DNA from: Pseudomonas marginalis
GTDB taxonomy: Bacteria > Pseudomonadota > Gammaproteobacteria > Pseudomonadales > Pseudomonadaceae
Length of the DNA stretch: 64,000 nucleotides
Direction: 5' to 3'
Assembly: GCF_024169655.1 (NCBI RefSeq)
Contig: NZ_JALJWV010000001.1
Location: 1,679,001-1,743,000 of the forward strand
Shown here: one piece after another, positions 1-64,000 of the stretch
Position numbering within the stretch: position 1 is the first letter of the stretch
How the letters are laid out: the number at the start of each line of letters is the position of its first letter
Notes under the pieces: model-generated
What the model saw: the letters and a program-made list of their open reading frames with translations, nothing else
What the model was told of the DNA's origin: nothing
The model's database searches: none
Made by a program: the position numbers and the translations under genes

Positions 1-768
1 GGCCTGGAAGCGTGGACCCAGCAGGCCGAGGCGACCGAGGCGCGCCAACGGGCGTTCGCCGGTCCGCTCGACAGCCTGTTGTACCTCAAGCGCGGTTTCG
101 TGCACATGCATATGGATCGCGGCGTCCAGCTCCTCGGCGATCACCCGGATCTTTTCCAGGTTGGCATCGCTCACGGTGTAGGGCGCGTGGGGGCCGAAGG
201 TGATCTTGATGCGCGGGTGATGCTTGAGGTCGCCGAACAGCTCGATGCCCTGGCGAATCGCCTCATCGGCGGTGCTGGCGCCAGGAATCGGGAAGTCGAG
301 GATCGGAATTGCGATCTGCGCGCGCATCCCGCTGTTGTGGACGCAGTCACTGGCAATCTTGGGGTAGAAGTACATGTCCGAGAAGCAGGTAATGCCACCC
401 TTGAGCTGTTCGGCGATGGCCAGGTCGGTGCCGTCGCGCACGAAGGCTTCATCGACCCACTTGGCCTCCGCGGGCCAGATGTGCTTTTCCAGCCAGGTCA
501 TCAGCGGCAGGTCATCGGCCATTCCGCGAAACAGGCTCATCGCCGCGTGGCCATGGGCGTTGATCAGGCCGGGGCTGAGCAGCATGCCCTGCAGCTCGCG
601 CACTTCGCCGGCGGAAAGTTTCAATGCCGCGGCCCGTGGGCCGATAAAGGCAATGCGCCCATCGCGGATGCCCAGGCCATGCTCCTTGAGCACCACGCCG
701 GCGGGTTCGACAGGTACCAGCCACGTCGGCAGTAGCAATAAGTCGAGCGGGGCGGCAGTGGAGGTCAT
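1..768 (-). CDS. TRZ/ATZ-family amidohydrolase, probable 5'-methylthioadenosine deaminase (3' part cut by window edge)
   Basis: Reading leftwards from ATG at 768, the frame stays open for 256 codons to the window edge, so only the N-terminal half is present. The protein starts [20 protein letters not shown] and has the amidohydrolase metal-binding motif [13 protein letters not shown] followed by [15 protein letters not shown], characteristic of the SAH/MTA deaminase group. In P. aeruginosa the gene in this position (PA3170) is a methylthioadenosine deaminase, which converts MTA to methylthioinosine in methionine salvage. It is divergent from mtnA, a later step of the same route, across 109 bp. 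The family is clear; substrate assignment rests on synteny. Confidence 0.85.
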
Positions 769-806
769 CGCAGGCTTCTTCCCGGGCAGCTATAAAAGAA
801 GGGCGA

Positions 807-812
807 AGTATA
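807..812 (-). promoter_or_regulatory. Candidate -10 box for the amidohydrolase gene
   Basis: The minus strand reads TATACT here, 39 bases before the amidohydrolase start. I see no good -35 hexamer at 16-18 bp. It would overlap the divergent mtnA promoter. Confidence 0.35.
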
Positions 813-838
813 CCCGAGCGTCCTGGCTGGCGGATCGC

Positions 839-844
839 TATAAT
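839..844 (+). promoter_or_regulatory. Candidate -10 box for mtnA
   Basis: A perfect TATAAT lies 33 bases before the mtnA ATG. No convincing -35 hexamer is visible at 17 bp, so an activator or a weak -35 is implied. Confidence 0.45.
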
Positions 845-877
845 CGGCGGCTTTTGTTCATGAGTGCGGGGTGAGGG

Positions 878-1954
878 ATGCGCGATCGACTGTTGGCTGC
901 GGAGAAAGTGAAGGCCATCGATTGGCGCGATGGCGCACTGCACCTGCTCGACCAGCGTGTTTTGCCGTCCCGGGAAAGCTGGGTGACCTGCACCACGGCC
1001 GATGAGGTGGCCACGGCGATTCGTTCGATGGTCGTGCGCGGCGCCTCGGCCATCGGCATCAGCGCGGCCTACGGCCTGGTACTCGCCGCCCGCGAGCGGA
1101 TCGCCGAAGGCGGCGATTGGCAGGCCGCATGGGAAGAAGACTACGCACTTCTGGCCGATACTCGCCCGACCGCTGCGAACCTGTTCTGGGCCCTCAAACG
1201 CATGCGCGACCGTCTGGACCGCCTCAAGAAACACGCCAATCCGCTGGCTGTGCTGGAAGCCGAAGCGATTGCGATCCATGAAAGCGACCGCGAAGCCAAC
1301 CTCGTCATGGCCCAGTTGGGCGTCGAGCGGATTCGCAAGCACCAGGGCAATGCTCAGGCGATCCTGACCCACGGCAACGCAGGCGCCCTGGCGACGGGAG
1401 GGTTCGGTACGGCCCTCGGGGTGATTCGTGCTGCCTTTCTGGAGGGATTGGTCGAGCAGGTCTACGCCAACGAAACCCGGCCCTGGCTGCAGGGTTCGCG
1501 GCTGACCGCCTGGGAGCTGGCGGGCGACGGTATCCCCGTCACGGTCAACGCCGACTCGGCGGGCGCGCACATCCTCAAGACCAAGGGCGTGACCTGGGTG
1601 ATCGTCGGCGCAGACTGCATTGCGGCCAATGGTGATGTGATCGGCAAGATCGGCACCTATCAATTGGCGGTGTGCGCCATGCACCATGGCGTGCGTTTCA
1701 TGGTGGTGGCGCCGAGTTCGACCCTGGACCTGATGATGGCTGCGGGCGACGACGTGGCCCTGGAAGAGCGTGATGCGGGCGAGTTGCTGGAAGTCGCCGG
1801 CCAGCGCTTCGCCGCTGATGTGAAAGCCTTCAACCCGGTATTTGACGTGACCCCGGCCGACTTGATCGACGTGATCGTGACTGAAAAGGGCATTGTCGAA
1901 CGGCCGGACACCGCCAAAATCGCCCAGTTGATGTGCCGTAAGCGCCTGCATTGA
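878..1954 (+). CDS. mtnA: S-methyl-5-thioribose-1-phosphate isomerase homologue with altered active site
   Basis: This 358-aa protein has full family length and begins [19 protein letters not shown]. MtnA isomerises methylthioribose-1-phosphate to methylthioribulose-1-phosphate in methionine salvage. The fold motifs are all recognisable ([57 protein letters not shown]). However the catalytic-cysteine motif THCN reads THGN (Gly166, codon GGC at 1373-1375), ADETRP reads ANETRP (Asn198), GADR reads GADC (Cys247) and DVANKIG reads DVIGKIG. The general-acid aspartate is kept (Asp226 in ADSAGA). The frame is intact. It could be an inactive enzyme, a repurposed one, or the result of sequencing errors. 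Confidence 0.9.
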
Positions 1955-1978
1955 GGGCGTTGGTGCCTGCCAGATTGC

Positions 1979-2051
1979 TATCGGGGGCAAGCCTCCTCCC
2001 ACACTCGACCTGTGAACACAGTCAAAATGTGGGAGGGGGCTTGCCCCCGAT
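1979..2051. repeat. REPIN: inverted pair of REP elements
   Basis: Left arm (1979-2003) atcgggggcaagcctcctcc and right arm (2028-2051) gtgggagggggcttgccccc are inverted copies separated by about 24 bp. The whole can fold as a long hairpin and may also end mtnA transcription. The same core is at 53958-54050 and 62231-62315. Confidence 0.85.
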
Positions 2052-2378
2052 CAGCCTTAAAAGTCCATAGATTCTTCGGATCTGCCGGGTAAAAACAGCC
2101 CCACCCCGGCTCTGAGGCCCTCTCGTCGTCCTCAAGCCTGTCATCCGTCAACTTACTACGCTCCATGCCCGTCAGGGGGATAGGTGCGTGGCGGCGATTG
2201 TGATAACATCCGGCGGTTTCCAGGGCCGCCCCGAGGGGCTGCCCTTAACGTGCAGATCCGTGTCATAACTCGTTGATTTGTCGTAAGTCGTTGCCAGGCA
2301 CCATGCCGGCAGCGGCGAGCTTCGTTCGTCCCATATGGATGTGACGAGGTTTCACCCGAAAAAGGAATCAGGCTTCTC
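2052..2378. other. Intergenic region before gyrA
   Basis: No gene is supported in this stretch. It should hold the gyrA promoter; an AT-rich patch (tgataacat, about 2199-2207) is the only -10-like candidate I see. A ribosome-binding site (aaagga, 2361-2366) precedes the gyrA ATG. Confidence 0.4.
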
Positions 2379-5033
2379 ATGGGCGAACTGGCCAAAGAAA
2401 TCCTCCCGGTCAATATCGAAGACGAGCTGAAACAGTCCTACCTCGACTACGCGATGAGCGTAATTGTCGGTCGGGCACTGCCTGATGCGCGCGATGGCTT
2501 GAAGCCCGTGCACCGGCGTGTGCTGTTCGCGATGAGCGAGCTGGGTAACGACTGGAACAAGCCGTACAAGAAATCTGCCCGTGTTGTCGGTGACGTGATC
2601 GGTAAGTATCACCCTCACGGCGACACTGCGGTGTACGACACCATCGTTCGGATGGCCCAGCCGTTTTCCCTGCGCTACCTGCTGGTAGACGGCCAGGGCA
2701 ACTTCGGTTCGGTCGACGGCGACAACGCCGCGGCCATGCGATACACCGAAGTGCGCATGACCAAGCTGGCGCACGAGCTGCTGGCCGACCTGCACAAAGA
2801 AACCGTGGACTGGGTGCCGAACTACGACGGCACCGAAATGATCCCGGCGGTCATGCCGACCCGGATTCCCAACCTGCTGGTCAACGGCTCCAGCGGTATC
2901 GCCGTGGGCATGGCCACCAACATTCCGCCGCACAACCTCGGTGAAGTCATCGACGGTTGCCTGGCCCTCATCGACAACCCTGAGCTGACCGTCGATGAGC
3001 TGATGCAATACATCCCCGGTCCGGACTTCCCGACCGCCGCGATCATCAACGGTCGCGCCGGCATCATCGAAGCCTATCGCACCGGTCGTGGCCGCATTTA
3101 CATGCGCGCCCGCTCGATGATCGAAGACATCGACAAGGTCGGTGGCCGTCAGCAGATCGTCATCACCGAGCTGCCTTACCAGTTGAACAAGGCGCGTCTG
3201 ATCGAGAAGATCGCCGAGCTGGTCAAGGAGAAGAAGCTCGAAGGCATCACCGAGCTGCGCGACGAGTCCGACAAGGACGGTATGCGCGTCGTGATCGAGC
3301 TGCGTCGTGGCGAAGTGCCTGAGGTGATCCTCAACAACCTCTACGCCCAGACCCAGCTGCAAAGCGTGTTTGGTATCAACGTCGTGGCCCTGATCGACGG
3401 TCGCCCGCGCATCCTGAACCTCAAGGATCTGCTGGAAGCCTTCGTCCGTCACCGTCGCGAAGTCGTGACCCGCCGTACCGTATTCGAACTGCGCAAGGCC
3501 CGCGAGCGCGGCCACATCCTGGAAGGCCAGGCAGTTGCGCTGTCGAACATCGACCCGGTCATCGCCCTGATCAAGGCTTCGCCGACCCCGTCGGAAGCCA
3601 AGGAAGCGCTGATCAAGATGCCGTGGGAATCCAGCGCCGTCGTGGCGATGGTTGAACGTGCCGGCGCCGATTCCTGCCGTCCCGAGACCCTCGACCCGCA
3701 ATACGGTCTGCGCGAGGGCAAGTATTTCCTGTCGCCGGAACAGGCCCAGGCCATCCTGGAACTGCGCCTGCACCGCCTGACCGGTCTGGAGCACGAGAAG
3801 CTGCTGGCCGAGTACCAGGAGATCCTCAACCAGATCGGCGAGCTGATCCGCATCCTCAACAGCGCCGTGCGCCTGATGGAAGTGATCCGCGAAGAACTGG
3901 AAGTGATCCGCGCCGAATACGGCGACGTGCGCCGCACCGAAATCCTCGATGCCCGTCTCGACCTGACCCTGGGTGACATGATCCCGGAAGAAGAGCGCGT
4001 CGTGACCATTTCCCACGGTGGCTACGCCAAGACCCAGCCATTGGCTGCGTACCAGGCCCAGCGTCGTGGCGGTAAAGGTAAATCGGCTACCGGCGTGAAG
4101 GATGAGGACTACATTGCTCACCTGCTGGTCGCCAACAGCCACACCACGCTGCTGCTGTTCTCCAGCAAGGGCAAGGTGTACTGGCTGAAAACCTACGAAA
4201 TCCCGGAAGCCTCCCGCGCCGCCCGTGGTCGTCCGTTGGTCAACCTGCTGCCGCTGGACAGTGATGAATACATCACCACCATGCTGCCGGTCGATGAATA
4301 CACCGAAGGTCACTTCATCTTCATGGCCACCGCCAAGGGCACCGTGAAGAAGACCCCGCTGGAATCCTTCAGCCGTCAACGCAGCGTGGGCCTGATCGCC
4401 CTGGAGCTGGATGAAGGCGACGTACTGATCTCCGCAGCCATCACCGATGGCGAGCGTGAAGTCATGCTGTTCTCCGATGGCGGCAAAGTGACGCGCTTCA
4501 AAGAGTCCGACGTGCGAGCCATGGGCCGTACCGCCCGCGGTGTGCGCGGCATGCGTCTGCCGGAAGGGCAGAAGCTGATTTCCATGTTGATCCCGGAAGA
4601 AGGCAGCCAGATCCTTACCGCTTCGGCGCGTGGTTATGGCAAGCGTACTGCCATCAGCGAGTTCCCGGAGTACAAGCGTGGCGGCCAGGGTGTTATCGCC
4701 ATGGTCAGCAACGATCGCAACGGCCGTCTGGTCGGCGCGGTCCAGGTGCTCGATGGCGAGGAGATCATGCTGATTTCCGACCAGGGCACCCTGGTGCGTA
4801 CCCGTGTTGCCGAAGTGTCGAGCCTGGGTCGTAACACCCAGGGCGTGACGCTGATCAAGCTGGCCAGCGACGAGACGCTGGTAGGCTTGGAGCGCGTTCA
4901 GGAGCCGTCGGAAGTCGAAGGCGAAGAACTGGAAGGCGAGGAATTTGACGGCGAGGTGATCGCAACCGGCGATGACAACGTCGACGAACCGACCCTCGAC
5001 GCTGCCGCAGACGAAGAAGAACCGCAGGAATAA
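2379..5033 (+). CDS. gyrA: DNA gyrase subunit A
   Basis: This 884-aa protein is the DNA-breaking and rejoining subunit of gyrase, which supercoils DNA together with GyrB. The N-terminal domain has the catalytic tyrosine Tyr122 in [10 protein letters not shown]. The quinolone-resistance region reads [17 protein letters not shown] with Thr83 and Asp87, the sensitive Pseudomonas state. The GyrA-box QRRGGKG lies at the start of the C-terminal beta-pinwheel, whose repeats follow to about residue 840. A strongly acidic tail ends in EEPQE, as in other gammaproteobacteria. The ATG start fits the family N-terminus [18 protein letters not shown]. Confidence 0.99.
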
Positions 5034-5042
5034 GCGGACAAG

Positions 5043-5080
5043 CAAGGGGGGCGGATGAAGATTCGCCCCTTGTTGTTTGT
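5043..5080 (+). terminator. Rho-independent terminator of gyrA
   Basis: A GC-rich stem (caagggg...cg / cgccccttg, 5043-5072) is followed by a T-rich run (ttgtttgt), ten bases after the gyrA stop codon. Confidence 0.7.
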
Positions 5081-5107
5081 CACCTTTGAAATATCAATGC
5101 TCCCCTT

Positions 5108-5206
5108 GTAGGAGCGGGCTTGCCCGCGAAAATCGTCAACGATAACGCGTGCATCCTGGATAAACGCGGTGATCTTGCGTTTTTCGCGGGCAAGCCCGCT
5201 CCTACA
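5108..5206. repeat. REPIN, second REP subtype
   Basis: Inverted arms gtaggagcgggcttgcccgc (from 5108) and gcgggcaagcccgctcctac (to about 5205) enclose about 50 bp. The core (gagcgggcttgcccgcga) is the subtype also found at 58708-58777. Confidence 0.85.
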
Positions 5207-5271
5207 GGCAGCGTTAGCAGTTAATATTCGATTTATTGCACCACCCCCACCAGATCAGAGTGAGATTGGAT

Positions 5272-6357
5272 GTGAGCAAGAGAGCCTATAACTTCTGTGC
5301 CGGTCCCGCGGCGCTTCCTGAAGCAGTCCTGCAGCGCGCGCAGGGTGAACTCCTCGATTGGCATGGAAAAGGCCTCTCTGTGATGGAAATGAGCCATCGC
5401 AGTGATGAGTTCGTGTCCATCGCCACCAAGGCCGAGCAGGACCTGCGCGACTTGCTGGACATTCCCTCCGACTACAAAGTGCTGTTCCTGCAGGGCGGCG
5501 CGAGCCAGCAGTTCGCCCAGGTGCCGCTGAACCTGCTGCCCGAAGACGGCACGGCCGATTACATCGACACCGGTATCTGGTCGCAGAAAGCCATCGAAGA
5601 AGCTGCGCGCTACGGCAACGTCAACGTCGCCGGTACCGCCAAGCCTTACGATTACTTCGCGATTCCAGGTCAGAACGAGTGGAAGCTGTCGAAGGACGCG
5701 GCCTACGTACACTACGTGGCCAACGAAACCATCGGCGGCCTGGAATTCGACTGGGTGCCGCAAGTGGGTGACGTGCCGCTGGTGTGCGACATGTCTTCGG
5801 ATATCCTCTCGCGGCCTATCGACGTGTCCAAGTACGGCATGATCTACGCCGGCGCGCAGAAGAACATCGGCCCGAGCGGCATCCTGGTCAACATCGTCCG
5901 TGAAGACCTGCTCGGTCGCGCCCGTTCGATGTGCCCGACCATGCTCAACTACAAGGTCGCGGCCGACAACGGCTCGATGTACAACACGCCGCCGGCCTTT
6001 GCCTGGTACCTCTCGGGCCTGGTGTTCGAGTGGCTCAAGGAGCAGGGCGGTGTTGCCGCCATGGGCAAGCTCAACGAAGTGAAGAAGCGCACCCTGTACG
6101 ACTTCATCGACGCCAGCGGCCTGTACAGCAACCCGATCAACCTGACCGATCGCTCATGGATGAACGTGCCGTTCCGTCTGGCCGACGACCGCCTGGACAA
6201 GCCGTTCCTGGTCGGTGCCGAGGCGCGTGGCCTGCTGAACCTCAAGGGTCACCGTTCGGTAGGCGGCATGCGCGCCTCCATCTACAACGCTGTCGATATC
6301 AATGCCATCAACGCGTTGGTGGCCTACATGGCAGAGTTCGAAAAGGAACACGGCTAA
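5272..6357 (+). CDS. serC: Phosphoserine aminotransferase
   Basis: The 361-aa PLP enzyme interconverts 3-phosphohydroxypyruvate and phosphoserine in serine synthesis and also acts in pyridoxine synthesis. GTG at 5272 is preferred because it gives the conserved N-terminus (V/M)SKRAYNFCAGPAALPEAV and the usual 361-residue length; an in-frame TTG at 5236 would add 12 unlike residues. The PLP lysine lies in YAGAQKNIGPSG, and the phosphate-binding stretch HRSVGGMRASIYNA is near the end. Its TAA stop overlaps the pheA ATG (TAATG), implying translational coupling in a serC-pheA-hisC-tyrA/aroA-cmk operon. Confidence 0.98.
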   Translation: MSKRAYNFCAGPAALPEAVLQRAQGELLDWHGKGLSVMEMSHRSDEFVSIATKAEQDLRDLLDIPSDYKVLFLQGGASQQFAQVPLNLLPEDGTADYIDTGIWSQKAIEEAARYGNVNVAGTAKPYDYFAIPGQNEWKLSKDAAYVHYVANETIGGLEFDWVPQVGDVPLVCDMSSDILSRPIDVSKYGMIYAGAQKNIGPSGILVNIVREDLLGRARSMCPTMLNYKVAADNGSMYNTPPAFAWYLSGLVFEWLKEQGGVAAMGKLNEVKKRTLYDFIDASGLYSNPINLTDRSWMNVPFRLADDRLDKPFLVGAEARGLLNLKGHRSVGGMRASIYNAVDINAINALVAYMAEFEKEHG

Positions 6358-7451
6358 TGTCTGAGCAAGAACTCAAGGCCCTGCGCGTGCGCATTGACAG
6401 CCTGGACGAGAAAGTCCTGGAGCTGATCAGTGAGCGCGCGCGCTGCGCCCAGGAAGTGGCGCGGGTGAAGATGGCGTCCCTGGCGGAAGGCGAAGTGCCG
6501 GTGTTCTATCGTCCGGAGCGTGAAGCCCAGGTGCTCAAACGCGTGATGGAGCGCAACAAGGGGCCGTTGGGCAACGAAGAGATGGCGCGGTTGTTCCGTG
6601 AAATCATGTCTTCCTGCCTGGCGCTTGAGCAGCCGCTGAAAGTGGCTTACCTCGGCCCGGAAGGCACCTTCACCCAGGCGGCGGCGATGAAGCACTTCGG
6701 TCACGCGGTGATCAGCAAGCCGATGGCGGCGATCGACGAAGTGTTCCGTGAAGTGGCGGCCGGCGCGGTGAATTTTGGCGTGGTGCCGGTGGAAAACTCC
6801 ACCGAAGGCGCGGTCAACCACACCCTGGACAGCTTCCTTGAGCACGACATGGTGATCTGCGGCGAAGTCGAGCTGCGCATCCACCACCACCTGTTGGTGG
6901 GTGAAAACACCAAGACCGACAGCATCAGCCGCATCTACTCCCACGCCCAGTCCCTGGCCCAGTGCCGCAAGTGGCTGGATGCGCACTACCCGAATGTCGA
7001 GCGCGTGGCGGTGTCCAGCAACGCCGAAGCGGCCAAGCGGGTCAAGGGTGAGTGGAACTCGGCGGCGATTGCCGGGGATATGGCCGCGAGCCTGTATGGT
7101 CTGACGCGCCTGGCCGAGAAAATCGAAGACCGCCCGGACAACTCCACGCGCTTTTTGATGATCGGCAGCCAGGAAGTGCCGCCCACCGGCGACGACAAGA
7201 CCTCGATCATCGTCTCCATGAGCAACAAGCCCGGCGCGCTGCATGAACTGCTGGTGCCGTTCCACGACAACGGGATCGACCTGACGCGCATCGAGACTCG
7301 TCCTTCGCGCAGCGGTAAATGGACCTACGTGTTTTTTATCGACTTCGTCGGCCATCACCGCGACCCGCTGGTCAAAAGCGTGCTTGAGAAAATCAGTCAG
7401 GAAGCCGTGGCACTCAAGGTGCTGGGCTCTTACCCGAAAGCGGTTTTGTGA
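6357..7451 (+). CDS. pheA: Bifunctional chorismate mutase / prephenate dehydratase
   Basis: This 364-aa enzyme makes phenylpyruvate from chorismate. An AroQ chorismate mutase occupies about residues 1-90 (LRVRIDSLDEKVLELISERARCAQEVARVK). Prephenate dehydratase follows at about 93-275 (YLGPEGTFTQAA, VPVENSTEGAVNHTLD, catalytic DNSTRFLMIG). A C-terminal ACT domain (GALHELLVPFHDNGIDLTRIETRPSR) mediates phenylalanine feedback inhibition. The ATG overlaps the serC stop by one base, and hisC begins 9 bp downstream. Confidence 0.98.
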   Translation: MSEQELKALRVRIDSLDEKVLELISERARCAQEVARVKMASLAEGEVPVFYRPEREAQVLKRVMERNKGPLGNEEMARLFREIMSSCLALEQPLKVAYLGPEGTFTQAAAMKHFGHAVISKPMAAIDEVFREVAAGAVNFGVVPVENSTEGAVNHTLDSFLEHDMVICGEVELRIHHHLLVGENTKTDSISRIYSHAQSLAQCRKWLDAHYPNVERVAVSSNAEAAKRVKGEWNSAAIAGDMAASLYGLTRLAEKIEDRPDNSTRFLMIGSQEVPPTGDDKTSIIVSMSNKPGALHELLVPFHDNGIDLTRIETRPSRSGKWTYVFFIDFVGHHRDPLVKSVLEKISQEAVALKVLGSYPKAVL

Positions 7452-7460
7452 GGCGTTAAC

Positions 7461-8573
7461 ATGAGTGGCAACTTCCTCGCCCTGGCGCAGCCGGGCGTGC
7501 AGCAACTGTCGCCTTACGTTCCAGGCAAGCCTGTGGACGAGCTGGCGCGTGAGTTGAACCTGGACCCGACGAAGATCGTCAAGCTGGCCAGTAACGAGAA
7601 CCCTCTGGGTCCAAGCCCCAAGGTCCTGGCGGCGATTCGTGAAGAGCTGGCCGAGCTGACCCGTTATCCGGATGGCAACGGTTTTGCCCTCAAGTCCCTG
7701 CTGGCGCAAAAGTGCCGGGTCGAGCTGAATCAGGTGACCCTGGGCAACGGTTCCAACGACATTCTTGAACTGGTCGGTCGCGCCTATCTGGCGCCGGGCC
7801 TGAACGCCGTGTTCAGCGAACACGCGTTTGCGGTCTACCCGATCGTCACCCAGGCCGTCGGTGCCGAAGCGCGGGTGATTCCTGCCAAGGACTGGGGCCA
7901 CGACCTGCCGGCCATGCTGGCGGCGATCGATGCGCAGACCCGCGTCGTGTTTATCGCCAACCCGAACAACCCGACCGGCACCTGGTTCGATGCGCAGGCA
8001 CTGAACGACTTCCTACAGGATGTGCCGGAACATGTGCTGGTGGTGCTGGACGAGGCCTACATCGAGTACGCCGAAGGCAGCGACCTGCCCGATGGCCTGG
8101 ATTTCCTCGCGGCCTACCCGAACCTGCTGGTTTCGCGCACGTTCTCCAAGGCTTATGGCCTGGCATCGCTGCGCGTCGGCTACGGCCTGTCGACGGCGGT
8201 GGTGGCTGATGTGCTCAACCGTGTGCGCCAACCGTTCAACGTCAACAGCCTCGCCCTCGCGGCGGCCTGCGCAGCGTTGCAGGATGCCGAGTACCTGGAA
8301 GAAGGGCGGCGCATCAACGAAAGCGGCATGCTGCAGTTGCAGGCCGGCTTTCGTGAGCTGGGCCTGGGCTGGATTCCGTCCAAGGGCAACTTTATCTGCG
8401 TCGATCTCGGCCAGGTGGCGGCCCCGGTGTTCCAGGGCTTGCTGCGCGAAGGCGTGATCGTGCGTCCGGTGGCCAACTACGGCATGCCGAACCACCTGCG
8501 CATCACCGTCGGCCTGCCGGCTGAGAACAGTCGCTTCCTGGAGGCGCTGGCCAAGGTTCTGGCTCGTGGTTGA
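7461..8573 (+). CDS. hisC: Histidinol-phosphate / aromatic aminotransferase (HisC2 type)
   Basis: This 370-aa class I/II PLP aminotransferase has the family motifs LASNENPLGPSP, NPNNPTGTWF, VVLDEAYIEYA, the PLP-lysine motif SRTFSKAYGLASLRVGYG and RPVANYGMPNHLRITVG. Placement between pheA and tyrA in the aromatic operon suggests a main role in transaminating phenylpyruvate or prephenate-derived keto acids, as proposed for Pseudomonas HisC2, in addition to histidinol phosphate. The last 8 bp overlap the next gene. Confidence 0.95.
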   Translation: MSGNFLALAQPGVQQLSPYVPGKPVDELARELNLDPTKIVKLASNENPLGPSPKVLAAIREELAELTRYPDGNGFALKSLLAQKCRVELNQVTLGNGSNDILELVGRAYLAPGLNAVFSEHAFAVYPIVTQAVGAEARVIPAKDWGHDLPAMLAAIDAQTRVVFIANPNNPTGTWFDAQALNDFLQDVPEHVLVVLDEAYIEYAEGSDLPDGLDFLAAYPNLLVSRTFSKAYGLASLRVGYGLSTAVVADVLNRVRQPFNVNSLALAAACAALQDAEYLEEGRRINESGMLQLQAGFRELGLGWIPSKGNFICVDLGQVAAPVFQGLLREGVIVRPVANYGMPNHLRITVGLPAENSRFLEALAKVLARG

Positions 8574-10812
8574 TGTCACTGCATTGCAACCTGCTGTGCC
8601 TATGATCGGTCGCCTGGTGGTGGTCGGTCTGGGCTTGATCGGTGGTTCCTTCGCCAAAGGCCTGCGCGAGAGCGGGTTGTGTGGCGAAGTGGTCGGCGTG
8701 GACCTGGACCCGCAATCGCGCAAGTTGGCGGTTGAGTTGGGGGTCGTCGATCGCTGTGAAGCCGACCTGGCGCTCGCGTGCCAGGGCGCCGATGTGATTC
8801 AGCTCGCCGTGCCGATCCTGGCCATGGAGAAGTTGCTGGCGGTACTGGCCGGCATGGACCTCGGCCAGGCGATCCTCACTGACGTCGGCAGTGCCAAGGG
8901 CAATGTGGTGCGGGCGGCGCAGCAGGCGTTTGGCGAGATGCCCGCGCGTTTTGTGCCGGGCCACCCGATTGCCGGTTCCGAGCAGAGCGGGGTGGAGGCG
9001 TCCAATGCGCAGTTGTTTCGTCGGCATAAAGTGATTCTGACGCCACTGGCGCAAACCGATCCGGCAGCCTTGGCCGTGGTCGATCGTCTGTGGCGCGAGC
9101 TGGGCGCGGATGTGGAGCATATGCAGGTCGAGCGCCACGATGAAGTGCTGGCGGCGACCAGTCATCTGCCCCATCTGCTGGCGTTCGGCCTGGTGGATTC
9201 GTTGGCCAAGCGCAACGAAAACCTCGAGATTTTTCGCTATGCCGCCGGTGGCTTTCGCGATTTCACGCGGATCGCCGGCAGCGACCCGGTGATGTGGCAC
9301 GACATCTTCCTCGCCAACCGCGAGGCCGTGTTGCGCACCCTGGACACCTTCCGTAGCGACCTAGACGCCTTGCGCGACGCGGTCGATGCCGGGGATGGCC
9401 ACCAGTTATTGGGCGTGTTTACCCGTGCGCGGGTGGCGCGTGAACATTTCAGCAAGATCCTGGCGCGCCGGGCCTACATGGAAACCGCAGTGAACGCCGA
9501 TGACCTGACTTTCCTCGCCAACCCGGGCGGCCGCTTGAGCGGGCGTATTCGGGTGCCGGGCGACAAGTCGATCTCCCATCGGTCGATCATGCTCGGTTCG
9601 TTGGCTGAGGGCGTGACCGAAGTCGAGGGTTTCCTTGAGGGTGAAGATGCCCTGGCGACCTTGCAGGCGTTTCGCGACATGGGCGTGGTGATCGAGGGGC
9701 CGCACCATGGGCGCGTGATCATTTATGGTGTCGGGTTGCACGGCTTGAAGCCGGCGCCGGGGCCGATCTATCTCGGCAACTCCGGCACGTCCATGCGCCT
9801 GTTGTCCGGCTTGCTCGCCGCGCAGCGCTTCGACAGCGTGCTGACCGGCGATGCTTCGCTGTCCAAGCGCCCGATGAATCGCGTGGCTGAGCCGCTGCGG
9901 GAAATGGGCGCAGTGATCGAGACCGGCCCGCAAGGGCGTCCGCCGCTGACCATTCGTGGTGGCCAAAAGTTGAAAGGCCTGACCTATACGCTGCCGATGG
10001 CCAGTGCGCAGGTCAAATCCTGCCTGCTGCTGGCGGGCCTGTATGCCGAGGGCAAGACCTCCGTCACCGAGCCGGCCCCGACCCGCGACCATACCGAGCG
10101 CATGTTGCGCGGTTTTGGTTATCCGGTGGAGGTGGTAGGTGCAACGGCGACGGTCGAGTCGGGCCATGCGCTGACGGCCACCCATATTGAAGTGCCGGGG
10201 GATATTTCCTCGTCGGCGTTTTTCCTGGTGGCGGCTTCGATTGCCGAAGGTTCCGAGCTGTTGCTGGAACATGTTGGGATCAATCCGACGCGCACCGGGG
10301 TAATCGACATCCTGCGGCTGATGGGCGCGGATATCACCCTGGAAAACCCGCGTGAAGTGGGCGGCGAGCCGGTGGCCGACCTGCGGGTGCGTGCTGCCGC
10401 GCTGAAAGGGATCGAGATTCCTGAAGCGCTGGTGCCGCTGGCGATTGATGAGTTTCCCGTGCTGTTTGTTGCCGCTGCCTGCGCCCAAGGGCGAACCGTC
10501 TTACGCGGTGCGCAAGAGCTTCGCGTCAAGGAGTCCGACCGTATCCAGGTCATGGCCGACGGTCTGTTGGCGCTGGGCGTGAAGTGTGAACCCACCCCTG
10601 ATGGGATTATCATTGACGGTGGCCTGATGGGCGGTGGTGAGGTCCATGCCCATGGCGATCACCGGATTGCGATGGCGTTCAGCGTGGCTTCGCTGCGAGC
10701 AGCGGCGCCGATTCGTATCCGTGACTGCGCCAATGTTGCTACGTCTTTTCCGAATTTTCTTACACTGTGTGCCCAAGTCGGCATCCGTGTTGCCCAAGAG
10801 GCTCAATTGTGA
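8566..10812 (+). CDS. aroA: Fused prephenate dehydrogenase (TyrA) - EPSP synthase (AroA)
   Basis: This 748-aa protein joins two shikimate/tyrosine enzymes. The N-terminal half has the NAD-binding [16 protein letters not shown] and [14 protein letters not shown] of (arogenate/prephenate) dehydrogenase. From about residue 318 the EPSP synthase domain begins ([19 protein letters not shown]). It carries the motifs used to define class II EPSP synthases: GDKS, SAQVK, RDHTE and NPTR, plus DASLSKRPM. The CP4 glyphosate-insensitivity alanine position is glycine here (GNSGTSMR). The GTG at 8566 overlaps hisC; ATG at 8602 is an alternative giving [11 protein letters not shown]. The TGA stop overlaps the cmk GTG. 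Confidence 0.96.
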
Positions 10813-11498
10813 ATATCAAAGCACCGGTGATTACCATCGACGGGCCAAGCGGCTCGGGCAAGGGCACGATCGCCGGCATCCTGGCCAAGCGCCTGGGCTG
10901 GTGCCTGCTGGATTCCGGCGCGCTGTACCGTCTGCTGGCGTTTGCTGCCCGCAACCACGGCGTCGACCTGACCAACGAAGAATCCCTGAAGCTGCTGGCG
11001 GCGCACCTTGACGTGCAGTTCGTCGGTGCGACAGAAGGTCATCCCCAGCGCATCATCCTGGAAGGGGATGATGTGACCGATGACCTGCGTAATGAGCAAG
11101 TCGGTTCCTGGGCTTCCCAAGTTGCCGCGCTGCCCGCCGTGCGTGATGCGCTGCTGCAGCGCCAGCGGGCGTTTCAGGAGCCGCCGGGCCTGGTGGCCGA
11201 TGGCCGCGACATGGGCACGGTGGTGTTTCCCGAGGCGCCGCTGAAGATTTTCCTGACCGCCAGTGCCGAGGAACGCGCGCGTCGCCGCTACTTGCAGTTG
11301 AAGGGCAAAGTCGATGGTGTTAGTCTGTCGAGTCTGCTAGATGAGATTCGTGCACGCGATGAGCGTGATACCCAGCGCGCAGTAGCCCCGCTCAAGCCGG
11401 CGGCTGATGCCATACAGCTGGATTCCACGGAGTTGTCCATCGAGCAGGTGTTGGAACGCATCTTGAGTGAAATCGCCCTTCGCGATATCACCGGGTGA
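10809..11498 (+). CDS. cmk: Cytidylate kinase
   Basis: This 229-aa kinase phosphorylates CMP/dCMP. The P-loop is [19 protein letters not shown], the NMP-binding region [11 protein letters not shown], and [14 protein letters not shown] plus the lid [10 protein letters not shown] follow. GTG at 10809 (GTGA overlap with the aroA stop) gives the conserved start [12 protein letters not shown] and the normal 229-residue length. cmk-rpsA-ihfB is a widely conserved order. Confidence 0.98.
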
Positions 11499-11582
11499 CC
11501 AAGAAGTCTGCAGGGGACCAGTCATAGTCCTGCGGTGCTTCTTTTAATTGAAACTAACCCACACCGTCTGGGGCGTGGAGAT

Positions 11583-11617
11583 GGGCGTATTCTTCGCCCT
11601 TATCAACAGGAATTAAA
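11583..11617 (+). promoter_or_regulatory. rpsA leader hairpin and ribosome-binding site
   Basis: A small stem (gggcg/cgccc, 11583-11599) precedes an A/U-rich start region with a short AGGA (11608-11611). Weak Shine-Dalgarno and structured leaders are known for E. coli rpsA, where S1 represses its own translation. Similar autogenous control here is an inference. Confidence 0.4.
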
Positions 11618-13312
11618 ATGAGCGAAAGCTTTGCGGAACTCTTTGAAGAAAGCCTAAAAACCCTGAACCTTCAGGCAGGCTCCATCATCACCGGTGTTAT
11701 CGTTGATATCGATTACCAAGCTCGCTGGGTAACCGTTCACGCTGGTCTGAAGTCTGAAGCACTCATCCCGCTTGAGCAGTTCTACAACGACGCTGGCGAT
11801 CTGACTATCAATGTCGGTGACGAAGTTCACGTTGCTCTGGACTCGGTTGAAGACGGTTTCGGTGAAACCAAGCTGTCCCGTGAAAAAGCCAAGCGCGCTG
11901 AATGCTGGATTGTTCTCGAAGCAGCCTTCGCAGCTGAAGAAGTGGTCAAGGGCGTTATCAACGGTAAGGTTAAAGGCGGCTTCACTGTCGACGTTAACGG
12001 CATCCGTGCGTTCCTGCCAGGTTCTTTGGTCGACGTCCGTCCAGTGCGCGACACCACGCACCTGGAAGGCAAGGAACTCGAATTCAAGGTCATCAAGCTC
12101 GATCAGAAACGCAACAACGTTGTCGTTTCCCGTCGCAGCGTCCTGGAAGCAGAGAACTCCGCCGAGCGTGAAGCTCTGCTGGAATCCCTGCAGGAAGGCC
12201 AACAAGTCAAAGGTATCGTCAAAAACCTCACCGATTACGGCGCATTCGTCGATCTGGGTGGCGTCGATGGCCTGCTGCACATTACCGACATGGCTTGGAA
12301 GCGTATCAAGCATCCTTCCGAAATCGTCAACGTTGGCGACGAGATTGATGTCAAGGTTCTGAAATACGATCGCGAACGCAACCGTGTTTCCCTGGGCCTG
12401 AAGCAACTGGGTGAAGATCCATGGGTCGCTATCAAAGCCCGTTACCCAGAAAGCACTCGCGTCACCGCGCGTGTTACCAACCTGACCGACTACGGCTGCT
12501 TCGCTGAGCTGGAAGAAGGCGTTGAAGGCCTGGTACACGTTTCCGAAATGGACTGGACCAACAAAAACATCCACCCTTCGAAAGTCGTACAAGTCGGCGA
12601 CGAAGTGGAAGTTATGGTTCTGGACATCGACGAAGAGCGTCGTCGTATCTCCCTGGGCATCAAGCAGTGCAAATCTAACCCATGGGAAGATTTCTCTGGC
12701 CAGTTCAACAAGGGCGATAAAATCTCCGGCACCATCAAGTCGATCACCGATTTCGGTATCTTCATTGGTCTGGACGGCGGCATCGACGGCCTGGTTCACC
12801 TGTCCGACATCTCCTGGAACGAAGTGGGCGAAGAAGCTGTTCGTCGCTTCAAGAAGGGCGACGAGCTGGACACCGTTATCCTGTCGGTTGACCCAGAGCG
12901 CGAGCGCATCTCCCTGGGTATCAAGCAACTGGAAAGCGATCCGTTCTCCGAGTACGTTCAAGAGAACGACAAAGGCGCAATCGTTAAAGGCATCGTGAAA
13001 GAAGTTGACGCTAAAGGCGCCATCATCACTCTCGCCGACGATATCGAAGCGACTCTGAAAGCCTCCGAAATCAGCCGTGACCGCGTTGAAGACGCGCGCA
13101 ACGTTCTGAAAGAAGGCCAGGAAGTAGAAGCCAAGATCATCAGCGTTGACCGCAAGAGCCGCGTGATCCAACTCTCCATCAAGTCCAAGGACGAGATCGA
13201 AGAGAAAGAAGCTATCCAGAGCCTGCGCGACAAGCCAGCTACCTCTGACATCGCTTCGGGTCCGACCACTCTGGGCGACCTGCTGCGTGCACAAATGGAA
13301 AAACAGAACTGA
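11618..13312 (+). CDS. rpsA: 30S ribosomal protein S1
   Basis: This 564-aa protein consists of six S1 (OB-fold) repeats. Repeats 3-6 carry clear RNA-binding signatures such as [48 protein letters not shown] and [25 protein letters not shown]. The first two repeats (degenerate) bind the ribosome via S2. S1 recruits and unfolds mRNA on the 30S subunit. Codon use is strongly biased (for example GTT, GCT, CGT), as expected for a very highly expressed gene. A strong terminator follows. Confidence 0.99.
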
Positions 13313-13330
13313 GTTCTGTCAGACCATAGA

Positions 13331-13358
13331 AAAAGGGCGACTTCGGTCGCCCTTTTTT
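13331..13358 (+). terminator. Rho-independent terminator of rpsA
   Basis: A perfect stem (aaaagggcgac / gtcgccctttt) with a TTCG loop and a T6 run starts about 18 bases after the rpsA stop. Confidence 0.95.
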
Positions 13359-13474
13359 GTGTCTGAAATTTGTTGAATCAACAACTTAGAACGACGTAGA
13401 GCCGACTGATGTCAGAACTGATTATAGTCTTCAGAGAAGCTATTCACATGTTGCTGATTCAGTAAGGATTTTCA

Positions 13475-13759
13475 ATGAACAGGCTCATTTTAGTGTTCTC
13501 AATCGCAATGCTTGCAGGTTGCGCTGCCACCAATGCCAAGACTCACGCACGGCATGGCGTCAGTGGTATCGAGATCGACTGCTCAGGCTTGGGCTCCAAC
13601 TGGGAGAAGTGCGAGAAGCGCGCGGCTCGAGAGTGCAAGATGCAGGGGTACAAGGTCGTCACCAGGTCCAGCGATGCCAAGGACGAGGAAGGAGATTATT
13701 TGTTCGGCTGGAACCCGGCAGGCGCCGTTACCCGCACGATGCTGGTGATCTGCAATTGA
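13475..13759 (+). CDS. Small predicted lipoprotein, function unknown
   Basis: The 94-aa product has a signal peptide MNRLILVFSIAMLAGC with lipobox LAGC (Cys16), so it is probably lipid-anchored. The mature part has four further cysteines (IDCSG, EKCEKR, RECKM, VICN), which may pair in the periplasm. A taagga ribosome-binding site precedes the ATG. I do not recognise a domain. It sits alone between rpsA and ihfB, where P. aeruginosa has no gene, so it is an insertion relative to that genome. Confidence 0.7.
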   Translation: MNRLILVFSIAMLAGCAATNAKTHARHGVSGIEIDCSGLGSNWEKCEKRAARECKMQGYKVVTRSSDAKDEEGDYLFGWNPAGAVTRTMLVICN

Positions 13760-13890
13760 GCGTGTAAGCGCTTGATAGTGAAGTCGATCTGGCGGGTAGA
13801 TAAGTTATTGCATGGGCTGTTCAAATTCATCAAGTCATGCTAAAACCTTTGAAGCGCTTTTCCTAGCTGCTTGAAAAAGAAGGGAAAAAT

Positions 13891-14187
13891 ATGACGAAGT
13901 CGGAGTTGATCGAACGAATTGTCACCCATCAAGGGCTGCTCTCATCCAAGGATGTGGAGCTGGCCATCAAGACCATGCTTGAACAAATGTCCCAATGTCT
14001 GGCGACCGGCGATCGGATTGAGATTCGAGGGTTCGGTAGCTTCTCGCTGCACTACCGCGCCCCACGCGTAGGCCGTAACCCTAAAACCGGACAATCCGTC
14101 AGCCTGGATGGTAAGTTCGTGCCTCACTTCAAGCCGGGCAAGGAATTGCGTGATCGAGTGAACGAAGACGAAGAAGAAAACGTCTGA
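13891..14187 (+). CDS. ihfB: Integration host factor subunit beta
   Basis: This 98-aa DNA-bending protein of the HU/IHF family pairs with IhfA. The beta-arm carries [15 protein letters not shown], with the intercalating proline in RNP, and the core shows [17 protein letters not shown]. The start [15 protein letters not shown] is typical of IhfB rather than HU. The ribosome-binding site is aaggga. It is followed after 24 bp by a lapA-domain gene. Confidence 0.97.
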
Positions 14188-14211
14188 GTGTCTTTGGGGT
14201 AGGAGAAGAGT

Positions 14212-14454
14212 ATGCGTGGGATTAAGCGCGCCGTAGTGTTGCTGACAGTGCTGGTGGTTGCACTGGTGGTTATAACGTTTGTGCTCGAAAACCAGCAGGG
14301 CGTGTCTCTCTCGTTCCTTGGCTTGGCGACCGGGCAGGTGCCGGTGTCGGTATTTGTGATCGTGGCGTTGATTGTCGGCATGCTGATAGGGCCATTGTTA
14401 GGCGTATTGGTGCGGAGTCGGCGGCATAAGTCGGTTCCTGTAGGGCGTGCCTAG
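14212..14454 (+). CDS. lapA: LapA-domain (DUF1049) inner-membrane protein
   Basis: The 80-aa protein has two membrane segments (about residues 6-24 and 43-67) separated by the conserved ENQQGVSLSFLG stretch and ends in a basic tail (RSRRHKSVPVGRA). In E. coli LapA works with LapB in controlling LPS synthesis via FtsH/LpxC. Its place after ihfB and before wzz is conserved in Pseudomonas. The ribosome-binding site aggaga precedes the ATG. LapB is not encoded next to it in this window. Confidence 0.85.
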   Translation: MRGIKRAVVLLTVLVVALVVITFVLENQQGVSLSFLGLATGQVPVSVFVIVALIVGMLIGPLLGVLVRSRRHKSVPVGRA

Positions 14455-14882
14455 GAGGGGGGACTCTGCCGTTCTGCAAAATTTGTGTGCATACTGAGGC
14501 CGCCACTCGTCAGAAAATCGCCTAAAAATAGCGCATGAATTCCACCGTCGCCTTGTAATGATGCAGCCACCCTTAAGTAGAAATCCCCCGGATTCATTGG
14601 GTTTTAGCCCGCCAGTTCGGAATTTTCTTTCTGTTTTCAGCTTCCTTGGACGTGTTCCATGGGGGTTGCCCCTATACACGCAAAAAAACCTGACGGTTAT
14701 GTCAATACTTGCAATATGTCAGAGAGATGGCAAAATGAAATCTGTTCTCGATAACGGGCAATTTGTGCGCTCAAAATTTGGCAGCGACGCTGGGTTTTGA
14801 CGGTCATCTAATTAGAATAAAAAAGACACAATTTTGTCTGCATAACGAGCCCGCAGTTTCTTTTTGAAGGCAGGTTTTTGTT
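14455..14882. other. 428-bp region before wzz; transition into the O-antigen island
   Basis: No gene is supported; short open frames lack a ribosome-binding site and any family signature. The stretch is more AT-rich than the backbone and probably carries the wzz promoter (ttgacg at about 14797-14802 is a -35 candidate without a well-placed -10). I looked for a JUMPstart/ops element here and did not find one. Confidence 0.5.
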
Positions 14883-16247
14883 GTGAGTAGTAGTTTTCGT
14901 GCCCCCCTAGTACGTTCTTCCGACGAAATAGATCTCGTCGAGCTTATAAAATCTGTCTGGCATCAAAAAAAGCTACTGCTTCTAGTAACTCTGGCGGTTG
15001 GCTTGATTGCGGCGTGCTATGCCTTTTTAGCGACGCCCGAGTATAAAATCAGTGCGGTGTTGCGTCCTGCTGCTATTAATGAGTTAGACGCGCTGAATCG
15101 TTCTGAGGTTTATCAGCTTCCTCCCGCTGAAGCGCTTCTCAAGGTTGGCGAGGCACTGGAGTCTTACGATACTCGTCTAGCGTTCTTCAGAGCCAATCAG
15201 AACCTATTCGAAAGGTTTGTGCGTCCAGGCCAAACCTTGGAGCAGAGTTTTGAAGAGTTCAACCACAATTCTATTCATTTGAGTCTTCCTGATGCAGATA
15301 AGAAAAGCGCATCAAGTGCTTACATAAAACTGGAGATGACTTATCCGAAGGGGATTGATGGTGTTGCTATTCTCAATGGGTTTGTCGATTATGCGATCAT
15401 CAGTGAGCGTGAGCAGATTGCTGCCGACTTGAATGTGATCGTAAAAAACCGTCTCAATGAGCTGGCAGGTAAATTCGATTCGGCTCGTTCGAACTACGAT
15501 GTGGAGAAAGAGGCTAAAATTGCTTCGTTAAAAGAAGCTGACTCATTAAGGCATGCACAGTTGCAAGATGAGTTGAAGGCACTTCGTTCTCAATTGAAAA
15601 CATTGCGCAGCGATCGTATTGCTCAACTGAATGAAGCGATCGGAATTGCCAAATCCTTGGGTATCCAAAAACCAACTACCCCATCTTCACTCAGTGAGTC
15701 GCTGAATACCGGAGCTGGTAGTGTGATGCGTACCGAAGTTAATAATCAACAGATTCCTCTTTATTTTATGGGCAGCGAGGCGCTTAGAGCAGAGCTCACC
15801 GCGTTACAGCAGCGCAGGTCGGATGATTTCACTGACTCTCGCATTGCTCAGATTGCCAAGGAGCTTCAGCTGCTGGCGTCCAATCGCGAAGTTGAAGTGC
15901 TGAATGCACGGAAGAATGAGGACATTTTTCTCGCGGGTGTTCAGCCATTGCGTGCAGAAATGAGCCGTTTGGGTAGCCTAAACATCGATATGGCGAGCCT
16001 GAAATTAGTGACTGTCGATCAGCAGGCGCTTGAGCCGTTGGCTCCGGCTAACCCAAATCGTCTACTCGTCGTGTTGCTTGGCTTATTTGGTGGGGCTGTA
16101 CTTGCGATCTGCATCGCACTCTTGAGGTCTGTCATCCTTTCAACACGTGCCACCGTAAAGGAGGGGGGGGCTGGCGTGTCAGTTCCATTCTTAAAGGCTC
16201 ATGCTCTGGAAGATACGCAGCAGCGTTCGGGCCGGGTGGCGCAGTAA
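14883..16247 (+). CDS. wzz: Wzz-type O-antigen chain-length regulator
   Basis: The 454-aa protein has the polysaccharide co-polymerase layout: an N-terminal membrane helix (about 30-50) preceded by DEIDLVELIKSVWHQKK, a long periplasmic part rich in heptad-like helix (about 195-250 and 300-350), and a second membrane helix (about 395-418) preceded by LEPLAPANPNRLL. It sets O-antigen modal length with Wzy. It is about 100 residues longer than usual Wzz. GTG is the likely start, with a gaaggcagg upstream. A G8 tract lies near the 3' end. It is convergent with the minus-strand operon. Confidence 0.9.
   Translation: MSSSFRAPLVRSSDEIDLVELIKSVWHQKKLLLLVTLAVGLIAACYAFLATPEYKISAVLRPAAINELDALNRSEVYQLPPAEALLKVGEALESYDTRLAFFRANQNLFERFVRPGQTLEQSFEEFNHNSIHLSLPDADKKSASSAYIKLEMTYPKGIDGVAILNGFVDYAIISEREQIAADLNVIVKNRLNELAGKFDSARSNYDVEKEAKIASLKEADSLRHAQLQDELKALRSQLKTLRSDRIAQLNEAIGIAKSLGIQKPTTPSSLSESLNTGAGSVMRTEVNNQQIPLYFMGSEALRAELTALQQRRSDDFTDSRIAQIAKELQLLASNREVEVLNARKNEDIFLAGVQPLRAEMSRLGSLNIDMASLKLVTVDQQALEPLAPANPNRLLVVLLGLFGGAVLAICIALLRSVILSTRATVKEGGAGVSVPFLKAHALEDTQQRSGRVAQ
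16163..16170 (+). repeat. G8 homopolymer near the end of wzz
   Basis: Eight consecutive G residues encode the GG of VKEGGAGV in the cytoplasmic tail after the last membrane helix. Slippage would change only the last ~30 residues. Confidence 0.9.
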
Positions 16248-16257
16248 TCGTTTAGGG

Positions 16258-16280
16258 TTGTGGGGCGCCTGGCCCCACAA
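16258..16280. terminator. Hairpin between convergent wzz and the formyltransferase-like gene
   Basis: A perfect 9-bp stem (ttgtggggc / gccccacaa) with a 5-base loop lies between the two convergent stop codons. It has no long T-run on either side, so it may be a bidirectional but imperfect terminator. Confidence 0.65.
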
Positions 16281-16293
16281 TGTATAGATGTGC

Positions 16294-17658
16294 TCATGTG
16301 TTGGTGAACAGTTGAGCAAACACCCTTCGTTTAATCTGATCATGCATAAAGTGATAAGTCACACTTGCGTCTTCGTCTTGTGAAAGGGCGGCAATCTGTG
16401 TGAAGCCAACAGTCTCCACCAGTGCTCGTCGTAATACAAAAGACCGAACCCAGGGGTCTAGAAACGCGTAAGTGGCTCTGTACAGTGTCCTCACGTCTAT
16501 GTTGGCTATTTCATGATGGGGAGCCAAGGAAGGCAAGTAGCTCGCTAGTATGATATCGCCGTCATCGATTCCCGGTGTCATGTAGAAACATGTCGCAGAG
16601 GTGCGTCCTTTTATCAGGTGTGACCAAAGCACGCAATCGGCGCCGCGTATTTCTGGCAAGTGGCCCGGGTGTATATGAATGAACTTGAGCGTTGTGATTT
16701 CCAGCAACCGTCTGGGTACGATTCCGCCGCCTGTGAATAATATCTGCGTTTGTGGAAGCGCGCGTAGTCTGTCGTAGAGCGCATCGTCTGCCAAACTTTC
16801 TATCATTAGTGTTTCTACGTCAGGCGAATAGCTACTCAAATCGCCTAGTGCCAATGCGTCATCTACGTCCTTGTCCGAAAAAAACAGTTTGTTTTTGACG
16901 GTGTTTATTATCGAGTCACAAAGGGCGGCTTCTGTTTTTCGAAGTGTCCTTGACCAATAATGAATACTGTTTTTTTGCCTGGATTGTGCATAGCCCAATT
17001 TCAAGTTCCCTGGCAGAAAACGCCCGATGGGTTTTCGGGATACCAGATCATTCTTTGACACGAGCTGGATTATTTTCTCAGGCTTCAGGCCCATGCTCTT
17101 CAGGGTGGCCAAGTACGCGCGAGCGATGGGACCTTCCCAAAACAGGACAGTGATCGGGAGCATTCCAGTGTTAGCTGGCATCTGGGTGTTCGCGATCATT
17201 TCAGGAGGCGGTGTGTCGGTACTCGGAAACGTTGTCAGGAACTTCTCAGCCTCGGTATTGATTAACGATGCGAGGCTCGGGTCCACCACAATGTTCTCTG
17301 CACCCAAACTATCCAGAAGTTTGAGTACGGCGTTAAGTCTTTTGATCGCACAAACTATGCTTCCATTGCTGGCTAGGCGCCTGAAGTCTTTGAACAGTAG
17401 CGCTAATGCCAAGAGCTGCAGTTCCCCAGTCAGGCGGCTGGTAGACGCCTTGGCGCCGCTCTCTTGGTAGCTTTCATAGAGGCACTTGGAGATCTCAACA
17501 CGTTTTGAGAGGAATTCCATGGCGTGGTGTACATCATCCGCCCACGCGACAGGTTCAGCTGCGGTGAGCAATACAGATGCCGTGTCAAAGTAAGCGTCTT
17601 GCTTGCGAAGAAGCGGTGTTGCGGGCAGGTAGTTGCTGATAAAGCGCTCGATCATCAT
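16294..17658 (-). CDS. Formyltransferase-domain protein with unknown N-terminal half
   Basis: This 454-aa protein is the last gene of the minus-strand operon, 4 bp after the yidC paralogue. The C-terminal half resembles the formyl-transferase N-terminal fold of methionyl-tRNA and sugar formyltransferases: a HPGHLPEIRGADCVLWSHL motif (His330-) corresponds to the HxSLLPxxRG signature and PGIDDGDII to the conserved aspartate region. The first ~160 residues are mostly helical with no domain I recognise. It could formylate an amino sugar or another amine of the glycan; the acceptor is unknown. The ATG at 17656-17658 is immediately followed by a second ATG. Confidence 0.75.
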   Translation of the reverse strand: MMIERFISNYLPATPLLRKQDAYFDTASVLLTAAEPVAWADDVHHAMEFLSKRVEISKCLYESYQESGAKASTSRLTGELQLLALALLFKDFRRLASNGSIVCAIKRLNAVLKLLDSLGAENIVVDPSLASLINTEAEKFLTTFPSTDTPPPEMIANTQMPANTGMLPITVLFWEGPIARAYLATLKSMGLKPEKIIQLVSKNDLVSRKPIGRFLPGNLKLGYAQSRQKNSIHYWSRTLRKTEAALCDSIINTVKNKLFFSDKDVDDALALGDLSSYSPDVETLMIESLADDALYDRLRALPQTQILFTGGGIVPRRLLEITTLKFIHIHPGHLPEIRGADCVLWSHLIKGRTSATCFYMTPGIDDGDIILASYLPSLAPHHEIANIDVRTLYRATYAFLDPWVRSFVLRRALVETVGFTQIAALSQDEDASVTYHFMHDQIKRRVFAQLFTNT

Positions 17659-17662
17659 GGGC

Positions 17663-19255
17663 TTAAGCTGCCTTTACTATTTTTTGATGGGCGACTTGCA
17701 GAATATTGGCAACCGTCCAGTACAGCACCATCCCGGAAGGGAATGAGTAAAATAGCAGGAAGAATCCCAGTCCCATCAGTCCGGTAGTGAGGCTTTGGCG
17801 CAGCGATGATGTTCCGTCGGCTGGTGTGGTTGGGTTAAGTTTTATACTCAATATCGTTGTCAAAGACATCAGTACGGGGAGTAAGTTGAAATAGGAGCCA
17901 AATAGAGGTAAATCTATTCCCAATGAAAACAACTGGTCTGGTTCAGCCAGTGTTTTCATCCATAGGAAAGATGCATCTCTCAATTCAAATGTTTGCCCTA
18001 GTAAATGGTAAAGAGAAATGAATATAGGCACCTGAATTAGTACGATCAAAAGCGGTTTCAGACCTGCCAGCGGGCTTACTTTATGATATTCGTAAAGCTG
18101 AAGGATTCTTTCACTTTGCTCCCCTCCTTTGTAGTTTTTACGAATCTCTTGTAGCTCTGGCTGGATACGGGCCTGAATAGCTGAAAATTTCTTCTGCGCC
18201 AGAATTGCATTCTTGGCGATTGGGTATACCGCTAAGCGTACGAGTACCGCCAGCAGAATGATCGCAATCCCCCAACTGCCAACTATTTGCTGAATAAAAT
18301 GCAATAGATGCATGATGGTCAAGCTTAACCATCGCATCCAATCCCACAGACCGGAAAACAGCAATCCGTCCAACTCCGGCGTTTGAGCGATGAGTGCCGC
18401 ATAAGCTTTGCCTCCTCCAAACACGCTCCATTGGTAGGATTGAACGGGTTGGCTACCCGGCTCTCCAACGGGTAAGAGGATGTTGATTGACGTTTCGAAC
18501 GAGTCGTACTCGGCGTTGCCTGTTAAGGTTTGTGGAGTGTTGGCTTGCCACATAGCGCGCTTCGCGAGATCGCTGGAGGGCGTCATGATGAGTGCGAGGT
18601 AACGGCTTTGAAGGCCTACCCAGCTCCACTGACCCGCTTCATGAGATGTGTACCCAACTGGCCGGTCGGTATTGTTCAATCGAACTGTTGTGATGCCTTC
18701 GGCATTGCGATAAACCAATTCAGTGAACGAATAAATACTTTGCCCCATGCCTAGGCCTGTGGCAGGGATTTCCCCAATACCTGGCCCGACCTGCAATACA
18801 AGGTGATCGGTCGGGCTTGTTTTCAGGCTCTTGAGGTCTAGGTCCAAGGCGAAGTCAACCCGCCACTGGTTCTCCTGCAGTCGCCAAGTCTTCCGGATAC
18901 TGAAGGGTAGCTCGGGGCTTTCCAGGCCGATCACTATTGCATTGGGCTGCTGTTCAACGATCTTCCATCCGCCAGCCATTAGCTGCCAATCAGCCAAGGA
19001 CTTGCCGTCAAGCTCGCCACTCAGCAAAAACAGCTGTCCCTTCGGGGCGGCCATGTCTTGAGCGTGCCCAGATGCACCGCGCAGTTGAGGGAGCGACCAG
19101 TGCTGAACAGCGCCCGATGAGAGGTTAAAGTCCAAATGCAAGTTTGCATTTGAAAGTGCGGCCGTTGACTGGTCTGCTGCTTGCGCGACTTGAATAAGCA
19201 GCAGCAGCAACCAGCAGAACCAATTGCGCGGAGTGTATTTTTTATGCGAGGGCAT
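17663..19255 (-). CDS. YidC/Oxa1-family insertase paralogue in a polysaccharide operon
   Basis: The 530-aa protein has a signal-like N-terminus (to about residue 27), a large periplasmic P1-type beta domain (about 30-285) and five YidC core segments. The core keeps the hydrophilic-groove arginine (Arg340 in AIILLAVLVRLAVYPIAKNA), the cytoplasmic helical hairpin (QPELQEIRKNY), PLLIVLIQVPIFISLYHLL and FPSGMVLYWTVANILQ. YidC inserts small membrane proteins. The housekeeping Pseudomonas yidC is near oriC, so this should be a second, specialised copy. It follows the 75-aa membrane protein gene, a plausible client. It lacks a long basic tail. Confidence 0.9.
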   Translation of the reverse strand: MPSHKKYTPRNWFCWLLLLLIQVAQAADQSTAALSNANLHLDFNLSSGAVQHWSLPQLRGASGHAQDMAAPKGQLFLLSGELDGKSLADWQLMAGGWKIVEQQPNAIVIGLESPELPFSIRKTWRLQENQWRVDFALDLDLKSLKTSPTDHLVLQVGPGIGEIPATGLGMGQSIYSFTELVYRNAEGITTVRLNNTDRPVGYTSHEAGQWSWVGLQSRYLALIMTPSSDLAKRAMWQANTPQTLTGNAEYDSFETSINILLPVGEPGSQPVQSYQWSVFGGGKAYAALIAQTPELDGLLFSGLWDWMRWLSLTIMHLLHFIQQIVGSWGIAIILLAVLVRLAVYPIAKNAILAQKKFSAIQARIQPELQEIRKNYKGGEQSERILQLYEYHKVSPLAGLKPLLIVLIQVPIFISLYHLLGQTFELRDASFLWMKTLAEPDQLFSLGIDLPLFGSYFNLLPVLMSLTTILSIKLNPTTPADGTSSLRQSLTTGLMGLGFFLLFYSFPSGMVLYWTVANILQVAHQKIVKAA

Positions 19256-19308
19256 GGGAATGACTTTTGGCTGCGTTTGGCGGGAGGATATTTAAGTTCG
19301 CAGACGAG

Positions 19309-19368
19309 CTAGTGCCTGCAAGCACCCGGCAGATTAATCTAACGCGGCGGGCTGCTTGCGAACACTAG
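19309..19368 (-). repeat. Imperfect hairpin between the 75-aa gene and the yidC paralogue
   Basis: Outer arms ctagtg/cactag and inner arms tgcaagca/tgcttgc can pair across an AT-rich loop. It follows the 75-aa gene stop by 6 bases on the coding strand, so it may damp read-through into yidC or protect the upstream mRNA. No T-run is present. Confidence 0.5.
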
Positions 19369-19373
19369 TAAAC

Positions 19374-19601
19374 TTACTTTTTCTCGGTGTCAGTTTCTTT
19401 TTTCATGACATCTTTGCGCAAACCAAGCATGCGCAATAATCGGTGCCAATAAAGTTTCATCACCATGGCAATTGCCGCCAGTGCTCCCAGAATACCTTGC
19501 AGCATGGCACTCCCAGTACCTGGATCGAGGTAGGCGAACGCATTGATTGGCAAGAAAACCAAGCAGAGCAAGGCGACTATTGAGAAGTTGGAATTTTTCA
19601 T
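19374..19601 (-). CDS. 75-aa YLDPGTGS membrane protein
   Basis: A signal-peptide-like segment ends in INAFA, giving a predicted mature start at YLDPGTGSAMLQG. One membrane helix follows (about residues 33-50), then a very basic cytoplasmic tail (HRLLRMLGLRKD, ending in EKK). I recall YLDPGTGS mini-proteins as recurring, uncharacterised companions of surface-polysaccharide genes. The position just upstream of the yidC paralogue suggests a small membrane subunit whose insertion needs that YidC. Function is unknown. Confidence 0.75.
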   Translation of the reverse strand: MKNSNFSIVALLCLVFLPINAFAYLDPGTGSAMLQGILGALAAIAMVMKLYWHRLLRMLGLRKDVMKKETDTEKK

Positions 19602-19617
19602 GAACTACACCCCATTA

Positions 19618-20763
19618 TTACTTAATTAAAGAAACCAAATAAGCAGCAGCTGTGTCGCCGCTTTGCCCTGAGTTATAAATCCAGCGCTGGCGTATATTTT
19701 TCAGCGCTGTTTGCCATTTTTTTGAATCGACAGCTATGGCACACGCAATATTTCCTAGCTCTGCTAACTCGTTCGTTGGTACCACAACACCTAAGTGCTC
19801 GCGTGCTTGTACTTCTATCGGTTCAATGCCGATTGCAGTGTATTCTGAGTTGAGTACTTTGCGTGGGACGTCTGCAAATATGACCGGGCGTTCCAGCCCC
19901 AGCGAAAACTCCAACGCCGCACCGGACCAGTCGCTGAGCATGATATCCGAATCTAGCAGCGAGGTGGCGGCATCACTATCTTCATCCAGTCGGAATCGCG
20001 GTTCATCGCGGTAATATGCGGCAATGACATCCAATTTGTCGGGTGTCAATTTGCGCGTGCGGGGATGGGGGCGTAGTACAACCTTCAGGCCAGCATCGAT
20101 CAGCGGTCTGATCACATCAAGCCCGTGGCGCTCAATAAGGCCATTTTCACCCCATGTAGGCGCTACCAGTATCTGCACCGGTTCACCGTGACGTTCGTGA
20201 GGGCCTTGACGGCCGCTTTCGAGGATCGTATCAAGACGTCCGTAACCATGCTCTATCAGAGTTTTTGGACGCAGGTCGAGTAGTTTTTCCCTGGCTCTGG
20301 TCTCTTTAACGTGGTGAGGGCCGACGCACAGAATTGAATCAAAATGATCAAATGCCGCTGCACGGTAAATCATGTGTGTGCTGACGATCGAGTGATGCAG
20401 GTATGTATAGTGGACCGAAAAGGGAGAGCGTTTGATGTGAAAGCTCTGCAAGTCAGGCATGGTCATCAAGAGAACATCTGCGTCCAATGTGGCAAAGAAC
20501 AGTGTGCGCATAGTGCCTTCACCAATATAGAAAGAACGCATTCCTGCTAGCGGTTTTTCCAGTAAAGGGTCGTTCTCGGCAGATGTCACATATAAGATCG
20601 GTGCGCCATGATTCACTTGGAGTGCTTTGTAGATGGGTTCAAAGTAAGTCCAGTAGCCGCGACCCTCGGAATAGAACACCAGCGTGCGCTCTTCGCGTGG
20701 AATGCGCTTGAACGCTTGCAAGCCCCTCCACTCGCGGAGCATTTTGCGTATAGCAGTGAGCAT
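19618..20763 (-). CDS. CDP-glycerol glycerophosphotransferase (TagF/TagB-like) family protein
   Basis: The 381-aa protein shows the conserved C-terminal pattern of this family: VVLRPHPRTRK, then DSDIMLSDWSGAALEFSLGLERPVIFADVP. These enzymes move a phospho-group from a CDP-linked donor to a glycan acceptor. The usual donor is CDP-glycerol, but no glycerol cytidylyltransferase is evident here. Because the operon is predicted to make CDP-amidate, this is the leading candidate for the phosphoramidate transferase; that is inference. It has no membrane segment and starts 2 bp after the cytidylyltransferase stop. Confidence 0.8.
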   Translation of the reverse strand: MLTAIRKMLREWRGLQAFKRIPREERTLVFYSEGRGYWTYFEPIYKALQVNHGAPILYVTSAENDPLLEKPLAGMRSFYIGEGTMRTLFFATLDADVLLMTMPDLQSFHIKRSPFSVHYTYLHHSIVSTHMIYRAAAFDHFDSILCVGPHHVKETRAREKLLDLRPKTLIEHGYGRLDTILESGRQGPHERHGEPVQILVAPTWGENGLIERHGLDVIRPLIDAGLKVVLRPHPRTRKLTPDKLDVIAAYYRDEPRFRLDEDSDAATSLLDSDIMLSDWSGAALEFSLGLERPVIFADVPRKVLNSEYTAIGIEPIEVQAREHLGVVVPTNELAELGNIACAIAVDSKKWQTALKNIRQRWIYNSGQSGDTAAAYLVSLIK

Positions 20764-20765
20764 GC

Positions 20766-21545
20766 TCAGTCCCTAAGCTGGATGAATGTGTCCAACTGCC
20801 CGCTGCGAAGCAGTTCATGATATTGGTTCAGATCTTCGACGGTGTCGACTTCCAGCCATCCGTTATCAGTGAATGCAGCCCGGGCACTCCACCCGGTATC
20901 GATCAGGTGCTGCAAAAACGTCGTCATGTACATATTGTCGAAATCTTTTCCGTCTCGTAGAACAGTACGGTCCAGTTTGTACCAGGCATCGCGAAAAGCT
21001 TTTACGCAATCCCCTCTAACCTTGATCAACCCCATGTACTGCCCTTGCACATCGCTATAGCTCGACGGCTTTTTCCCGAGCTCGGTGATGCAGTTTTCGC
21101 TGTTTAGCTTCAGTGTTTCTGCATCGGACAGCGGGTTCTCCATGCGGATTTCCCAGAACCTGCGCCACTCTCGATCTATTGAGATCGCAAGCGGGGCGTC
21201 AGTGCCTAGTAAGCTCTCAAGTACTGACTGCTCATAGACGATGTCGCCGTAAGCGATAAGTAAATCCTCTCCCTCAACCATCCATTCTTGCGCACAAAAT
21301 AGAGTCGAGACCATATTGGTGCTAGCGAAGCGAGGGTTGTGCAGCACTTCGACGCCTTGTCCCTCAAGACAGTCGGCGCGATATCCGCCTACCAGCGCAA
21401 TATCTTTCAATCCCGCAGCTCTCAGCACATCCAGTTGGCGGTGCAGCAGGGGACGTCCATGCAGTTCAACCAGGCACTTGGGCCGATCATCCGTAAAAGG
21501 GCGCAGTCGTGTGCCTTGACCAGCTGCTAGGATAATTACGCGCAT
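20766..21545 (-). CDS. LicC-like cytidylyltransferase, candidate CTP:phosphoglutamine cytidylyltransferase
   Basis: The 259-aa protein begins with the nucleotidyltransferase signature IILAAGQGTRLRPFTDDRPK (Lys23) and has the metal-binding LIAYGDIVYEQS, the LicC-type NPRFASTNMVSTLF and a C-terminal WLEVDTVEDL. LicC uses phosphocholine; the C. jejuni relative Cj1416 uses L-glutamine phosphate to make CDP-L-glutamine. The two upstream neighbours match Cj1417 and Cj1418, which favours the Cj1416-like role. Its start overlaps the upstream gene by 10 bp. Other phospho-substrates cannot be excluded. Confidence 0.8.
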   Translation of the reverse strand: MRVIILAAGQGTRLRPFTDDRPKCLVELHGRPLLHRQLDVLRAAGLKDIALVGGYRADCLEGQGVEVLHNPRFASTNMVSTLFCAQEWMVEGEDLLIAYGDIVYEQSVLESLLGTDAPLAISIDREWRRFWEIRMENPLSDAETLKLNSENCITELGKKPSSYSDVQGQYMGLIKVRGDCVKAFRDAWYKLDRTVLRDGKDFDNMYMTTFLQHLIDTGWSARAAFTDNGWLEVDTVEDLNQYHELLRSGQLDTFIQLRD

Positions 21546-22183
21546 GGTGTGTCCTTACTAAAGAAGAGGTGACGAATAAGCTTTGCATCAAGGATGGCGT
21601 TAGCGGAGGGCCTCTCGGGATGCCACATTATGGCTGTCCAGGGAAGTTGGCGGTGAACAAATGCCTCGATGGAGCCGTCGTCTGCCCAAGCTTGGGCTAG
21701 CAAGTTTTCTGCCAGATCCTTGGGCTGAATGCCCCAGCCATGGAAACTGTTGACTTCTCGATAGCCTGCCAGCAGTGGCGCGTGCTCTGTAACGCTGATG
21801 GTGTGTGTACAGCTAACGTGACCGGAGAGAGGTGTGAGGCTGCCACCCAGAAAATGATTGAGCATTTGCATTCCGCGACAAACGGCCAGCACCGGAAGGT
21901 TCATGTCTCTGGCCCTGGCTAATAGAGCGGTCTCCGTAGCATCGCGCTCCGGTGACGAGTTGACGGCGGCGGGAAGATGGGCGAGATCATTTCCACCACT
22001 CAATATAAGGCCGGCAACATTTTGGCGCTCGAACCAGCCGCCAGCCGATGATAACCCATTGGGCACCGGCACCAAGTCGATCCCCAGTTTTTCCATGAAA
22101 GTCGACCAGCGTTGATCAAGGCAATCACGCTGCTCGTCGTACCCAGGGACCCGTTCAGCGCGCTGTGTAATTGCAATACGCAC
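21536..22183 (-). CDS. Class I glutamine-amidotransferase-like hydrolase (peptidase C26 family), candidate gamma-glutamyl-CDP-amidate hydrolase
   Basis: The 215-aa protein has the full amidotransferase triad: nucleophile Cys102 in VLAVCRGMQMLNHFLGG and His188/Glu190 in IMWHPERPS, with an LILSGGNDL oxyanion region. It has no synthetase partner domain, as in gamma-glutamyl hydrolases such as PuuD. C. jejuni Cj1417 is of this type and releases glutamate from CDP-L-glutamine to leave CDP-amidate. GTG start; the preceding stop overlaps it by one base (TAGTG), so the two proteins are made together. Confidence 0.82.
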   Translation of the reverse strand: MRIAITQRAERVPGYDEQRDCLDQRWSTFMEKLGIDLVPVPNGLSSAGGWFERQNVAGLILSGGNDLAHLPAAVNSSPERDATETALLARARDMNLPVLAVCRGMQMLNHFLGGSLTPLSGHVSCTHTISVTEHAPLLAGYREVNSFHGWGIQPKDLAENLLAQAWADDGSIEAFVHRQLPWTAIMWHPERPSANAILDAKLIRHLFFSKDTPCA

Positions 22184-25100
22184 TAGCGGATCACCCGAAT
22201 TATGCGATTCCCGGCATCCAGTTCCAGGCTTTGCGCGGCCGCCAATGCGCGATATTGCGTCTCGCCGACCCCTAATGCTGCTGGCAAGCCAAACTCCGCT
22301 GCGCGGATGGCCATGTGCGAGTTGGCGCCGCCATACATGGTGATCAACCCCGCAATCTGTCGACCGAAGAGCCAGTCATAGCCGGGATCGGCCTGTGGGA
22401 TCATTGCAATTTTCCCGGCAAGCTCCTGCTCATCAATGCTTTGGCTCAGGTCCACGCAAGTGCCTCGTACTATTCCCGTGCCAACAAAGTTGGGTTGCGT
22501 TGCCGGATAGAGGAATGCACTGAAGTCCTCTGTTGAACACAGTAGGGGAGGCAGTTCAATAACTTGTATTTGCTGATGTTCAGTCCTACCTGTATCGGCT
22601 TGCGCAAGCAAATTCTGGCTAAGCTCCTTTGGACTTAACGTTGAGCCTCTTAGCGCCATCAGTTTTTGAATTTCGATGTAGGCCAGGTCTTCGCGGGAAA
22701 TACCCAGAGGTTCGGCCCAGTTCACCAATGTATCCAGAGCCATGGAAAGGTTGCGAGTGAAGGCAAACTTAGCGTACTCGCGTCCCTCGATAGCCTGCCT
22801 TAAAAATAGCTCCAACTCATCAGCACTACCTGCAATGCCTTGCTCGTTCAGGGCTTTAGTAAATCGTTGTCTCGCCTGCTGCCATAGTTGACCATTTACC
22901 AAGGTTGTCAAAGGTTGCGAGGCCGCGCTTTCGACGATGGGGGTCAGGTAGCGTTCGGGGTCTGCGCGATAGCTCAGCGAATTGATGTCATAGGTTCCCG
23001 GGCGTAAATGGCCATACTTATGGACAAAGTCTGCGCGGCTTATCTCTCCGTTGAAGCAGTCTAGGGCATCATGCGTTAGCGTATGGCTGATGGTTCGAAT
23101 GGAACTCAGGAAGTCATCCATTTCTGCTTCGGTCAAGATACCGGTATTGACTGCAGAGCGCAGGAACGTTACAGCAACGAAAGCGCTTCGTGCCAAATGC
23201 GCGAAAGGCAATGCGCCATACCGACGACAATCGTGTAATAACGTCGAGACAAGTTCCAAGGGGGGCAGGGACGACGAGGCTAGGTGGGCAAAGCGCTGCT
23301 CAAGCTCAGTTACGACAGCCAAATCGTGGCTGTTGCGCATAATGGCGTTCTGGCTGATTTCTCGTAATCCGTCACGCAAAAGCTCGATCTCTTGGGTGAA
23401 AAATCCGCCATGCGTACTCAGTCGCTCATGCCAACGATTAAAGTCTAATGCAAAGCAAGTGGGGACAACATCAAACTCCACCTTGTCGTGAAGGTGAGGG
23501 TGTTGTTCCAACCAGGACAGGTAGAAGTCAACCAGGCGGCCTGCAAGTGCATCGTCCAGCCCCTTGGGAATAAACGAGTTGAAACTTGCTCGGATATCGA
23601 CGTAAGGGTGGCCGGCAAAACTGATCAATAGCGGTTGTGGGCGAACATCCCGGTAGCCGTACTCGGCCCGTTGGGTGGCCCATGTCTCATCCATGATCAG
23701 ATATTGGTAGAGGCTGACTGATAAAGGTGTCGGTTTGGTTCCAATGATTTCGGCGGGATTCCAGTCCGGCATGATCCCGAATAAGCCTCGCTGCCCCACA
23801 ACGAACGGCGCCGGTTGCTGCAGTCGGTTGAACAGCTCACGGGCTTCGTCCAGGCGTTTCAGGATATCCACGTCGCTGCCGTCCCATCTGGAATGATCCA
23901 CCGCGATGGGGCGAACCTGCAGGATGTGTAATCCTGCGTCGGCTGTAATCGCAAACTCAACGTCCAGAGAATCGTAACCCAATAAAGATTCAATCTCCCG
24001 CAACGCAGGAAGCAGTCCGCGCAACCGTTCGGGAATATTCGTGCTGTGCGTGCAGGCATCACGCCTCATCAGCAGTGTCTTGTCATCGTGACTGCTGCCA
24101 CTGGTGATCGATTCAGTACTGCCGCTTGTGTCATCGTAGTTGACGACGTAATAGGGCGCGCCACTGCTCAAACTACGAGTGAACGCGACGCCGCTCGCAA
24201 GCACTTTTTCCAGCATGGGTTGAACCAGCACCTGATTCTCAGGGTTGGTATCACTATAAGAGGCGATAACGTGCTCAATTGCGTTTTTCAGGCTCGTAGC
24301 GTTACGGCCATCGATGTTCAGCAGGCTGGTGTAGGCGCCGGCATTCGAGTTGACAAATCCATCTTCGGACAGCGCACTGCTGCGAATAACCAAGTATTGA
24401 TCAGGGAAGTCTTGCTGGATGGTGTCAATCAGTGACTCGGGGATTTCCTGCCACTGGGCAACGGTGAAACTGACTTGATCTTCAATTCGGCTAAGCTTGA
24501 CCATTCGACGCAAACGGCGAAGAGTCTGTGCTTTGGTGCCTAATACGAAATGTGCGAGATCTTGAGGCTCATTGAGTTCGGCCCAGTCACCTTGCACGTC
24601 AACCGCTTGAACATTCATTCCCTGGCAACGCAGCGCTTCAACGAGATCAGAGAGGTGACCCTTCTGGAAGCGCTGTTGCAGGTCAACTTTGGATTCCTGC
24701 AAGTATTGGACTGCCCGCGGCCCAAAATGAACGCACCCAACGAACTCCGCCGAGGCGAGGCTAGACGGGATGTCGGGTCCCAGTCGCGTGATCAACTTTC
24801 CGAAAAGGCAGACTTTCTCGCTACGCTCCAAGTCTGAACGAGTACGGCCTGCGTAGCGCGTACGCCAATGGCTGTCGACTGCAACACTGATATCGGCCTG
24901 TGACTCGACCATGGCGTCAATCAAACTGCGACGAAACAGGATGTCGGAGTAGGAGACCAGGCTCTTGGTTTTGTCAGTCAGGTCAACTTGCAGAAATGAA
25001 TAGGCAGATTGGGTAACCTGCCAGTCGCCGTTAATCCAGTAGTTGAAGTCGGGGTACCGTTCCTTGATCGTATCCACTTTATAGCCGCCGACAAAATGAA

Positions 25101-25236
25101 CGTCCGACGCGCGCGAGGTCGTGGCGTGAAGCAGCCAGTCGATAACGCGCGTGTGGCCAGAAGCGCTGCGTAACGCAGCGTGTTCGTCACCTTGGAAGGG
25201 CTTGCCTGCCCCGAGAAAAATTATGGCTGACTGCAT
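22183..25236 (-). CDS. Nucleotidyltransferase-like domain fused to a PEP-synthase-like (glutamine kinase) protein
   Basis: From ATG at 25236 the protein is 1017 aa. Residues 1-265 form an NTase-like domain (SAIIFLGAGKPFQG, LVSYSDILF), but its glycine loop is degenerate and the lysine of the usual RPK is absent. From about 285 a PPDK-type ATP-grasp domain follows (YLVIRSSALSEDG, NAGAYTSLL, VLVQPML, LDVEFAI, LHILQVRPIAVDH). The C-terminal mobile domain carries the catalytic histidine His974 in GGANSHMAIRAAEFGLPAAL. C. jejuni Cj1418 has the ATP-grasp/His-domain layout and phosphorylates the amide of L-glutamine. An in-frame upstream start at 25341 would overlap the previous gene and precede the domain by 35 residues. 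Confidence 0.85.
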   Translation of the reverse strand: MQSAIIFLGAGKPFQGDEHAALRSASGHTRVIDWLLHATTSRASDVHFVGGYKVDTIKERYPDFNYWINGDWQVTQSAYSFLQVDLTDKTKSLVSYSDILFRRSLIDAMVESQADISVAVDSHWRTRYAGRTRSDLERSEKVCLFGKLITRLGPDIPSSLASAEFVGCVHFGPRAVQYLQESKVDLQQRFQKGHLSDLVEALRCQGMNVQAVDVQGDWAELNEPQDLAHFVLGTKAQTLRRLRRMVKLSRIEDQVSFTVAQWQEIPESLIDTIQQDFPDQYLVIRSSALSEDGFVNSNAGAYTSLLNIDGRNATSLKNAIEHVIASYSDTNPENQVLVQPMLEKVLASGVAFTRSLSSGAPYYVVNYDDTSGSTESITSGSSHDDKTLLMRRDACTHSTNIPERLRGLLPALREIESLLGYDSLDVEFAITADAGLHILQVRPIAVDHSRWDGSDVDILKRLDEARELFNRLQQPAPFVVGQRGLFGIMPDWNPAEIIGTKPTPLSVSLYQYLIMDETWATQRAEYGYRDVRPQPLLISFAGHPYVDIRASFNSFIPKGLDDALAGRLVDFYLSWLEQHPHLHDKVEFDVVPTCFALDFNRWHERLSTHGGFFTQEIELLRDGLREISQNAIMRNSHDLAVVTELEQRFAHLASSSLPPLELVSTLLHDCRRYGALPFAHLARSAFVAVTFLRSAVNTGILTEAEMDDFLSSIRTISHTLTHDALDCFNGEISRADFVHKYGHLRPGTYDINSLSYRADPERYLTPIVESAASQPLTTLVNGQLWQQARQRFTKALNEQGIAGSADELELFLRQAIEGREYAKFAFTRNLSMALDTLVNWAEPLGISREDLAYIEIQKLMALRGSTLSPKELSQNLLAQADTGRTEHQQIQVIELPPLLCSTEDFSAFLYPATQPNFVGTGIVRGTCVDLSQSIDEQELAGKIAMIPQADPGYDWLFGRQIAGLITMYGGANSHMAIRAAEFGLPAALGVGETQYRALAAAQSLELDAGNRIIRVIR

Positions 25237-25295
25237 GAGTGTTTCTCGTTGTCCGTGAGCAGGTGTGATCGTTGGTTCGATAGTGCCATTGCCCA

Positions 25296-27389
25296 TTACC
25301 AGCCTTGTGCGCCTTCGCTCCAATAACCGAAGGCGAAGCACTTGCGGAGTGGGTCAAGCAACTCTGGATTTAGTCTTGAGGCGATCGTGCAGGAGGCGTA
25401 AGCGCCGTGTGCCAGTAGCTTGTAGCCCGCGCCATTGGATCGATATATGTACTGAGGAGTCTTCTCCTGGCTGAGTTCGGGATCCCGAGGCAACTTTTTG
25501 ATAAAAGTAGGTGCCAAGCCAGGGATCCAATCGGCCGCAGAGCGTCCCCATATACTGAATAAACCGTCGAAGCCCTGGCTGAGTGGGTAGCTGCCTTTTG
25601 CCTGGTGATATTTTTCCAGAGCGTCCCGGATTTCAGCTAGGTCGCGTAGACGCTGTTCATAGCGCGTCATTTCGGACGCTCTGAATGTAATTGCTCCGGT
25701 GGATTTTAGTGCGGATAAAAAATCATTATCTCTGAGAATGCTGACTGTGATCTGAGTATCAAAATCAAAAGACGAAGTCTGATCTTTTACTACATCTAAA
25801 TAGAGTTTATTGTCGTCGTGTTGAGGTGTTGCGCTTAGAAGGTCAACTCCCGTGTATTCGTTGCATTGAGAATCGCTGGGGGCGTGAAGGCACAGTGTTT
25901 TGGCGAGGTCGGTCAGGCTACTAAGTTCGCTGTTATATATTATTGAATCATTGGCGCTGGACGGCGCCTTGATCATCAAAAGTGGGCGGTATCGGTTATA
26001 ACCCCATAGTGGGTGATCGTTGAATGTGATACCGTCGGGATCAGATTCGAAGTAGTTGGCAGGCGCGCCATGATCACTTTTTACGATGAGAGTCGTTTGA
26101 TCGTAAACGCCAAGCGCTTTGAGCTTCTCTATATAAGTTGCGGTCTGCTGAAGTGCGCAGTAAGTCTCATTTAGTAGGCCTTGATAGTTTTGATTCGAAT
26201 TGAACCACTCTGCGCTATCGCTTCTGTAAGTGCAATTTTCGTCAAAGTCCACGGGGAAGTGGGTGTGTAGGAAGTGCATGAAACGCACTGTACGTCGTGA
26301 GTTGGTAACGTGCAGATTTTGAGTGAGCGCTACCAGATCGTCACGCTGTAGGGTGTTCTGCGCGTCCCACGGCGCGCCTTGATGGGCCAGGGTTCGCTCC
26401 GCTTTTGAGTCTTGCAGATAAGTCTGTTTGACGGTTCGAAGTTCGTCGGCTACGAATTTGGCCAAAACGGGAGAACCAATGCGCGCCGCAATATGTGGGT
26501 AAAAGCTCAGGGCAATCGACGCTTGCTCGCCGAAACTGTTATCGATAAGGGTTCCGGGGATGATGACGTCTGGTAATGTGTCATTGAACGAACTGTATAC
26601 CCCATACGTCATGACATCCGAGGAAGCTAGTTGCTCGCGTTTTATTGAGTTTATTTTTTTAGATAACTTATTATTCAGCTCGCCTGATACGGTGCTTAAT
26701 GCCCTAAAATCCATATTTCCATAAATTTCAGAGCGTAGTGAGGCCTCCGTTGCTGGCGCTATGGAAATGGCGTTGTCGTAAAAAATCAAGTCCTTGAACG
26801 CAGTCTTCAAATCTGGATGTTCTTCAATTACCTGCTTCGCTACGTTACCGGCTACACCGTCGAAGCTCAGAACGATGACGTTATCGTTTTTTGAGAGGCC
26901 GGAGAAGCGACCCATAGACGCTCCTGTGTCAATAAGGGTATATGCGGCGGAGCCCAAAGATGTTGAAAGCAATATCAGTACGAACGCTTGGGTTGCAGGT
27001 TTGATTTTTGTATAAGTCAACAGGGTCAGAATGAGTGCCAGGCTGCCTACGATTACTAAGTTTCGATAGTTAATAGGCAAGTCCTCAGGGGATGCCATGC
27101 CCGCTTGGCCTGCTAAGGGTAATAGTAAGCCTGATAGGCAGGTCCAGAATATAATGAAATAAAGTATGCCCGATGCTAGCCAGTTTAGGCGTAACCAAGT
27201 CAGAACTGTGGATGCCAAAAAAAGAACGCTACTTGCTATGGCGGTCAATGCTATCGAAAAAAAGAAAAATTCTTTTATGCTGAAATTTACGTCGCTTAGC
27301 GCAAGGTAAACGACATAAAGTGGAATCCATAAAAACAGTGTGGATGCAGTCAAGAATGAAAGCGCTGAGCGTTTTAAAATGGTGGACAT
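25296..27389 (-). CDS. Membrane-anchored alkaline-phosphatase-superfamily (sulfatase-like) enzyme with pseudopilin-like C-terminus
   Basis: The 697-aa protein starts with about five membrane helices (to residue 150). A sulfatase/phosphoglycerol-transferase-type domain follows, with metal ligand SFDG (Asp177), a likely Thr214 nucleophile in APATEASLRS, HTHFP (375-379) and KSDHG (Asp439, His440). The last ~130 residues (RLRDLAEIRDALEKYHQAKGSYP, KLPRDPE, YIYRSNGAGYKLL) resemble the C-terminal part of type II secretion G pseudopilins, an odd fusion. Like LtaS, EptA or OpgB it probably acts on the periplasmic side, adding or removing a phospho-group. It is first in the minus-strand operon. Confidence 0.8.
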   Translation of the reverse strand: MSTILKRSALSFLTASTLFLWIPLYVVYLALSDVNFSIKEFFFFSIALTAIASSVLFLASTVLTWLRLNWLASGILYFIIFWTCLSGLLLPLAGQAGMASPEDLPINYRNLVIVGSLALILTLLTYTKIKPATQAFVLILLSTSLGSAAYTLIDTGASMGRFSGLSKNDNVIVLSFDGVAGNVAKQVIEEHPDLKTAFKDLIFYDNAISIAPATEASLRSEIYGNMDFRALSTVSGELNNKLSKKINSIKREQLASSDVMTYGVYSSFNDTLPDVIIPGTLIDNSFGEQASIALSFYPHIAARIGSPVLAKFVADELRTVKQTYLQDSKAERTLAHQGAPWDAQNTLQRDDLVALTQNLHVTNSRRTVRFMHFLHTHFPVDFDENCTYRSDSAEWFNSNQNYQGLLNETYCALQQTATYIEKLKALGVYDQTTLIVKSDHGAPANYFESDPDGITFNDHPLWGYNRYRPLLMIKAPSSANDSIIYNSELSSLTDLAKTLCLHAPSDSQCNEYTGVDLLSATPQHDDNKLYLDVVKDQTSSFDFDTQITVSILRDNDFLSALKSTGAITFRASEMTRYEQRLRDLAEIRDALEKYHQAKGSYPLSQGFDGLFSIWGRSAADWIPGLAPTFIKKLPRDPELSQEKTPQYIYRSNGAGYKLLAHGAYASCTIASRLNPELLDPLRKCFAFGYWSEGAQGW

Positions 27390-27994
27390 GCAGTTTGCCG
27401 GTTCCTTTGCAGGTAAAATGAGCGGTTTTTATAATGCTGGCGATTTTATAGGAAAAATCCTATGTATTCAGCTATTTTGTGAACCTTGTTTGTTTTTTGC
27501 TGTCGTTCGCGGTTTGGCATATTGAGGTGCGTCTGGCAGCGTTCCGTTGTCTGGGGCAATGGAGTGTGGTTAGTCATACAAAGGTTACTGAAAGCTTCTA
27601 ATGTACGTATAATCCACCAATTTATCGCTGTCGGCATCAAGCGTAAGCCAATCAGCCGCGAGTATAAAACACAAGCTGTTGCGTGCCTGGATGTCTTCAT
27701 GCACTCAAATCATGTCTCGATTCAGGGGGGCTAGCGGCTTTGCGTGGGTCTATGCAATTTTTATCGTCAGTGGCTATGAAAGTGGCCTGCTCAGGTCCGA
27801 CTGTTCGAGCAAGCGGCTGGTGATGTTAGATAACAGCACTCATGCCCATTGATGGCCGTAAGCGGCAGGGTGGCAGCATGTACGGGATGTGCCCTCAAGC
27901 TTGTAACCGCAAATCTTGAGCTGATCGGCTGTCTGCCAATGCATACCTCTAGTGTCTTTCCAACTTGAATTTTCAGAAACGAACTGTGGTCACC
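27390..27994. other. 605-bp divergent intergenic region between the two O-antigen transcription units
   Basis: No intact gene is supported. It should hold divergent promoters for the minus-strand operon and for the CDP-dideoxyhexose operon. A short frame near 27640-27690 reads KRKPISREYKTQAV, weakly like the start of IS3-type OrfA proteins, so a decayed insertion sequence is possible. An ops-like motif lies at 27869-27880. Confidence 0.45.
27869..27880 (+). promoter_or_regulatory. Weak ops/JUMPstart-like motif before the CDP-dideoxyhexose operon
   Basis: ggtggcagcatg matches the E. coli ops element (ggcggtagcgtg) at 9 of 12 positions, 115 bases upstream of the first gene. ops elements recruit RfaH to long polysaccharide operons. 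The T-to-C change lies in the most conserved part, so this is only a candidate. Confidence 0.25.
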
Positions 27995-28984
27995 ATGTCA
28001 ACTGTAACCTTGTCCAACGAAAGAGCATTCACCTGTGAGCCGGGCGTAACCCTCCTGGACAGTGCAAAAAAGCAAGGTGTAGTCCTTGAATACAGCTGCC
28101 GTTCGGGTCGATGTGGGGTCTGTAAGGCTCATGCGATCGGCGAGACCGAGGTCATTCATCACCACGAGTCCATTTTGTCCCCTGAAGAGCTGGCGTCGGG
28201 TTACATTTTGACATGTTGTCGTACTGCTTTGAGTGATGTCCGGCTGGATATCGAGGATTTGAGTCAGTTTGCGGATATCAAGAGCAAAACACTTCCCTGT
28301 CGCGTGGATTCATTCAAGCGTCTGGCCGATGACGTGGTAGAGGTGGTCTTGCGGTTGCCGCCTAAAGATCCACTGAACTATATGCCTGGCCAGTATGTTG
28401 ACATCATCGGGAAAGATGGGGTGAGGAGAAGCTACTCCATTGCGAATGCGCCTCGCCAGGATGGGAGGCTGGAGTTGCAGATTCGTAAGGTTGAAGGCGG
28501 GGTGATGAGCCAATACTGGTTTGAGGAGCTCGCCACCAATGACTTGCTCCGGCTTGAGGGGCCGCAGGGTACGTTTGCCCTGCGCAACACCTCACCGGAA
28601 AATTTGGTATTTTTGGCAACGGGTACAGGAATTGCGCCAGTGAAGGCTATTCTTGAGCAACTGAAAGCCAACCCTGAGCAGGTGGCGAATAGAAAGGTAT
28701 GGGTTTACTGGGGCGGACGTCACGCCAAGGACATTTATTGGCAGCCTGAGCTTAGTTCGCCGGCAGTCTTTTTCGTACCTGTGCTTTCACGACCCAATGA
28801 TAGTTGGAAGGGGCGCACCGGTTATGTGCAGGACGTGCTTGAGCACGACGGTATCGATTTGGCTGATGCGGTGGTATACGCCTGCGGCTCCGAGCATATG
28901 ATTCATTCGGCTAAAGAAAAACTTGTGACTCTTGGCCTTCCACGCAAAAATTTCTACTCCGACGCTTTTGTGAGCTCGAATTAA
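27995..28984 (+). CDS. rfbI: CDP-6-deoxy-delta-3,4-glucoseen reductase (E3)
   Basis: The 329-aa flavoprotein passes electrons from NADH to the RfbH dehydrase in 3,6-dideoxyhexose synthesis. An N-terminal plant-type [2Fe-2S] ferredoxin domain has CRSGRCGVCKAH and the fourth cysteine in ILTCCRTA. It is followed by an FAD-binding domain (RRSYSIANAP) and an NAD-binding domain (LVFLATGTGIAPVKAIL, VYACGSEHM). ATG at 27995 gives the conserved short N-terminus and the usual ~329 residues; an in-frame TTG 30 bases upstream is unlikely. It opens the plus-strand O-antigen operon; rfbF follows after 13 bp. Confidence 0.93.
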   Translation: MSTVTLSNERAFTCEPGVTLLDSAKKQGVVLEYSCRSGRCGVCKAHAIGETEVIHHHESILSPEELASGYILTCCRTALSDVRLDIEDLSQFADIKSKTLPCRVDSFKRLADDVVEVVLRLPPKDPLNYMPGQYVDIIGKDGVRRSYSIANAPRQDGRLELQIRKVEGGVMSQYWFEELATNDLLRLEGPQGTFALRNTSPENLVFLATGTGIAPVKAILEQLKANPEQVANRKVWVYWGGRHAKDIYWQPELSSPAVFFVPVLSRPNDSWKGRTGYVQDVLEHDGIDLADAVVYACGSEHMIHSAKEKLVTLGLPRKNFYSDAFVSSN

Positions 28985-28997
28985 TTAAGGATAAAAA

Positions 28998-29771
28998 ATG
29001 AAAGCTGTGATTTTGGCTGGCGGGCTAGGGACCCGGTTGAGTGAAGAAACCAGTACCCGGCCCAAACCCATGGTCGAGATTGGTGGCAAGCCAATTTTGT
29101 GGCACATCATGAAGATGTATTCTGCTCACGGTATCAATGATTTTATTATCTGCTGTGGTTACAAAGGCTATGTAATAAAAGAGTATTTTGCGAACTATTT
29201 TCTGCATATGTCGGATGTCACGTTCAATATGCGTGACAACACCATGGAGGTGCATGACAAGCGCGCTGAAGCCTGGAATGTGACACTGGTTGATACCGGC
29301 GATGACTCCATGACGGGCGGACGTCTGCACCGTGTTGCCGACTATGTGAAGGATGAAGAGTCTTTCTGCTTCACCTATGGCGATGGCGTTGGCGACATCG
29401 ATATCAGTGCGACCATTGAGTTTCACAAGAAGCACGGTAAGGCTGCAACCCTGACGGCGACATACCCGCCAGGTCGTTTTGGTGCGCTGGATATTCGTCA
29501 GGGACAGGTGCTCAATTTCAAGGAAAAGCCCAAAGGCGATGGTGCCATGATCAATGGCGGCTTCTTCGTGTTGAAACCGGAGGTGTTGAAGCACATTACT
29601 GGCGACGCCAGCGTATGGGAGCAGGAGCCTTTAATGAACCTGGCCTCGGATCAGCAACTGATGGCCTACGAGCATCAGGGGTTCTGGCAGCCGATGGATA
29701 CGCTGCGCGACAAGCATTTGCTTGAGGAACTCTGGATGTCTGGTAAGGCACCCTGGAAGACGTGGGAGTGA
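28998..29771 (+). CDS. rfbF: Glucose-1-phosphate cytidylyltransferase
   Basis: The 257-aa enzyme makes CDP-glucose from CTP and glucose-1-phosphate, the first step to CDP-3,6-dideoxyhexoses. Signatures are [46 protein letters not shown] and the product-side [11 protein letters not shown]. Length is normal (257). It starts 13 bp after rfbI with a taagga ribosome-binding site and ends 2 bp before the rfbG ATG. Confidence 0.97.
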
Positions 29772-29773
29772 AA

Positions 29774-30859
29774 ATGAAAGCCGCTGTAACTCCTGCCTTC
29801 TGGGAAGGCAAAAAGGTATATCTGACTGGGCACACCGGCTTCAAGGGAAGCTGGCTTTCCCTGTGGCTGCAGAGTATGGGGGCAGAGGTCATGGGTTATG
29901 CCCTTGCGCCGCCGACGACGCCGGCTCTTTTTGAAGAGGCCCGAATAGAGAAGGGGATGCAGTCTCAGATTGGTGATATTAGAGACCTGCAGGCTGTCAC
30001 GCAGAGCATGGTCAGTTTTAATCCGGATATCCTGATTCATATGGCTGCCCAGCCATTGGTCCGCCTTTCTTATAAACAGCCTGTCGAGACCTATGCCACT
30101 AATGTGATGGGTACCGTGCATGTTTTGGAAGCTGCCCGTCAATGCCCCGGGCTGCGGGCAATTGTTAATGTGACCACGGACAAGTGTTACGAAAACCGCG
30201 AATGGGAGTGGGGCTATCGAGAAGATGAGCCCATGGGCGGGCACGATCCCTACAGCAACAGCAAAGGCTGCATGGAGCTTGTAACGTCAGCGTACCGCAA
30301 CTCCTTTTTTGGCAAAGAGCAACCCGTCGCTCTCGCGTCTGCTCGCGCCGGTAATGTGATTGGTGGCGGTGATTGGGCCGAAGATCGCCTGATTCCGGAT
30401 ATACTCGCCGCCTTCGAGAAGCAGCAGCCGGTTATTGTCCGCAACCCCCAGGCGACCCGGCCTTGGCAGCACGTGCTTGAGCCGTTGAGTGGTTATCTCG
30501 TGTTGGCCGAAAACCTGTGGGCGCGCGGTCAGGATGTGGCTCAAGGCTGGAACTTCGGTCCGAAGGATGAAGACGCCCGGCCTGTCGACTGGATTCTGGA
30601 TCACATGGTGAACACCTGGGGGGAAGGCGCAAGCTGGGCCCTGGATCAGAATCCCCAGCCCCATGAGGCCCGTTATTTGAAACTCGATGTGTCAAAAGCC
30701 CGCACACATCTGCATTGGTCGCCTACGTGGTCATTGGAGACGACATTGGCATACATCGTGAATTGGCATAGAGCCTGGCTCAAAGGACATGATGTACACG
30801 CTCTTTGCCTCGCAGAAATCAATGCCTATATGGCCGCCATGTCTTCATGCGGCAAGTAA
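29774..30859 (+). CDS. rfbG: CDP-glucose 4,6-dehydratase
   Basis: The 361-aa short-chain dehydrogenase converts CDP-glucose to CDP-4-keto-6-deoxyglucose. It has the NAD motif [18 protein letters not shown], the [11 protein letters not shown] segment and the catalytic YSNSKGCME (YxxxK). ATG at 29774 with a gggag ribosome-binding site is chosen over an in-frame GTG at 29762 that would overlap rfbF. The next gene begins 26 bp downstream. Confidence 0.96.
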
Positions 30860-30885
30860 CTCATATTTTTCAAGCAGGAAACGCC

Positions 30886-32199
30886 ATGACACCCGATATG
30901 CTTCGCCAGGAAATCAGTAAACTCGTCGAGCAGTATGCTCAAGTCGCCCTGGCGCCCAAACCTTTCGTTGCTGGCGAAAGTGTTATCCCGCCTTCAGGCA
31001 AGGTTATTGGGGCTCGTGAGCTGCAATTGATGGTTGAGGCATCCCTGGATGGATGGCTGACTACCGGGCGCTTCAATGCAGAGTTCGAGCGGAAACTGGC
31101 TGAGTTTCTGGGCGTTAAATTTGCGCTGTCGGTCAACTCTGGCTCTTCTGCCAACTTGGTTGCCTTCAGTACACTGACCTCGCCAAAGCTAGGTGATCGT
31201 GCGATCAAGAAAGGTGACGAAGTGATCGGTGTTGCTGCCGGCTTCCCGACTACGGTCAATCCAATCGTGCAGTTCGGCGCCATCCCAGTGTTCGTCGATG
31301 TCGATATGGCCACTCACAACATCGATACTGATTTGATTGAGGCGGCAATTACGCGCAAGACCAAGGCCATCATGCTCGCCCACACTTTGGGCAACCCATT
31401 TAACCTGGGTGCAGTCAAAGCTATCTGCGACAAGTACAACCTGTGGTTGATCGAAGACTGCTGCGACGCCTTGGGGGCTACCTATGACGGTAAGCTGGTA
31501 GGGACTTTCGGTGACATATGCACTTTGAGCTTTTACCCGGCTCACCACATCACTATGGGCGAAGGGGGGGCGGTTTTCACCAATAGCCCGCAGTTGAAAG
31601 TTATCGCTGAGTCTTTCCGTGACTGGGGGCGTGACTGCTACTGCGCGCCGGGTTGTGACAACACCTGTGGCGATCGTTTTGGTCAACAGTTTGGCAGCCT
31701 GCCACAGGGCTACGACCACAAGTATGTGTACGCGCACTTAGGCTACAACCTTAAAATCACCGATATGCAAGCGGCCTGCGGCCTTGCGCAATTGGATCGT
31801 GCTCAGGAGTTCATTGACACCCGCAAGCGCAACTATGTACTGCTGAAGGAGCGTCTGAGCAGCCTGTCAGACTTCCTCGAAATTGCCGAGCCTACTCCAA
31901 ACAGCGATCCTTCCTGGTTTGGCTTTCCAGTGACATTGAAGGAAAGCGCAGGCGTCCAACGCGTTGATCTGCTGAAATTCTTAGATCAGAACAATATTGG
32001 TTCACGTTTGTTGTTTGCAGGGAACCTCACGCGTCAACCGTACTTTCAAGATATTGAATACCGCGTAGTTGGCGAGTTGACTAACACTGATCGTACGATG
32101 AACCAGACTTTTTGGCTGGGTATTTACCCCGGCCTAGGTCAAGAGCAATTTGATTATGTCGGTGAAAAACTGGAAGAGTTTTTTGGTGTTAATTTTTAA
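30886..32199 (+). CDS. rfbH: CDP-4-keto-6-deoxyglucose-3-dehydrase (E1, RfbH)
   Basis: The 437-aa enzyme uses PMP and a [2Fe-2S] cluster to remove the 3-hydroxyl with the RfbI reductase. The usual PLP lysine is replaced by histidine in [15 protein letters not shown], the hallmark of E1. The iron-sulfur cysteines are visible in [19 protein letters not shown] at 30886 (after caggaa) gives exactly the family length; an upstream in-frame start would overlap rfbG. A G7 run occurs in the GEGGA codons. Confidence 0.97.
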
Positions 32200-32224
32200 T
32201 CTATGACTTGTAAAGGGCTCGCAG

Positions 32225-32779
32225 ATGGATCGGCAAGAAACAGGTTTTGCAGGATGCTTTGAGTTGAAATGTAATGTGTTCAGGGATAATAGAGGTGCAT
32301 TCGTCAAGACTTTTCATAATGAGGTTTTCGAGGCGTTGGGTTTACGAACTGATTGGAAAGAAGAGTACTATTCTGTTTCCAGTAAGAACGTAGTTCGAGG
32401 AATGCACTTTCAAACTCCGCCTTTCGAGCATGCAAAACTTGTTTACTGCCTCCAAGGAGAGGTGCTTGATGTCGTTGTTGATTTACGTGTGGACTCGCCA
32501 ACTTATCTGCAGTGTCGGTCTTTCGAGCTAAGTCCTGCTCTAGGTAACTCGATTTATATACCTGCCGGTATAGCGCATGGCTTTCTGTCCCTGACGGAGG
32601 GGGCAGTTATGCAGTATAAGGTTACAAGTGTTTACTCTCCCGAGCATGATGCAGGCGTATTGTGGTCTTCTATTGACTTTAAGTGGCCAATTGAAACTCC
32701 TATAGTGTCTGTTCGTGATAATCAGCACGTAGGGATAAATGAATATGCTTCGGCATTTTCAGTGGGATTGAGGCAATGA
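32225..32779 (+). CDS. RmlC-like sugar-nucleotide epimerase, candidate AscE
   Basis: The 184-aa cupin has the dTDP-4-dehydrorhamnose 3,5-epimerase pattern: FRDNRGAFVKTF, VVRGMHFQTPPFEHAKLVYCLQGEVLDVVVDLR and IYIPAGIAHGFL with the catalytic histidine in RGMHF. No rmlA/B/D genes are present and it directly follows rfbH, so a CDP-3,6-dideoxy-4-hexulose is the likelier substrate. That would be the 5-epimerase step (AscE) of CDP-L-ascarylose synthesis. GC content drops from this gene on. The stop overlaps the next start (ATGA). Confidence 0.82.
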   Translation: MDRQETGFAGCFELKCNVFRDNRGAFVKTFHNEVFEALGLRTDWKEEYYSVSSKNVVRGMHFQTPPFEHAKLVYCLQGEVLDVVVDLRVDSPTYLQCRSFELSPALGNSIYIPAGIAHGFLSLTEGAVMQYKVTSVYSPEHDAGVLWSSIDFKWPIETPIVSVRDNQHVGINEYASAFSVGLRQ

Positions 32780-33663
32780 TGAAAGTATTGGTAACTGGTG
32801 TCACAGGCTTTATTGGTGGGGCGCTCGTCCGACGTCTGGTCCGGGAAGGTTGGGATGTCTCTATTGTTGTACGTGAAGAGTCTGATATTTCTGGATTAAC
32901 GGATGTGATTTCATATATAGATAAGTTTATATATGATGGTAGTACTGAGTCGTTAATTGAGATACTGAGTGTGTCCAAGCCTGAGCTAATTTATCATCTG
33001 GCCTCATTGTTTTTGTCCGAACATTTACCTCCTGATGTGACTAGGCTGATTCAATCTAATGTGCTCTTTGGTACGCAATTGCTTGAGGCTATGAGAGTCA
33101 ATTCTGTTAAAAATATTGTTAACGCTGGTACGTCTTGGCAGTATTACCACTCTAGTGAGTATCGTGCGTCGAATTTATATGCAGCAACTAAGCAGGCATT
33201 TGAGGATATACTGAGTTTTTACAGTGATAAATATAGTATATCTCAGGTTACTTTGAAATTATTTGACACTTATGGTCCTGATGATAAGCGTAGAAAATTA
33301 GTCAACTTGGTCGTGAATGCTATAAAAACTAATGTAGAACTAGGGGTTTCGCCTGGTGAGCAAATTATAGATATATCTTTCATTGATGACGTGGTTGAGG
33401 AGTTTTATCAATGTGGAAAATATTTGCATTTGTCGAGTGACTGTCTCTCTGAGGCGTATTTTGTTTCCGGCGAACGATTTACTGTCAAGGGATTGGTTGA
33501 ACAGATTGCCAATGCATATGGACAGCAGGGAAATATTTTATTCGGCGCTCGGCCCTATAGAGATAGGGAGGTGATGACGTTGCCGGAAGTGTCTGGTAAA
33601 ACCTCGCCATGGTCAAAAAATAAGAAAATAACACCTCTAAGCTTAGGTGTTTTGAAAATATAA
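32776..33663 (+). CDS. NAD(P)-dependent 4-keto reductase (SDR), candidate AscF
   Basis: The 295-aa extended SDR has VLVTGVTGFIGGALVRRLVREG and a YAATK catalytic motif after NAGTSWQYY. Positioned after the CDP-sugar dehydrase and epimerase, it probably reduces the C4 ketone to finish a CDP-3,6-dideoxyhexose. With the epimerase, ascarylose fits best; paratose- or abequose-type reductases are the alternatives. Base composition is AT-rich with many ATA/TTA codons, unlike rfbF-G-H, hinting at a different source. Confidence 0.75.
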   Translation: MMKVLVTGVTGFIGGALVRRLVREGWDVSIVVREESDISGLTDVISYIDKFIYDGSTESLIEILSVSKPELIYHLASLFLSEHLPPDVTRLIQSNVLFGTQLLEAMRVNSVKNIVNAGTSWQYYHSSEYRASNLYAATKQAFEDILSFYSDKYSISQVTLKLFDTYGPDDKRRKLVNLVVNAIKTNVELGVSPGEQIIDISFIDDVVEEFYQCGKYLHLSSDCLSEAYFVSGERFTVKGLVEQIANAYGQQGNILFGARPYRDREVMTLPEVSGKTSPWSKNKKITPLSLGVLKI

Positions 33664-33695
33664 TTTTATAGTTGTCTATTTTTTAGGGGCGGGGT

Positions 33696-34421
33696 ATGAG
33701 CAATAACTTTTGCGTGATTTTGACGTGTACTATTGATGTAAAGGGTATTGCCTTCATGGAACGCTCAAATATAGGTGATCGCTTTAACGACTACTGTTCT
33801 GCGTTTGAAATGTGGTTGAAAGGGGGGGGGGCGGATAATATCGTGTTTGTTGAGAACTCTGGTTATGACCTTTCCTACTTTAAAGAGTTAGCGTTAAAGT
33901 TCCCACATAAAAATGTAGAGTTTATTTCTTTCGATGGTCAGGATTTCGATCGCGCGTTAGGTAAAGGTTATGGAGAGATGCTGGCTTTAAAGCGAGTGTT
34001 TGATTGCTCAAAATTGTTGTCCGAAAAAGGGTGGTTCGTTAAGGTTAATGGACGTTATTATATTCCTAAGTTTGAGGAGGTCGCTAAAGTTATAGGGGCG
34101 AAGCCAGATATAATGTGTGATCTTTCCAAGAATTTAACTTGGGCTGACAGTCGAGTTTTTGGGGGGGGGAGGAATTTTTTTCAGTCCCATCTTTTTCCTG
34201 AGTTGTTGATGGTTAATGATACAAAAGGGTTATATTTTGAGCATGCTTTGGTTAAGGCTACTCTTCGTGGTATCGCAGATGGTTTGAGCTGGAGACTCGC
34301 TCCGTTTGTTGCAATTGTTGGCGTCTCTGGAACGGCTAATGAGGTGTATAAGAGATCTCATTTCAAAGAGTTTGTGAGATGGGCTATGTATGGTGTAAAA
34401 AAATTTCTTTTAGCAAGGTAG
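33696..34421 (+). CDS. Unknown O-antigen-locus protein with two long poly-G tracts
   Basis: The 241-aa product lacks membrane segments and starts MSNNFCVILTCTIDVKG. The pattern of an N-terminal beta strand, a central KVNGRYYIPKF and NLTWADSR is reminiscent of GT-A-like glycan enzymes, but I do not recognise a family. It lies between the dideoxyhexose genes and wzx. Two homopolymers (G10 at 33822-33831, G9 at 34161-34169) encode Gly-Gly-Gly stretches; loss or gain of one G would truncate the protein, so its expression may be switched by slippage. Confidence 0.6.
   Translation: MSNNFCVILTCTIDVKGIAFMERSNIGDRFNDYCSAFEMWLKGGGADNIVFVENSGYDLSYFKELALKFPHKNVEFISFDGQDFDRALGKGYGEMLALKRVFDCSKLLSEKGWFVKVNGRYYIPKFEEVAKVIGAKPDIMCDLSKNLTWADSRVFGGGRNFFQSHLFPELLMVNDTKGLYFEHALVKATLRGIADGLSWRLAPFVAIVGVSGTANEVYKRSHFKEFVRWAMYGVKKFLLAR
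33822..33831 (+). repeat. G10 homopolymer inside the 33696-34421 gene
   Basis: Ten consecutive G residues follow tgaaa and are in frame at this length. Poly-G tracts of this size are slippage-prone and act as ON/OFF switches in Campylobacter surface-glycan genes. Confidence 0.9.
34161..34169 (+). repeat. G9 homopolymer inside the same gene
   Basis: Nine consecutive G residues after a T5 run, in frame, encode the glycines of VFGGGRN. It is the second slippage-prone tract in this gene. Confidence 0.9.
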
Positions 34422-34427
34422 TTATTT

Positions 34428-35753
34428 GTGATAAGTAAGTTAAGAGAAAAATTTCAACATAGGTATAATTCATTTTTTGGATTGCTAGGCGTTGCTATTC
34501 CTACGTTGATAGTGGTTGTATCTTATAGGCTATTGTTGGATGGATTGGGTGAGGTTGGATTTGGCGTCTATCTTCTCGCTGCTTCGATTGGTAGTGTGAT
34601 GGCTTTTATGGATCTAGGGATTTCCTCCGCCAATATTAAATTTATTGCGGAGGATAAAGAAAGCGGTTCTTATGAAGCGCTTGCGAACGTTGTCCAGACG
34701 TCGGCATGTTTTTATTGTGTGTTGGGACTGTTTATCGTGGTCTCGGTGGCAGCGATGTCTCCTATCCTAGATTCAGTCTTCGGTATTACAGAAGAGTATC
34801 GTAGCTCTAGTTTTTTGTTGTTTGTTCTCGCTGCGGGTCAAGTATCGCTTTATTTGATTAATAATGTTTACATAGGTGTATTGAAAGCCTTGGGGCGATT
34901 TGATCTCGCTGTAATTGTGACTATATCCATTCCGCTGATAACAATGGGGCTAGGCGGATATCTGGTCGCTACTAGTGTTCTTGGTTTGTTAGGGTTGATG
35001 TGGCTGGGGGTGATAGGTTCTTTTTTAGGCTTAATGCTATCAATTTACTTGGCAAGAAGTTTATGCCAAGGTTCTGGTTGTGATTTACTTGGCGGCCGCC
35101 CCAGTATTGACACATTTAAACGAATGTATGGTTTTAGCGCAGTTCTAACCTTACATTCGTTTGCCGGTATTTTTTTTGCTCAGGCACAAAAAATATTTAT
35201 TGGCCATGCTCTAGGTCCGGCATCAGTTGGTATATATCAATTTGCATATACAGCTCTTTCCAAAATTCACACCTTGATAAATTCTGGCTCTGAGTTTATA
35301 TATCCATTGGCAAGTTCAGGTAAATGCAAGATTGAGCTGCGAGCGGTATATTTAAGAGTGCTATTGTTTACGACGCTGACTGCGTTTATTGGATTGTTAG
35401 TGCTTTGGTGGGCTGCGGATCTTATTTTTGGACTTTGGTTGGGATCTAATGTCGCATCAAGAGTCGTCCCGTTGATCCCGAGCTTGGCCGTTGCATTTTT
35501 CTTTGTGGCGCTTTCTATTCCCGGTCATCACATCCTAAACGGTTTGGGGTACCCTGGAGTCAATGTTCTTTATAGTATTGTTAATGTGGTTTTATATCTA
35601 ATTGTGCTTTTTTGTTTGAGTACTTACAGTTTGGATTTTGGTTTGATTTCGTATGCATATGCGTATGCAGTATCGAATGTTATTTCCGGTGCAGTGTTTC
35701 AGGTGTTATTCGAGTTTTTGTTTTGGCCGAGATTTATGCGTGATGAATTATAG
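34428..35753 (+). CDS. wzx: Wzx-type O-antigen flippase
   Basis: The 441-aa protein has about 12 hydrophobic helices and the polysaccharide-transporter (MOP/MATE) pattern: an N-terminal FFGLLGVAIPTLIVVVSYRL, an early GFGVYLLAASIGSVMAFMDLGIS and a central FFAQAQKIFIGHALGPASVGIYQFAY. It should flip undecaprenyl-PP-linked O-units across the inner membrane. GTG start, 6 bp after the preceding stop. The gene is AT-rich, typical of wzx. Confidence 0.9.
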   Translation: MISKLREKFQHRYNSFFGLLGVAIPTLIVVVSYRLLLDGLGEVGFGVYLLAASIGSVMAFMDLGISSANIKFIAEDKESGSYEALANVVQTSACFYCVLGLFIVVSVAAMSPILDSVFGITEEYRSSSFLLFVLAAGQVSLYLINNVYIGVLKALGRFDLAVIVTISIPLITMGLGGYLVATSVLGLLGLMWLGVIGSFLGLMLSIYLARSLCQGSGCDLLGGRPSIDTFKRMYGFSAVLTLHSFAGIFFAQAQKIFIGHALGPASVGIYQFAYTALSKIHTLINSGSEFIYPLASSGKCKIELRAVYLRVLLFTTLTAFIGLLVLWWAADLIFGLWLGSNVASRVVPLIPSLAVAFFFVALSIPGHHILNGLGYPGVNVLYSIVNVVLYLIVLFCLSTYSLDFGLISYAYAYAVSNVISGAVFQVLFEFLFWPRFMRDEL

Positions 35754-35839
35754 TTCTGTATTATGCATATTAGATGCGGTTGATATATCGTAATATTGCT
35801 ATTTTTTATGAGAGGCTAGTGTTTAGCGTAGGGGGTGGT

Positions 35840-36610
35840 ATGATTTTGTCAATAGTCACAATCGCTTATAATTCTGAGAGGTTTGGATTGGAAAAAACGC
35901 TTCATAGTGTTATTTCCGAGATTGATTCGAATCCTGATGTTGAATATGTAGTGATAGATGGTGCGTCTACTGATGGATCAAGTGAGATTTACAATCGATA
36001 TTTGGATCGTATCGATTTTTTTTCCTCGGAGAAAGATAAGGGCATAAGCGACGCCTTCAATAAGGGTGTTAGGCACTCTGCGGGGAAGTATATTTGGTTT
36101 GTCAATTCGGGAGATTACTTGGTAGAGGGCGCAATATTGTCGGTGCTCAATATTTTAAGAGTGGCAGATGAGGACATTTTTTATGGAGATATGTATTGGG
36201 TTAGTGGGGTAGGAAAAAGCACCTTATTAGTAGCAAGTAAAAACTACGAAAAAAAAATAAGCTATGTGATGCCCTTCATGCATCCATCAACTCTAGTTAG
36301 TCGAGAGGTTTTTGAGGCTGTTGGTATTTTTGATATACGCCTGAAGCATGCTATGGATTATGATTTGTTTTTGAGGGCGCACAAATATGGATTCAAAGCA
36401 AAAAAAATTGACATGGCTCTATCCAGCATGACTGCGGGTGGTGTACATGATACTAAATACCATAAAACAGTGTATGAGGTTTTTAGGGTTTCTTTTCTCT
36501 CTGGTGGTGGCTTGATTATGGCATTGGGCGCCATGGTTTATACATATCTTTGTCAGCGTTCTGCCACGTTTCGAGCGTTCAAAGGCTTTTTTAAGAAACA
36601 ATCATCATGA
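35840..36610 (+). CDS. Family 2 glycosyltransferase
   Basis: The 256-aa GT-A enzyme begins MILSIVTIAYNSERFGLEKT and has VVIDGASTDGSSEIY, SEKDKGISDAFNKGV and FVNSGDYLV (metal-binding region). It resembles the GT2 at 45130, another O-unit assembly enzyme. ATG at 35840 with ggggtgg upstream fits the conserved beginning; an in-frame ATG at 35774 would add 22 unlike residues. The TGA stop overlaps the next ATG. Donor and acceptor cannot be told from sequence. Confidence 0.85.
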   Translation: MILSIVTIAYNSERFGLEKTLHSVISEIDSNPDVEYVVIDGASTDGSSEIYNRYLDRIDFFSSEKDKGISDAFNKGVRHSAGKYIWFVNSGDYLVEGAILSVLNILRVADEDIFYGDMYWVSGVGKSTLLVASKNYEKKISYVMPFMHPSTLVSREVFEAVGIFDIRLKHAMDYDLFLRAHKYGFKAKKIDMALSSMTAGGVHDTKYHKTVYEVFRVSFLSGGGLIMALGAMVYTYLCQRSATFRAFKGFFKKQSS

Positions 36611-37761
36611 GAAAAAATCAAGACTTTATATTGATTAGTCGGTCTGCACTAGTATCGGGCGCCGAAATTATGCTTTCTCGGCTGGCATCATGTTTGACTG
36701 GCATTAAGTTAGGAGGGAGCGTTGAGTGTGTTATTAGTAACGCGGAGGTAAAAAAAATATATGCTGATGCTGATGCTGATGCTGATGCTGATGCTGATGC
36801 TGATGCTGATAAGATTGATTTTGTTTATAAAAAGCCTCTTGTGAAAATATCAAAAAAGCCCATTTTTTTAATTTTTTACGTCATTTGTGGTTTTTTAAGT
36901 TTTTTTAAGCTTTTTTTTATTCCTCGCACATGCCAAATAATTTTCAATGATATTGAATCGTTGGTGAGAGATTGGCCCCTTGCAGTCTTTAGGCGAAGCT
37001 ATTTTTATCTTCATGATTCGCATAAGTTGGATAGGGCTAAAGGTCGAAGCACATGTTTATTTATTTCATTTTTGGTTGACAAGGTTTTGGTTATCACTCG
37101 ATCGAGAGTGAAGAAGTTGGAGGGGATTGGTGTTGTTAATGCTCAATATTTCCCAAACTGTGTTTTAACCGAGGATGCCCTTTCTATTAATGAGGATGAT
37201 GTAGAAAAAAGTTGTTTGCGTGGGCGATACAAAGCCGTCGCAGTCGGCCAAATTACATCGTGGAAGCGAATTGATAAAAGTATCGAGCTAGTAGATAAAC
37301 TCAACGAGGCAGGGTTTCCGGTTGATCTAGAAATTTATGGTCGGCCTGATCCGTTATCGTCGCTAGATGCAGAATACTTTCTTAAAATTCAAATGATGTG
37401 CGCTGAATCCGGATTCTCAAAATTGCTCGGTTACACCGGAGATTTACAGAGTATTTATCGGGAGGCTGACATGTTCATTTCAATGTCAGCAAATGAGCCT
37501 TTTGGCCTTGCGCTTGTGGAAGCGCTTTCATTTGGAGTTCCCGCTATAGCGATGGAAGGAGAGGGGCCTGATGAGATCTTGAGTAATGATGTCGGGGTAC
37601 TCCTATCGGAGGGGTTTAAATATGATGAGGAATTAATCGATCGGGTCAAAGGTGTCATATTGATGAGTTCAATTAAATGTAAGGAAAGAGCAGGTTTATA
37701 TTCCTATGAGATATACAGAGAGCGTGTCAAATGTGAATTTAAAACTGAGTGTTCCAATTAG
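36607..37761 (+). CDS. Family 4 glycosyltransferase with an Ala-Asp repeat
   Basis: The 384-aa GT-B protein has the C-terminal donor-binding pattern AVGQITSWKRIDKSIEL and SANEPFGLALVEALSFGVPAIAM (EX7E). The N-terminal half is unusual: after VKKIY, eight Ala-Asp pairs are encoded by eight GCTGAT copies, followed by a hydrophobic stretch (IFLIFYVICGFLSFFKLFFI) that may attach it to the membrane. Repeat number can change without breaking the frame. It starts by ATGA overlap with the previous GT gene. Confidence 0.85.
   Translation: MRKNQDFILISRSALVSGAEIMLSRLASCLTGIKLGGSVECVISNAEVKKIYADADADADADADADADKIDFVYKKPLVKISKKPIFLIFYVICGFLSFFKLFFIPRTCQIIFNDIESLVRDWPLAVFRRSYFYLHDSHKLDRAKGRSTCLFISFLVDKVLVITRSRVKKLEGIGVVNAQYFPNCVLTEDALSINEDDVEKSCLRGRYKAVAVGQITSWKRIDKSIELVDKLNEAGFPVDLEIYGRPDPLSSLDAEYFLKIQMMCAESGFSKLLGYTGDLQSIYREADMFISMSANEPFGLALVEALSFGVPAIAMEGEGPDEILSNDVGVLLSEGFKYDEELIDRVKGVILMSSIKCKERAGLYSYEIYRERVKCEFKTECSN
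36763..36810 (+). repeat. Tandem hexanucleotide array (GCTGAT)8
   Basis: Eight perfect copies of gctgat lie inside the GT4 gene and encode Ala-Asp dipeptides. This is a simple-sequence repeat able to vary in number in steps of two residues. Confidence 0.97.
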
Positions 37762-39112
37762 TTACTATGCGTTCGCATTGATTAGTGCCATCTTGAGTTC
37801 TTGCCAGCTAACCGTTTTGCCGGACTTGCAATTGGTTTTAATTTTTCTATTGATTGTTTTGCGAGTTAGTCCGGAAGTTATAGTTCTTTGCTTGATTTCG
37901 ATCCTCTGCACAAGTGTGTATGCCATACCTGATCCAGTCCTTCGTAGTGCTCCACAAGATTATCCAAGTATATATACCAAGGGGTATGGGGGCGTTCGAT
38001 TGTTCGATTTGTTAGTTGTAATATTATTTTTTTATGCCTTGCCAAAGTTAAAAGAGTTAACTATTCATAAGAGACTGTTTTTGTTGTATGGTGTTTTTTT
38101 TGTATCAATGATTTCGCTGTTGTTTAATCAGTTTATTGGTTTGTCGAATTATTCATACTTCTTTTTTGGTGCTCGGAATGCTTTGGTTGCCGTATCGTTT
38201 TCGTTATTGCTTACGCGCTTAATGCCTGAACGTATACCGCCGATACTTGTATTCTCTATGTTTTGCTGGATTTGTAAGATGCTATTTATGATCCTGCTGC
38301 CTTCAGATAACGTTATTGAGCGTGAAATTTTTGGCATTCCTTGGAAGATTTTTTTTGCTGGTGATGAATATCTATCATTTATGCTTATTTGTGCTATTAC
38401 GCTATGCGTAGGTATTAATTTTTATACGAGGAAGAAATTGAAGTCTGTGTGTTATTTTATGTGTTTTTTGGCTTTGGTTCTAGCCTTGATTTCACAGAGG
38501 AAGGGGGCGGTCCCCTATTTCTTTTTTTGTTTTATAATGATTTTCTGTTTTGACCGTGGTGCGTTATATAGGTCGTTTTTTACTATGGTTTTGTTTGTAT
38601 ATACACTGGGGATGTATTTTGTTAGTGGGCCGGCCTATGAGTTTCTTCCTGGCGCTTTGACTTTGTCACTTAATGAGTATCATGTGTTATACCAGTCTGC
38701 GATTTCCAGTATTTCTCATTTGATGTCTAGTTCACCTATTTCGTCGATTTTCGGAATAGGCCCCGCCGGGCTGTATGAGGTATTTGATCTTCCGCTTGAG
38801 TCTGATCATATTTTTTCATTTGGAACTGAAGTGGGTGAAAAATATCGTTATGCGATCTGGGCTGTTCCTTTTGATAGGCTTTTTTTGAATGCTGGGATCA
38901 TAGGAGGGGGGTTGACGGTTTTATATATAATATCGATCTTGGTTAGAGGGAGGGGGGTGGCGTATTTGTATATGTCATTTTCCATTATTCCCTTGTTTGG
39001 ATTGTACGGGCTTACACCGGTAAGCGCCATTTTTGTAGGGTTTGCATTATACGCATTGACGGTGAAGATAAGCCCAGAAATAATAGAAAATCATATATTG
39101 GATAAGGCTTAG
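37733..39112 (+). CDS. wzy: Wzy-type O-antigen polymerase
   Basis: The ~459-aa protein has about 11-12 hydrophobic helices and a large periplasmic loop after about residue 290 (GPAYEFLPGALTLSLNEY to DLPLESDHIFSFGTE), the usual layout of Wzy. It joins O-units in the periplasm under Wzz control. GTG at 37733 with a gagagcg upstream is proposed; an ATG at 37706 is possible but overlaps the GT4 gene by 56 bp. Sequence is otherwise poorly conserved, as expected. Very AT-rich. Confidence 0.8.
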   Translation: MNLKLSVPISYYAFALISAILSSCQLTVLPDLQLVLIFLLIVLRVSPEVIVLCLISILCTSVYAIPDPVLRSAPQDYPSIYTKGYGGVRLFDLLVVILFFYALPKLKELTIHKRLFLLYGVFFVSMISLLFNQFIGLSNYSYFFFGARNALVAVSFSLLLTRLMPERIPPILVFSMFCWICKMLFMILLPSDNVIEREIFGIPWKIFFAGDEYLSFMLICAITLCVGINFYTRKKLKSVCYFMCFLALVLALISQRKGAVPYFFFCFIMIFCFDRGALYRSFFTMVLFVYTLGMYFVSGPAYEFLPGALTLSLNEYHVLYQSAISSISHLMSSSPISSIFGIGPAGLYEVFDLPLESDHIFSFGTEVGEKYRYAIWAVPFDRLFLNAGIIGGGLTVLYIISILVRGRGVAYLYMSFSIIPLFGLYGLTPVSAIFVGFALYALTVKISPEIIENHILDKA

Positions 39113-39209
39113 TGGGTATCGGCCTGGTTTTTTTTGCGGTCGTCTTATTTGTCTGGTTTTCGATAATTTTATTGTGTCTCGCTGTTTAGATCATATTAAG
39201 GAATTTAAA

Positions 39210-40316
39210 ATGAAAGTGGGTTTCGATTATCAGATTTTCACTCTCCAGGCTTTTGGTGGTATATCTCGTTATTATGTCAGCCTAGTGGAGCAGCTGAAGT
39301 CAATGGGGCATTCTCCCCGGATTTTTGCTCCTTATCATTGTAACGAGTATCTGTCCAATGTCTCGCCTCTGACTGTGGATGGCAAACGGATTGCTACCAG
39401 AAACTCGAAACTAATGCGCCTAAGCCTACCAATTAATCAAATGCTCTCGAATAGCAGAATGAAGTCTTGGGTACCTGATGTGGCTCATGAAACCTATTTT
39501 TCGATGTTCAAACCTTCTCGACGTTCTTTTCCGACTGTTTTGACTGTATACGATATGGTCCATGAGAAATTTCCAGAAGAGTTTTCTAGGTGGGGCAATA
39601 TCAGTGTCCGTAAGCGCATGGCGGTTGAGCGAGCCGACCATGTCATCTGCATTTCCGAAAGCACCCGTAACGACTTGATCCAGGCATTTGGTGTGGACGA
39701 ATCTAAAGTTTCGGTTGTTTACCTGGGATTTGACACATTTACCGATGTTGGTGTCAAAACTGACAGCCCTGAGATCTCTCGTCGCCCTTATTTACTGTTC
39801 GTAGGTAACCGGGCTGGCTACAAGAATTTCCATGGTTTTTTACGAGCGTTCGCTCTATCACCTGCCTTGAAGGCAGATTACGACATCGCCTGTTTTGGCG
39901 GTGGTGCTTTCACTGTCGCGGAGAAGGAACTAATTCATAGCGTGGGGTTGTCTGAGGATCGTGTTAGGTATCAGGGGGGCAGCGACAAAGTTCTTGGCGA
40001 TCTCTACAGTCAGGCTGCTGCTTTTGTTTATCCCTCTATGTATGAAGGTTTTGGCCTGCCGCCTCTTGAGGCGATGGCCAAGGGCTGCCCGGTCATTGTC
40101 AGTCATTCCAGCTCAATGCCCGAGGTGGTGGGGGATGCAGGCTGTTATTTCGATCCGCACTCCATTGAAGAAATGTCCGCTGCGATGGAAAAAGTAGTTT
40201 TCTCGTCATCGCTCAGGCAATCCTTGGTCAGTGCCGGTTATAATCGCCTGCAAAAATTTTCGTGGGCTTCCTGCGCCGAGAAAACTATGGATGTTTACAC
40301 TCAAGTGGTGAGGTGA
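39210..40316 (+). CDS. Family 4 glycosyltransferase
   Basis: The 368-aa GT-B enzyme begins MKVGFDYQIFTLQAFGGISRYY and contains DMVHEKFPEEF, ADHVICISESTRNDLI, YLLFVGNRAGYKNF and the EX7E motif YEGFGLPPLEAMAKGCPVIVS. It is of the mannosyl/rhamnosyl-transferase type often found beside gmd-based pathways. ATG at 39210 after aaggaa is preferred over an in-frame GTG at 39174. GC content rises again here relative to wzy. GDP-6-deoxyhexose genes follow after 3 bp. Confidence 0.9.
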   Translation: MKVGFDYQIFTLQAFGGISRYYVSLVEQLKSMGHSPRIFAPYHCNEYLSNVSPLTVDGKRIATRNSKLMRLSLPINQMLSNSRMKSWVPDVAHETYFSMFKPSRRSFPTVLTVYDMVHEKFPEEFSRWGNISVRKRMAVERADHVICISESTRNDLIQAFGVDESKVSVVYLGFDTFTDVGVKTDSPEISRRPYLLFVGNRAGYKNFHGFLRAFALSPALKADYDIACFGGGAFTVAEKELIHSVGLSEDRVRYQGGSDKVLGDLYSQAAAFVYPSMYEGFGLPPLEAMAKGCPVIVSHSSSMPEVVGDAGCYFDPHSIEEMSAAMEKVVFSSSLRQSLVSAGYNRLQKFSWASCAEKTMDVYTQVVR

Positions 40317-40319
40317 GTA

Positions 40320-41276
40320 TTGGACCGTGACCAAAAAGTCGCATTGATTTGCGGCGCAAGTGGGCAAGATGGGTCCTATCTGGCCAAGTTTTTGTTGAGC
40401 AAAGGCTACGTAGTCTGGGCCAGCTCGAGAGATGCGCAAGGAGCTTCTTTCAGCAACTGGGCTCGCTTGGGAATCGAACCCGGGCAAATAAAAACACTCT
40501 CAATGGTGCCAGAGGATTTTCGTAGTGTCTTTATGGCATTACGGAAAAGCAATCCGGACGAAGTTTACTATCTGGCTGGCCAATCTTCCGTGGGCTTGTC
40601 TTTTGAGCAGCCGGCCGAGACGATTCAAAGCATTACCCTGGGTACGCTGAATATGCTGGAGGCCTGCCGAATGGCTGAGCGCCCCGTCAGGCTTTACCAG
40701 GCGGGATCGAGTGAGTGTTTCGGCGATACGCTTGGCGAAGCGGCCAATGAGGCGACAGCACTGAAACCTTCAAGCCCGTATGCGGTTGCAAAGGCATCTG
40801 CCTACTGGCTGGTTGAGAATTACCGGGCGGCTTACAACTTGTACGCCTGTACGGGGATTCTGTTCAACCACGAATCGCCGTTGAGACCTACTCGTTTTGT
40901 CACGCAGAAGATCATCAGTACAGCCCGGCGCATAGCCAGCGGTTCGACTGAAAAATTGAAGCTGGGCAGGCTTGATATCTCGCGCGATTGGGGCTGGGCG
41001 CCAGAATATGTCGAGGCCATGTGGCTCATGCTCCAGCAGGATGTCCCTGAGGATTATGTTATCGCAACAGGTACGACGGTAACCCTGCAGGAATTCGTGG
41101 CAGAGGTGTTTCGTTGCCTGGATCTCGACTGGAAGGATCATGTCGTCGTGGATGCTGAGTTTTTGCGTCCTACCGATTTGTTGGTCAGTCGCGCAGATCC
41201 GTCCAAGGCTGAAAAGCAGTTGGGCTGGAAGGCGCGATATAAGGTTGCAGATGTTGTCAAGGGCATGCTGGGCTAG
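40320..41276 (+). CDS. GDP-mannose 4,6-dehydratase-family SDR, paralogue of the next gene
   Basis: The 318-aa protein shares [19 protein letters not shown], the YAVAKASAYW catalytic motif and NHESPLRPTRFVTQKI with GMD, but lacks ~55 residues and has GSSECFG in place of STSELYG. It may act as a GDP-4-keto-6-deoxymannose reductase/epimerase or as a second dehydratase; I cannot tell which. The start appears to be TTG at 40320 behind aggtgag. It is followed after 29 bp by gmd, so this is a tandem of diverged paralogues. Confidence 0.8.
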   Translation: MDRDQKVALICGASGQDGSYLAKFLLSKGYVVWASSRDAQGASFSNWARLGIEPGQIKTLSMVPEDFRSVFMALRKSNPDEVYYLAGQSSVGLSFEQPAETIQSITLGTLNMLEACRMAERPVRLYQAGSSECFGDTLGEAANEATALKPSSPYAVAKASAYWLVENYRAAYNLYACTGILFNHESPLRPTRFVTQKIISTARRIASGSTEKLKLGRLDISRDWGWAPEYVEAMWLMLQQDVPEDYVIATGTTVTLQEFVAEVFRCLDLDWKDHVVVDAEFLRPTDLLVSRADPSKAEKQLGWKARYKVADVVKGMLG

Positions 41277-41305
41277 AAGCTGGTTTTATTTAAAAGGAAA
41301 ATATT

Positions 41306-42430
41306 ATGTCGGTTAAAAAAGCGCTTATTACGGGTATTACAGGCCAGGACGGTTCCTATCTTGCCGAGTTTCTGCTTGAAAAAGGCTACGAAGTCCATGG
41401 CATCAAGCGCCGTGCTTCGTCCTTCAACACCCAGCGTGTGGACCACATCTACCAAGACCCGCATGTCGATAATCAAAAGTTCGTGCTGCATTATGGCGAT
41501 TTGACCGATTCGTCCAACCTCACTCGTATCATCCAGGAAGTTCAACCGGATGAAGTGTATAACCTGGGTGCACAATCCCATGTTGCCGTGAGCTTTGAAT
41601 CGCCTGAGTACACTGCTGACGTTGATGCCATGGGCACGTTGCGTATCCTGGAAGCCATTCGTCTGCTCGGTCTTGAGAAGAAAACCAAGTTTTATCAGGC
41701 TTCGACCTCCGAGCTATACGGTCTGGTGCAAGAGATTCCCCAGAAAGAAACCACACCGTTCTACCCTCGCTCTCCTTACGCCGTAGCAAAAATGTACGCT
41801 TACTGGATCACGGTTAACTACCGTGAAGCCTATGGCATGTACGCCTGTAACGGCATTTTGTTCAATCACGAATCTCCGCGTCGAGGCGAAACATTCGTAA
41901 CGCGCAAGATTACCCGTGCGTTGGCAAACATCTCTCAAGGCCTTGAGAAATGTGTGTTCCTCGGCAACATGGATGCACTGCGTGATTGGGGCCATGCCAA
42001 GGACTACGTCCGCATGCAGTGGATGATGTTGCAACAGGATGAGCCTGAAGATTTCGTGATCGCCACAGGCGTCCAGTACTCCGTGCGCGAATTCGTGCGT
42101 TGGTCGGCGGCCGAGCTTGGCATCAAGTTGCGCTTCGAAGGTACCGGCGTTGATGAAATCGCGGTAGTTGAAGCCATTGAGGGTGATAAAACTCCGGCGC
42201 TGAGCGTGGGGGATGTGGTGGTGCGTGTTGACCCGCGTTACTTCCGTCCTGCCGAAGTTGAAACCTTGCTTGGCGATCCGACAAAAGCCAAAACCAAGTT
42301 GGGATGGACGCCGGAAATCACGGTTCAGGAAATGTGTGCCGAGATGGTGCGTGAAGATTTGAAAGTGGCGCAGCGTCATGCCTTGCTCAAGCAGCATGGC
42401 CATGAGGTTCCTGTTGCAACGGAGAACTGA
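41306..42430 (+). CDS. gmd: GDP-mannose 4,6-dehydratase
   Basis: The 374-aa enzyme turns GDP-mannose into GDP-4-keto-6-deoxymannose. Signatures are [38 protein letters not shown], the [10 protein letters not shown] motif, [16 protein letters not shown] and [14 protein letters not shown]. Length is normal. fcl follows after 3 bp, so the product is committed to GDP-fucose-type sugars. Confidence 0.97.
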
Positions 42431-42433
42431 TCA

Positions 42434-43408
42434 GTGGCTCGTAATTTGACCGAAGCGGTATTGGTTGTCGGGTATCGAGGAATGGTCGGATCGGCCATCG
42501 TGCGGCGTCTGTCTGCCTTAGGTTATAAGAATATCCTGACGCTCGGCCGCGAAAACTTGGATCTGCTCGATCAGAGTGCGGTGAGGGCATATTTCGATGA
42601 GCACAAGGTCGACCAAGTGTATCTGGCAGCCGCGCGCGTTGGGGGTATTCATGCTAACAATACCTACCCTGCGGACTTCATTTACGACAACCTGATGATT
42701 CAGGCGAATGTGATTGAAGCTGCACATCGCGCGGGTGTGCAGAAGCTGCTGTTCCTGGGCTCCTCTTGCATCTATCCGAAGCTCGCCGAACAGCCGATGA
42801 CGGAGCAGGCGCTGCTGACTGGCACGCTCGAATCAACCAATGAACCCTACGCGATTGCCAAGATTGCTGGGATCAAGTTGTGTGAGAGTTACAACCGTCA
42901 GCACGGTCGTGATTATCGCAGCGTGATGCCGACCAACTTGTACGGCCCACACGATAACTACCACCCGGATAACAGCCATGTTATTCCGGCGTTGCTGCGT
43001 CGTTTCCACGATGCGGTAGAGAATTCGGTGGAAGAAGTTGCAATCTGGGGCAGTGGCAAGCCAATGCGTGAGTTCTTGCACGTTGATGATATGGCTGCAG
43101 CCAGCGTCCATGTCATGGAGGTAGATGGCGAAGTCTATCGTGCCAATACTCAACCGATGCTTTCCCATATCAACGTCGGTACAGGTATCGACTGTACGAT
43201 TCGTGAGCTGGCGGAGACCATCGCCAAAGTGACTGGCTTCAAGGGGACGCTGACGTTTGATGCGTCCAAGCCGGATGGTACGCCGCGAAAGCTGATGGAT
43301 GTTTCTCGACTGAAGTCCATGGGATGGCAGGCGAGCATCCAGCTTGAGGACGGTTTGAGAGATGCTTATCAGTGGTTTGTCACAAACCGTCTGGACGCAC
43401 GAAACTGA
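42434..43408 (+). CDS. fcl: GDP-L-fucose synthase
   Basis: The 324-aa SDR epimerises and reduces GDP-4-keto-6-deoxymannose to GDP-L-fucose. It has [38 protein letters not shown], the [13 protein letters not shown] segment and [13 protein letters not shown], followed by [25 protein letters not shown] start. It is the last gene before a ~300-bp gap with a hairpin. Confidence 0.96.
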
Positions 43409-43709
43409 TGGTTTTGCGGCAACGCCCGCTCAGGGTGGGCGTTGTCTGCATACGTCTTGAATTTCGATCTCGTAACCATCGATTTCGCGGCTCGATCAAT
43501 AGGGCGCAGACCTGATTCATCACCTTTGCGTGTGTTGCATAAAGTGTGATGCTGAATCGACGCAAGGTCGGTGTTTTAGCAATGCCAGTGCCTCACCACC
43601 AAGCGTATGATGAGTTCCAGGCAACCTATATAAACGTCACTGCATCGAGCATAACTCCACCTGCGAGTATTTCGCTGCGCTGATCAAGAAAGAATCAAAG
43701 GATGATTGA
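43409..43709. other. Intergenic region before manC
   Basis: No gene is supported. The left end holds a terminator-like hairpin (43420-43444); the rest probably contains a promoter for the manC to wbpM run, though I see no clear hexamer pair (tatata at about 43627-43632 is a -10 candidate). Confidence 0.45.
43420..43444 (+). terminator. Hairpin after fcl
   Basis: An 8-bp perfect stem (caacgccc / gggcgttg) lies just after the fcl stop codon. There is only a weak T-run, so termination may be partial. Confidence 0.6.
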
Positions 43710-45125
43710 ATGTTTCTTCCGGTAATCATGGCGGGCGGCTCAGGCACTCGTCTTTGGCCTTTGTCCCGTCAGTTGAACCCAAAGCAGTTCCTGCCGTTGG
43801 TGGACGCTGACCTGACAATGCTGCAGGCCACCATCAAGCGTCTTGACGGACTGGAGCATGCCGTTCCTCAATTGATTTGTAATGAAAGCCATCGTTTTCT
43901 GGCGGCAGAGCAGCTTCGGCAATTGGGGCTGGAAGAGGCCAATATCATTCTCGAACCAGTGGGGCGCAATACTGCTCCGGCCATTGCTTTGGCGGCATTG
44001 CAGGCGCTAACCGAGCAGAACGACCCCATCATGCTGGTGCTGGCCGCCGATCACCTGATTCAAGATGTTGAGGCGTTTCACCAGAGCATTGCCAAGGCGC
44101 AAGCACTTGCCGAAGCGGGCAAGTTGGTGACGTTCGCCATTACGCCGATCCATCCTGAAACCGGCTACGGTTATCTTCAAATGGGCGCGCCCGTAGGGGA
44201 TGGAGGATTCGAGGTCAATCGCTTCGTTGAAAAGCCAAACCTTGAAACTGCGCAACAGTACTTGTCTGAAGGCAGCTATTTCTGGAACAGCGGCATGTTC
44301 ATGTTCCGCGCCAGCCGCTACCTTCAAGAACTTGAGCTGTTTCAGCCGGAAATTGTTTCTGTATGCCGTGAGGCTTTGGCCGGCGGTCAGCAGGATATGC
44401 ACTTCACCCGCGTCGACAGCGCAGTATTTGCGACCAGCCCTGATGATTCCATTGACTATGCCGTCATGGAAAAAACGTCGGACGCTGTAATGGTCCCTTT
44501 GAATGCAGGATGGAGTGATATTGGCTCGTGGTCGGCGCTCTGGGAGGTTGGCGAAAAAAACGCTGAAGGGAATTTGTTCAAGGGCGATGTTCTTTCCGAA
44601 AACACCTCTGGCAGTTACGTCCACGCGACGCATCGCCTGGTCACGACTGTTGGTGTGGTCGACCTGATCATCGTCGAGACCAAAGATGCTGTACTCGTCG
44701 CGCACAAGGATCAAGTGCAGGACGTGAAGAAAATTGTTGATCAGCTCAAGAATTGTAAGCGTCAAGAACACGCAAACCACCGTGAGGTCTACCGACCATG
44801 GGGTGTGTACGACTCGATCGACAATGGTGAGCGTTACCAGGTCAAGCGAATCACCGTAAAGCCCGGCGAGAAGCTCTCGGTCCAGATGCATCATCACCGC
44901 GCAGAACACTGGATTGTGGTGAGCGGGACTGCTCGTGTGACCAATGGTGAAAAGACCTATCTAGTGACTGAAAACCAGTCGACCTACATCCCTATTGGTC
45001 AGGTACATGCCTTGGAAAACCCGGGAGTGATCCCTCTCGAATTGATTGAGGTGCAATCCGGGTCTTATCTGGGGGAGGACGATATTGTCCGTTTCGAAGA
45101 TATTTATGGTCGAGTGAAGGGTTGA
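43710..45125 (+). CDS. manC: Mannose-1-phosphate guanylyltransferase / mannose-6-phosphate isomerase
   Basis: The 471-aa bifunctional type II PMI/GMP feeds GDP-mannose into gmd. The guanylyltransferase domain has [24 protein letters not shown] and [10 protein letters not shown]; the C-terminal cupin (isomerase) has [19 protein letters not shown] and [14 protein letters not shown] with the metal histidines. P. aeruginosa relatives are AlgA, PslB and WbpW. Its own promoter region precedes it. The next GT gene follows after 4 bp. Confidence 0.96.
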
Positions 45126-45129
45126 TAGT

Positions 45130-45879
45130 GTGAAAATTTCAATCATCACCGTTTGCTATAACAGCGCCTCGACCATTCGTGACACCTTAGAATCGGTACT
45201 CTCGCAAACCTACGAAGACATTGAGTACATCGTGATTGATGGTGCTTCAAAAGACTCGACGCTGGCCATCATCTCTGAGTATGAAGGGCGTATATCGACT
45301 GTTTTGAGCGAGCCTGACAAAGGCATCTATGACGCGATGAACAAGGGTATTAAATGTGCGACCGGAGACTATGTCGGCATTCTCAATTCGGATGATGTGT
45401 TTTCCAGCACCTCTACCATTGAGGAACTGGTGAAGTTTTTGCAGGCCAACCTCGCCTGTGACGCGTCATACGCAAACCTGGTATTTGTCGAGCGCGATAA
45501 CACTGAGGTTGTGACGCGGAAATACTCGTCGTCCGGATTTTCGGCCTGGAAAATTCGCTTTGGTTTCATGATTCCGCATCCGACCTTTTACGCGCGTCGA
45601 AGCCTTTTCGAGCAGTTTGGTTACTATAAGTTGGGTTATCGTGTTTCGGCCGACTTTGAACTCATGGCCCGCTTCATCACTCAAGGCATCAAACTCGCCA
45701 GGCATGACGCGAACATGGTCAAGATGCGTCAAGGGGGAATTAGTACCACGGGATTTTGGTGGAAGGTTCACCAAAATATGGAGATCGTCAGGGCGTGTAA
45801 AGAGAACGGCATCTATACCAACATTTTCATGATTGCCATGAAGATTCCTTTCAAAGTCGCCAGTTATTTTTTTAAATGA
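45130..45879 (+). CDS. Family 2 glycosyltransferase
   Basis: The 249-aa GT-A enzyme begins MKISIITVCYNSASTIRDTLESVLSQTYED and has YIVIDGASKDSTL, EPDKGIYDAMNKGI and LNSDDVFSS (DXD region), then IPHPTFYARRSLF. It is of the WcaA/colanic-type GT2 group. GTG start; its TGA overlaps the next ATG. Location between manC and wbpV suggests it adds the second sugar of the O-unit; that is inference. Confidence 0.87.
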   Translation: MKISIITVCYNSASTIRDTLESVLSQTYEDIEYIVIDGASKDSTLAIISEYEGRISTVLSEPDKGIYDAMNKGIKCATGDYVGILNSDDVFSSTSTIEELVKFLQANLACDASYANLVFVERDNTEVVTRKYSSSGFSAWKIRFGFMIPHPTFYARRSLFEQFGYYKLGYRVSADFELMARFITQGIKLARHDANMVKMRQGGISTTGFWWKVHQNMEIVRACKENGIYTNIFMIAMKIPFKVASYFFK

Positions 45880-46847
45880 TGTCCGTGAATAAGGTCCTGC
45901 TTACAGGCGCGACCGGTTTTGTCGGTTCGCAGCTCTTGGTTAATTTGCTTGAGCACGGGTGTCACTCGGTTGTCGTCGCGTCCCGATCTGATCATGCGAG
46001 CGTTAGTCACCGGTGTCAGGTATTCAACCTGGGCGAGTTCGGCGCGCAGACATTGTGGCATGAGGCGCTGGTTGGTGTTGATTGTGTGGTTCATTTGGCT
46101 GGGCGGGCTCACGTCCTGGCGCGTGAGGCCAATGCCCTGGAGCTGTTCCGCGAGTCCAATACCGAAGCGACCCTTAACCTGGCCAGGCAGGCGGCTGCTC
46201 AGGGTGTAAGGCGTTTCGTTTTTATCAGTTCAATCGGCGTGAATGGCGCACTCACTGCCGGCCATCCTTTCTCAGAGACTTCTGATCCCGCTCCTCATGC
46301 AGATTACGCCGTTTCAAAGCTGGAGGCAGAAATGGGTTTGATGCAACTCTCCAAGAACACGGAGATGGAAGTTGTCATCATTCGACCGCCCCTGGTTTAT
46401 GCGGCTCATGCCCCAGGCAACTTTCGCCGTCTGCTGAAGCTTGTTCATTTGGGTATTCCGCTGCCTTTTGGGCGAGTGAATAACAGCAGGAGCATGATCG
46501 CTCTGGAAAACCTGGTTGATCTCATCGCAGTTTGTGTCGCGCACCCGGCTGCAGCTAACCAAGTGTTTTTAGCGTCTGATGGCGTTGATTTTTCTACTGG
46601 ACAAATAATCGATCTCTTGGCCAAAGGCATGGGTAAGAAAGCGCGGCTGGTCCACTTGCCTATCTCGTTTTTGAGAGTGTCTGCGAAATTGTTGGGTAAG
46701 CAGGGGGTTTATACCCAATTGTGCGGTTCGTTGCAGATAGATTCATCCAAAGCCAGACAACTGCTTGGTTGGGTGCCACCTGTTTCGGCTGAGGCGGCGA
46801 TGATCAGAGCAGGACAAGAGTTCAGTAACAAAGTCGTCGGTTCGTGA
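45876..46847 (+). CDS. wbpV: WbpV-like UDP-4-keto-sugar reductase/epimerase
   Basis: The 323-aa SDR has VLLTGATGFVGSQLL, FVFISSIGVNG and the catalytic YAVSKLEAE. With WbpM it should yield UDP-QuiNAc or UDP-FucNAc, the sugar that WbpL attaches to undecaprenyl phosphate. The wbpV-wbpL-wbpM order is the same as at the end of P. aeruginosa O-antigen loci such as O6. ATGA overlap with the preceding GT gene. Confidence 0.87.
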   Translation: MMSVNKVLLTGATGFVGSQLLVNLLEHGCHSVVVASRSDHASVSHRCQVFNLGEFGAQTLWHEALVGVDCVVHLAGRAHVLAREANALELFRESNTEATLNLARQAAAQGVRRFVFISSIGVNGALTAGHPFSETSDPAPHADYAVSKLEAEMGLMQLSKNTEMEVVIIRPPLVYAAHAPGNFRRLLKLVHLGIPLPFGRVNNSRSMIALENLVDLIAVCVAHPAAANQVFLASDGVDFSTGQIIDLLAKGMGKKARLVHLPISFLRVSAKLLGKQGVYTQLCGSLQIDSSKARQLLGWVPPVSAEAAMIRAGQEFSNKVVGS

Positions 46848-46866
46848 AGCGTTGGAGTCGTAAGTG

Positions 46867-47889
46867 ATGGTTTGGATATTTTTTGTTATTGCCGGTTGCA
46901 TTTCCCTGCTGCTAACGAGTGCTCTACGACGCTATGCGCTTTCTAAAAGCTTGATAGACGTACCCAATGCCCGTAGCTCTCATACGGTGCCCACTCCCCG
47001 TGGTGGCGGTGTGGCTATCGTGTTGAGTTTCCTACTATTGGTGCCTTTGCTCTCGATATTTTCGCTTTTACCTTGGGCTTCTGCCTGGGGGCTGATAGGC
47101 GCCGGGGTTGGTGTCGCGGTGTTGGGTTTCCTGGATGATCATGGTCATATCGCTGCACGATGGCGGCTACTTGGCCATTTCAGTGCCGCGGTGTGGGCAC
47201 TGTTCTGGCTGGGTGGAATACCCCCGTTGACTATAATGGGCGTCGTGTTTGATATGGGCTGGATTGGGATGGTGCTATCCCTGTTCTACTTGGTGTGGAT
47301 GCTCAATCTTTATAACTTTATGGATGGGATTGATGGCTTGGCCAGTATTGAGGCTATCGCTGTCTGCGTCAGTGCGTCGTTGATTTATGCATTGATGGGT
47401 TTCAGTTCGTTGGCATGGGCTCCATTGCTCCTGTCATTCACGGTAGCGGGCTTTTTGTATTGGAACTTTCCCCCTGCGAAGATTTTCATGGGAGATGCGG
47501 GTAGCGGATTCTTGGGCGTGACCTTGGGGATTTTGTCCTTGCAAGCGGCCTGGGTGTCTCCTGCGCTCCTTTGGGTTTGGGTGATTCTGATGGGCGTCTT
47601 CGTGGTGGATGCTACATTCACACTTGTTAGGCGTCTGGTTCGTGGAGACAAAGTCTATGAAGCGCACCGTAGCCATGCCTATCAGTACGCGTCACGACAG
47701 TTCGGCCGTCACTTGCCCGTGACCTTGACCGTTGGTCTTGTGAACGTAGTCTGGCTGCTTCCCGTGGCATTGTGCGTTGCGCTGTTGGGACTGGATGGTT
47801 TTGTTGGTGTGATAATTGCGTATATGCCGTTAGTCATGTTGGCATGGAAGTTCCAGGCGGGTGCAGTTGAGAAGATCGAAGTCAGGTAG
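46867..47889 (+). CDS. wbpL: WbpL-like undecaprenyl-phosphate N-acetylaminosugar-1-phosphate transferase
   Basis: The 340-aa membrane protein has about 10 helices and the WecA/MraY-type motifs VPNARSSHTVPTPRGGG, LYNFMDGIDGLA (catalytic aspartates), FMGDAGSGFLG and YEAHRSHAYQYASRQFG. It starts O-antigen assembly by moving QuiNAc/FucNAc-1-phosphate to the lipid carrier. ATG at 46867 is chosen over an adjacent in-frame GTG at 46864 because of its better spacing from ggag. Confidence 0.95.
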   Translation: MVWIFFVIAGCISLLLTSALRRYALSKSLIDVPNARSSHTVPTPRGGGVAIVLSFLLLVPLLSIFSLLPWASAWGLIGAGVGVAVLGFLDDHGHIAARWRLLGHFSAAVWALFWLGGIPPLTIMGVVFDMGWIGMVLSLFYLVWMLNLYNFMDGIDGLASIEAIAVCVSASLIYALMGFSSLAWAPLLLSFTVAGFLYWNFPPAKIFMGDAGSGFLGVTLGILSLQAAWVSPALLWVWVILMGVFVVDATFTLVRRLVRGDKVYEAHRSHAYQYASRQFGRHLPVTLTVGLVNVVWLLPVALCVALLGLDGFVGVIIAYMPLVMLAWKFQAGAVEKIEVR

Positions 47890-47956
47890 TAAATCTTCTG
47901 AATATCCGCAGTATTAATACTGTTTTTTGCGATGCTTCACCCGTTCGGAGGTAATT

Positions 47957-49951
47957 ATGGATATGTTACGGATCTATTTGTTAGGTCTACCTCGCCGATA
48001 TAAACGATCCATTCAGGTTCTCACCGACGTCGTGCTGGTGTGGCTAGCACTCTGGATGGCTTTCGTTGTGCGTTTGGGGATCGACGAAATGATCAATCCA
48101 ATCCGTATGCATCCATGGCTCTTCGTCTCCGCGCCCCTGATCGCAATCCCCTTGTTCATACGCTTTGGTATGTACCGTGCGGTCATGCGGTACTTCGGTA
48201 ACGATGCGTTGATCGCTATTATCAAGGCTGTGAGCCTTTCGTCTTTGATATTGGCAGTCGTTGTTTATTGGTATAGCAATCATCAGAACGTGGTGCCGCG
48301 TTCCATCATTTTCAACTATTGGTGGCTCAGCCTGATCACTATCGGCGGGCTGCGACTAGCGATGCGTCAGTACTTTTTGGGCGACTGGTTCACTGCCGCG
48401 CAACATGTGCCGTTCACCAATCGCGACAACGGGCTGCCTAAAGTTGCAATTTATGGTGCCGGTGCCGCGGGTAACCAGTTAGTTGCCGCTCTGCGTATGG
48501 GCCGAGTGATGCGTCCAGTGGCCTTTATCGACGATGACCTGAGTATTAGTGACCGCGTGATTTCGGGGCTCCAAGTCTACAAGCCCAAGCATATTCAACG
48601 CATGATCGACGCTACGGGGGCCGAGGAGATTTTGCTTGCCATTCCTTCCTCAAATCGCGGTCGACGTCGTGAAGTCCTTGGTTTTCTTGAGGGGTTCCCT
48701 CTTCACGTGAGAAGCGTCCCGGGTTTCATGGACCTGGCCAGTGGGCGTGTGAAGGTTGATGACATCCAAGAAGTCGACATTGCCGACTTGCTGGGTCGTG
48801 ACGCAGTCCCTGCCCAGCCGGATTTACTGGAACACTGCATCAAGGGACAAAGCGTTTTGGTTACAGGCGCTGGGGGATCTATCGGTTCTGAATTGTGTCG
48901 ACAAATTCTCGCTCTGCAGCCGACGACACTTTTGCTGTTTGAACATAGTGAGTTCAATCTCTACAGTATTCTTTCTGAGCTTGAACAGCGGGTAGCTCGA
49001 GAGTCGTTGTCGGTCAGGATTTTGCCAATCCTGGGGTCGGTGCGTAATCAATCCAAGCTGCTGGATGTCATGAATACTTGGCATGTCGACACCGTCTACC
49101 ATGCCGCGGCCTATAAGCATGTGCCAATGGTTGAGCACAATATTGCCGAAGGTGTATTAAACAACGTGATCGGCACGCTTAATACCGCACAGGCTGCACT
49201 GCGAGCGGGAGTTGCCAACTTTGTTCTGATTTCTACAGACAAGGCTGTACGCCCGACCAATGTAATGGGGAGTACCAAGCGCCTGGCCGAATTGACACTG
49301 CAGGCTCTGAGCTGTGAGCTGGCTCCAGTTTTGTTCGGCGATAGGTCCAATGTTTCACATGTGAATAAAACCCGCTTCACCATGGTTCGTTTCGGCAATG
49401 TACTGGGATCGTCGGGGTCGGTCATTCCGCTATTCCACAAGCAGATCAAATCCGGTGGGCCATTAACGGTCACCCACCCGAAAATCACTCGTTACTTCAT
49501 GACGATCCCCGAGGCGGCGCAATTAGTTATTCAAGCTGGATCCATGGGGCTGGGCGGTGATGTATTTGTGCTGGACATGGGGGAGCCGGTGAAAATTGTT
49601 GAACTGGCTGAGAAGATGATTCACCTGTCGGGTCTCAGTGTGCGTTCCGACAAAAATCTCCATGGAGATATTGCCATCGAGTTCACCGGCCTCCGTCCTG
49701 GCGAGAAACTTTACGAAGAGTTACTCATCGGCGACAACGTCGTTGCCACCCGGCACCCGATGATCATGAGTGCGAATGAAGACCATCTGTCTTGGGACGT
49801 ACTCAAGGCCAGACTGGACGACTTGTTGGCTGCCGTGGAGGATGACGACTACACCCGCGTCCGCCAACTCTTGCGCGAAACCGTCAGTGGCTACTCCCCC
49901 GACGGCGAAATCGTCGACTGGATCTACCAGCAACGTCGCCTGGAACCGTGA
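47957..49951 (+). CDS. wbpM: WbpM-type UDP-GlcNAc 4,6-dehydratase
   Basis: The 664-aa protein has four N-terminal membrane helices, a CoA-binding-like segment (VAIYGAGAAGNQLVAAL) and a dehydratase domain (VLVTGAGGSIGSELCRQIL). The usual catalytic tyrosine is methionine in NVMGSTKR, the Ser-Met-Lys triad known for WbpM. It makes UDP-4-keto-6-deoxy-GlcNAc for WbpV. ATG at 47957 behind ggaggt gives the length of P. aeruginosa WbpM; an in-frame ATG at 47927 lacks that site. It closes the O-antigen locus. Confidence 0.97.
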   Translation: MDMLRIYLLGLPRRYKRSIQVLTDVVLVWLALWMAFVVRLGIDEMINPIRMHPWLFVSAPLIAIPLFIRFGMYRAVMRYFGNDALIAIIKAVSLSSLILAVVVYWYSNHQNVVPRSIIFNYWWLSLITIGGLRLAMRQYFLGDWFTAAQHVPFTNRDNGLPKVAIYGAGAAGNQLVAALRMGRVMRPVAFIDDDLSISDRVISGLQVYKPKHIQRMIDATGAEEILLAIPSSNRGRRREVLGFLEGFPLHVRSVPGFMDLASGRVKVDDIQEVDIADLLGRDAVPAQPDLLEHCIKGQSVLVTGAGGSIGSELCRQILALQPTTLLLFEHSEFNLYSILSELEQRVARESLSVRILPILGSVRNQSKLLDVMNTWHVDTVYHAAAYKHVPMVEHNIAEGVLNNVIGTLNTAQAALRAGVANFVLISTDKAVRPTNVMGSTKRLAELTLQALSCELAPVLFGDRSNVSHVNKTRFTMVRFGNVLGSSGSVIPLFHKQIKSGGPLTVTHPKITRYFMTIPEAAQLVIQAGSMGLGGDVFVLDMGEPVKIVELAEKMIHLSGLSVRSDKNLHGDIAIEFTGLRPGEKLYEELLIGDNVVATRHPMIMSANEDHLSWDVLKARLDDLLAAVEDDDYTRVRQLLRETVSGYSPDGEIVDWIYQQRRLEP

Positions 49952-50005
49952 GTTAACACTCTGTAACCCACCCACTTTTGACACCCTCCACCCATCGCCT
50001 AACGT

Positions 50006-50038
50006 AGAAAAGCAGCTTCGGAAAAGCTGCTTTTTCTA
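50006..50038 (+). terminator. Rho-independent terminator after wbpM
   Basis: A long stem (agaaaagcagctt / aagctgctttttct) with a short loop and a T5 run ends the O-antigen locus. Confidence 0.9.
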
Positions 50039-50065
50039 CCTCACCGATGTCATGGAGCCTCACCA

Positions 50066-50398
50066 ATGCAAAACACCTACCTCACCTCCCTAATCTTCGC
50101 CTTCCTCACCACTCTCTCCGCCGCCACCACCGCCGCCCCATCGATCAAGCCCGAACCCCCAACCCCCATCACCACCCAAATGGCCCAATCCGAACAATCC
50201 ACCAAGGTCAACCTCAACGCTGCCGATGCCGAAACCCTGCGTCGTGACCTCTTCGGCATCGGTGCCGCGAAGGCCAACGCAATCATCGCCTATCGCGAAA
50301 GCAACGGTCCGTTCATGGCGGTGGATGAGTTGTTGGAAGTAAAGGGCATCGGCAAGGCGTTGCTGGAGAAAAATCGGGGCAGGTTAGAGATCAAATAA
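50066..50398 (+). CDS. ComEA-like helix-hairpin-helix protein
   Basis: The 110-aa product has a signal peptide (cleavage near AATTAA), a Pro/Thr-rich linker and one HhH DNA-binding domain (VNLNAADAETLRRDLFGIGAAKANAIIAYRESNGPF, VKGIGKALLEKNRGRL). ComEA proteins bind incoming DNA in the periplasm during transformation. It occupies the same place after wbpM in P. aeruginosa. It has its own terminator and no other competence gene nearby. Confidence 0.92.
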   Translation: MQNTYLTSLIFAFLTTLSAATTAAPSIKPEPPTPITTQMAQSEQSTKVNLNAADAETLRRDLFGIGAAKANAIIAYRESNGPFMAVDELLEVKGIGKALLEKNRGRLEIK

Positions 50399-50406
50399 GT
50401 ATCGGG

Positions 50407-50432
50407 AGGCCGGTCAGTGACCGGCCTTTTTT
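50407..50432 (+). terminator. Rho-independent terminator of the ComEA-like gene
   Basis: Stem aggccggtca / tgaccggcct with a minimal loop and a T6 run directly after the stop codon. Confidence 0.92.
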
Positions 50433-50550
50433 CATACGGGCTCTGCGCTTTCAAACCGTCACCCACGATTTCCACGATGCATGTTAACCAAGCTGAATCT
50501 TTTTGCACCGCACAGCTCTTGGCATGGAAAGTGATTACTGTCACAGGGAG

Positions 50551-50565
50551 GATTGTTCAACAATC
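50551..50565. promoter_or_regulatory. Perfect palindrome, candidate GntR operator
   Basis: gattgttcaacaatc is a 7-1-7 perfect inverted repeat placed 11 bases before the GntR start codon. Its size and symmetry suit a FadR-subfamily dimer and suggest autoregulation. Confidence 0.5.
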
Positions 50566-50576
50566 GTGAGGTAACG

Positions 50577-51221
50577 ATGCCATTCAGCTTGTCCTTAGCC
50601 GACCAGATCGCCCTGGAACTGCGTGCCGATATCATCGGTGGCCGACTGTTGCCGGGAATGGCGCTGGTCGAGGTGGAGTTGGTCAAAGCCTATAACGCGT
50701 CGCGCAATACGATTCGTGAGGCGTTGCACCGTTTGGGGCAGGAAGGGTTGACGCGCTATGTGCGTAACAAGGGCGTGATGGTGCGTCGGGTGGAGCGCGA
50801 AGAGGTGCGGGATTTATTTGTCGTCCGTCGTACCCTTGAATTGCAGACCATTGCCCAGAGCGGTGCGCTCACCCAAGACCAATCCGAGCGTATGCAAAAC
50901 GCCATCGAGGCCACCGCGCTGGCCCGCGAGCGCGAGGACTGGCGGGCGGTGGCCACCCACAGCCTGGTGTTTCACCAGCAGATTGTCGGGCTGATGCGCA
51001 GTCCGCTGTTCGATGAGTTTTTCGCTCAGGTAATCGCCCAATTGCGTCTGGTGTTTTGCGCCGCGCCCGATGAACAGCGCTTTCAGTCGCCCTGGCTGGA
51101 GCGTGATCGTGAAATATACGAGTTACTGATCCACGGAAATAAACCGGCGGCAGGCGAGGCGATGAGCCTGTACCTGGATGATTCCGAACGCCTTTCGTTA
51201 GCCCTGTTTACGCACCCTTGA
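50577..51221 (+). CDS. GntR-family transcriptional regulator (FadR/FCD subgroup)
   Basis: The 214-aa protein has an N-terminal winged helix (LADQIALELRADIIGGRLLPGMAL, YNASRNTIREALHRLGQEGL) and an all-helical FCD-type ligand domain (RDLFVVRRTLELQTI, then HSLVFHQQIVGLMRS with candidate metal ligands). ATG at 50577 behind gaggt is preferred to an in-frame ATG at 50553 inside the palindrome. It precedes the DUF1989 gene by 15 bp, so the two are probably co-transcribed and the regulator probably controls that step. Effector unknown. Confidence 0.9.
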   Translation: MPFSLSLADQIALELRADIIGGRLLPGMALVEVELVKAYNASRNTIREALHRLGQEGLTRYVRNKGVMVRRVEREEVRDLFVVRRTLELQTIAQSGALTQDQSERMQNAIEATALAREREDWRAVATHSLVFHQQIVGLMRSPLFDEFFAQVIAQLRLVFCAAPDEQRFQSPWLERDREIYELLIHGNKPAAGEAMSLYLDDSERLSLALFTHP

Positions 51222-51236
51222 TCGAGGACCCGCAGC

Positions 51237-52085
51237 ATGTACAAAGACTATCCAGCCGCTTACCAGGTCAGCAAAGGTTCGGCGTTGCAGGTCGACACAG
51301 CGTTTTATGAGCGTATTCGTGAGCGCAAGGATCAGCGCACTTTGGTCGAACAGTTCGAGGTGCCGATTCGCACGGGCAGGGCGTGGAAGGTGCCGGCCGG
51401 GCATGTGTTCCGTGTGACTACGCCGGTGGGGCCACAGGTGGGCGACTTCAATGTGTGGAACGCCAACGACCCGCGCGAACGCCTGTGGGCCGCGCGCACG
51501 CGCCAGTTACAGGGTGCGCATGTCAGCACCCATGACCGACTGTGGTCGAACCTGCCATTCCTGCGGCCGTTGGTGACCATCACCGATGACAGCCTGGCGA
51601 GCTACGGCATTGATGAACACGGCGGGCGCTTGCACGATTTGCTCGGTACGCGCTGCGACCCGTATGTGAACCGCATGCTCACTGGTGAAGATTTCCATCA
51701 TCACTGCCACTCGAACCTGACCCGTGCGGTGTTGCCTCACGGTCTGACGGAATTCGACGTGCATGACGTGCTGAATATTTTCCAGTGCACGGGCCTGAAT
51801 CACGACGACATGTATTTCATGAAGGCGTGTCCGGCGCAGAAGGGCGATTACCTGGAGTTTTTTGCCGAGATTGATTTGCTATGTGCGCTGTCGACTTGCC
51901 CGGGTGGGGATCTGTCGCTGCCGATGTGGGGGCCGGATGCACAGGACCCGCTGACGGTGTGCCGTCCGCTGGGGGTTGAGATTTATCGATTGGAAGAAGA
52001 GTTGCTGAACGGCTGGAGCTCGCCTGCGCGTGCTGCCTATAAAGGGCTGCACGGGTTGCAGATTGCCAAGGCGGATTGGGAGTAG
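51237..52085 (+). CDS. DUF1989 (urea-carboxylase-associated family) protein
   Basis: The 282-aa soluble protein has the family stretches RAWKVPAGHVFRVTTPVGPQVGDFNVWNA, CHSNLTRAV and DVLNIFQCTGLNHDD, then ALSTCPGGDLSLPMWG with conserved Cys/His possible metal ligands. Members occur beside urea carboxylase genes and with guanidine/amine metabolism; here no urea carboxylase is present. The GntR regulator upstream and the ethanolamine-type permease nearby suggest a nitrogen-compound catabolic role. Its exact reaction is not known to me. Confidence 0.85.
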   Translation: MYKDYPAAYQVSKGSALQVDTAFYERIRERKDQRTLVEQFEVPIRTGRAWKVPAGHVFRVTTPVGPQVGDFNVWNANDPRERLWAARTRQLQGAHVSTHDRLWSNLPFLRPLVTITDDSLASYGIDEHGGRLHDLLGTRCDPYVNRMLTGEDFHHHCHSNLTRAVLPHGLTEFDVHDVLNIFQCTGLNHDDMYFMKACPAQKGDYLEFFAEIDLLCALSTCPGGDLSLPMWGPDAQDPLTVCRPLGVEIYRLEEELLNGWSSPARAAYKGLHGLQIAKADWE

Positions 52086-52096
52086 GGCAGAAGAGG

Positions 52097-52139
52097 GGGC
52101 TGCTTCGCAGCCCAACGGGAGCAAGCTCCCTCGCCACAG
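52097..52139. repeat. Stem-loop plus single REP element between convergent genes
   Basis: gggctgc/gcagccc with a TTC loop (52097-52113) is followed by a solitary REP-like half (gggagcaagctccctcgcca). It lies between the DUF1989 gene and the convergent small gene and may end both transcripts. Confidence 0.65.
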
Positions 52140-52151
52140 GGGCAAACCAGG

Positions 52152-52319
52152 TCAGCGGTCCTGCGAGTCCTTGGCATCCGCCTGCGCATTGCGCTCGGCC
52201 ACGCGTTTGCGTTGTTCGTCGGTGAGTTCCACTTTGTTGGCGCTGTCACGCAGCATCAGCAGCCCGCCGACGATCGACCCGATCGCAACCACCATAATCA
52301 ACCATGCATACCACGGCAT
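52152..52319 (-). CDS. DUF2897-family small membrane protein
   Basis: This 55-aa gene starts at ATG 52319 behind a strong aaggag. The product has one N-terminal membrane helix (MPWYAWLIMVVAIGSIVGG), then a charged tail (LTDEQRKRVAERNAQADAKD) ending in DR. This is the layout of the DUF2897 proteins of Pseudomonas. Function unknown. Transcription is opposite to the DUF1989 gene. Confidence 0.8.
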   Translation of the reverse strand: MPWYAWLIMVVAIGSIVGGLLMLRDSANKVELTDEQRKRVAERNAQADAKDSQDR

Positions 52320-52429
52320 AACGCTCTCCTTGAGGCAGATTGCCGTGGGAGGTTTTTCCCACGGTAATAACTGCTTTGAGTTACAGGCTTTCTGAGTAGT
52401 TCAGTGTAGGCCTGTTCCGCCTCAAAACC

Positions 52430-53794
52430 TTAGAGCCCGGTCAACATTGCATCTGCCGGTGCGGCGGCGCGGTCGTGCGCGGTCATTTGGAAGTAGATGA
52501 AACCGACCACCATGAAGCCGAGGAAGATCATGCCGATCAGCGCGTTGAACCAGGCCATGGCTACCAGGCACACCACCGCCAGTACCAGCGCAATCCCCGG
52601 CACGATCGGGTAGCCCGGTGCGCGGAAGGTGCGTTCCAGCAGCGGTTCGGTCTTACGCAGTTTGAACAGGCTGAGCATGCTCATGATGTACATCACGATG
52701 GCGCCGAATACGGCCATGGTGATCATTGCTGCGGTCAGGGTCATGCCGCCCAGGTTGATCAGGCCGTCGCTGTAGATGGCGGCAATGCCGACCACGCCAC
52801 CGGCGATGATTGCCCGGTGTGGTGTGTGAAAGCGCGACAGTTTGGCCAGGAACGACGGCAGGTAGCCGGCCCGAGCCAGGGCGAAGAATTGGCGCGAGTA
52901 GCCCAGGATGATGCCGTGGAAGCTCGCCACCAAACCGAACAGGCCGATCCACACCAGCATGTGCAGCCAGCCGGAGCTTTCGCCTACTACGGTTTTCATC
53001 GCCTGCGGCAGCGGGTCGTTGATGTTCGACAGGGTGCGCCAGTCGCCCACGCCGCCCGCGAAGAACATCACGCCCATGGCCAGGATCACCAGGGTCAGGA
53101 TGCCGCTGATGTAGGCTTTTGGAATGGTGCGCTTGGGATCTTTCGCTTCCTCGGCCGCCATGGCCGCGCCTTCGATGGCGAGGAAGAACCAGATGGCGAA
53201 GGGGATCGCCGCGAACATCCCGGCAATCGCCGGGGCGCCGAAGGTGTCGGAGCCGGCCCAGCCATTGAGGGCGAAGTTGCTAAAGCTGAACGCGGGGGCG
53301 ACTACGCCCATGAACACCAGCAGTTCGGCGACGGCGAGTACGCACACCACCAGCTCGAAGGTGGCGGCGAGTTTCACGCCGAGGATGTTCAGGCCCATGA
53401 ACACGATGTAGGCGCCGACGGCTGCGTGTTTCGGGTCGAGGGCGGGAAACTGCACATTCAGATAAGCGCCGATGGCCAAGGCGATGGCGGGCGGGGCGAA
53501 CACGAATTCGATCAGCGTCGCCAGGCCCGCGATCAGGCCGCCTTTCTCACCAAAGGCGCGGCGGCTGTAGGCAAAAGGACCGCCGGCGTGGGGAATGGCG
53601 GTGGTCAGTTCGGTGAAACTGAAGATAAAGCAGGTGTACATCGCGGCGACCATCAACGAGGTCACCAGAAAGCCCAGCGTTCCCGCCACGCCCCACCCGT
53701 AACTCCAGCCGAAGTATTCCCCGGAAATCACCAGCCCGACCGCGATGCCCCACAAATGCAGGGTGCCCAAAGTGGGTTTGAGTTGTGTGTTCAT
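52430..53794 (-). CDS. eat: Ethanolamine permease-type amino-acid/amine transporter
   Basis: The 454-aa APC-superfamily carrier has 12 predicted helices. The start MNTQLKPTLGTLHLWGIAVG, SGEYFGWSYGW and HAGGPFAYSRRAFGEKGG are those of the ethanolamine permease group (eat). It would import ethanolamine or a related amine as a nitrogen source. ATG at 53794 behind agggag is chosen over an in-frame start at 53830. No eutBC genes are in the window, so the substrate is inferred from family only. Confidence 0.87.
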   Translation of the reverse strand: MNTQLKPTLGTLHLWGIAVGLVISGEYFGWSYGWGVAGTLGFLVTSLMVAAMYTCFIFSFTELTTAIPHAGGPFAYSRRAFGEKGGLIAGLATLIEFVFAPPAIALAIGAYLNVQFPALDPKHAAVGAYIVFMGLNILGVKLAATFELVVCVLAVAELLVFMGVVAPAFSFSNFALNGWAGSDTFGAPAIAGMFAAIPFAIWFFLAIEGAAMAAEEAKDPKRTIPKAYISGILTLVILAMGVMFFAGGVGDWRTLSNINDPLPQAMKTVVGESSGWLHMLVWIGLFGLVASFHGIILGYSRQFFALARAGYLPSFLAKLSRFHTPHRAIIAGGVVGIAAIYSDGLINLGGMTLTAAMITMAVFGAIVMYIMSMLSLFKLRKTEPLLERTFRAPGYPIVPGIALVLAVVCLVAMAWFNALIGMIFLGFMVVGFIYFQMTAHDRAAAPADAMLTGL

Positions 53795-53957
53795 CGTGCT
53801 GCGCTCCCTGAACCGGTTGGAATGATTCAAAGTGTTGCAGCGGCCATGCCACTCCAGAAAATCGTGTCGTAAAGATGCGCAACTGTCGTGTGGGGGATGG
53901 TTTGGCGTTTGAAATTTTCCGGCGTTGCACCAGATAGGTGCGGGGGTGACTGTACCG

Positions 53958-54050
53958 GCGCTATCGGGAGCAAGCTCCCTCCCACAGGTTGATCGGCGCT
54001 CGGGATGACAACTCGGTCAAGTGTGGGAGGGCGCTTGCCCCCGATAGCGC
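53958..54050. repeat. REPIN between the permease gene and kdpF
   Basis: Inverted arms tatcgggagcaagctccctc and gagggcgcttgcccccgata are separated by about 35 bp. Arms differ from each other at a few positions, unlike the near-perfect pairs elsewhere. Confidence 0.8.
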
Positions 54051-54096
54051 CCGCCCAGGCGCCAAAAATCCCCCTGTAAACCCCGCATAAACCCAG

Positions 54097-54117
54097 TCTT
54101 TACGCCATCTTTACGCC
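54097..54117 (+). promoter_or_regulatory. Candidate KdpE-binding direct repeat
   Basis: Two copies of tctttacgcc start 11 bp apart, about one helical turn, 90-110 bases before kdpF. T-rich/TTTAC...CC half-sites resemble the site bound by E. coli KdpE upstream of kdpFABC. This would be the site for potassium-starvation induction. Confidence 0.55.
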
Positions 54118-54206
54118 CCATCCACCCCCTCGCTCTCGTTCCTTTACACCACTCCTGCCGACAATTGCCCCACACGCGGCACTCGCCGCTAAACGGAGAG
54201 ACTTCC

Positions 54207-54296
54207 ATGAGCGTTCTGGACGGGGTGTCACTGCTATTGGCCGTGGCGCTGTTCATTTATCTGCTGGTTGCGCTGTTACGCGCGGATCGGAACTAG
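54207..54296 (+). CDS. kdpF: KdpF, small subunit of the potassium-transporting ATPase
   Basis: A 29-aa hydrophobic peptide (MSVLDGVSLLLAVALFIYLL then VALLRADRN) forms one membrane helix that stabilises the KdpABC complex. A ggagag ribosome-binding site precedes it; kdpA starts 9 bp after its stop. Size and position are typical. Confidence 0.95.
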   Translation: MSVLDGVSLLLAVALFIYLLVALLRADRN

Positions 54297-54305
54297 GAGC
54301 AGGCT

Positions 54306-56006
54306 ATGCACAGTTATGACTATTGGCTGATCATCGCCTTCTTCGCCGTGGTGCTGGTGCCGGCCCCCTTCCTGGGGCGGTTCTACTACAAGGTGATGGA
54401 AGGCCAGCGCACTTGGCTCACGCCGCTGCTCGGCCCCGTGGAGCGCGCGTGCTATCGCCTGTCGGGCGTGGACGAGCAGCAGGAACAGAGCTGGCAGAAA
54501 TACATGCTGGCTTTGCTCGCGTTCAACCTCGCCGGATTTGTGTTGCTGTTCGCGATCCTGTTGTTCCAGGGCAACTTCCCGCTGAACCCGCAGAAGTTGC
54601 CGGGCCTGGAGTGGACCCTGGCCTTCAACACCGCGATCAGTTTCATGACCAACACCAACTGGCAGTCCTACAGCGGTGAAGCGTCCCTGAGCTACCTCAG
54701 CCAGATGGCCGGCCTCACCGTGCAGAACTTCGTCAGTGCGGCTACCGGCCTTGCCGTCCTGGTCGCGCTGTGCCGTGGGATCGGTCGCAAATCCACCAAG
54801 ACCTTGGGCAACTTCTGGGTCGACATGACCCGCGCCACGCTTTACGGCCTGTTGCCGTTGTGCCTGGTGATGGCGTTGTTCCTGGTGTGGCAGGGCGTGC
54901 CGCAAACCTTCGCGCATTACGTTGATGCCGTGACCTTGCAGGGCGTCGACCAGGTGATCCCTTTAGGCCCGGCGGCCAGCCAGATTGCGATCAAGCAAAT
55001 AGGCACCAACGGCGGTGGCTTCTTTGGCGTGAACTCGGCGCACCCGTTTGAAAACCCGACAGCCTGGGCCAACTTGTTCGAGTTGTCAGCGATCATCCTG
55101 ATCCCGGTGGCGCTGGTGTTTACCTTCGGCCATTACGTGAAAGACCTGCGTCAGAGCCGGGCGATTCTCGCCTGCATGCTGGCCCTGTTCCTGATCGGCG
55201 GCGCAACCTCGCTGTGGGCCGAATACCAGCCCAACCCGAGCCTGAACAACCCGGCGGTTGAGCAAACCGCGCCGCTGGAAGGTAAGGAAGCGCGTTTCGG
55301 CACCACCGGCACTGTGTTGTGGTCGGTGACCACCACCGCGGCATCCAACGGTTCGGTCAACGGCATGCATGACAGCCTCAGCCCTCTCAGCGGGATGGTG
55401 GCACTGGTCAACATGATGGTCGGCGAGGTGATCTTCGGCGGCGTCGGTGCCGGTATGTACGGCATGTTGCTCAACGTGTTGATCGCGGTGTTCCTCGCCG
55501 GGCTGATGATCGGCCGCACCCCGGAATACCTGGGCAAGAAGCTGCAGGCCAAGGAAGTGCAATTGCTGGTCGTGACCCTGATGGTGATGCCGATCGGCGT
55601 ACTGGTGCTCGGTGCCATTGCAGCCAGCCTGCCCGGTCCGGCCGGTGCGATCAGCAACCCTGGTCCCCACGGTTTCAGCCAGTTGCTCTATGCCTACACC
55701 TCGGCCAGTGCCAACAACGGCTCGGCGTTCGGCGGCTTCAGTGCCAACACCCCGTTCCACAACTTGATGCTGGGCCTGGGCATGTTGATCGGTCGCTTCG
55801 GCTACATCCTCCCGGTACTGGCCCTGGCCGGCAGCCTGGCGATGAAGAAGACCGCACCGATTGGCCAGAACAGCTTCCCCACCCATGGCCCGCTGTTCGT
55901 GACCCTGTTGACCGTGACCATTTTGCTGGTGGGCGGCCTGACCTTCCTGCCGACACTGGCACTGGGCCCTATTGCTGAACACCTGAGCATGGCTGCTTTT
56001 AAATGA
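54306..56006 (+). CDS. kdpA: Potassium-transporting ATPase subunit A
   Basis: The 566-aa membrane protein forms the potassium-selective channel part of KdpFABC. It has about 10 helices and four selectivity-filter regions, including [55 protein letters not shown] and [12 protein letters not shown]. Length matches the family. It lies directly between kdpF and kdpB. Confidence 0.98.
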
Positions 56007-56019
56007 AGAGCCGAGGGAT

Positions 56020-58083
<2,064 letters not shown>

Positions 58084-58150
58084 CCTGATTCCTGTGGGCA
58101 CCGGCAAGACGGTGGCCACAGGTTGCAATGACCGAATTGAGGAAATTGAA

Positions 58151-58696
58151 ATGTCCAACATCATCCGCCCGGCCCTGAGCCTGCTGGTCCTCATGACCCT
58201 GATCACTGGCGTCGCCTACCCGCTGGTGGTGACCGGCGTCGCCCAGGTCGCCTTCCCGGACCAGGCCAACGGCAGCCTGGTGCGCGACGCCAGCGGCAAG
58301 GTGCGCGGCTCCAGCCTGATCGCCCAGGACTTTACCGGTGACAGCTGGTTCCACCCGCGTCCGTCTGCAGGCGCCTTTGCGACTGTTTCCAGCGGCGCGA
58401 GCAACCTGGGGCCGAGCAACCCGGCGCTGGCCACGCGCGTGTTCGATGACGCGAATAAACAGTTCGTGCCCGCTCAAGGCCCGGTGCCGTTAGCTTCGCT
58501 GACGACCTCCGGCAGCGGTCTTGATCCACACTTGCCACCGCAGGCGATTGCCTATCAACTGGCGCGGGTAGCCGCCGCACGGAATGTGCCGGTGTCCACC
58601 CTGCAGCGCTTGCTGGATGAACACATCGAAAGCCCGCTGGTGGGCCCGCCGGTGGTGAATGTGCTGGCGCTGAACATGGCCCTGGAAAAATTGTAA
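58151..58696 (+). CDS. kdpC: Potassium-transporting ATPase subunit C
   Basis: The 181-aa subunit has one N-terminal membrane helix ([22 protein letters not shown]) and a periplasmic domain with [17 protein letters not shown] and [12 protein letters not shown] motifs. It stabilises the pump and raises potassium affinity. ATG at 58151 after ttgaggaaat is the family start. A REPIN separates it from kdpD. Confidence 0.97.
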
Positions 58697-58707
58697 ACAG
58701 GAGCACC

Positions 58708-58777
58708 GCTATCGCGGGCAAGCCCGCTCTCACAGGGCAATGCATTCCAAATGTGGGAGCGGGCTTGCCCGCGATAG
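58708..58777. repeat. REPIN between kdpC and kdpD
   Basis: Inverted arms ctatcgcgggcaagcccgct and agcgggcttgcccgcgatag are 17 bp apart. A hairpin here may reduce read-through from the pump genes into the sensor genes. Confidence 0.85.
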
Positions 58778-58821
58778 CGCCCTGAAAGACACCCTATAAA
58801 CCCCTGAAGGAACCCCCGCGC

Positions 58822-61473
58822 ATGAGCGACTCCGGCCGCGCCGATGCCCTGTTAGCCGATCTGCCCCGGGACGGCCGTGGCCGGCTCAAAGTCTTCCTTG
58901 GCGCCGCGCCGGGTGTGGGCAAGACCTACGCCATGCTCCAGGCCGCCCACACCCAGTTGCGCCAGGGCGTCAGGTTGCTCGCCGGCGTGGTCGAAACCCA
59001 CGGCCGCGCCGAGACTGAAGCGTTGCTCAGCGGCCTGCCGCAGCAACCGTTGCTGCGCAGTGAATACCGTGGCGTGATGCTCGAAGAAATGGACCTGGAC
59101 GGCCTGCTCGCCGCCAAGCCGCAACTGGTGCTGGTGGACGAACTGGCTCACAGCAACGCGCCCGGCAGCCGCCATGAAAAGCGCTGGCAGGATATTCAGG
59201 AACTGCTCGCCGCCGGCATCAACGTGTTCACCACGGTCAACGTCCAGCACCTGGAAAGCCTCAACGATCAGGTGCGTGGCATCACCGGCGTGCAGGTGCG
59301 CGAAACCCTGCCGGATTGGGTGCTGCAGGAGGCCGATGAACTGCTGCTGATCGACCTGCCGTCCCGCGAGTTGCTGGAGCGTTTGCGCGACGGCAAGGTG
59401 TATGTGCCGGAACAGGCCCGCGCCGCCATCGATGCGTTTTTCACCCAGACTAATCTGACGGCCCTGCGCGAGCTGGCGATGCAGACCGCCGCCGCCCACG
59501 TCGACGATGACTTGGCTCAGGGCTATCGCCAACTCGGCCAGGCCGCGCCGGCGGTGCGCGGTCGCTTGCTGGTCGGTGTCGATGGCGATGCGCAAGCCGA
59601 ACGCCTGGTGCGCCATGCCAGTCGCGTGGCGCAGCGACGCCACTTGCCGTGGAGCCTGGTGCATATCGATAACGGTCGCGTGCGCGATGAACAAGCGCGC
59701 CTGCGCCTGCAAAACGCCCAGCAACTGGCCGAACGCCTCGGCGGTGAAGTGGTGCTGCTGCGCGCGGGGGAGGTGACCAAGACACTGATCCAGCATGCCG
59801 CTGAGCGCCGTGCCAGCCTGGTGTTGGTCGGGCAGTCGCGGATGAACTGGCGACGTCGGCTGTTCGGTGGTGGCGTGGCCGAGCGCTTGATGCGCAATGC
59901 GCGCGGTCTGGAAATCAACATCCTCGACAGCGACGACGCGCCCACACCGCCGCGCCTGCCGGATGTACGCGGGCTGGTGTGGTTCGACTATGCGTTGGCG
60001 GTGGTGGCGACCGTGATCGCAGCGGCGTTGGCCTGGGCGGTCGCCAGCGTGTTGCCGTTGCCGAATATCTCGCTGGTGTTTCTCGCGGCGGTATTGCTGG
60101 TGGCGGTACGCAGCAGCCTGGGGCCGTCCCTGGTGTGCGCGGCGCTGTCGTTTCTGACGTATGACTTCCTGTTTATTCCGCCAAAATTCTCCTTCGCCAT
60201 CCAGCGTGAAGAAGACGTGCTGACCCTGCTGTTTTTCCTGCTGATGGCGGCATTGACCGGCAACCTCGCTGCACGCCAGCGTCGGCAGTTGCAGGCGTTG
60301 CGCGATACCCAGGAAGAAACCAGCGAGCTGCTCGACCTGTCGCGCAAGCTCACCGCTGCCACCGATCGCCAGGCGGTGATCAGCGCGGCGGCGCATCACC
60401 TGGAAGGCTGGAGCGACCTCGATCTGTGCCTGGTCAACCGCGATGACCACGGCGGCTGGAAAGTCGAAACCGGCGGACCGCTGACCTTCACCGAAGCCGA
60501 ACGCGCCGCCGCCGACTGGGCCTGGCAGCACGATCAGCCGGCAGGCAAGGGCACCGGCACGTTGCCGTTTGGGGGCTGGTGGTGGTGGCCGCTGTCGAGC
60601 GAAGAGGGCCCGCTGGGGTTGCTCGGTGTCAGTGCGAAACCGGGCCAGGAGCTGAGCGGCCAGCGCCGTCGCTTGCTGATCGCCTTGAGCCAGCCGCTGG
60701 CCCAGGCGTTGGCCCGCGCGCAATTGGCGCAGGAGCTGGAGTCCGCGCGGCTGCACGGCGAGACCGAGCAACTGCGCAGTGCCTTGCTCGCGTCGGTGTC
60801 CCACGATTTGCGCACGCCGTTGACGTCCATGCGCGGCAGTATCGACAGCCTGCTGGCGCTCGGCGAAGCCATCCCGCTGGAGGATCGCCGCGAGTTGCTC
60901 GAAGGCACCCGCGACGAAGCCGAGCGCCTCGACCGCTATATCCAGAACCTGTTGGACATGACCCGCCTGGGCCACGGCGCGTTGAAGCTGGCGCGGGACT
61001 GGGTCTCGCCCGGTGATATCGTCGGCAGCGCCCTCGGCCGCTTACGTGCGGTGCTGGCGCCGCTGCAAGTGAGCATCGATGTCCCGCCTGAATTGCCGTT
61101 GTTGTATGTGCATGCCGCGTTGATCGAGCAGGCGCTGGTCAACGTGCTGGAAAACGCCGCCCGATTCTCGCCGGCCCAAGGCCATTTGCAAGTCAGCGCC
61201 GGGGTGTCGGATAACCAGCTATTCTTCGCGGTGGCGGATGAGGGGCCCGGGATTCCCGAGGACGAGCGCGCGAAGATTTTCGATATGTTCTACACCGCTG
61301 CCCGTGGCGACCGCGGCGGGCAGGGCACAGGCCTGGGCTTGGCGATCTGCCAGGGCATGGTCGGCGCCCATGGCGGGCATATCAGCGTCGCCGATGGGAT
61401 TGGCGGGCGGGGCACTTGCATCACGCTGTTCCTGCCGTTGCCGACACAGCCTGGCCTGGAACGCGAGGTGTGA
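58822..61473 (+). CDS. kdpD: Sensor histidine kinase KdpD
   Basis: The 883-aa sensor has an N-terminal KdpD domain with a Walker A-like GAAPGVGKTYAML and VLVDELAHSNAPGSRHEKRW, a universal-stress-protein domain (about 245-365), four membrane helices (about 388-485), a GAF-like region, and the kinase core with His661 in SVSHDLRTPLTS. N-box ENAARF and GTGLGLAICQGM complete the ATPase. It senses potassium/ionic stress and controls KdpE. The next gene starts 37 bp downstream. Confidence 0.97.
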   Translation: MSDSGRADALLADLPRDGRGRLKVFLGAAPGVGKTYAMLQAAHTQLRQGVRLLAGVVETHGRAETEALLSGLPQQPLLRSEYRGVMLEEMDLDGLLAAKPQLVLVDELAHSNAPGSRHEKRWQDIQELLAAGINVFTTVNVQHLESLNDQVRGITGVQVRETLPDWVLQEADELLLIDLPSRELLERLRDGKVYVPEQARAAIDAFFTQTNLTALRELAMQTAAAHVDDDLAQGYRQLGQAAPAVRGRLLVGVDGDAQAERLVRHASRVAQRRHLPWSLVHIDNGRVRDEQARLRLQNAQQLAERLGGEVVLLRAGEVTKTLIQHAAERRASLVLVGQSRMNWRRRLFGGGVAERLMRNARGLEINILDSDDAPTPPRLPDVRGLVWFDYALAVVATVIAAALAWAVASVLPLPNISLVFLAAVLLVAVRSSLGPSLVCAALSFLTYDFLFIPPKFSFAIQREEDVLTLLFFLLMAALTGNLAARQRRQLQALRDTQEETSELLDLSRKLTAATDRQAVISAAAHHLEGWSDLDLCLVNRDDHGGWKVETGGPLTFTEAERAAADWAWQHDQPAGKGTGTLPFGGWWWWPLSSEEGPLGLLGVSAKPGQELSGQRRRLLIALSQPLAQALARAQLAQELESARLHGETEQLRSALLASVSHDLRTPLTSMRGSIDSLLALGEAIPLEDRRELLEGTRDEAERLDRYIQNLLDMTRLGHGALKLARDWVSPGDIVGSALGRLRAVLAPLQVSIDVPPELPLLYVHAALIEQALVNVLENAARFSPAQGHLQVSAGVSDNQLFFAVADEGPGIPEDERAKIFDMFYTAARGDRGGQGTGLGLAICQGMVGAHGGHISVADGIGGRGTCITLFLPLPTQPGLEREV

Positions 61474-61510
61474 GCTACTCTCTTTTTTCGATGGATTTTG
61501 ATTGGACACC

Positions 61511-62200
61511 ATGAGCCAGACCGCGACGATTTTGGTCATTGACGACGAACCGCAGATCCGCAAATTCCTGCGCATCAGCCTGGCTTCCCAGGGCTACAAA
61601 GTGATCGAGGCCAGCAGCGGCAATGAAGGCCTGGCCCAGGCCGCCTTGAGCAAGCCGGATTTGCTGGTACTTGACCTCGGCCTGCCGGACATGGACGGCC
61701 AGCAGGTGCTGCGCGAGTTTCGTGAGTGGTCGACGGTGCCGGTACTGGTGCTGTCGGTGCGCGCCAGCGAAGTGCAGAAGGTCGAGGCGCTGGATGGGGG
61801 GGCGAACGATTACGTCACCAAACCCTTTGGCATCCAGGAGTTTCTCGCCCGCGTGCGCGCCTTGTTGCGCCAGGCCCCAGCGGGTGAAGCCCAGGAAGCG
61901 GCGCTGTGTTTCGGCCCGCTGACAGTGGACCTGGCCTACCGCCGGGTGCTGCTGGACGGCGTCGAAGTGGCGCTGACCCGCAAGGAGTACGCAGTGCTGG
62001 CGCAATTGGCGCGTCATCCGGGGCGGGTGATTACCCAGCAGCAATTGCTCAAGGATATCTGGGGGCCGACCCATACCGAGGACAGCCACTACCTGCGCAT
62101 CGTGGTGGGCCACCTGCGCCAGAAGCTGGCGGATGATCCGACCCAGCCGCGGTTTATCGTGACCGAGGCGGGGGTGGGGTATCGGTTGTTGGGGGCTTAA
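61511..62200 (+). CDS. kdpE: Response regulator KdpE
   Basis: The 229-aa OmpR/PhoB-type regulator has the receiver acidic pair DDEP (Asp11, Asp12), phospho-acceptor Asp55 in VLDLGLPDMDG and Lys of VTKPFG, followed by a winged-helix domain (LTRKEYAVLAQLARHPGRVITQQQLL, EDSHYLRIVVGHLRQKL). It activates kdpFABC. ATG at 61511 is chosen; an in-frame TTG three codons upstream is less likely. Confidence 0.97.
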   Translation: MSQTATILVIDDEPQIRKFLRISLASQGYKVIEASSGNEGLAQAALSKPDLLVLDLGLPDMDGQQVLREFREWSTVPVLVLSVRASEVQKVEALDGGANDYVTKPFGIQEFLARVRALLRQAPAGEAQEAALCFGPLTVDLAYRRVLLDGVEVALTRKEYAVLAQLARHPGRVITQQQLLKDIWGPTHTEDSHYLRIVVGHLRQKLADDPTQPRFIVTEAGVGYRLLGA

Positions 62201-62230
62201 GGCCTGGTGGATTTTCGTTGGCTGTCAGGG

Positions 62231-62315
62231 CCCTATCGGGGGCAAGCCCCCTCCCACATTTTGAATGTTGTTCACAAATCAAACTGTGGGAGGGGGCTTG
62301 CCCCCGATGAGGCCC
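62231..62315. repeat. REPIN between kdpE and the patatin gene
   Basis: Near-perfect inverted arms tatcgggggcaagccccctc and gagggggcttgcccccgatg are about 27 bp apart. It sits between two convergent genes and may act as a shared terminator. Confidence 0.85.
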
Positions 62316-62333
62316 TCAGCCACACCGCCAATC

Positions 62334-63371
62334 TCAGTGCTGCTCACTCTCATACCGATCCAACGTATCACTGGCAATCTCGCGCCCCAGGGCGATCAAT
62401 TCCGGCGCCTTGTAGAACTCGAAAAACCGGCACACCCGCTTCGGCACGTTGATCAGTACGTCCGGCGGGTAGCCGGCGATCTTGTACTGCGCCAGCGATG
62501 TCTGCATCACCTCGAAGCTCTGGTTGATCAGGTCCAGCAACGATGCCGGGCCGACGTTATCGATGATGAACGAACCGGTCGCCGACTTCGGCGCCCCGGC
62601 GGTTTCCGGTGCGGCGGCGGGTTGCTGGGCTTCGGGTTCGGCCGACTCCAGCCACGGGTTGATCTCGGCCGCGTGGGCCTGCAAGGCTTCCTGCTCGAGC
62701 TTCATCAACTGCTCGGCCTGTTTGCGGCGAAACGGCAAGTGCGAACCCAGCGATTTCGCCAGGCTGTTGAAGCGGCTCTTGAACGCCGGCGGACGCTGGA
62801 TCACCGGCAAATGGTAGTGCTTCTGGTTGGTCGCGTTGAGGTTGACCGCAATGATCAAGTCGCAATGGCTCGACACCACGGGCACGATCGGCAGCGGGTT
62901 GAGCAGGCCGCCGTCCACCAGCATGCGGTTGCCCTGCATCACCGGGGTGAACAGGCTCGGAATCGCCGCCGAGGCGCGCATGGCCTGGTGCAGGCAGCCT
63001 TCCTGGAACCAGATTTCCTGCTGGTTGGTGAGGTCGGTGGCCACGGCGGTGTAAGGGATGCGCAGCTCTTCGATGTTGATTTCGCCGACGATCTTGCGGA
63101 TCTGCCCGAAGACCTTCTCGCCGCGAATCGCACCCAGGCGAAAGCTCACATCGACCAGGCGTAATACGTCGAGGTAATCCAGGCTTTCGATCCAGTTGCG
63201 ATACTCGTCGAGTTTACCGGCGGCGTAGATTCCGCCCACCACCGCACCCATGGAACAGCCGGCGATACAGGCGATGTCGTAGCCGCGCCGTTCGATTTCC
63301 TCGATCACCCCGATATGGGCGTAGCCCCTAGCTCCACCGGAGCCCAGCACCAAGGCAACACGCTTCTTCAT
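62334..63371 (-). CDS. Patatin-like phospholipase, RssA-type
   Basis: The 345-aa protein has the patatin oxyanion loop VLGSGGARGYAHIGV, the nucleophile elbow GCSMGAVVGG (GXSXG) and the catalytic aspartate in LVDGGLLNPLP. This Ser-Asp dyad suggests a lipid acyl hydrolase. The C-terminal third (after about residue 215) is charged, with an Ala/Pro/Glu-rich linker, and has no recognised domain. No signal peptide, so cytoplasmic. Substrate unknown. Confidence 0.92.
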   Translation of the reverse strand: MKKRVALVLGSGGARGYAHIGVIEEIERRGYDIACIAGCSMGAVVGGIYAAGKLDEYRNWIESLDYLDVLRLVDVSFRLGAIRGEKVFGQIRKIVGEINIEELRIPYTAVATDLTNQQEIWFQEGCLHQAMRASAAIPSLFTPVMQGNRMLVDGGLLNPLPIVPVVSSHCDLIIAVNLNATNQKHYHLPVIQRPPAFKSRFNSLAKSLGSHLPFRRKQAEQLMKLEQEALQAHAAEINPWLESAEPEAQQPAAAPETAGAPKSATGSFIIDNVGPASLLDLINQSFEVMQTSLAQYKIAGYPPDVLINVPKRVCRFFEFYKAPELIALGREIASDTLDRYESEQH

Positions 63372-63588
63372 GGTCGATGTCCTTCGTTAAGCAGGCGCCC
63401 ACAATGCACCCAATGAGGGGGCGGCTTCAATCTTCGCGCAACCGCGCAATATTTTTCCAGAATAACGGCCGGGCTCGGGTATGCTCTGGCAATAGGCGCT
63501 TCTGATTTCAGGTAGTGGACAAGGCACTTTTCTTTGTAGGCAACGTCTACAGAATCCGACTGTTTTTCTTTATTTTGAGGTGTCATCG

Positions 63589-63867
63589 ATGAAAGCCTGG
63601 ATGTGTGTGCCTGTGATCATGTTGGCCCTGGCCGGTTGCGCCGGGAAAACCGCCTATCGCGACAGCTGCGGCAGCCAACTGGACGCCGCGTGGAAAGAGC
63701 TGGACCTGGCCAAGGCCGAAGGCTTTGCCGGCACCGTGAGCTACTCCAAGGCCTTGTCCCTGCTGACCGGCGCCAAGACCCAGCAGCAATTCGAAGCCTT
63801 TGAAGGCTGTGCCAACAAAGCCGAGAAGGCGCGTTTCTATATTCGTGAGTCTCGCGCCGGCCGCTGA
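63589..63867 (+). CDS. Small predicted lipoprotein
   Basis: The 92-aa product has a signal peptide with lipobox LAGC (MLALAGCAG), then a helical mature region with two cysteines (DSCGS, EGCAN). ATG at 63589 is preceded by gagg with good spacing. It reads away from the patatin gene. I recall similar lipoproteins in other Pseudomonas but know no function. Confidence 0.8.
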   Translation: MKAWMCVPVIMLALAGCAGKTAYRDSCGSQLDAAWKELDLAKAEGFAGTVSYSKALSLLTGAKTQQQFEAFEGCANKAEKARFYIRESRAGR

Positions 63868-63950
63868 TTCGTAGCAGTTGCCGAGTGCAACGAGGCTGCG
63901 TCACTGATCTTGAGTGATGCAGGGATTATTCTTCGTCAGTGGAGTAAAGC

Positions 63951-64000
63951 ATGTCAGCTTTGGTAGATCAGTTAGTCGCTCAGGTCATCGGCCTGGAAGT
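63951..64000 (+). CDS. Start of a further gene, cut by the window end
   Basis: ATG behind ggagtaaagc begins a frame reading MSALVDQLVAQVIGLE to the window edge. Only 16 residues are visible, so no function can be assigned. Confidence 0.5.
   Translation, partial: MSALVDQLVAQVIGLE

What the first reader, a model, noticed from the sequence alone, without database searches (positions are those of the whole stretch)
19618..25236. A Campylobacter-type phosphoramidate (CDP-amidate) pathway inside a Pseudomonas O-antigen locus
Seen: three contiguous, overlapping genes with a PEP-synthase-like kinase (His974, ATP-grasp), a C26-type amidotransferase-like hydrolase (Cys102/His188/Glu190) and a LicC-like cytidylyltransferase, followed by a TagF-like transferase. 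Known: C. jejuni Cj1418 phosphorylates L-glutamine, Cj1416 makes CDP-L-glutamine, Cj1417 cuts it to CDP-amidate for capsule phosphoramidate; Xanthomonas LOS also carries a phosphoramide. Inferred: this strain decorates its O-antigen or core with phosphoramidate.
Basis: partly seen in the sequence, partly recalled or inferred. Interest (0 to 1): 0.9.

Follow-up and report, generated by a model that had tools for sequence, protein, structure and literature searches.

The report
Phosphoramidate sugar-decoration genes in Pseudomonas
Inside the O-antigen gene cluster of what is likely a Pseudomonas genome lie relatives of the three Campylobacter enzymes that make CDP-amidate, a rare phosphorus-nitrogen building block, and they are predicted to work with a teichoic-acid-type transferase to put phosphoramidate groups on the cell's surface sugars.

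Summary
The finding is confirmed and its main inference holds. Window 19618-25236 (minus strand) encodes a glutamine-kinase-type protein, a relative of gamma-glutamyl-CDP-amidate hydrolase, a Cj1416-type cytidylyltransferase and a TagF-like transferase. Against a C. jejuni genome the first three match at 38%, 32% and 42%; the cytidylyltransferase is a reciprocal best match. Gene order is the same and every catalytic residue checked is kept. In all 36 further loci opened the three genes lie together on one strand (35 in kinase-hydrolase-cytidylyltransferase order) and evolve as a unit. CDP-amidate synthesis is very likely.

It is not a plain copy of the Campylobacter pathway. The kinase carries an extra N-terminal cytidylyltransferase-fold domain that has lost signature residues. 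No Cj1415-type 3'-kinase was found (two weak genome matches, one an ordinary cysC, the other not scanned), and no MeOPN-type methyltransferase lies in the cassette. A TagF-like gene lies downstream in 5 of 6 loci of this type. I infer a shorter route in which CDP-amidate itself is the donor, leaving unmethylated phosphoramidate on LPS sugars. Transfer, acceptor and the P-N group are untested. Such a group is reported in Xanthomonas and Shewanella LPS. Verdict: new variant of a known kind.

The parts
22183..25236 (-). L-glutamine-kinase-family protein (PEP-synthase/rifampin-phosphotransferase-like), 1017 aa; residues about 230-1017 are the kinase, catalytic His974
   Evidence: NF004508 918 bits, cut-off 501; 38% to the C. 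jejuni kinase; Foldseek top matches rifampin phosphotransferase
24550..25236 (-). N-terminal nucleotidyltransferase-fold domain fused to the kinase; signature Arg/Lys and second metal Asp lost (predicted non-catalytic or altered)
   Evidence: 23% to Cj1416; alignment; Asn in 117 of 119 fused homologues, Asp in 38 of 38 stand-alone cytidylyltransferases; CTP:inositol-1-P cytidylyltransferase fold
21536..22183 (-). gamma-glutamyl-CDP-amidate hydrolase relative (Cj1417-type), Cys102/His188/Glu190
   Evidence: best NCBIfam match NF045546, 127 bits but under the 250 cut-off; only match in the C. jejuni genome is Cj1417; 32%
20766..21545 (-). phosphoglutamine cytidylyltransferase (Cj1416-type)
   Evidence: reciprocal best match with Cj1416, 44%; signature residues kept
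19618..20763 (-). TagF-like (Glyphos_transf, PF04464) transferase, predicted phosphoramidate transferase
   Evidence: PF04464 28.3 bits, cut-off 22.1; model pLDDT 92, seven best Foldseek matches all TagF; travels with the fused triad
25296..27389 (-). LtaS/sulfatase-family membrane protein, first gene of the minus-strand cassette, role unknown
   Evidence: PF00884 29.7 bits, cut-off 25; 59% relative in L054, 27% in L055
17663..19255 (-). second YidC/Oxa1-family insertase of this genome, conserved in the cassette
   Evidence: PF02096; two copies in the genome; conserved in L054 and L055
16294..17658 (-). Formyl_trans_N-domain protein, conserved in the cassette
   Evidence: PF00551; conserved in L054 and L055
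14883..16247 (+). wzz chain-length regulator, left part of the O-antigen locus
   Evidence: PF02706
27965..49951 (+). O-antigen locus: CDP-3,6-dideoxyhexose genes (rfbF/G/H type), flippase-like, glycosyltransferases, GDP-mannose dehydratase, WbpL/WbpM-like (the last two names from knowledge)

Best explanation
This is a cassette orthologous to C. jejuni Cj1418-Cj1417-Cj1416 inside an O-antigen locus, predicted to make CDP-amidate and likely to put unmethylated phosphoramidate groups on O-antigen or core sugars by way of a TagF-like transferase. [quoted passage not shown] (2) the cytidylyltransferase couples N-phosphoglutamine with CTP to CDP-L-glutamine; (3) the hydrolase cuts off glutamate, leaving CDP-amidate; (4) the TagF-like enzyme moves the phosphoramidate from CDP-amidate to a sugar hydroxyl in the cytoplasm, releasing CMP, before the repeat unit is flipped. 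Shown here: orthology, gene order, conserved catalytic residues, linkage of the TagF-like gene, no Cj1415-type kinase found. Inferred from the Campylobacter chemistry: steps 1-3. Inferred from fold and linkage: step 4. Untested: acceptor, timing, presence of the P-N group, role of the fused domain.
For: Direct comparison with a C. jejuni locus: kinase 38%, E 3e-169; hydrolase 32%; cytidylyltransferase 42%. Best-match tests in both directions. The C. jejuni proteins score NF004508 1173, NF045546 331 and NF004041 291 bits, all over cut-off. Kinase, hydrolase and cytidylyltransferase genes lie together on one strand in 36 of 36 further loci, 35 in the same order; catalytic residues kept in 38 of 38; distance matrices correlate (r 0.92, 0.89, 0.85; 0 of 2000 permutations as high). 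JGI names two close homologues 'glutamine kinase' (88%) and 'N5-(cytidine 5'-diphosphoramidyl)-L-glutamine hydrolase' (96%). TagF-like gene: found in 5 of 298 Pseudomonas genomes, three of them the three with the window-type fused kinase; downstream of the triad in 5 of 6 window-type loci; 17 contig lengths of 10 kb or more shared between the listed kinase and TagF homologues against a control mean of 0.125. Its model matches TagF, a CDP-glycerol phosphotransferase, best in Foldseek. Cj1415-type kinase: 0 of 6 window-type loci (window included) against 26 of 31 other loci; this genome's two weak matches lie outside the window and the one scanned scores as ordinary cysC.
Confidence: 0.7

Rival explanations
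1. The triad makes CDP-amidate, but the product goes on something other than O-antigen or core, for example a glycolipid, a protein glycan or a small molecule.
For: Triads of the same family lie beside relatives of flagellar genes in five Pseudomonas loci, so the target is not fixed by the triad. The cassette also brings an LtaS-like protein and a second YidC, which could serve another envelope polymer.
Against: The cassette lies between wzz and the rest of the O-antigen genes, and in L054 it is flanked by wzz and the rfbF/G-type genes too.
Confidence: 0.2
2. The TagF-like enzyme is an ordinary CDP-glycerol glycerophosphotransferase or glycosyltransferase, and phosphoramidate is transferred by another protein such as the LtaS-like enzyme.
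For: PF04464 members with known function use CDP-glycerol or CDP-ribitol (established knowledge; 8va1 TarL). GT-B fold alone does not fix the donor.
Against: The 35 window ORFs scanned with Pfam show no CTP_transf_like (TagD-type) enzyme to make CDP-glycerol; the TagF-like gene tracks the fused triad and follows the cytidylyltransferase directly in L054, L055 and L085.
Confidence: 0.15
3. Phosphocholine-type (LicC) or other CDP-alcohol decoration, with the kinase as an unrelated PEP-synthase-like enzyme.
For: Best PDB match of the cytidylyltransferase is LicC (57 bits); JGI names several kinase homologues 'choline kinase'.
Against: Cj1416 matches far better (202.7 bits). A hydrolase of the Cj1417 type has no known place in a choline pathway, and the kinase is over the cut-off of the family that holds the C. 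jejuni kinase.
Confidence: 0.03
4. Antibiotic inactivation: the kinase is a rifampin phosphotransferase.
For: Foldseek top structural matches are rifampin phosphotransferases; sequence match at the His domain.
Against: NCBIfam RIF_Ptrans_rph scores 33 bits against a cut-off of 999, NF004508 918 against 501; constant partnership with hydrolase and cytidylyltransferase.
Confidence: 0.02

Closest known systems
C. jejuni O-methyl phosphoramidate (MeOPN) pathway, Cj1415-Cj1418 with transferases Cj1421/Cj1422
   Same: Orthologous kinase, hydrolase and cytidylyltransferase in the same order, catalytic residues kept. Surface-polysaccharide locus.
   Different: Kinase fused to an extra domain; no Cj1415-type kinase found, no MeOPN-type methyltransferase in the cassette, TagF-like enzyme in the transferase place; O-antigen rather than capsule locus.
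MeOPN-like sets in other Pseudomonas (L041-L046, L058-L060)
   Same: Same three core genes.
   Different: Stand-alone kinase, a Cj1415-like kinase and a Cj-type methyltransferase beside it, and a 396-aa-type protein (two scanned, no Pfam family).
Unmethylated phosphoramidate in Xanthomonas campestris LOS and Shewanella MR-4 LPS
   Same: Likely the same chemical group on Gram-negative LPS (passages of PMC8042644, and PMC3907429).
   Different: No genes named in the passages seen; whether those strains carry this triad was not tested.
TagF/TarL teichoic acid polymerases (PF04464)
   Same: Family match over cut-off, best Foldseek fold; CDP-linked donor chemistry (established knowledge).
   Different: 14-16% identity in the structural alignments to TagF; predicted donor is CDP-amidate, not CDP-glycerol or CDP-ribitol.

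Membership tests
CDP-amidate synthesis triad (Cj1418/1417/1416 type) | Glutamine-kinase-family protein over family cut-off, with phospho-His | tested here: met
   NF004508 918 bits, cut-off 501; the C. jejuni kinase scores 1173; His kept in 38 of 38 loci
CDP-amidate synthesis triad (Cj1418/1417/1416 type) | Cj1416-type cytidylyltransferase, reciprocal best match | tested here: met
CDP-amidate synthesis triad (Cj1418/1417/1416 type) | Cj1417-type hydrolase: best family match and Cys/His/Glu residues | tested here: met
NCBIfam equivalog NF045546 (gamma-glutamyl-CDP-amidate hydrolase) | Curated cut-off of 250 bits | tested here: not met
   127 bits; the C. jejuni protein scores 331; 0 of 398 phylum genomes over it. 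Not claimed as an NF045546 equivalog
CDP-amidate synthesis triad (Cj1418/1417/1416 type) | Kinase-hydrolase-cytidylyltransferase adjacent, same strand and order | tested here: met
   window and C. jejuni; 35 of 36 other loci in this order
CDP-amidate synthesis triad (Cj1418/1417/1416 type) | Enzyme activities | not testable with these tools
   needs assays
C. jejuni MeOPN pathway | Cj1415-type CDP-amidate 3'-kinase (PRK05541 type) | tested here: not met
   no APS_kinase in the 35 window ORFs scanned; the genome's two matches are 49 and 43 bits; the first scores 88 of 127 for PRK05541 and is over the cut-off for ordinary adenylyl-sulfate kinase; the second (635-aa frame) was not scanned
C. jejuni MeOPN pathway | Methyltransferase of the Cj locus type beside the triad | tested here: not met
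   no methyltransferase domain in the cassette's seven proteins; none by homology in window-type loci L054, L055 or L083-L085
C. jejuni MeOPN pathway | Cj1421/Cj1422-type transferase | not tested
   no confirmed Cj1421/1422 sequence in hand
PF04464 Glyphos_transf (TagF-like) | Family model over gathering score | tested here: met
   28.3 bits, cut-off 22.1
PF04464 Glyphos_transf (TagF-like) | CDP-glycerol as donor | not testable with these tools
   needs assay
Active NTP-transferase (fused N-terminal domain) | Signature Arg and Lys of the G-loop, second metal Asp | tested here: not met
   alignment; second Asp is Asn in 117 of 119, Asp in 2

The most novel reading that the evidence does not exclude
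A second, shorter branch of biological phosphoramidate transfer: CDP-amidate itself, without the 3'-phosphate handle and without methylation, is the donor for a TagF-type phosphotransferase. It is fed by a glutamine kinase fused to a dead cytidylyltransferase domain that binds pathway nucleotides or channels N-phosphoglutamine. This branch would account for unmethylated phosphoramidate on LPS across Gammaproteobacteria.
Probability: 0.45. Interest if true: 0.82.

Novelty: new variant of a known kind. Interest (0 to 1): 0.72.

Why it matters
P-N bonds are rare in biology, and a 2022 review passage speaks of a 'C. jejuni-specific glutamine kinase' (PMC9561416), though a 2014 paper finds MeOPN genes in several Campylobacter species (PMC3907429 passages). 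Here the kinase is over its cut-off in 23 of 298 Pseudomonas genomes, own included, with the whole triad in all 22 of these that were opened (one, G543, was not), and the hydrolase in 8 of 398 phylum genomes at E 1e-25 or below, in at least two layouts. That offers a candidate genetic basis for the phosphoramidate reported on Xanthomonas and Shewanella LPS, predicts a new donor and transferase class, and may matter for phage receptors: a cited paper's title says that C. jejuni phage F336 recognises the capsular phosphoramidate (reference lists).

Tried and rejected
LicC/phosphocholine pathway: rejected, Cj1416 fits far better. Rifampin phosphotransferase or PEP synthase: rejected on family scores. 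Idea that Campylobacter transferases are sulfotransferase-like and need the 3'-phosphate as a PAPS-like handle, which would explain why window-type loci lack the 3'-kinase: left open. The Campylobacter neighbour scanned is DUF2972, and one triad neighbour (L089) gave a weak Sulfotransfer_3 match, E 0.0033, under the cut-off. The simple rule 'TagF-like means no 3'-kinase' fails outside the window type: L047-L053 have both a different TagF-like subfamily and a Cj1415-like kinase, and L017 has a Cj1415-like kinase and a weak match to the window TagF. Phage and plasmid collections: 1 phage record and 14 plasmids hold a family member; no Campylobacter among them. PDB sequence search of the TagF profile found nothing at E 0.01. 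Promoter scan uninformative (3 found, 11 expected). Literature: in 10 searches no listed title or abstract start reports phosphoramidate genes in Pseudomonas; several listings were capped (for example 25 of 2,054), subscription papers are not held, and two Taylor/Raushel papers tried were not available. Slips of mine, mended: a wrong column for the second Asp (redone); a hypergeometric figure that counted L086 as lacking the 3'-kinase (redone); four hydrolase contig lengths left out (redone with all rows).
Full report
WHAT IS THERE. The window is part of a one-contig 6.38-Mb genome. The genus Pseudomonas is inferred from names of the closest named proteins. On the minus strand a cassette runs from 27389 to 16294: LtaS/sulfatase-like protein, kinase, C26-type hydrolase, cytidylyltransferase, TagF-like protein, a YidC-family protein and a formyltransferase-domain protein. 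From kinase to TagF-like gene the spacing is -1, -10 and 2 bases; the YidC-family gene follows after 362 bases. The cassette lies inside an O-antigen locus: wzz at 14883, and after the cassette CDP-3,6-dideoxyhexose genes (G1P cytidylyltransferase, CDP-glucose dehydratase and RfbH all over NCBIfam cut-offs), flippase-like, glycosyltransferase and GDP-mannose dehydratase genes and genes I read as wbpL and wbpM. GC is about 0.47-0.54 in the cassette, against 0.60-0.66 at the window ends.

ORTHOLOGY TEST. A C. jejuni record (strain GP013) was reached by a diagnostic primer pattern. Its genome has one NF004508 match, a kinase of 1175 bits, followed at once by a hydrolase over the NF045546 equivalog cut-off (329 bits). 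The locus reads: 380-aa DUF2972 protein, two proteins related to the Pseudomonas methyltransferase, kinase, hydrolase, cytidylyltransferase, PRK05541-type kinase, then two proteins I read as KpsC and KpsS (labels recalled, not searched). I use Cj numbers from this order and from the literature (PMC11800397 passages). Against them the window proteins give: kinase 38% over 803 columns, E 3e-169; hydrolase 32%, E 9e-31; cytidylyltransferase 42%, E 1e-73. In the C. jejuni genome the window cytidylyltransferase hits Cj1416 at 4e-60 with the next match at 1e-4, and the hydrolase hits only Cj1417. In the window's genome Cj1416 hits the window gene at 3e-59, with the fused N-terminal domain second at 1.5e-12. 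The window kinase is the only NF004508 match over cut-off in its genome. That Cj1418 His737 is the phosphorylated residue is recalled, not from a call.

GENOMIC LINKAGE. The hydrolase family was found in 8 of 398 phylum genomes at E 1e-25 or below, own genome included, none over the curated cut-off. The kinase family was over cut-off in 23 of 298 Pseudomonas genomes, own included, and P0001 matched in 10 of 369 class genomes at E 1e-40, own included. I opened loci from all other genomes with matches except one (G543): 7 found by hydrolase (G261 among them, found by kinase too), 20 by kinase, 9 by P0001, 36 loci. In all 36 a kinase, a hydrolase and a cytidylyltransferase lie together on one strand; 35 have the order kinase-hydrolase-cytidylyltransferase, L091 does not. 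Kinase His, hydrolase Cys/His/Glu and the cytidylyltransferase loop residues and both Asp are identical in 38 of 38, window and C. jejuni included. Pairwise distances correlate with r 0.92, 0.89 and 0.85, 0 of 2000 permutations as high.

WHAT IS DIFFERENT HERE. (a) The kinase carries an extra N-terminal domain. Of 120 listed homologues 118 are 960 aa or longer (the two shorter ones dropped; the list is the best 120 of 4110 hits, from a capped set of 7995 candidates). In these plus the window the domain keeps LGAG-P--G and Asp98 but lacks the Arg and Lys of the cytidylyltransferase signature, and has Asn for the second Asp in 117 of 119. The AlphaFold model (pLDDT 83) matches CTP:inositol-1-phosphate cytidylyltransferase and related enzymes in this part and rifampin phosphotransferase in the rest. 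Other triads carry other N-terminal extensions: L086 an APS-kinase domain that matches Cj1415, L088 a CTP_transf_like domain, L087 a sub-threshold NTP-transferase match, L051 and L052 none recognised. So the kinase N-terminus looks like a fusion point for pathway-type enzymes. (b) No Cj1415-type kinase: 0 of 6 window-type loci (window, L054, L055, L083, L084, and L085 of which only 5 kb was opened) against 26 of 31 others (hypergeometric 2e-4, or 7e-4 without L085; the loci are related, so this is a guide only). L087 is a caution: weak nucleotidyltransferase match at the kinase N-terminus and a Cj1415-type kinase in the locus. The window genome's own matches are 49 and 43 bits; the first is over the cut-off for ordinary cysC-type kinase and under that for PRK05541, whereas the four scanned from triad loci outside Campylobacter (L045, L087, L017, L050) pass PRK05541; the second was not scanned. 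(c) No Cj-type methyltransferase in the cassette, whereas 11 of 27 first-set loci have one.

MECHANISM AND LIMITS. Steps 1-3 (N-phosphoglutamine, CDP-glutamine, CDP-amidate) rest on orthology to enzymes characterised in C. jejuni (PMC11800397 and PMC10971088 passages). Step 4 and the LPS target are predictions from fold, linkage and position. Without a methyltransferase the group would be plain phosphoramidate, as reported for Xanthomonas and Shewanella LPS (PMC3907429 passage; for Xanthomonas also PMC8042644 passage). Papers were seen only as search listings or passages, none as a whole.

Noticed in passing
L017, L047, L048, L049, L050: The same triad with a Cj1415-like kinase lies beside relatives of flagellar genes (FlgL-, FlgK- and FlgJ-type by scan of representatives in L049/L050); four of the five also have a TagF-like gene of another subfamily, L017 a weak window-type TagF match. 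This suggests phosphoramidate on a flagellin glycan in some Pseudomonas.
   Followed up: partly
L041-L046, L058-L060: Nine Pseudomonas loci carry the triad plus a Cj1415-like kinase and a Cj-type methyltransferase, a near-complete MeOPN set, with a 396-aa-type protein upstream (two scanned, no Pfam family).
   Followed up: partly
L086 8563-11499; L088 8924-11725: Glutamine-kinase homologues with an APS-kinase domain (L086) or a CTP_transf_like domain (L088) at the N-terminus.
   Followed up: partly
window 17663-19255: A second YidC-family gene in this genome, kept in the cassette of three Pseudomonas genomes; why an insertase travels with these genes is unexplained.
   Followed up: partly
window 25296-27389: The LtaS-like protein has a C-terminal tail with a weak type II secretion pseudopilin (T2SSG) match, E 0.0026, under the cut-off.
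   Followed up: partly
window 16294-17658: Formyl_trans_N-domain protein of the cassette; similar proteins recur near other triads, but none of the 14 distinct sequences checked has the H-x-S-x-LP motif I looked for (motif recalled).
   Followed up: partly
phage record MT837632.1, 676-2988: A fecal 'Bacteriophage sp.' record of 9.5 kb encodes a family member, 34% to a Pseudomonas kinase.
   Followed up: no
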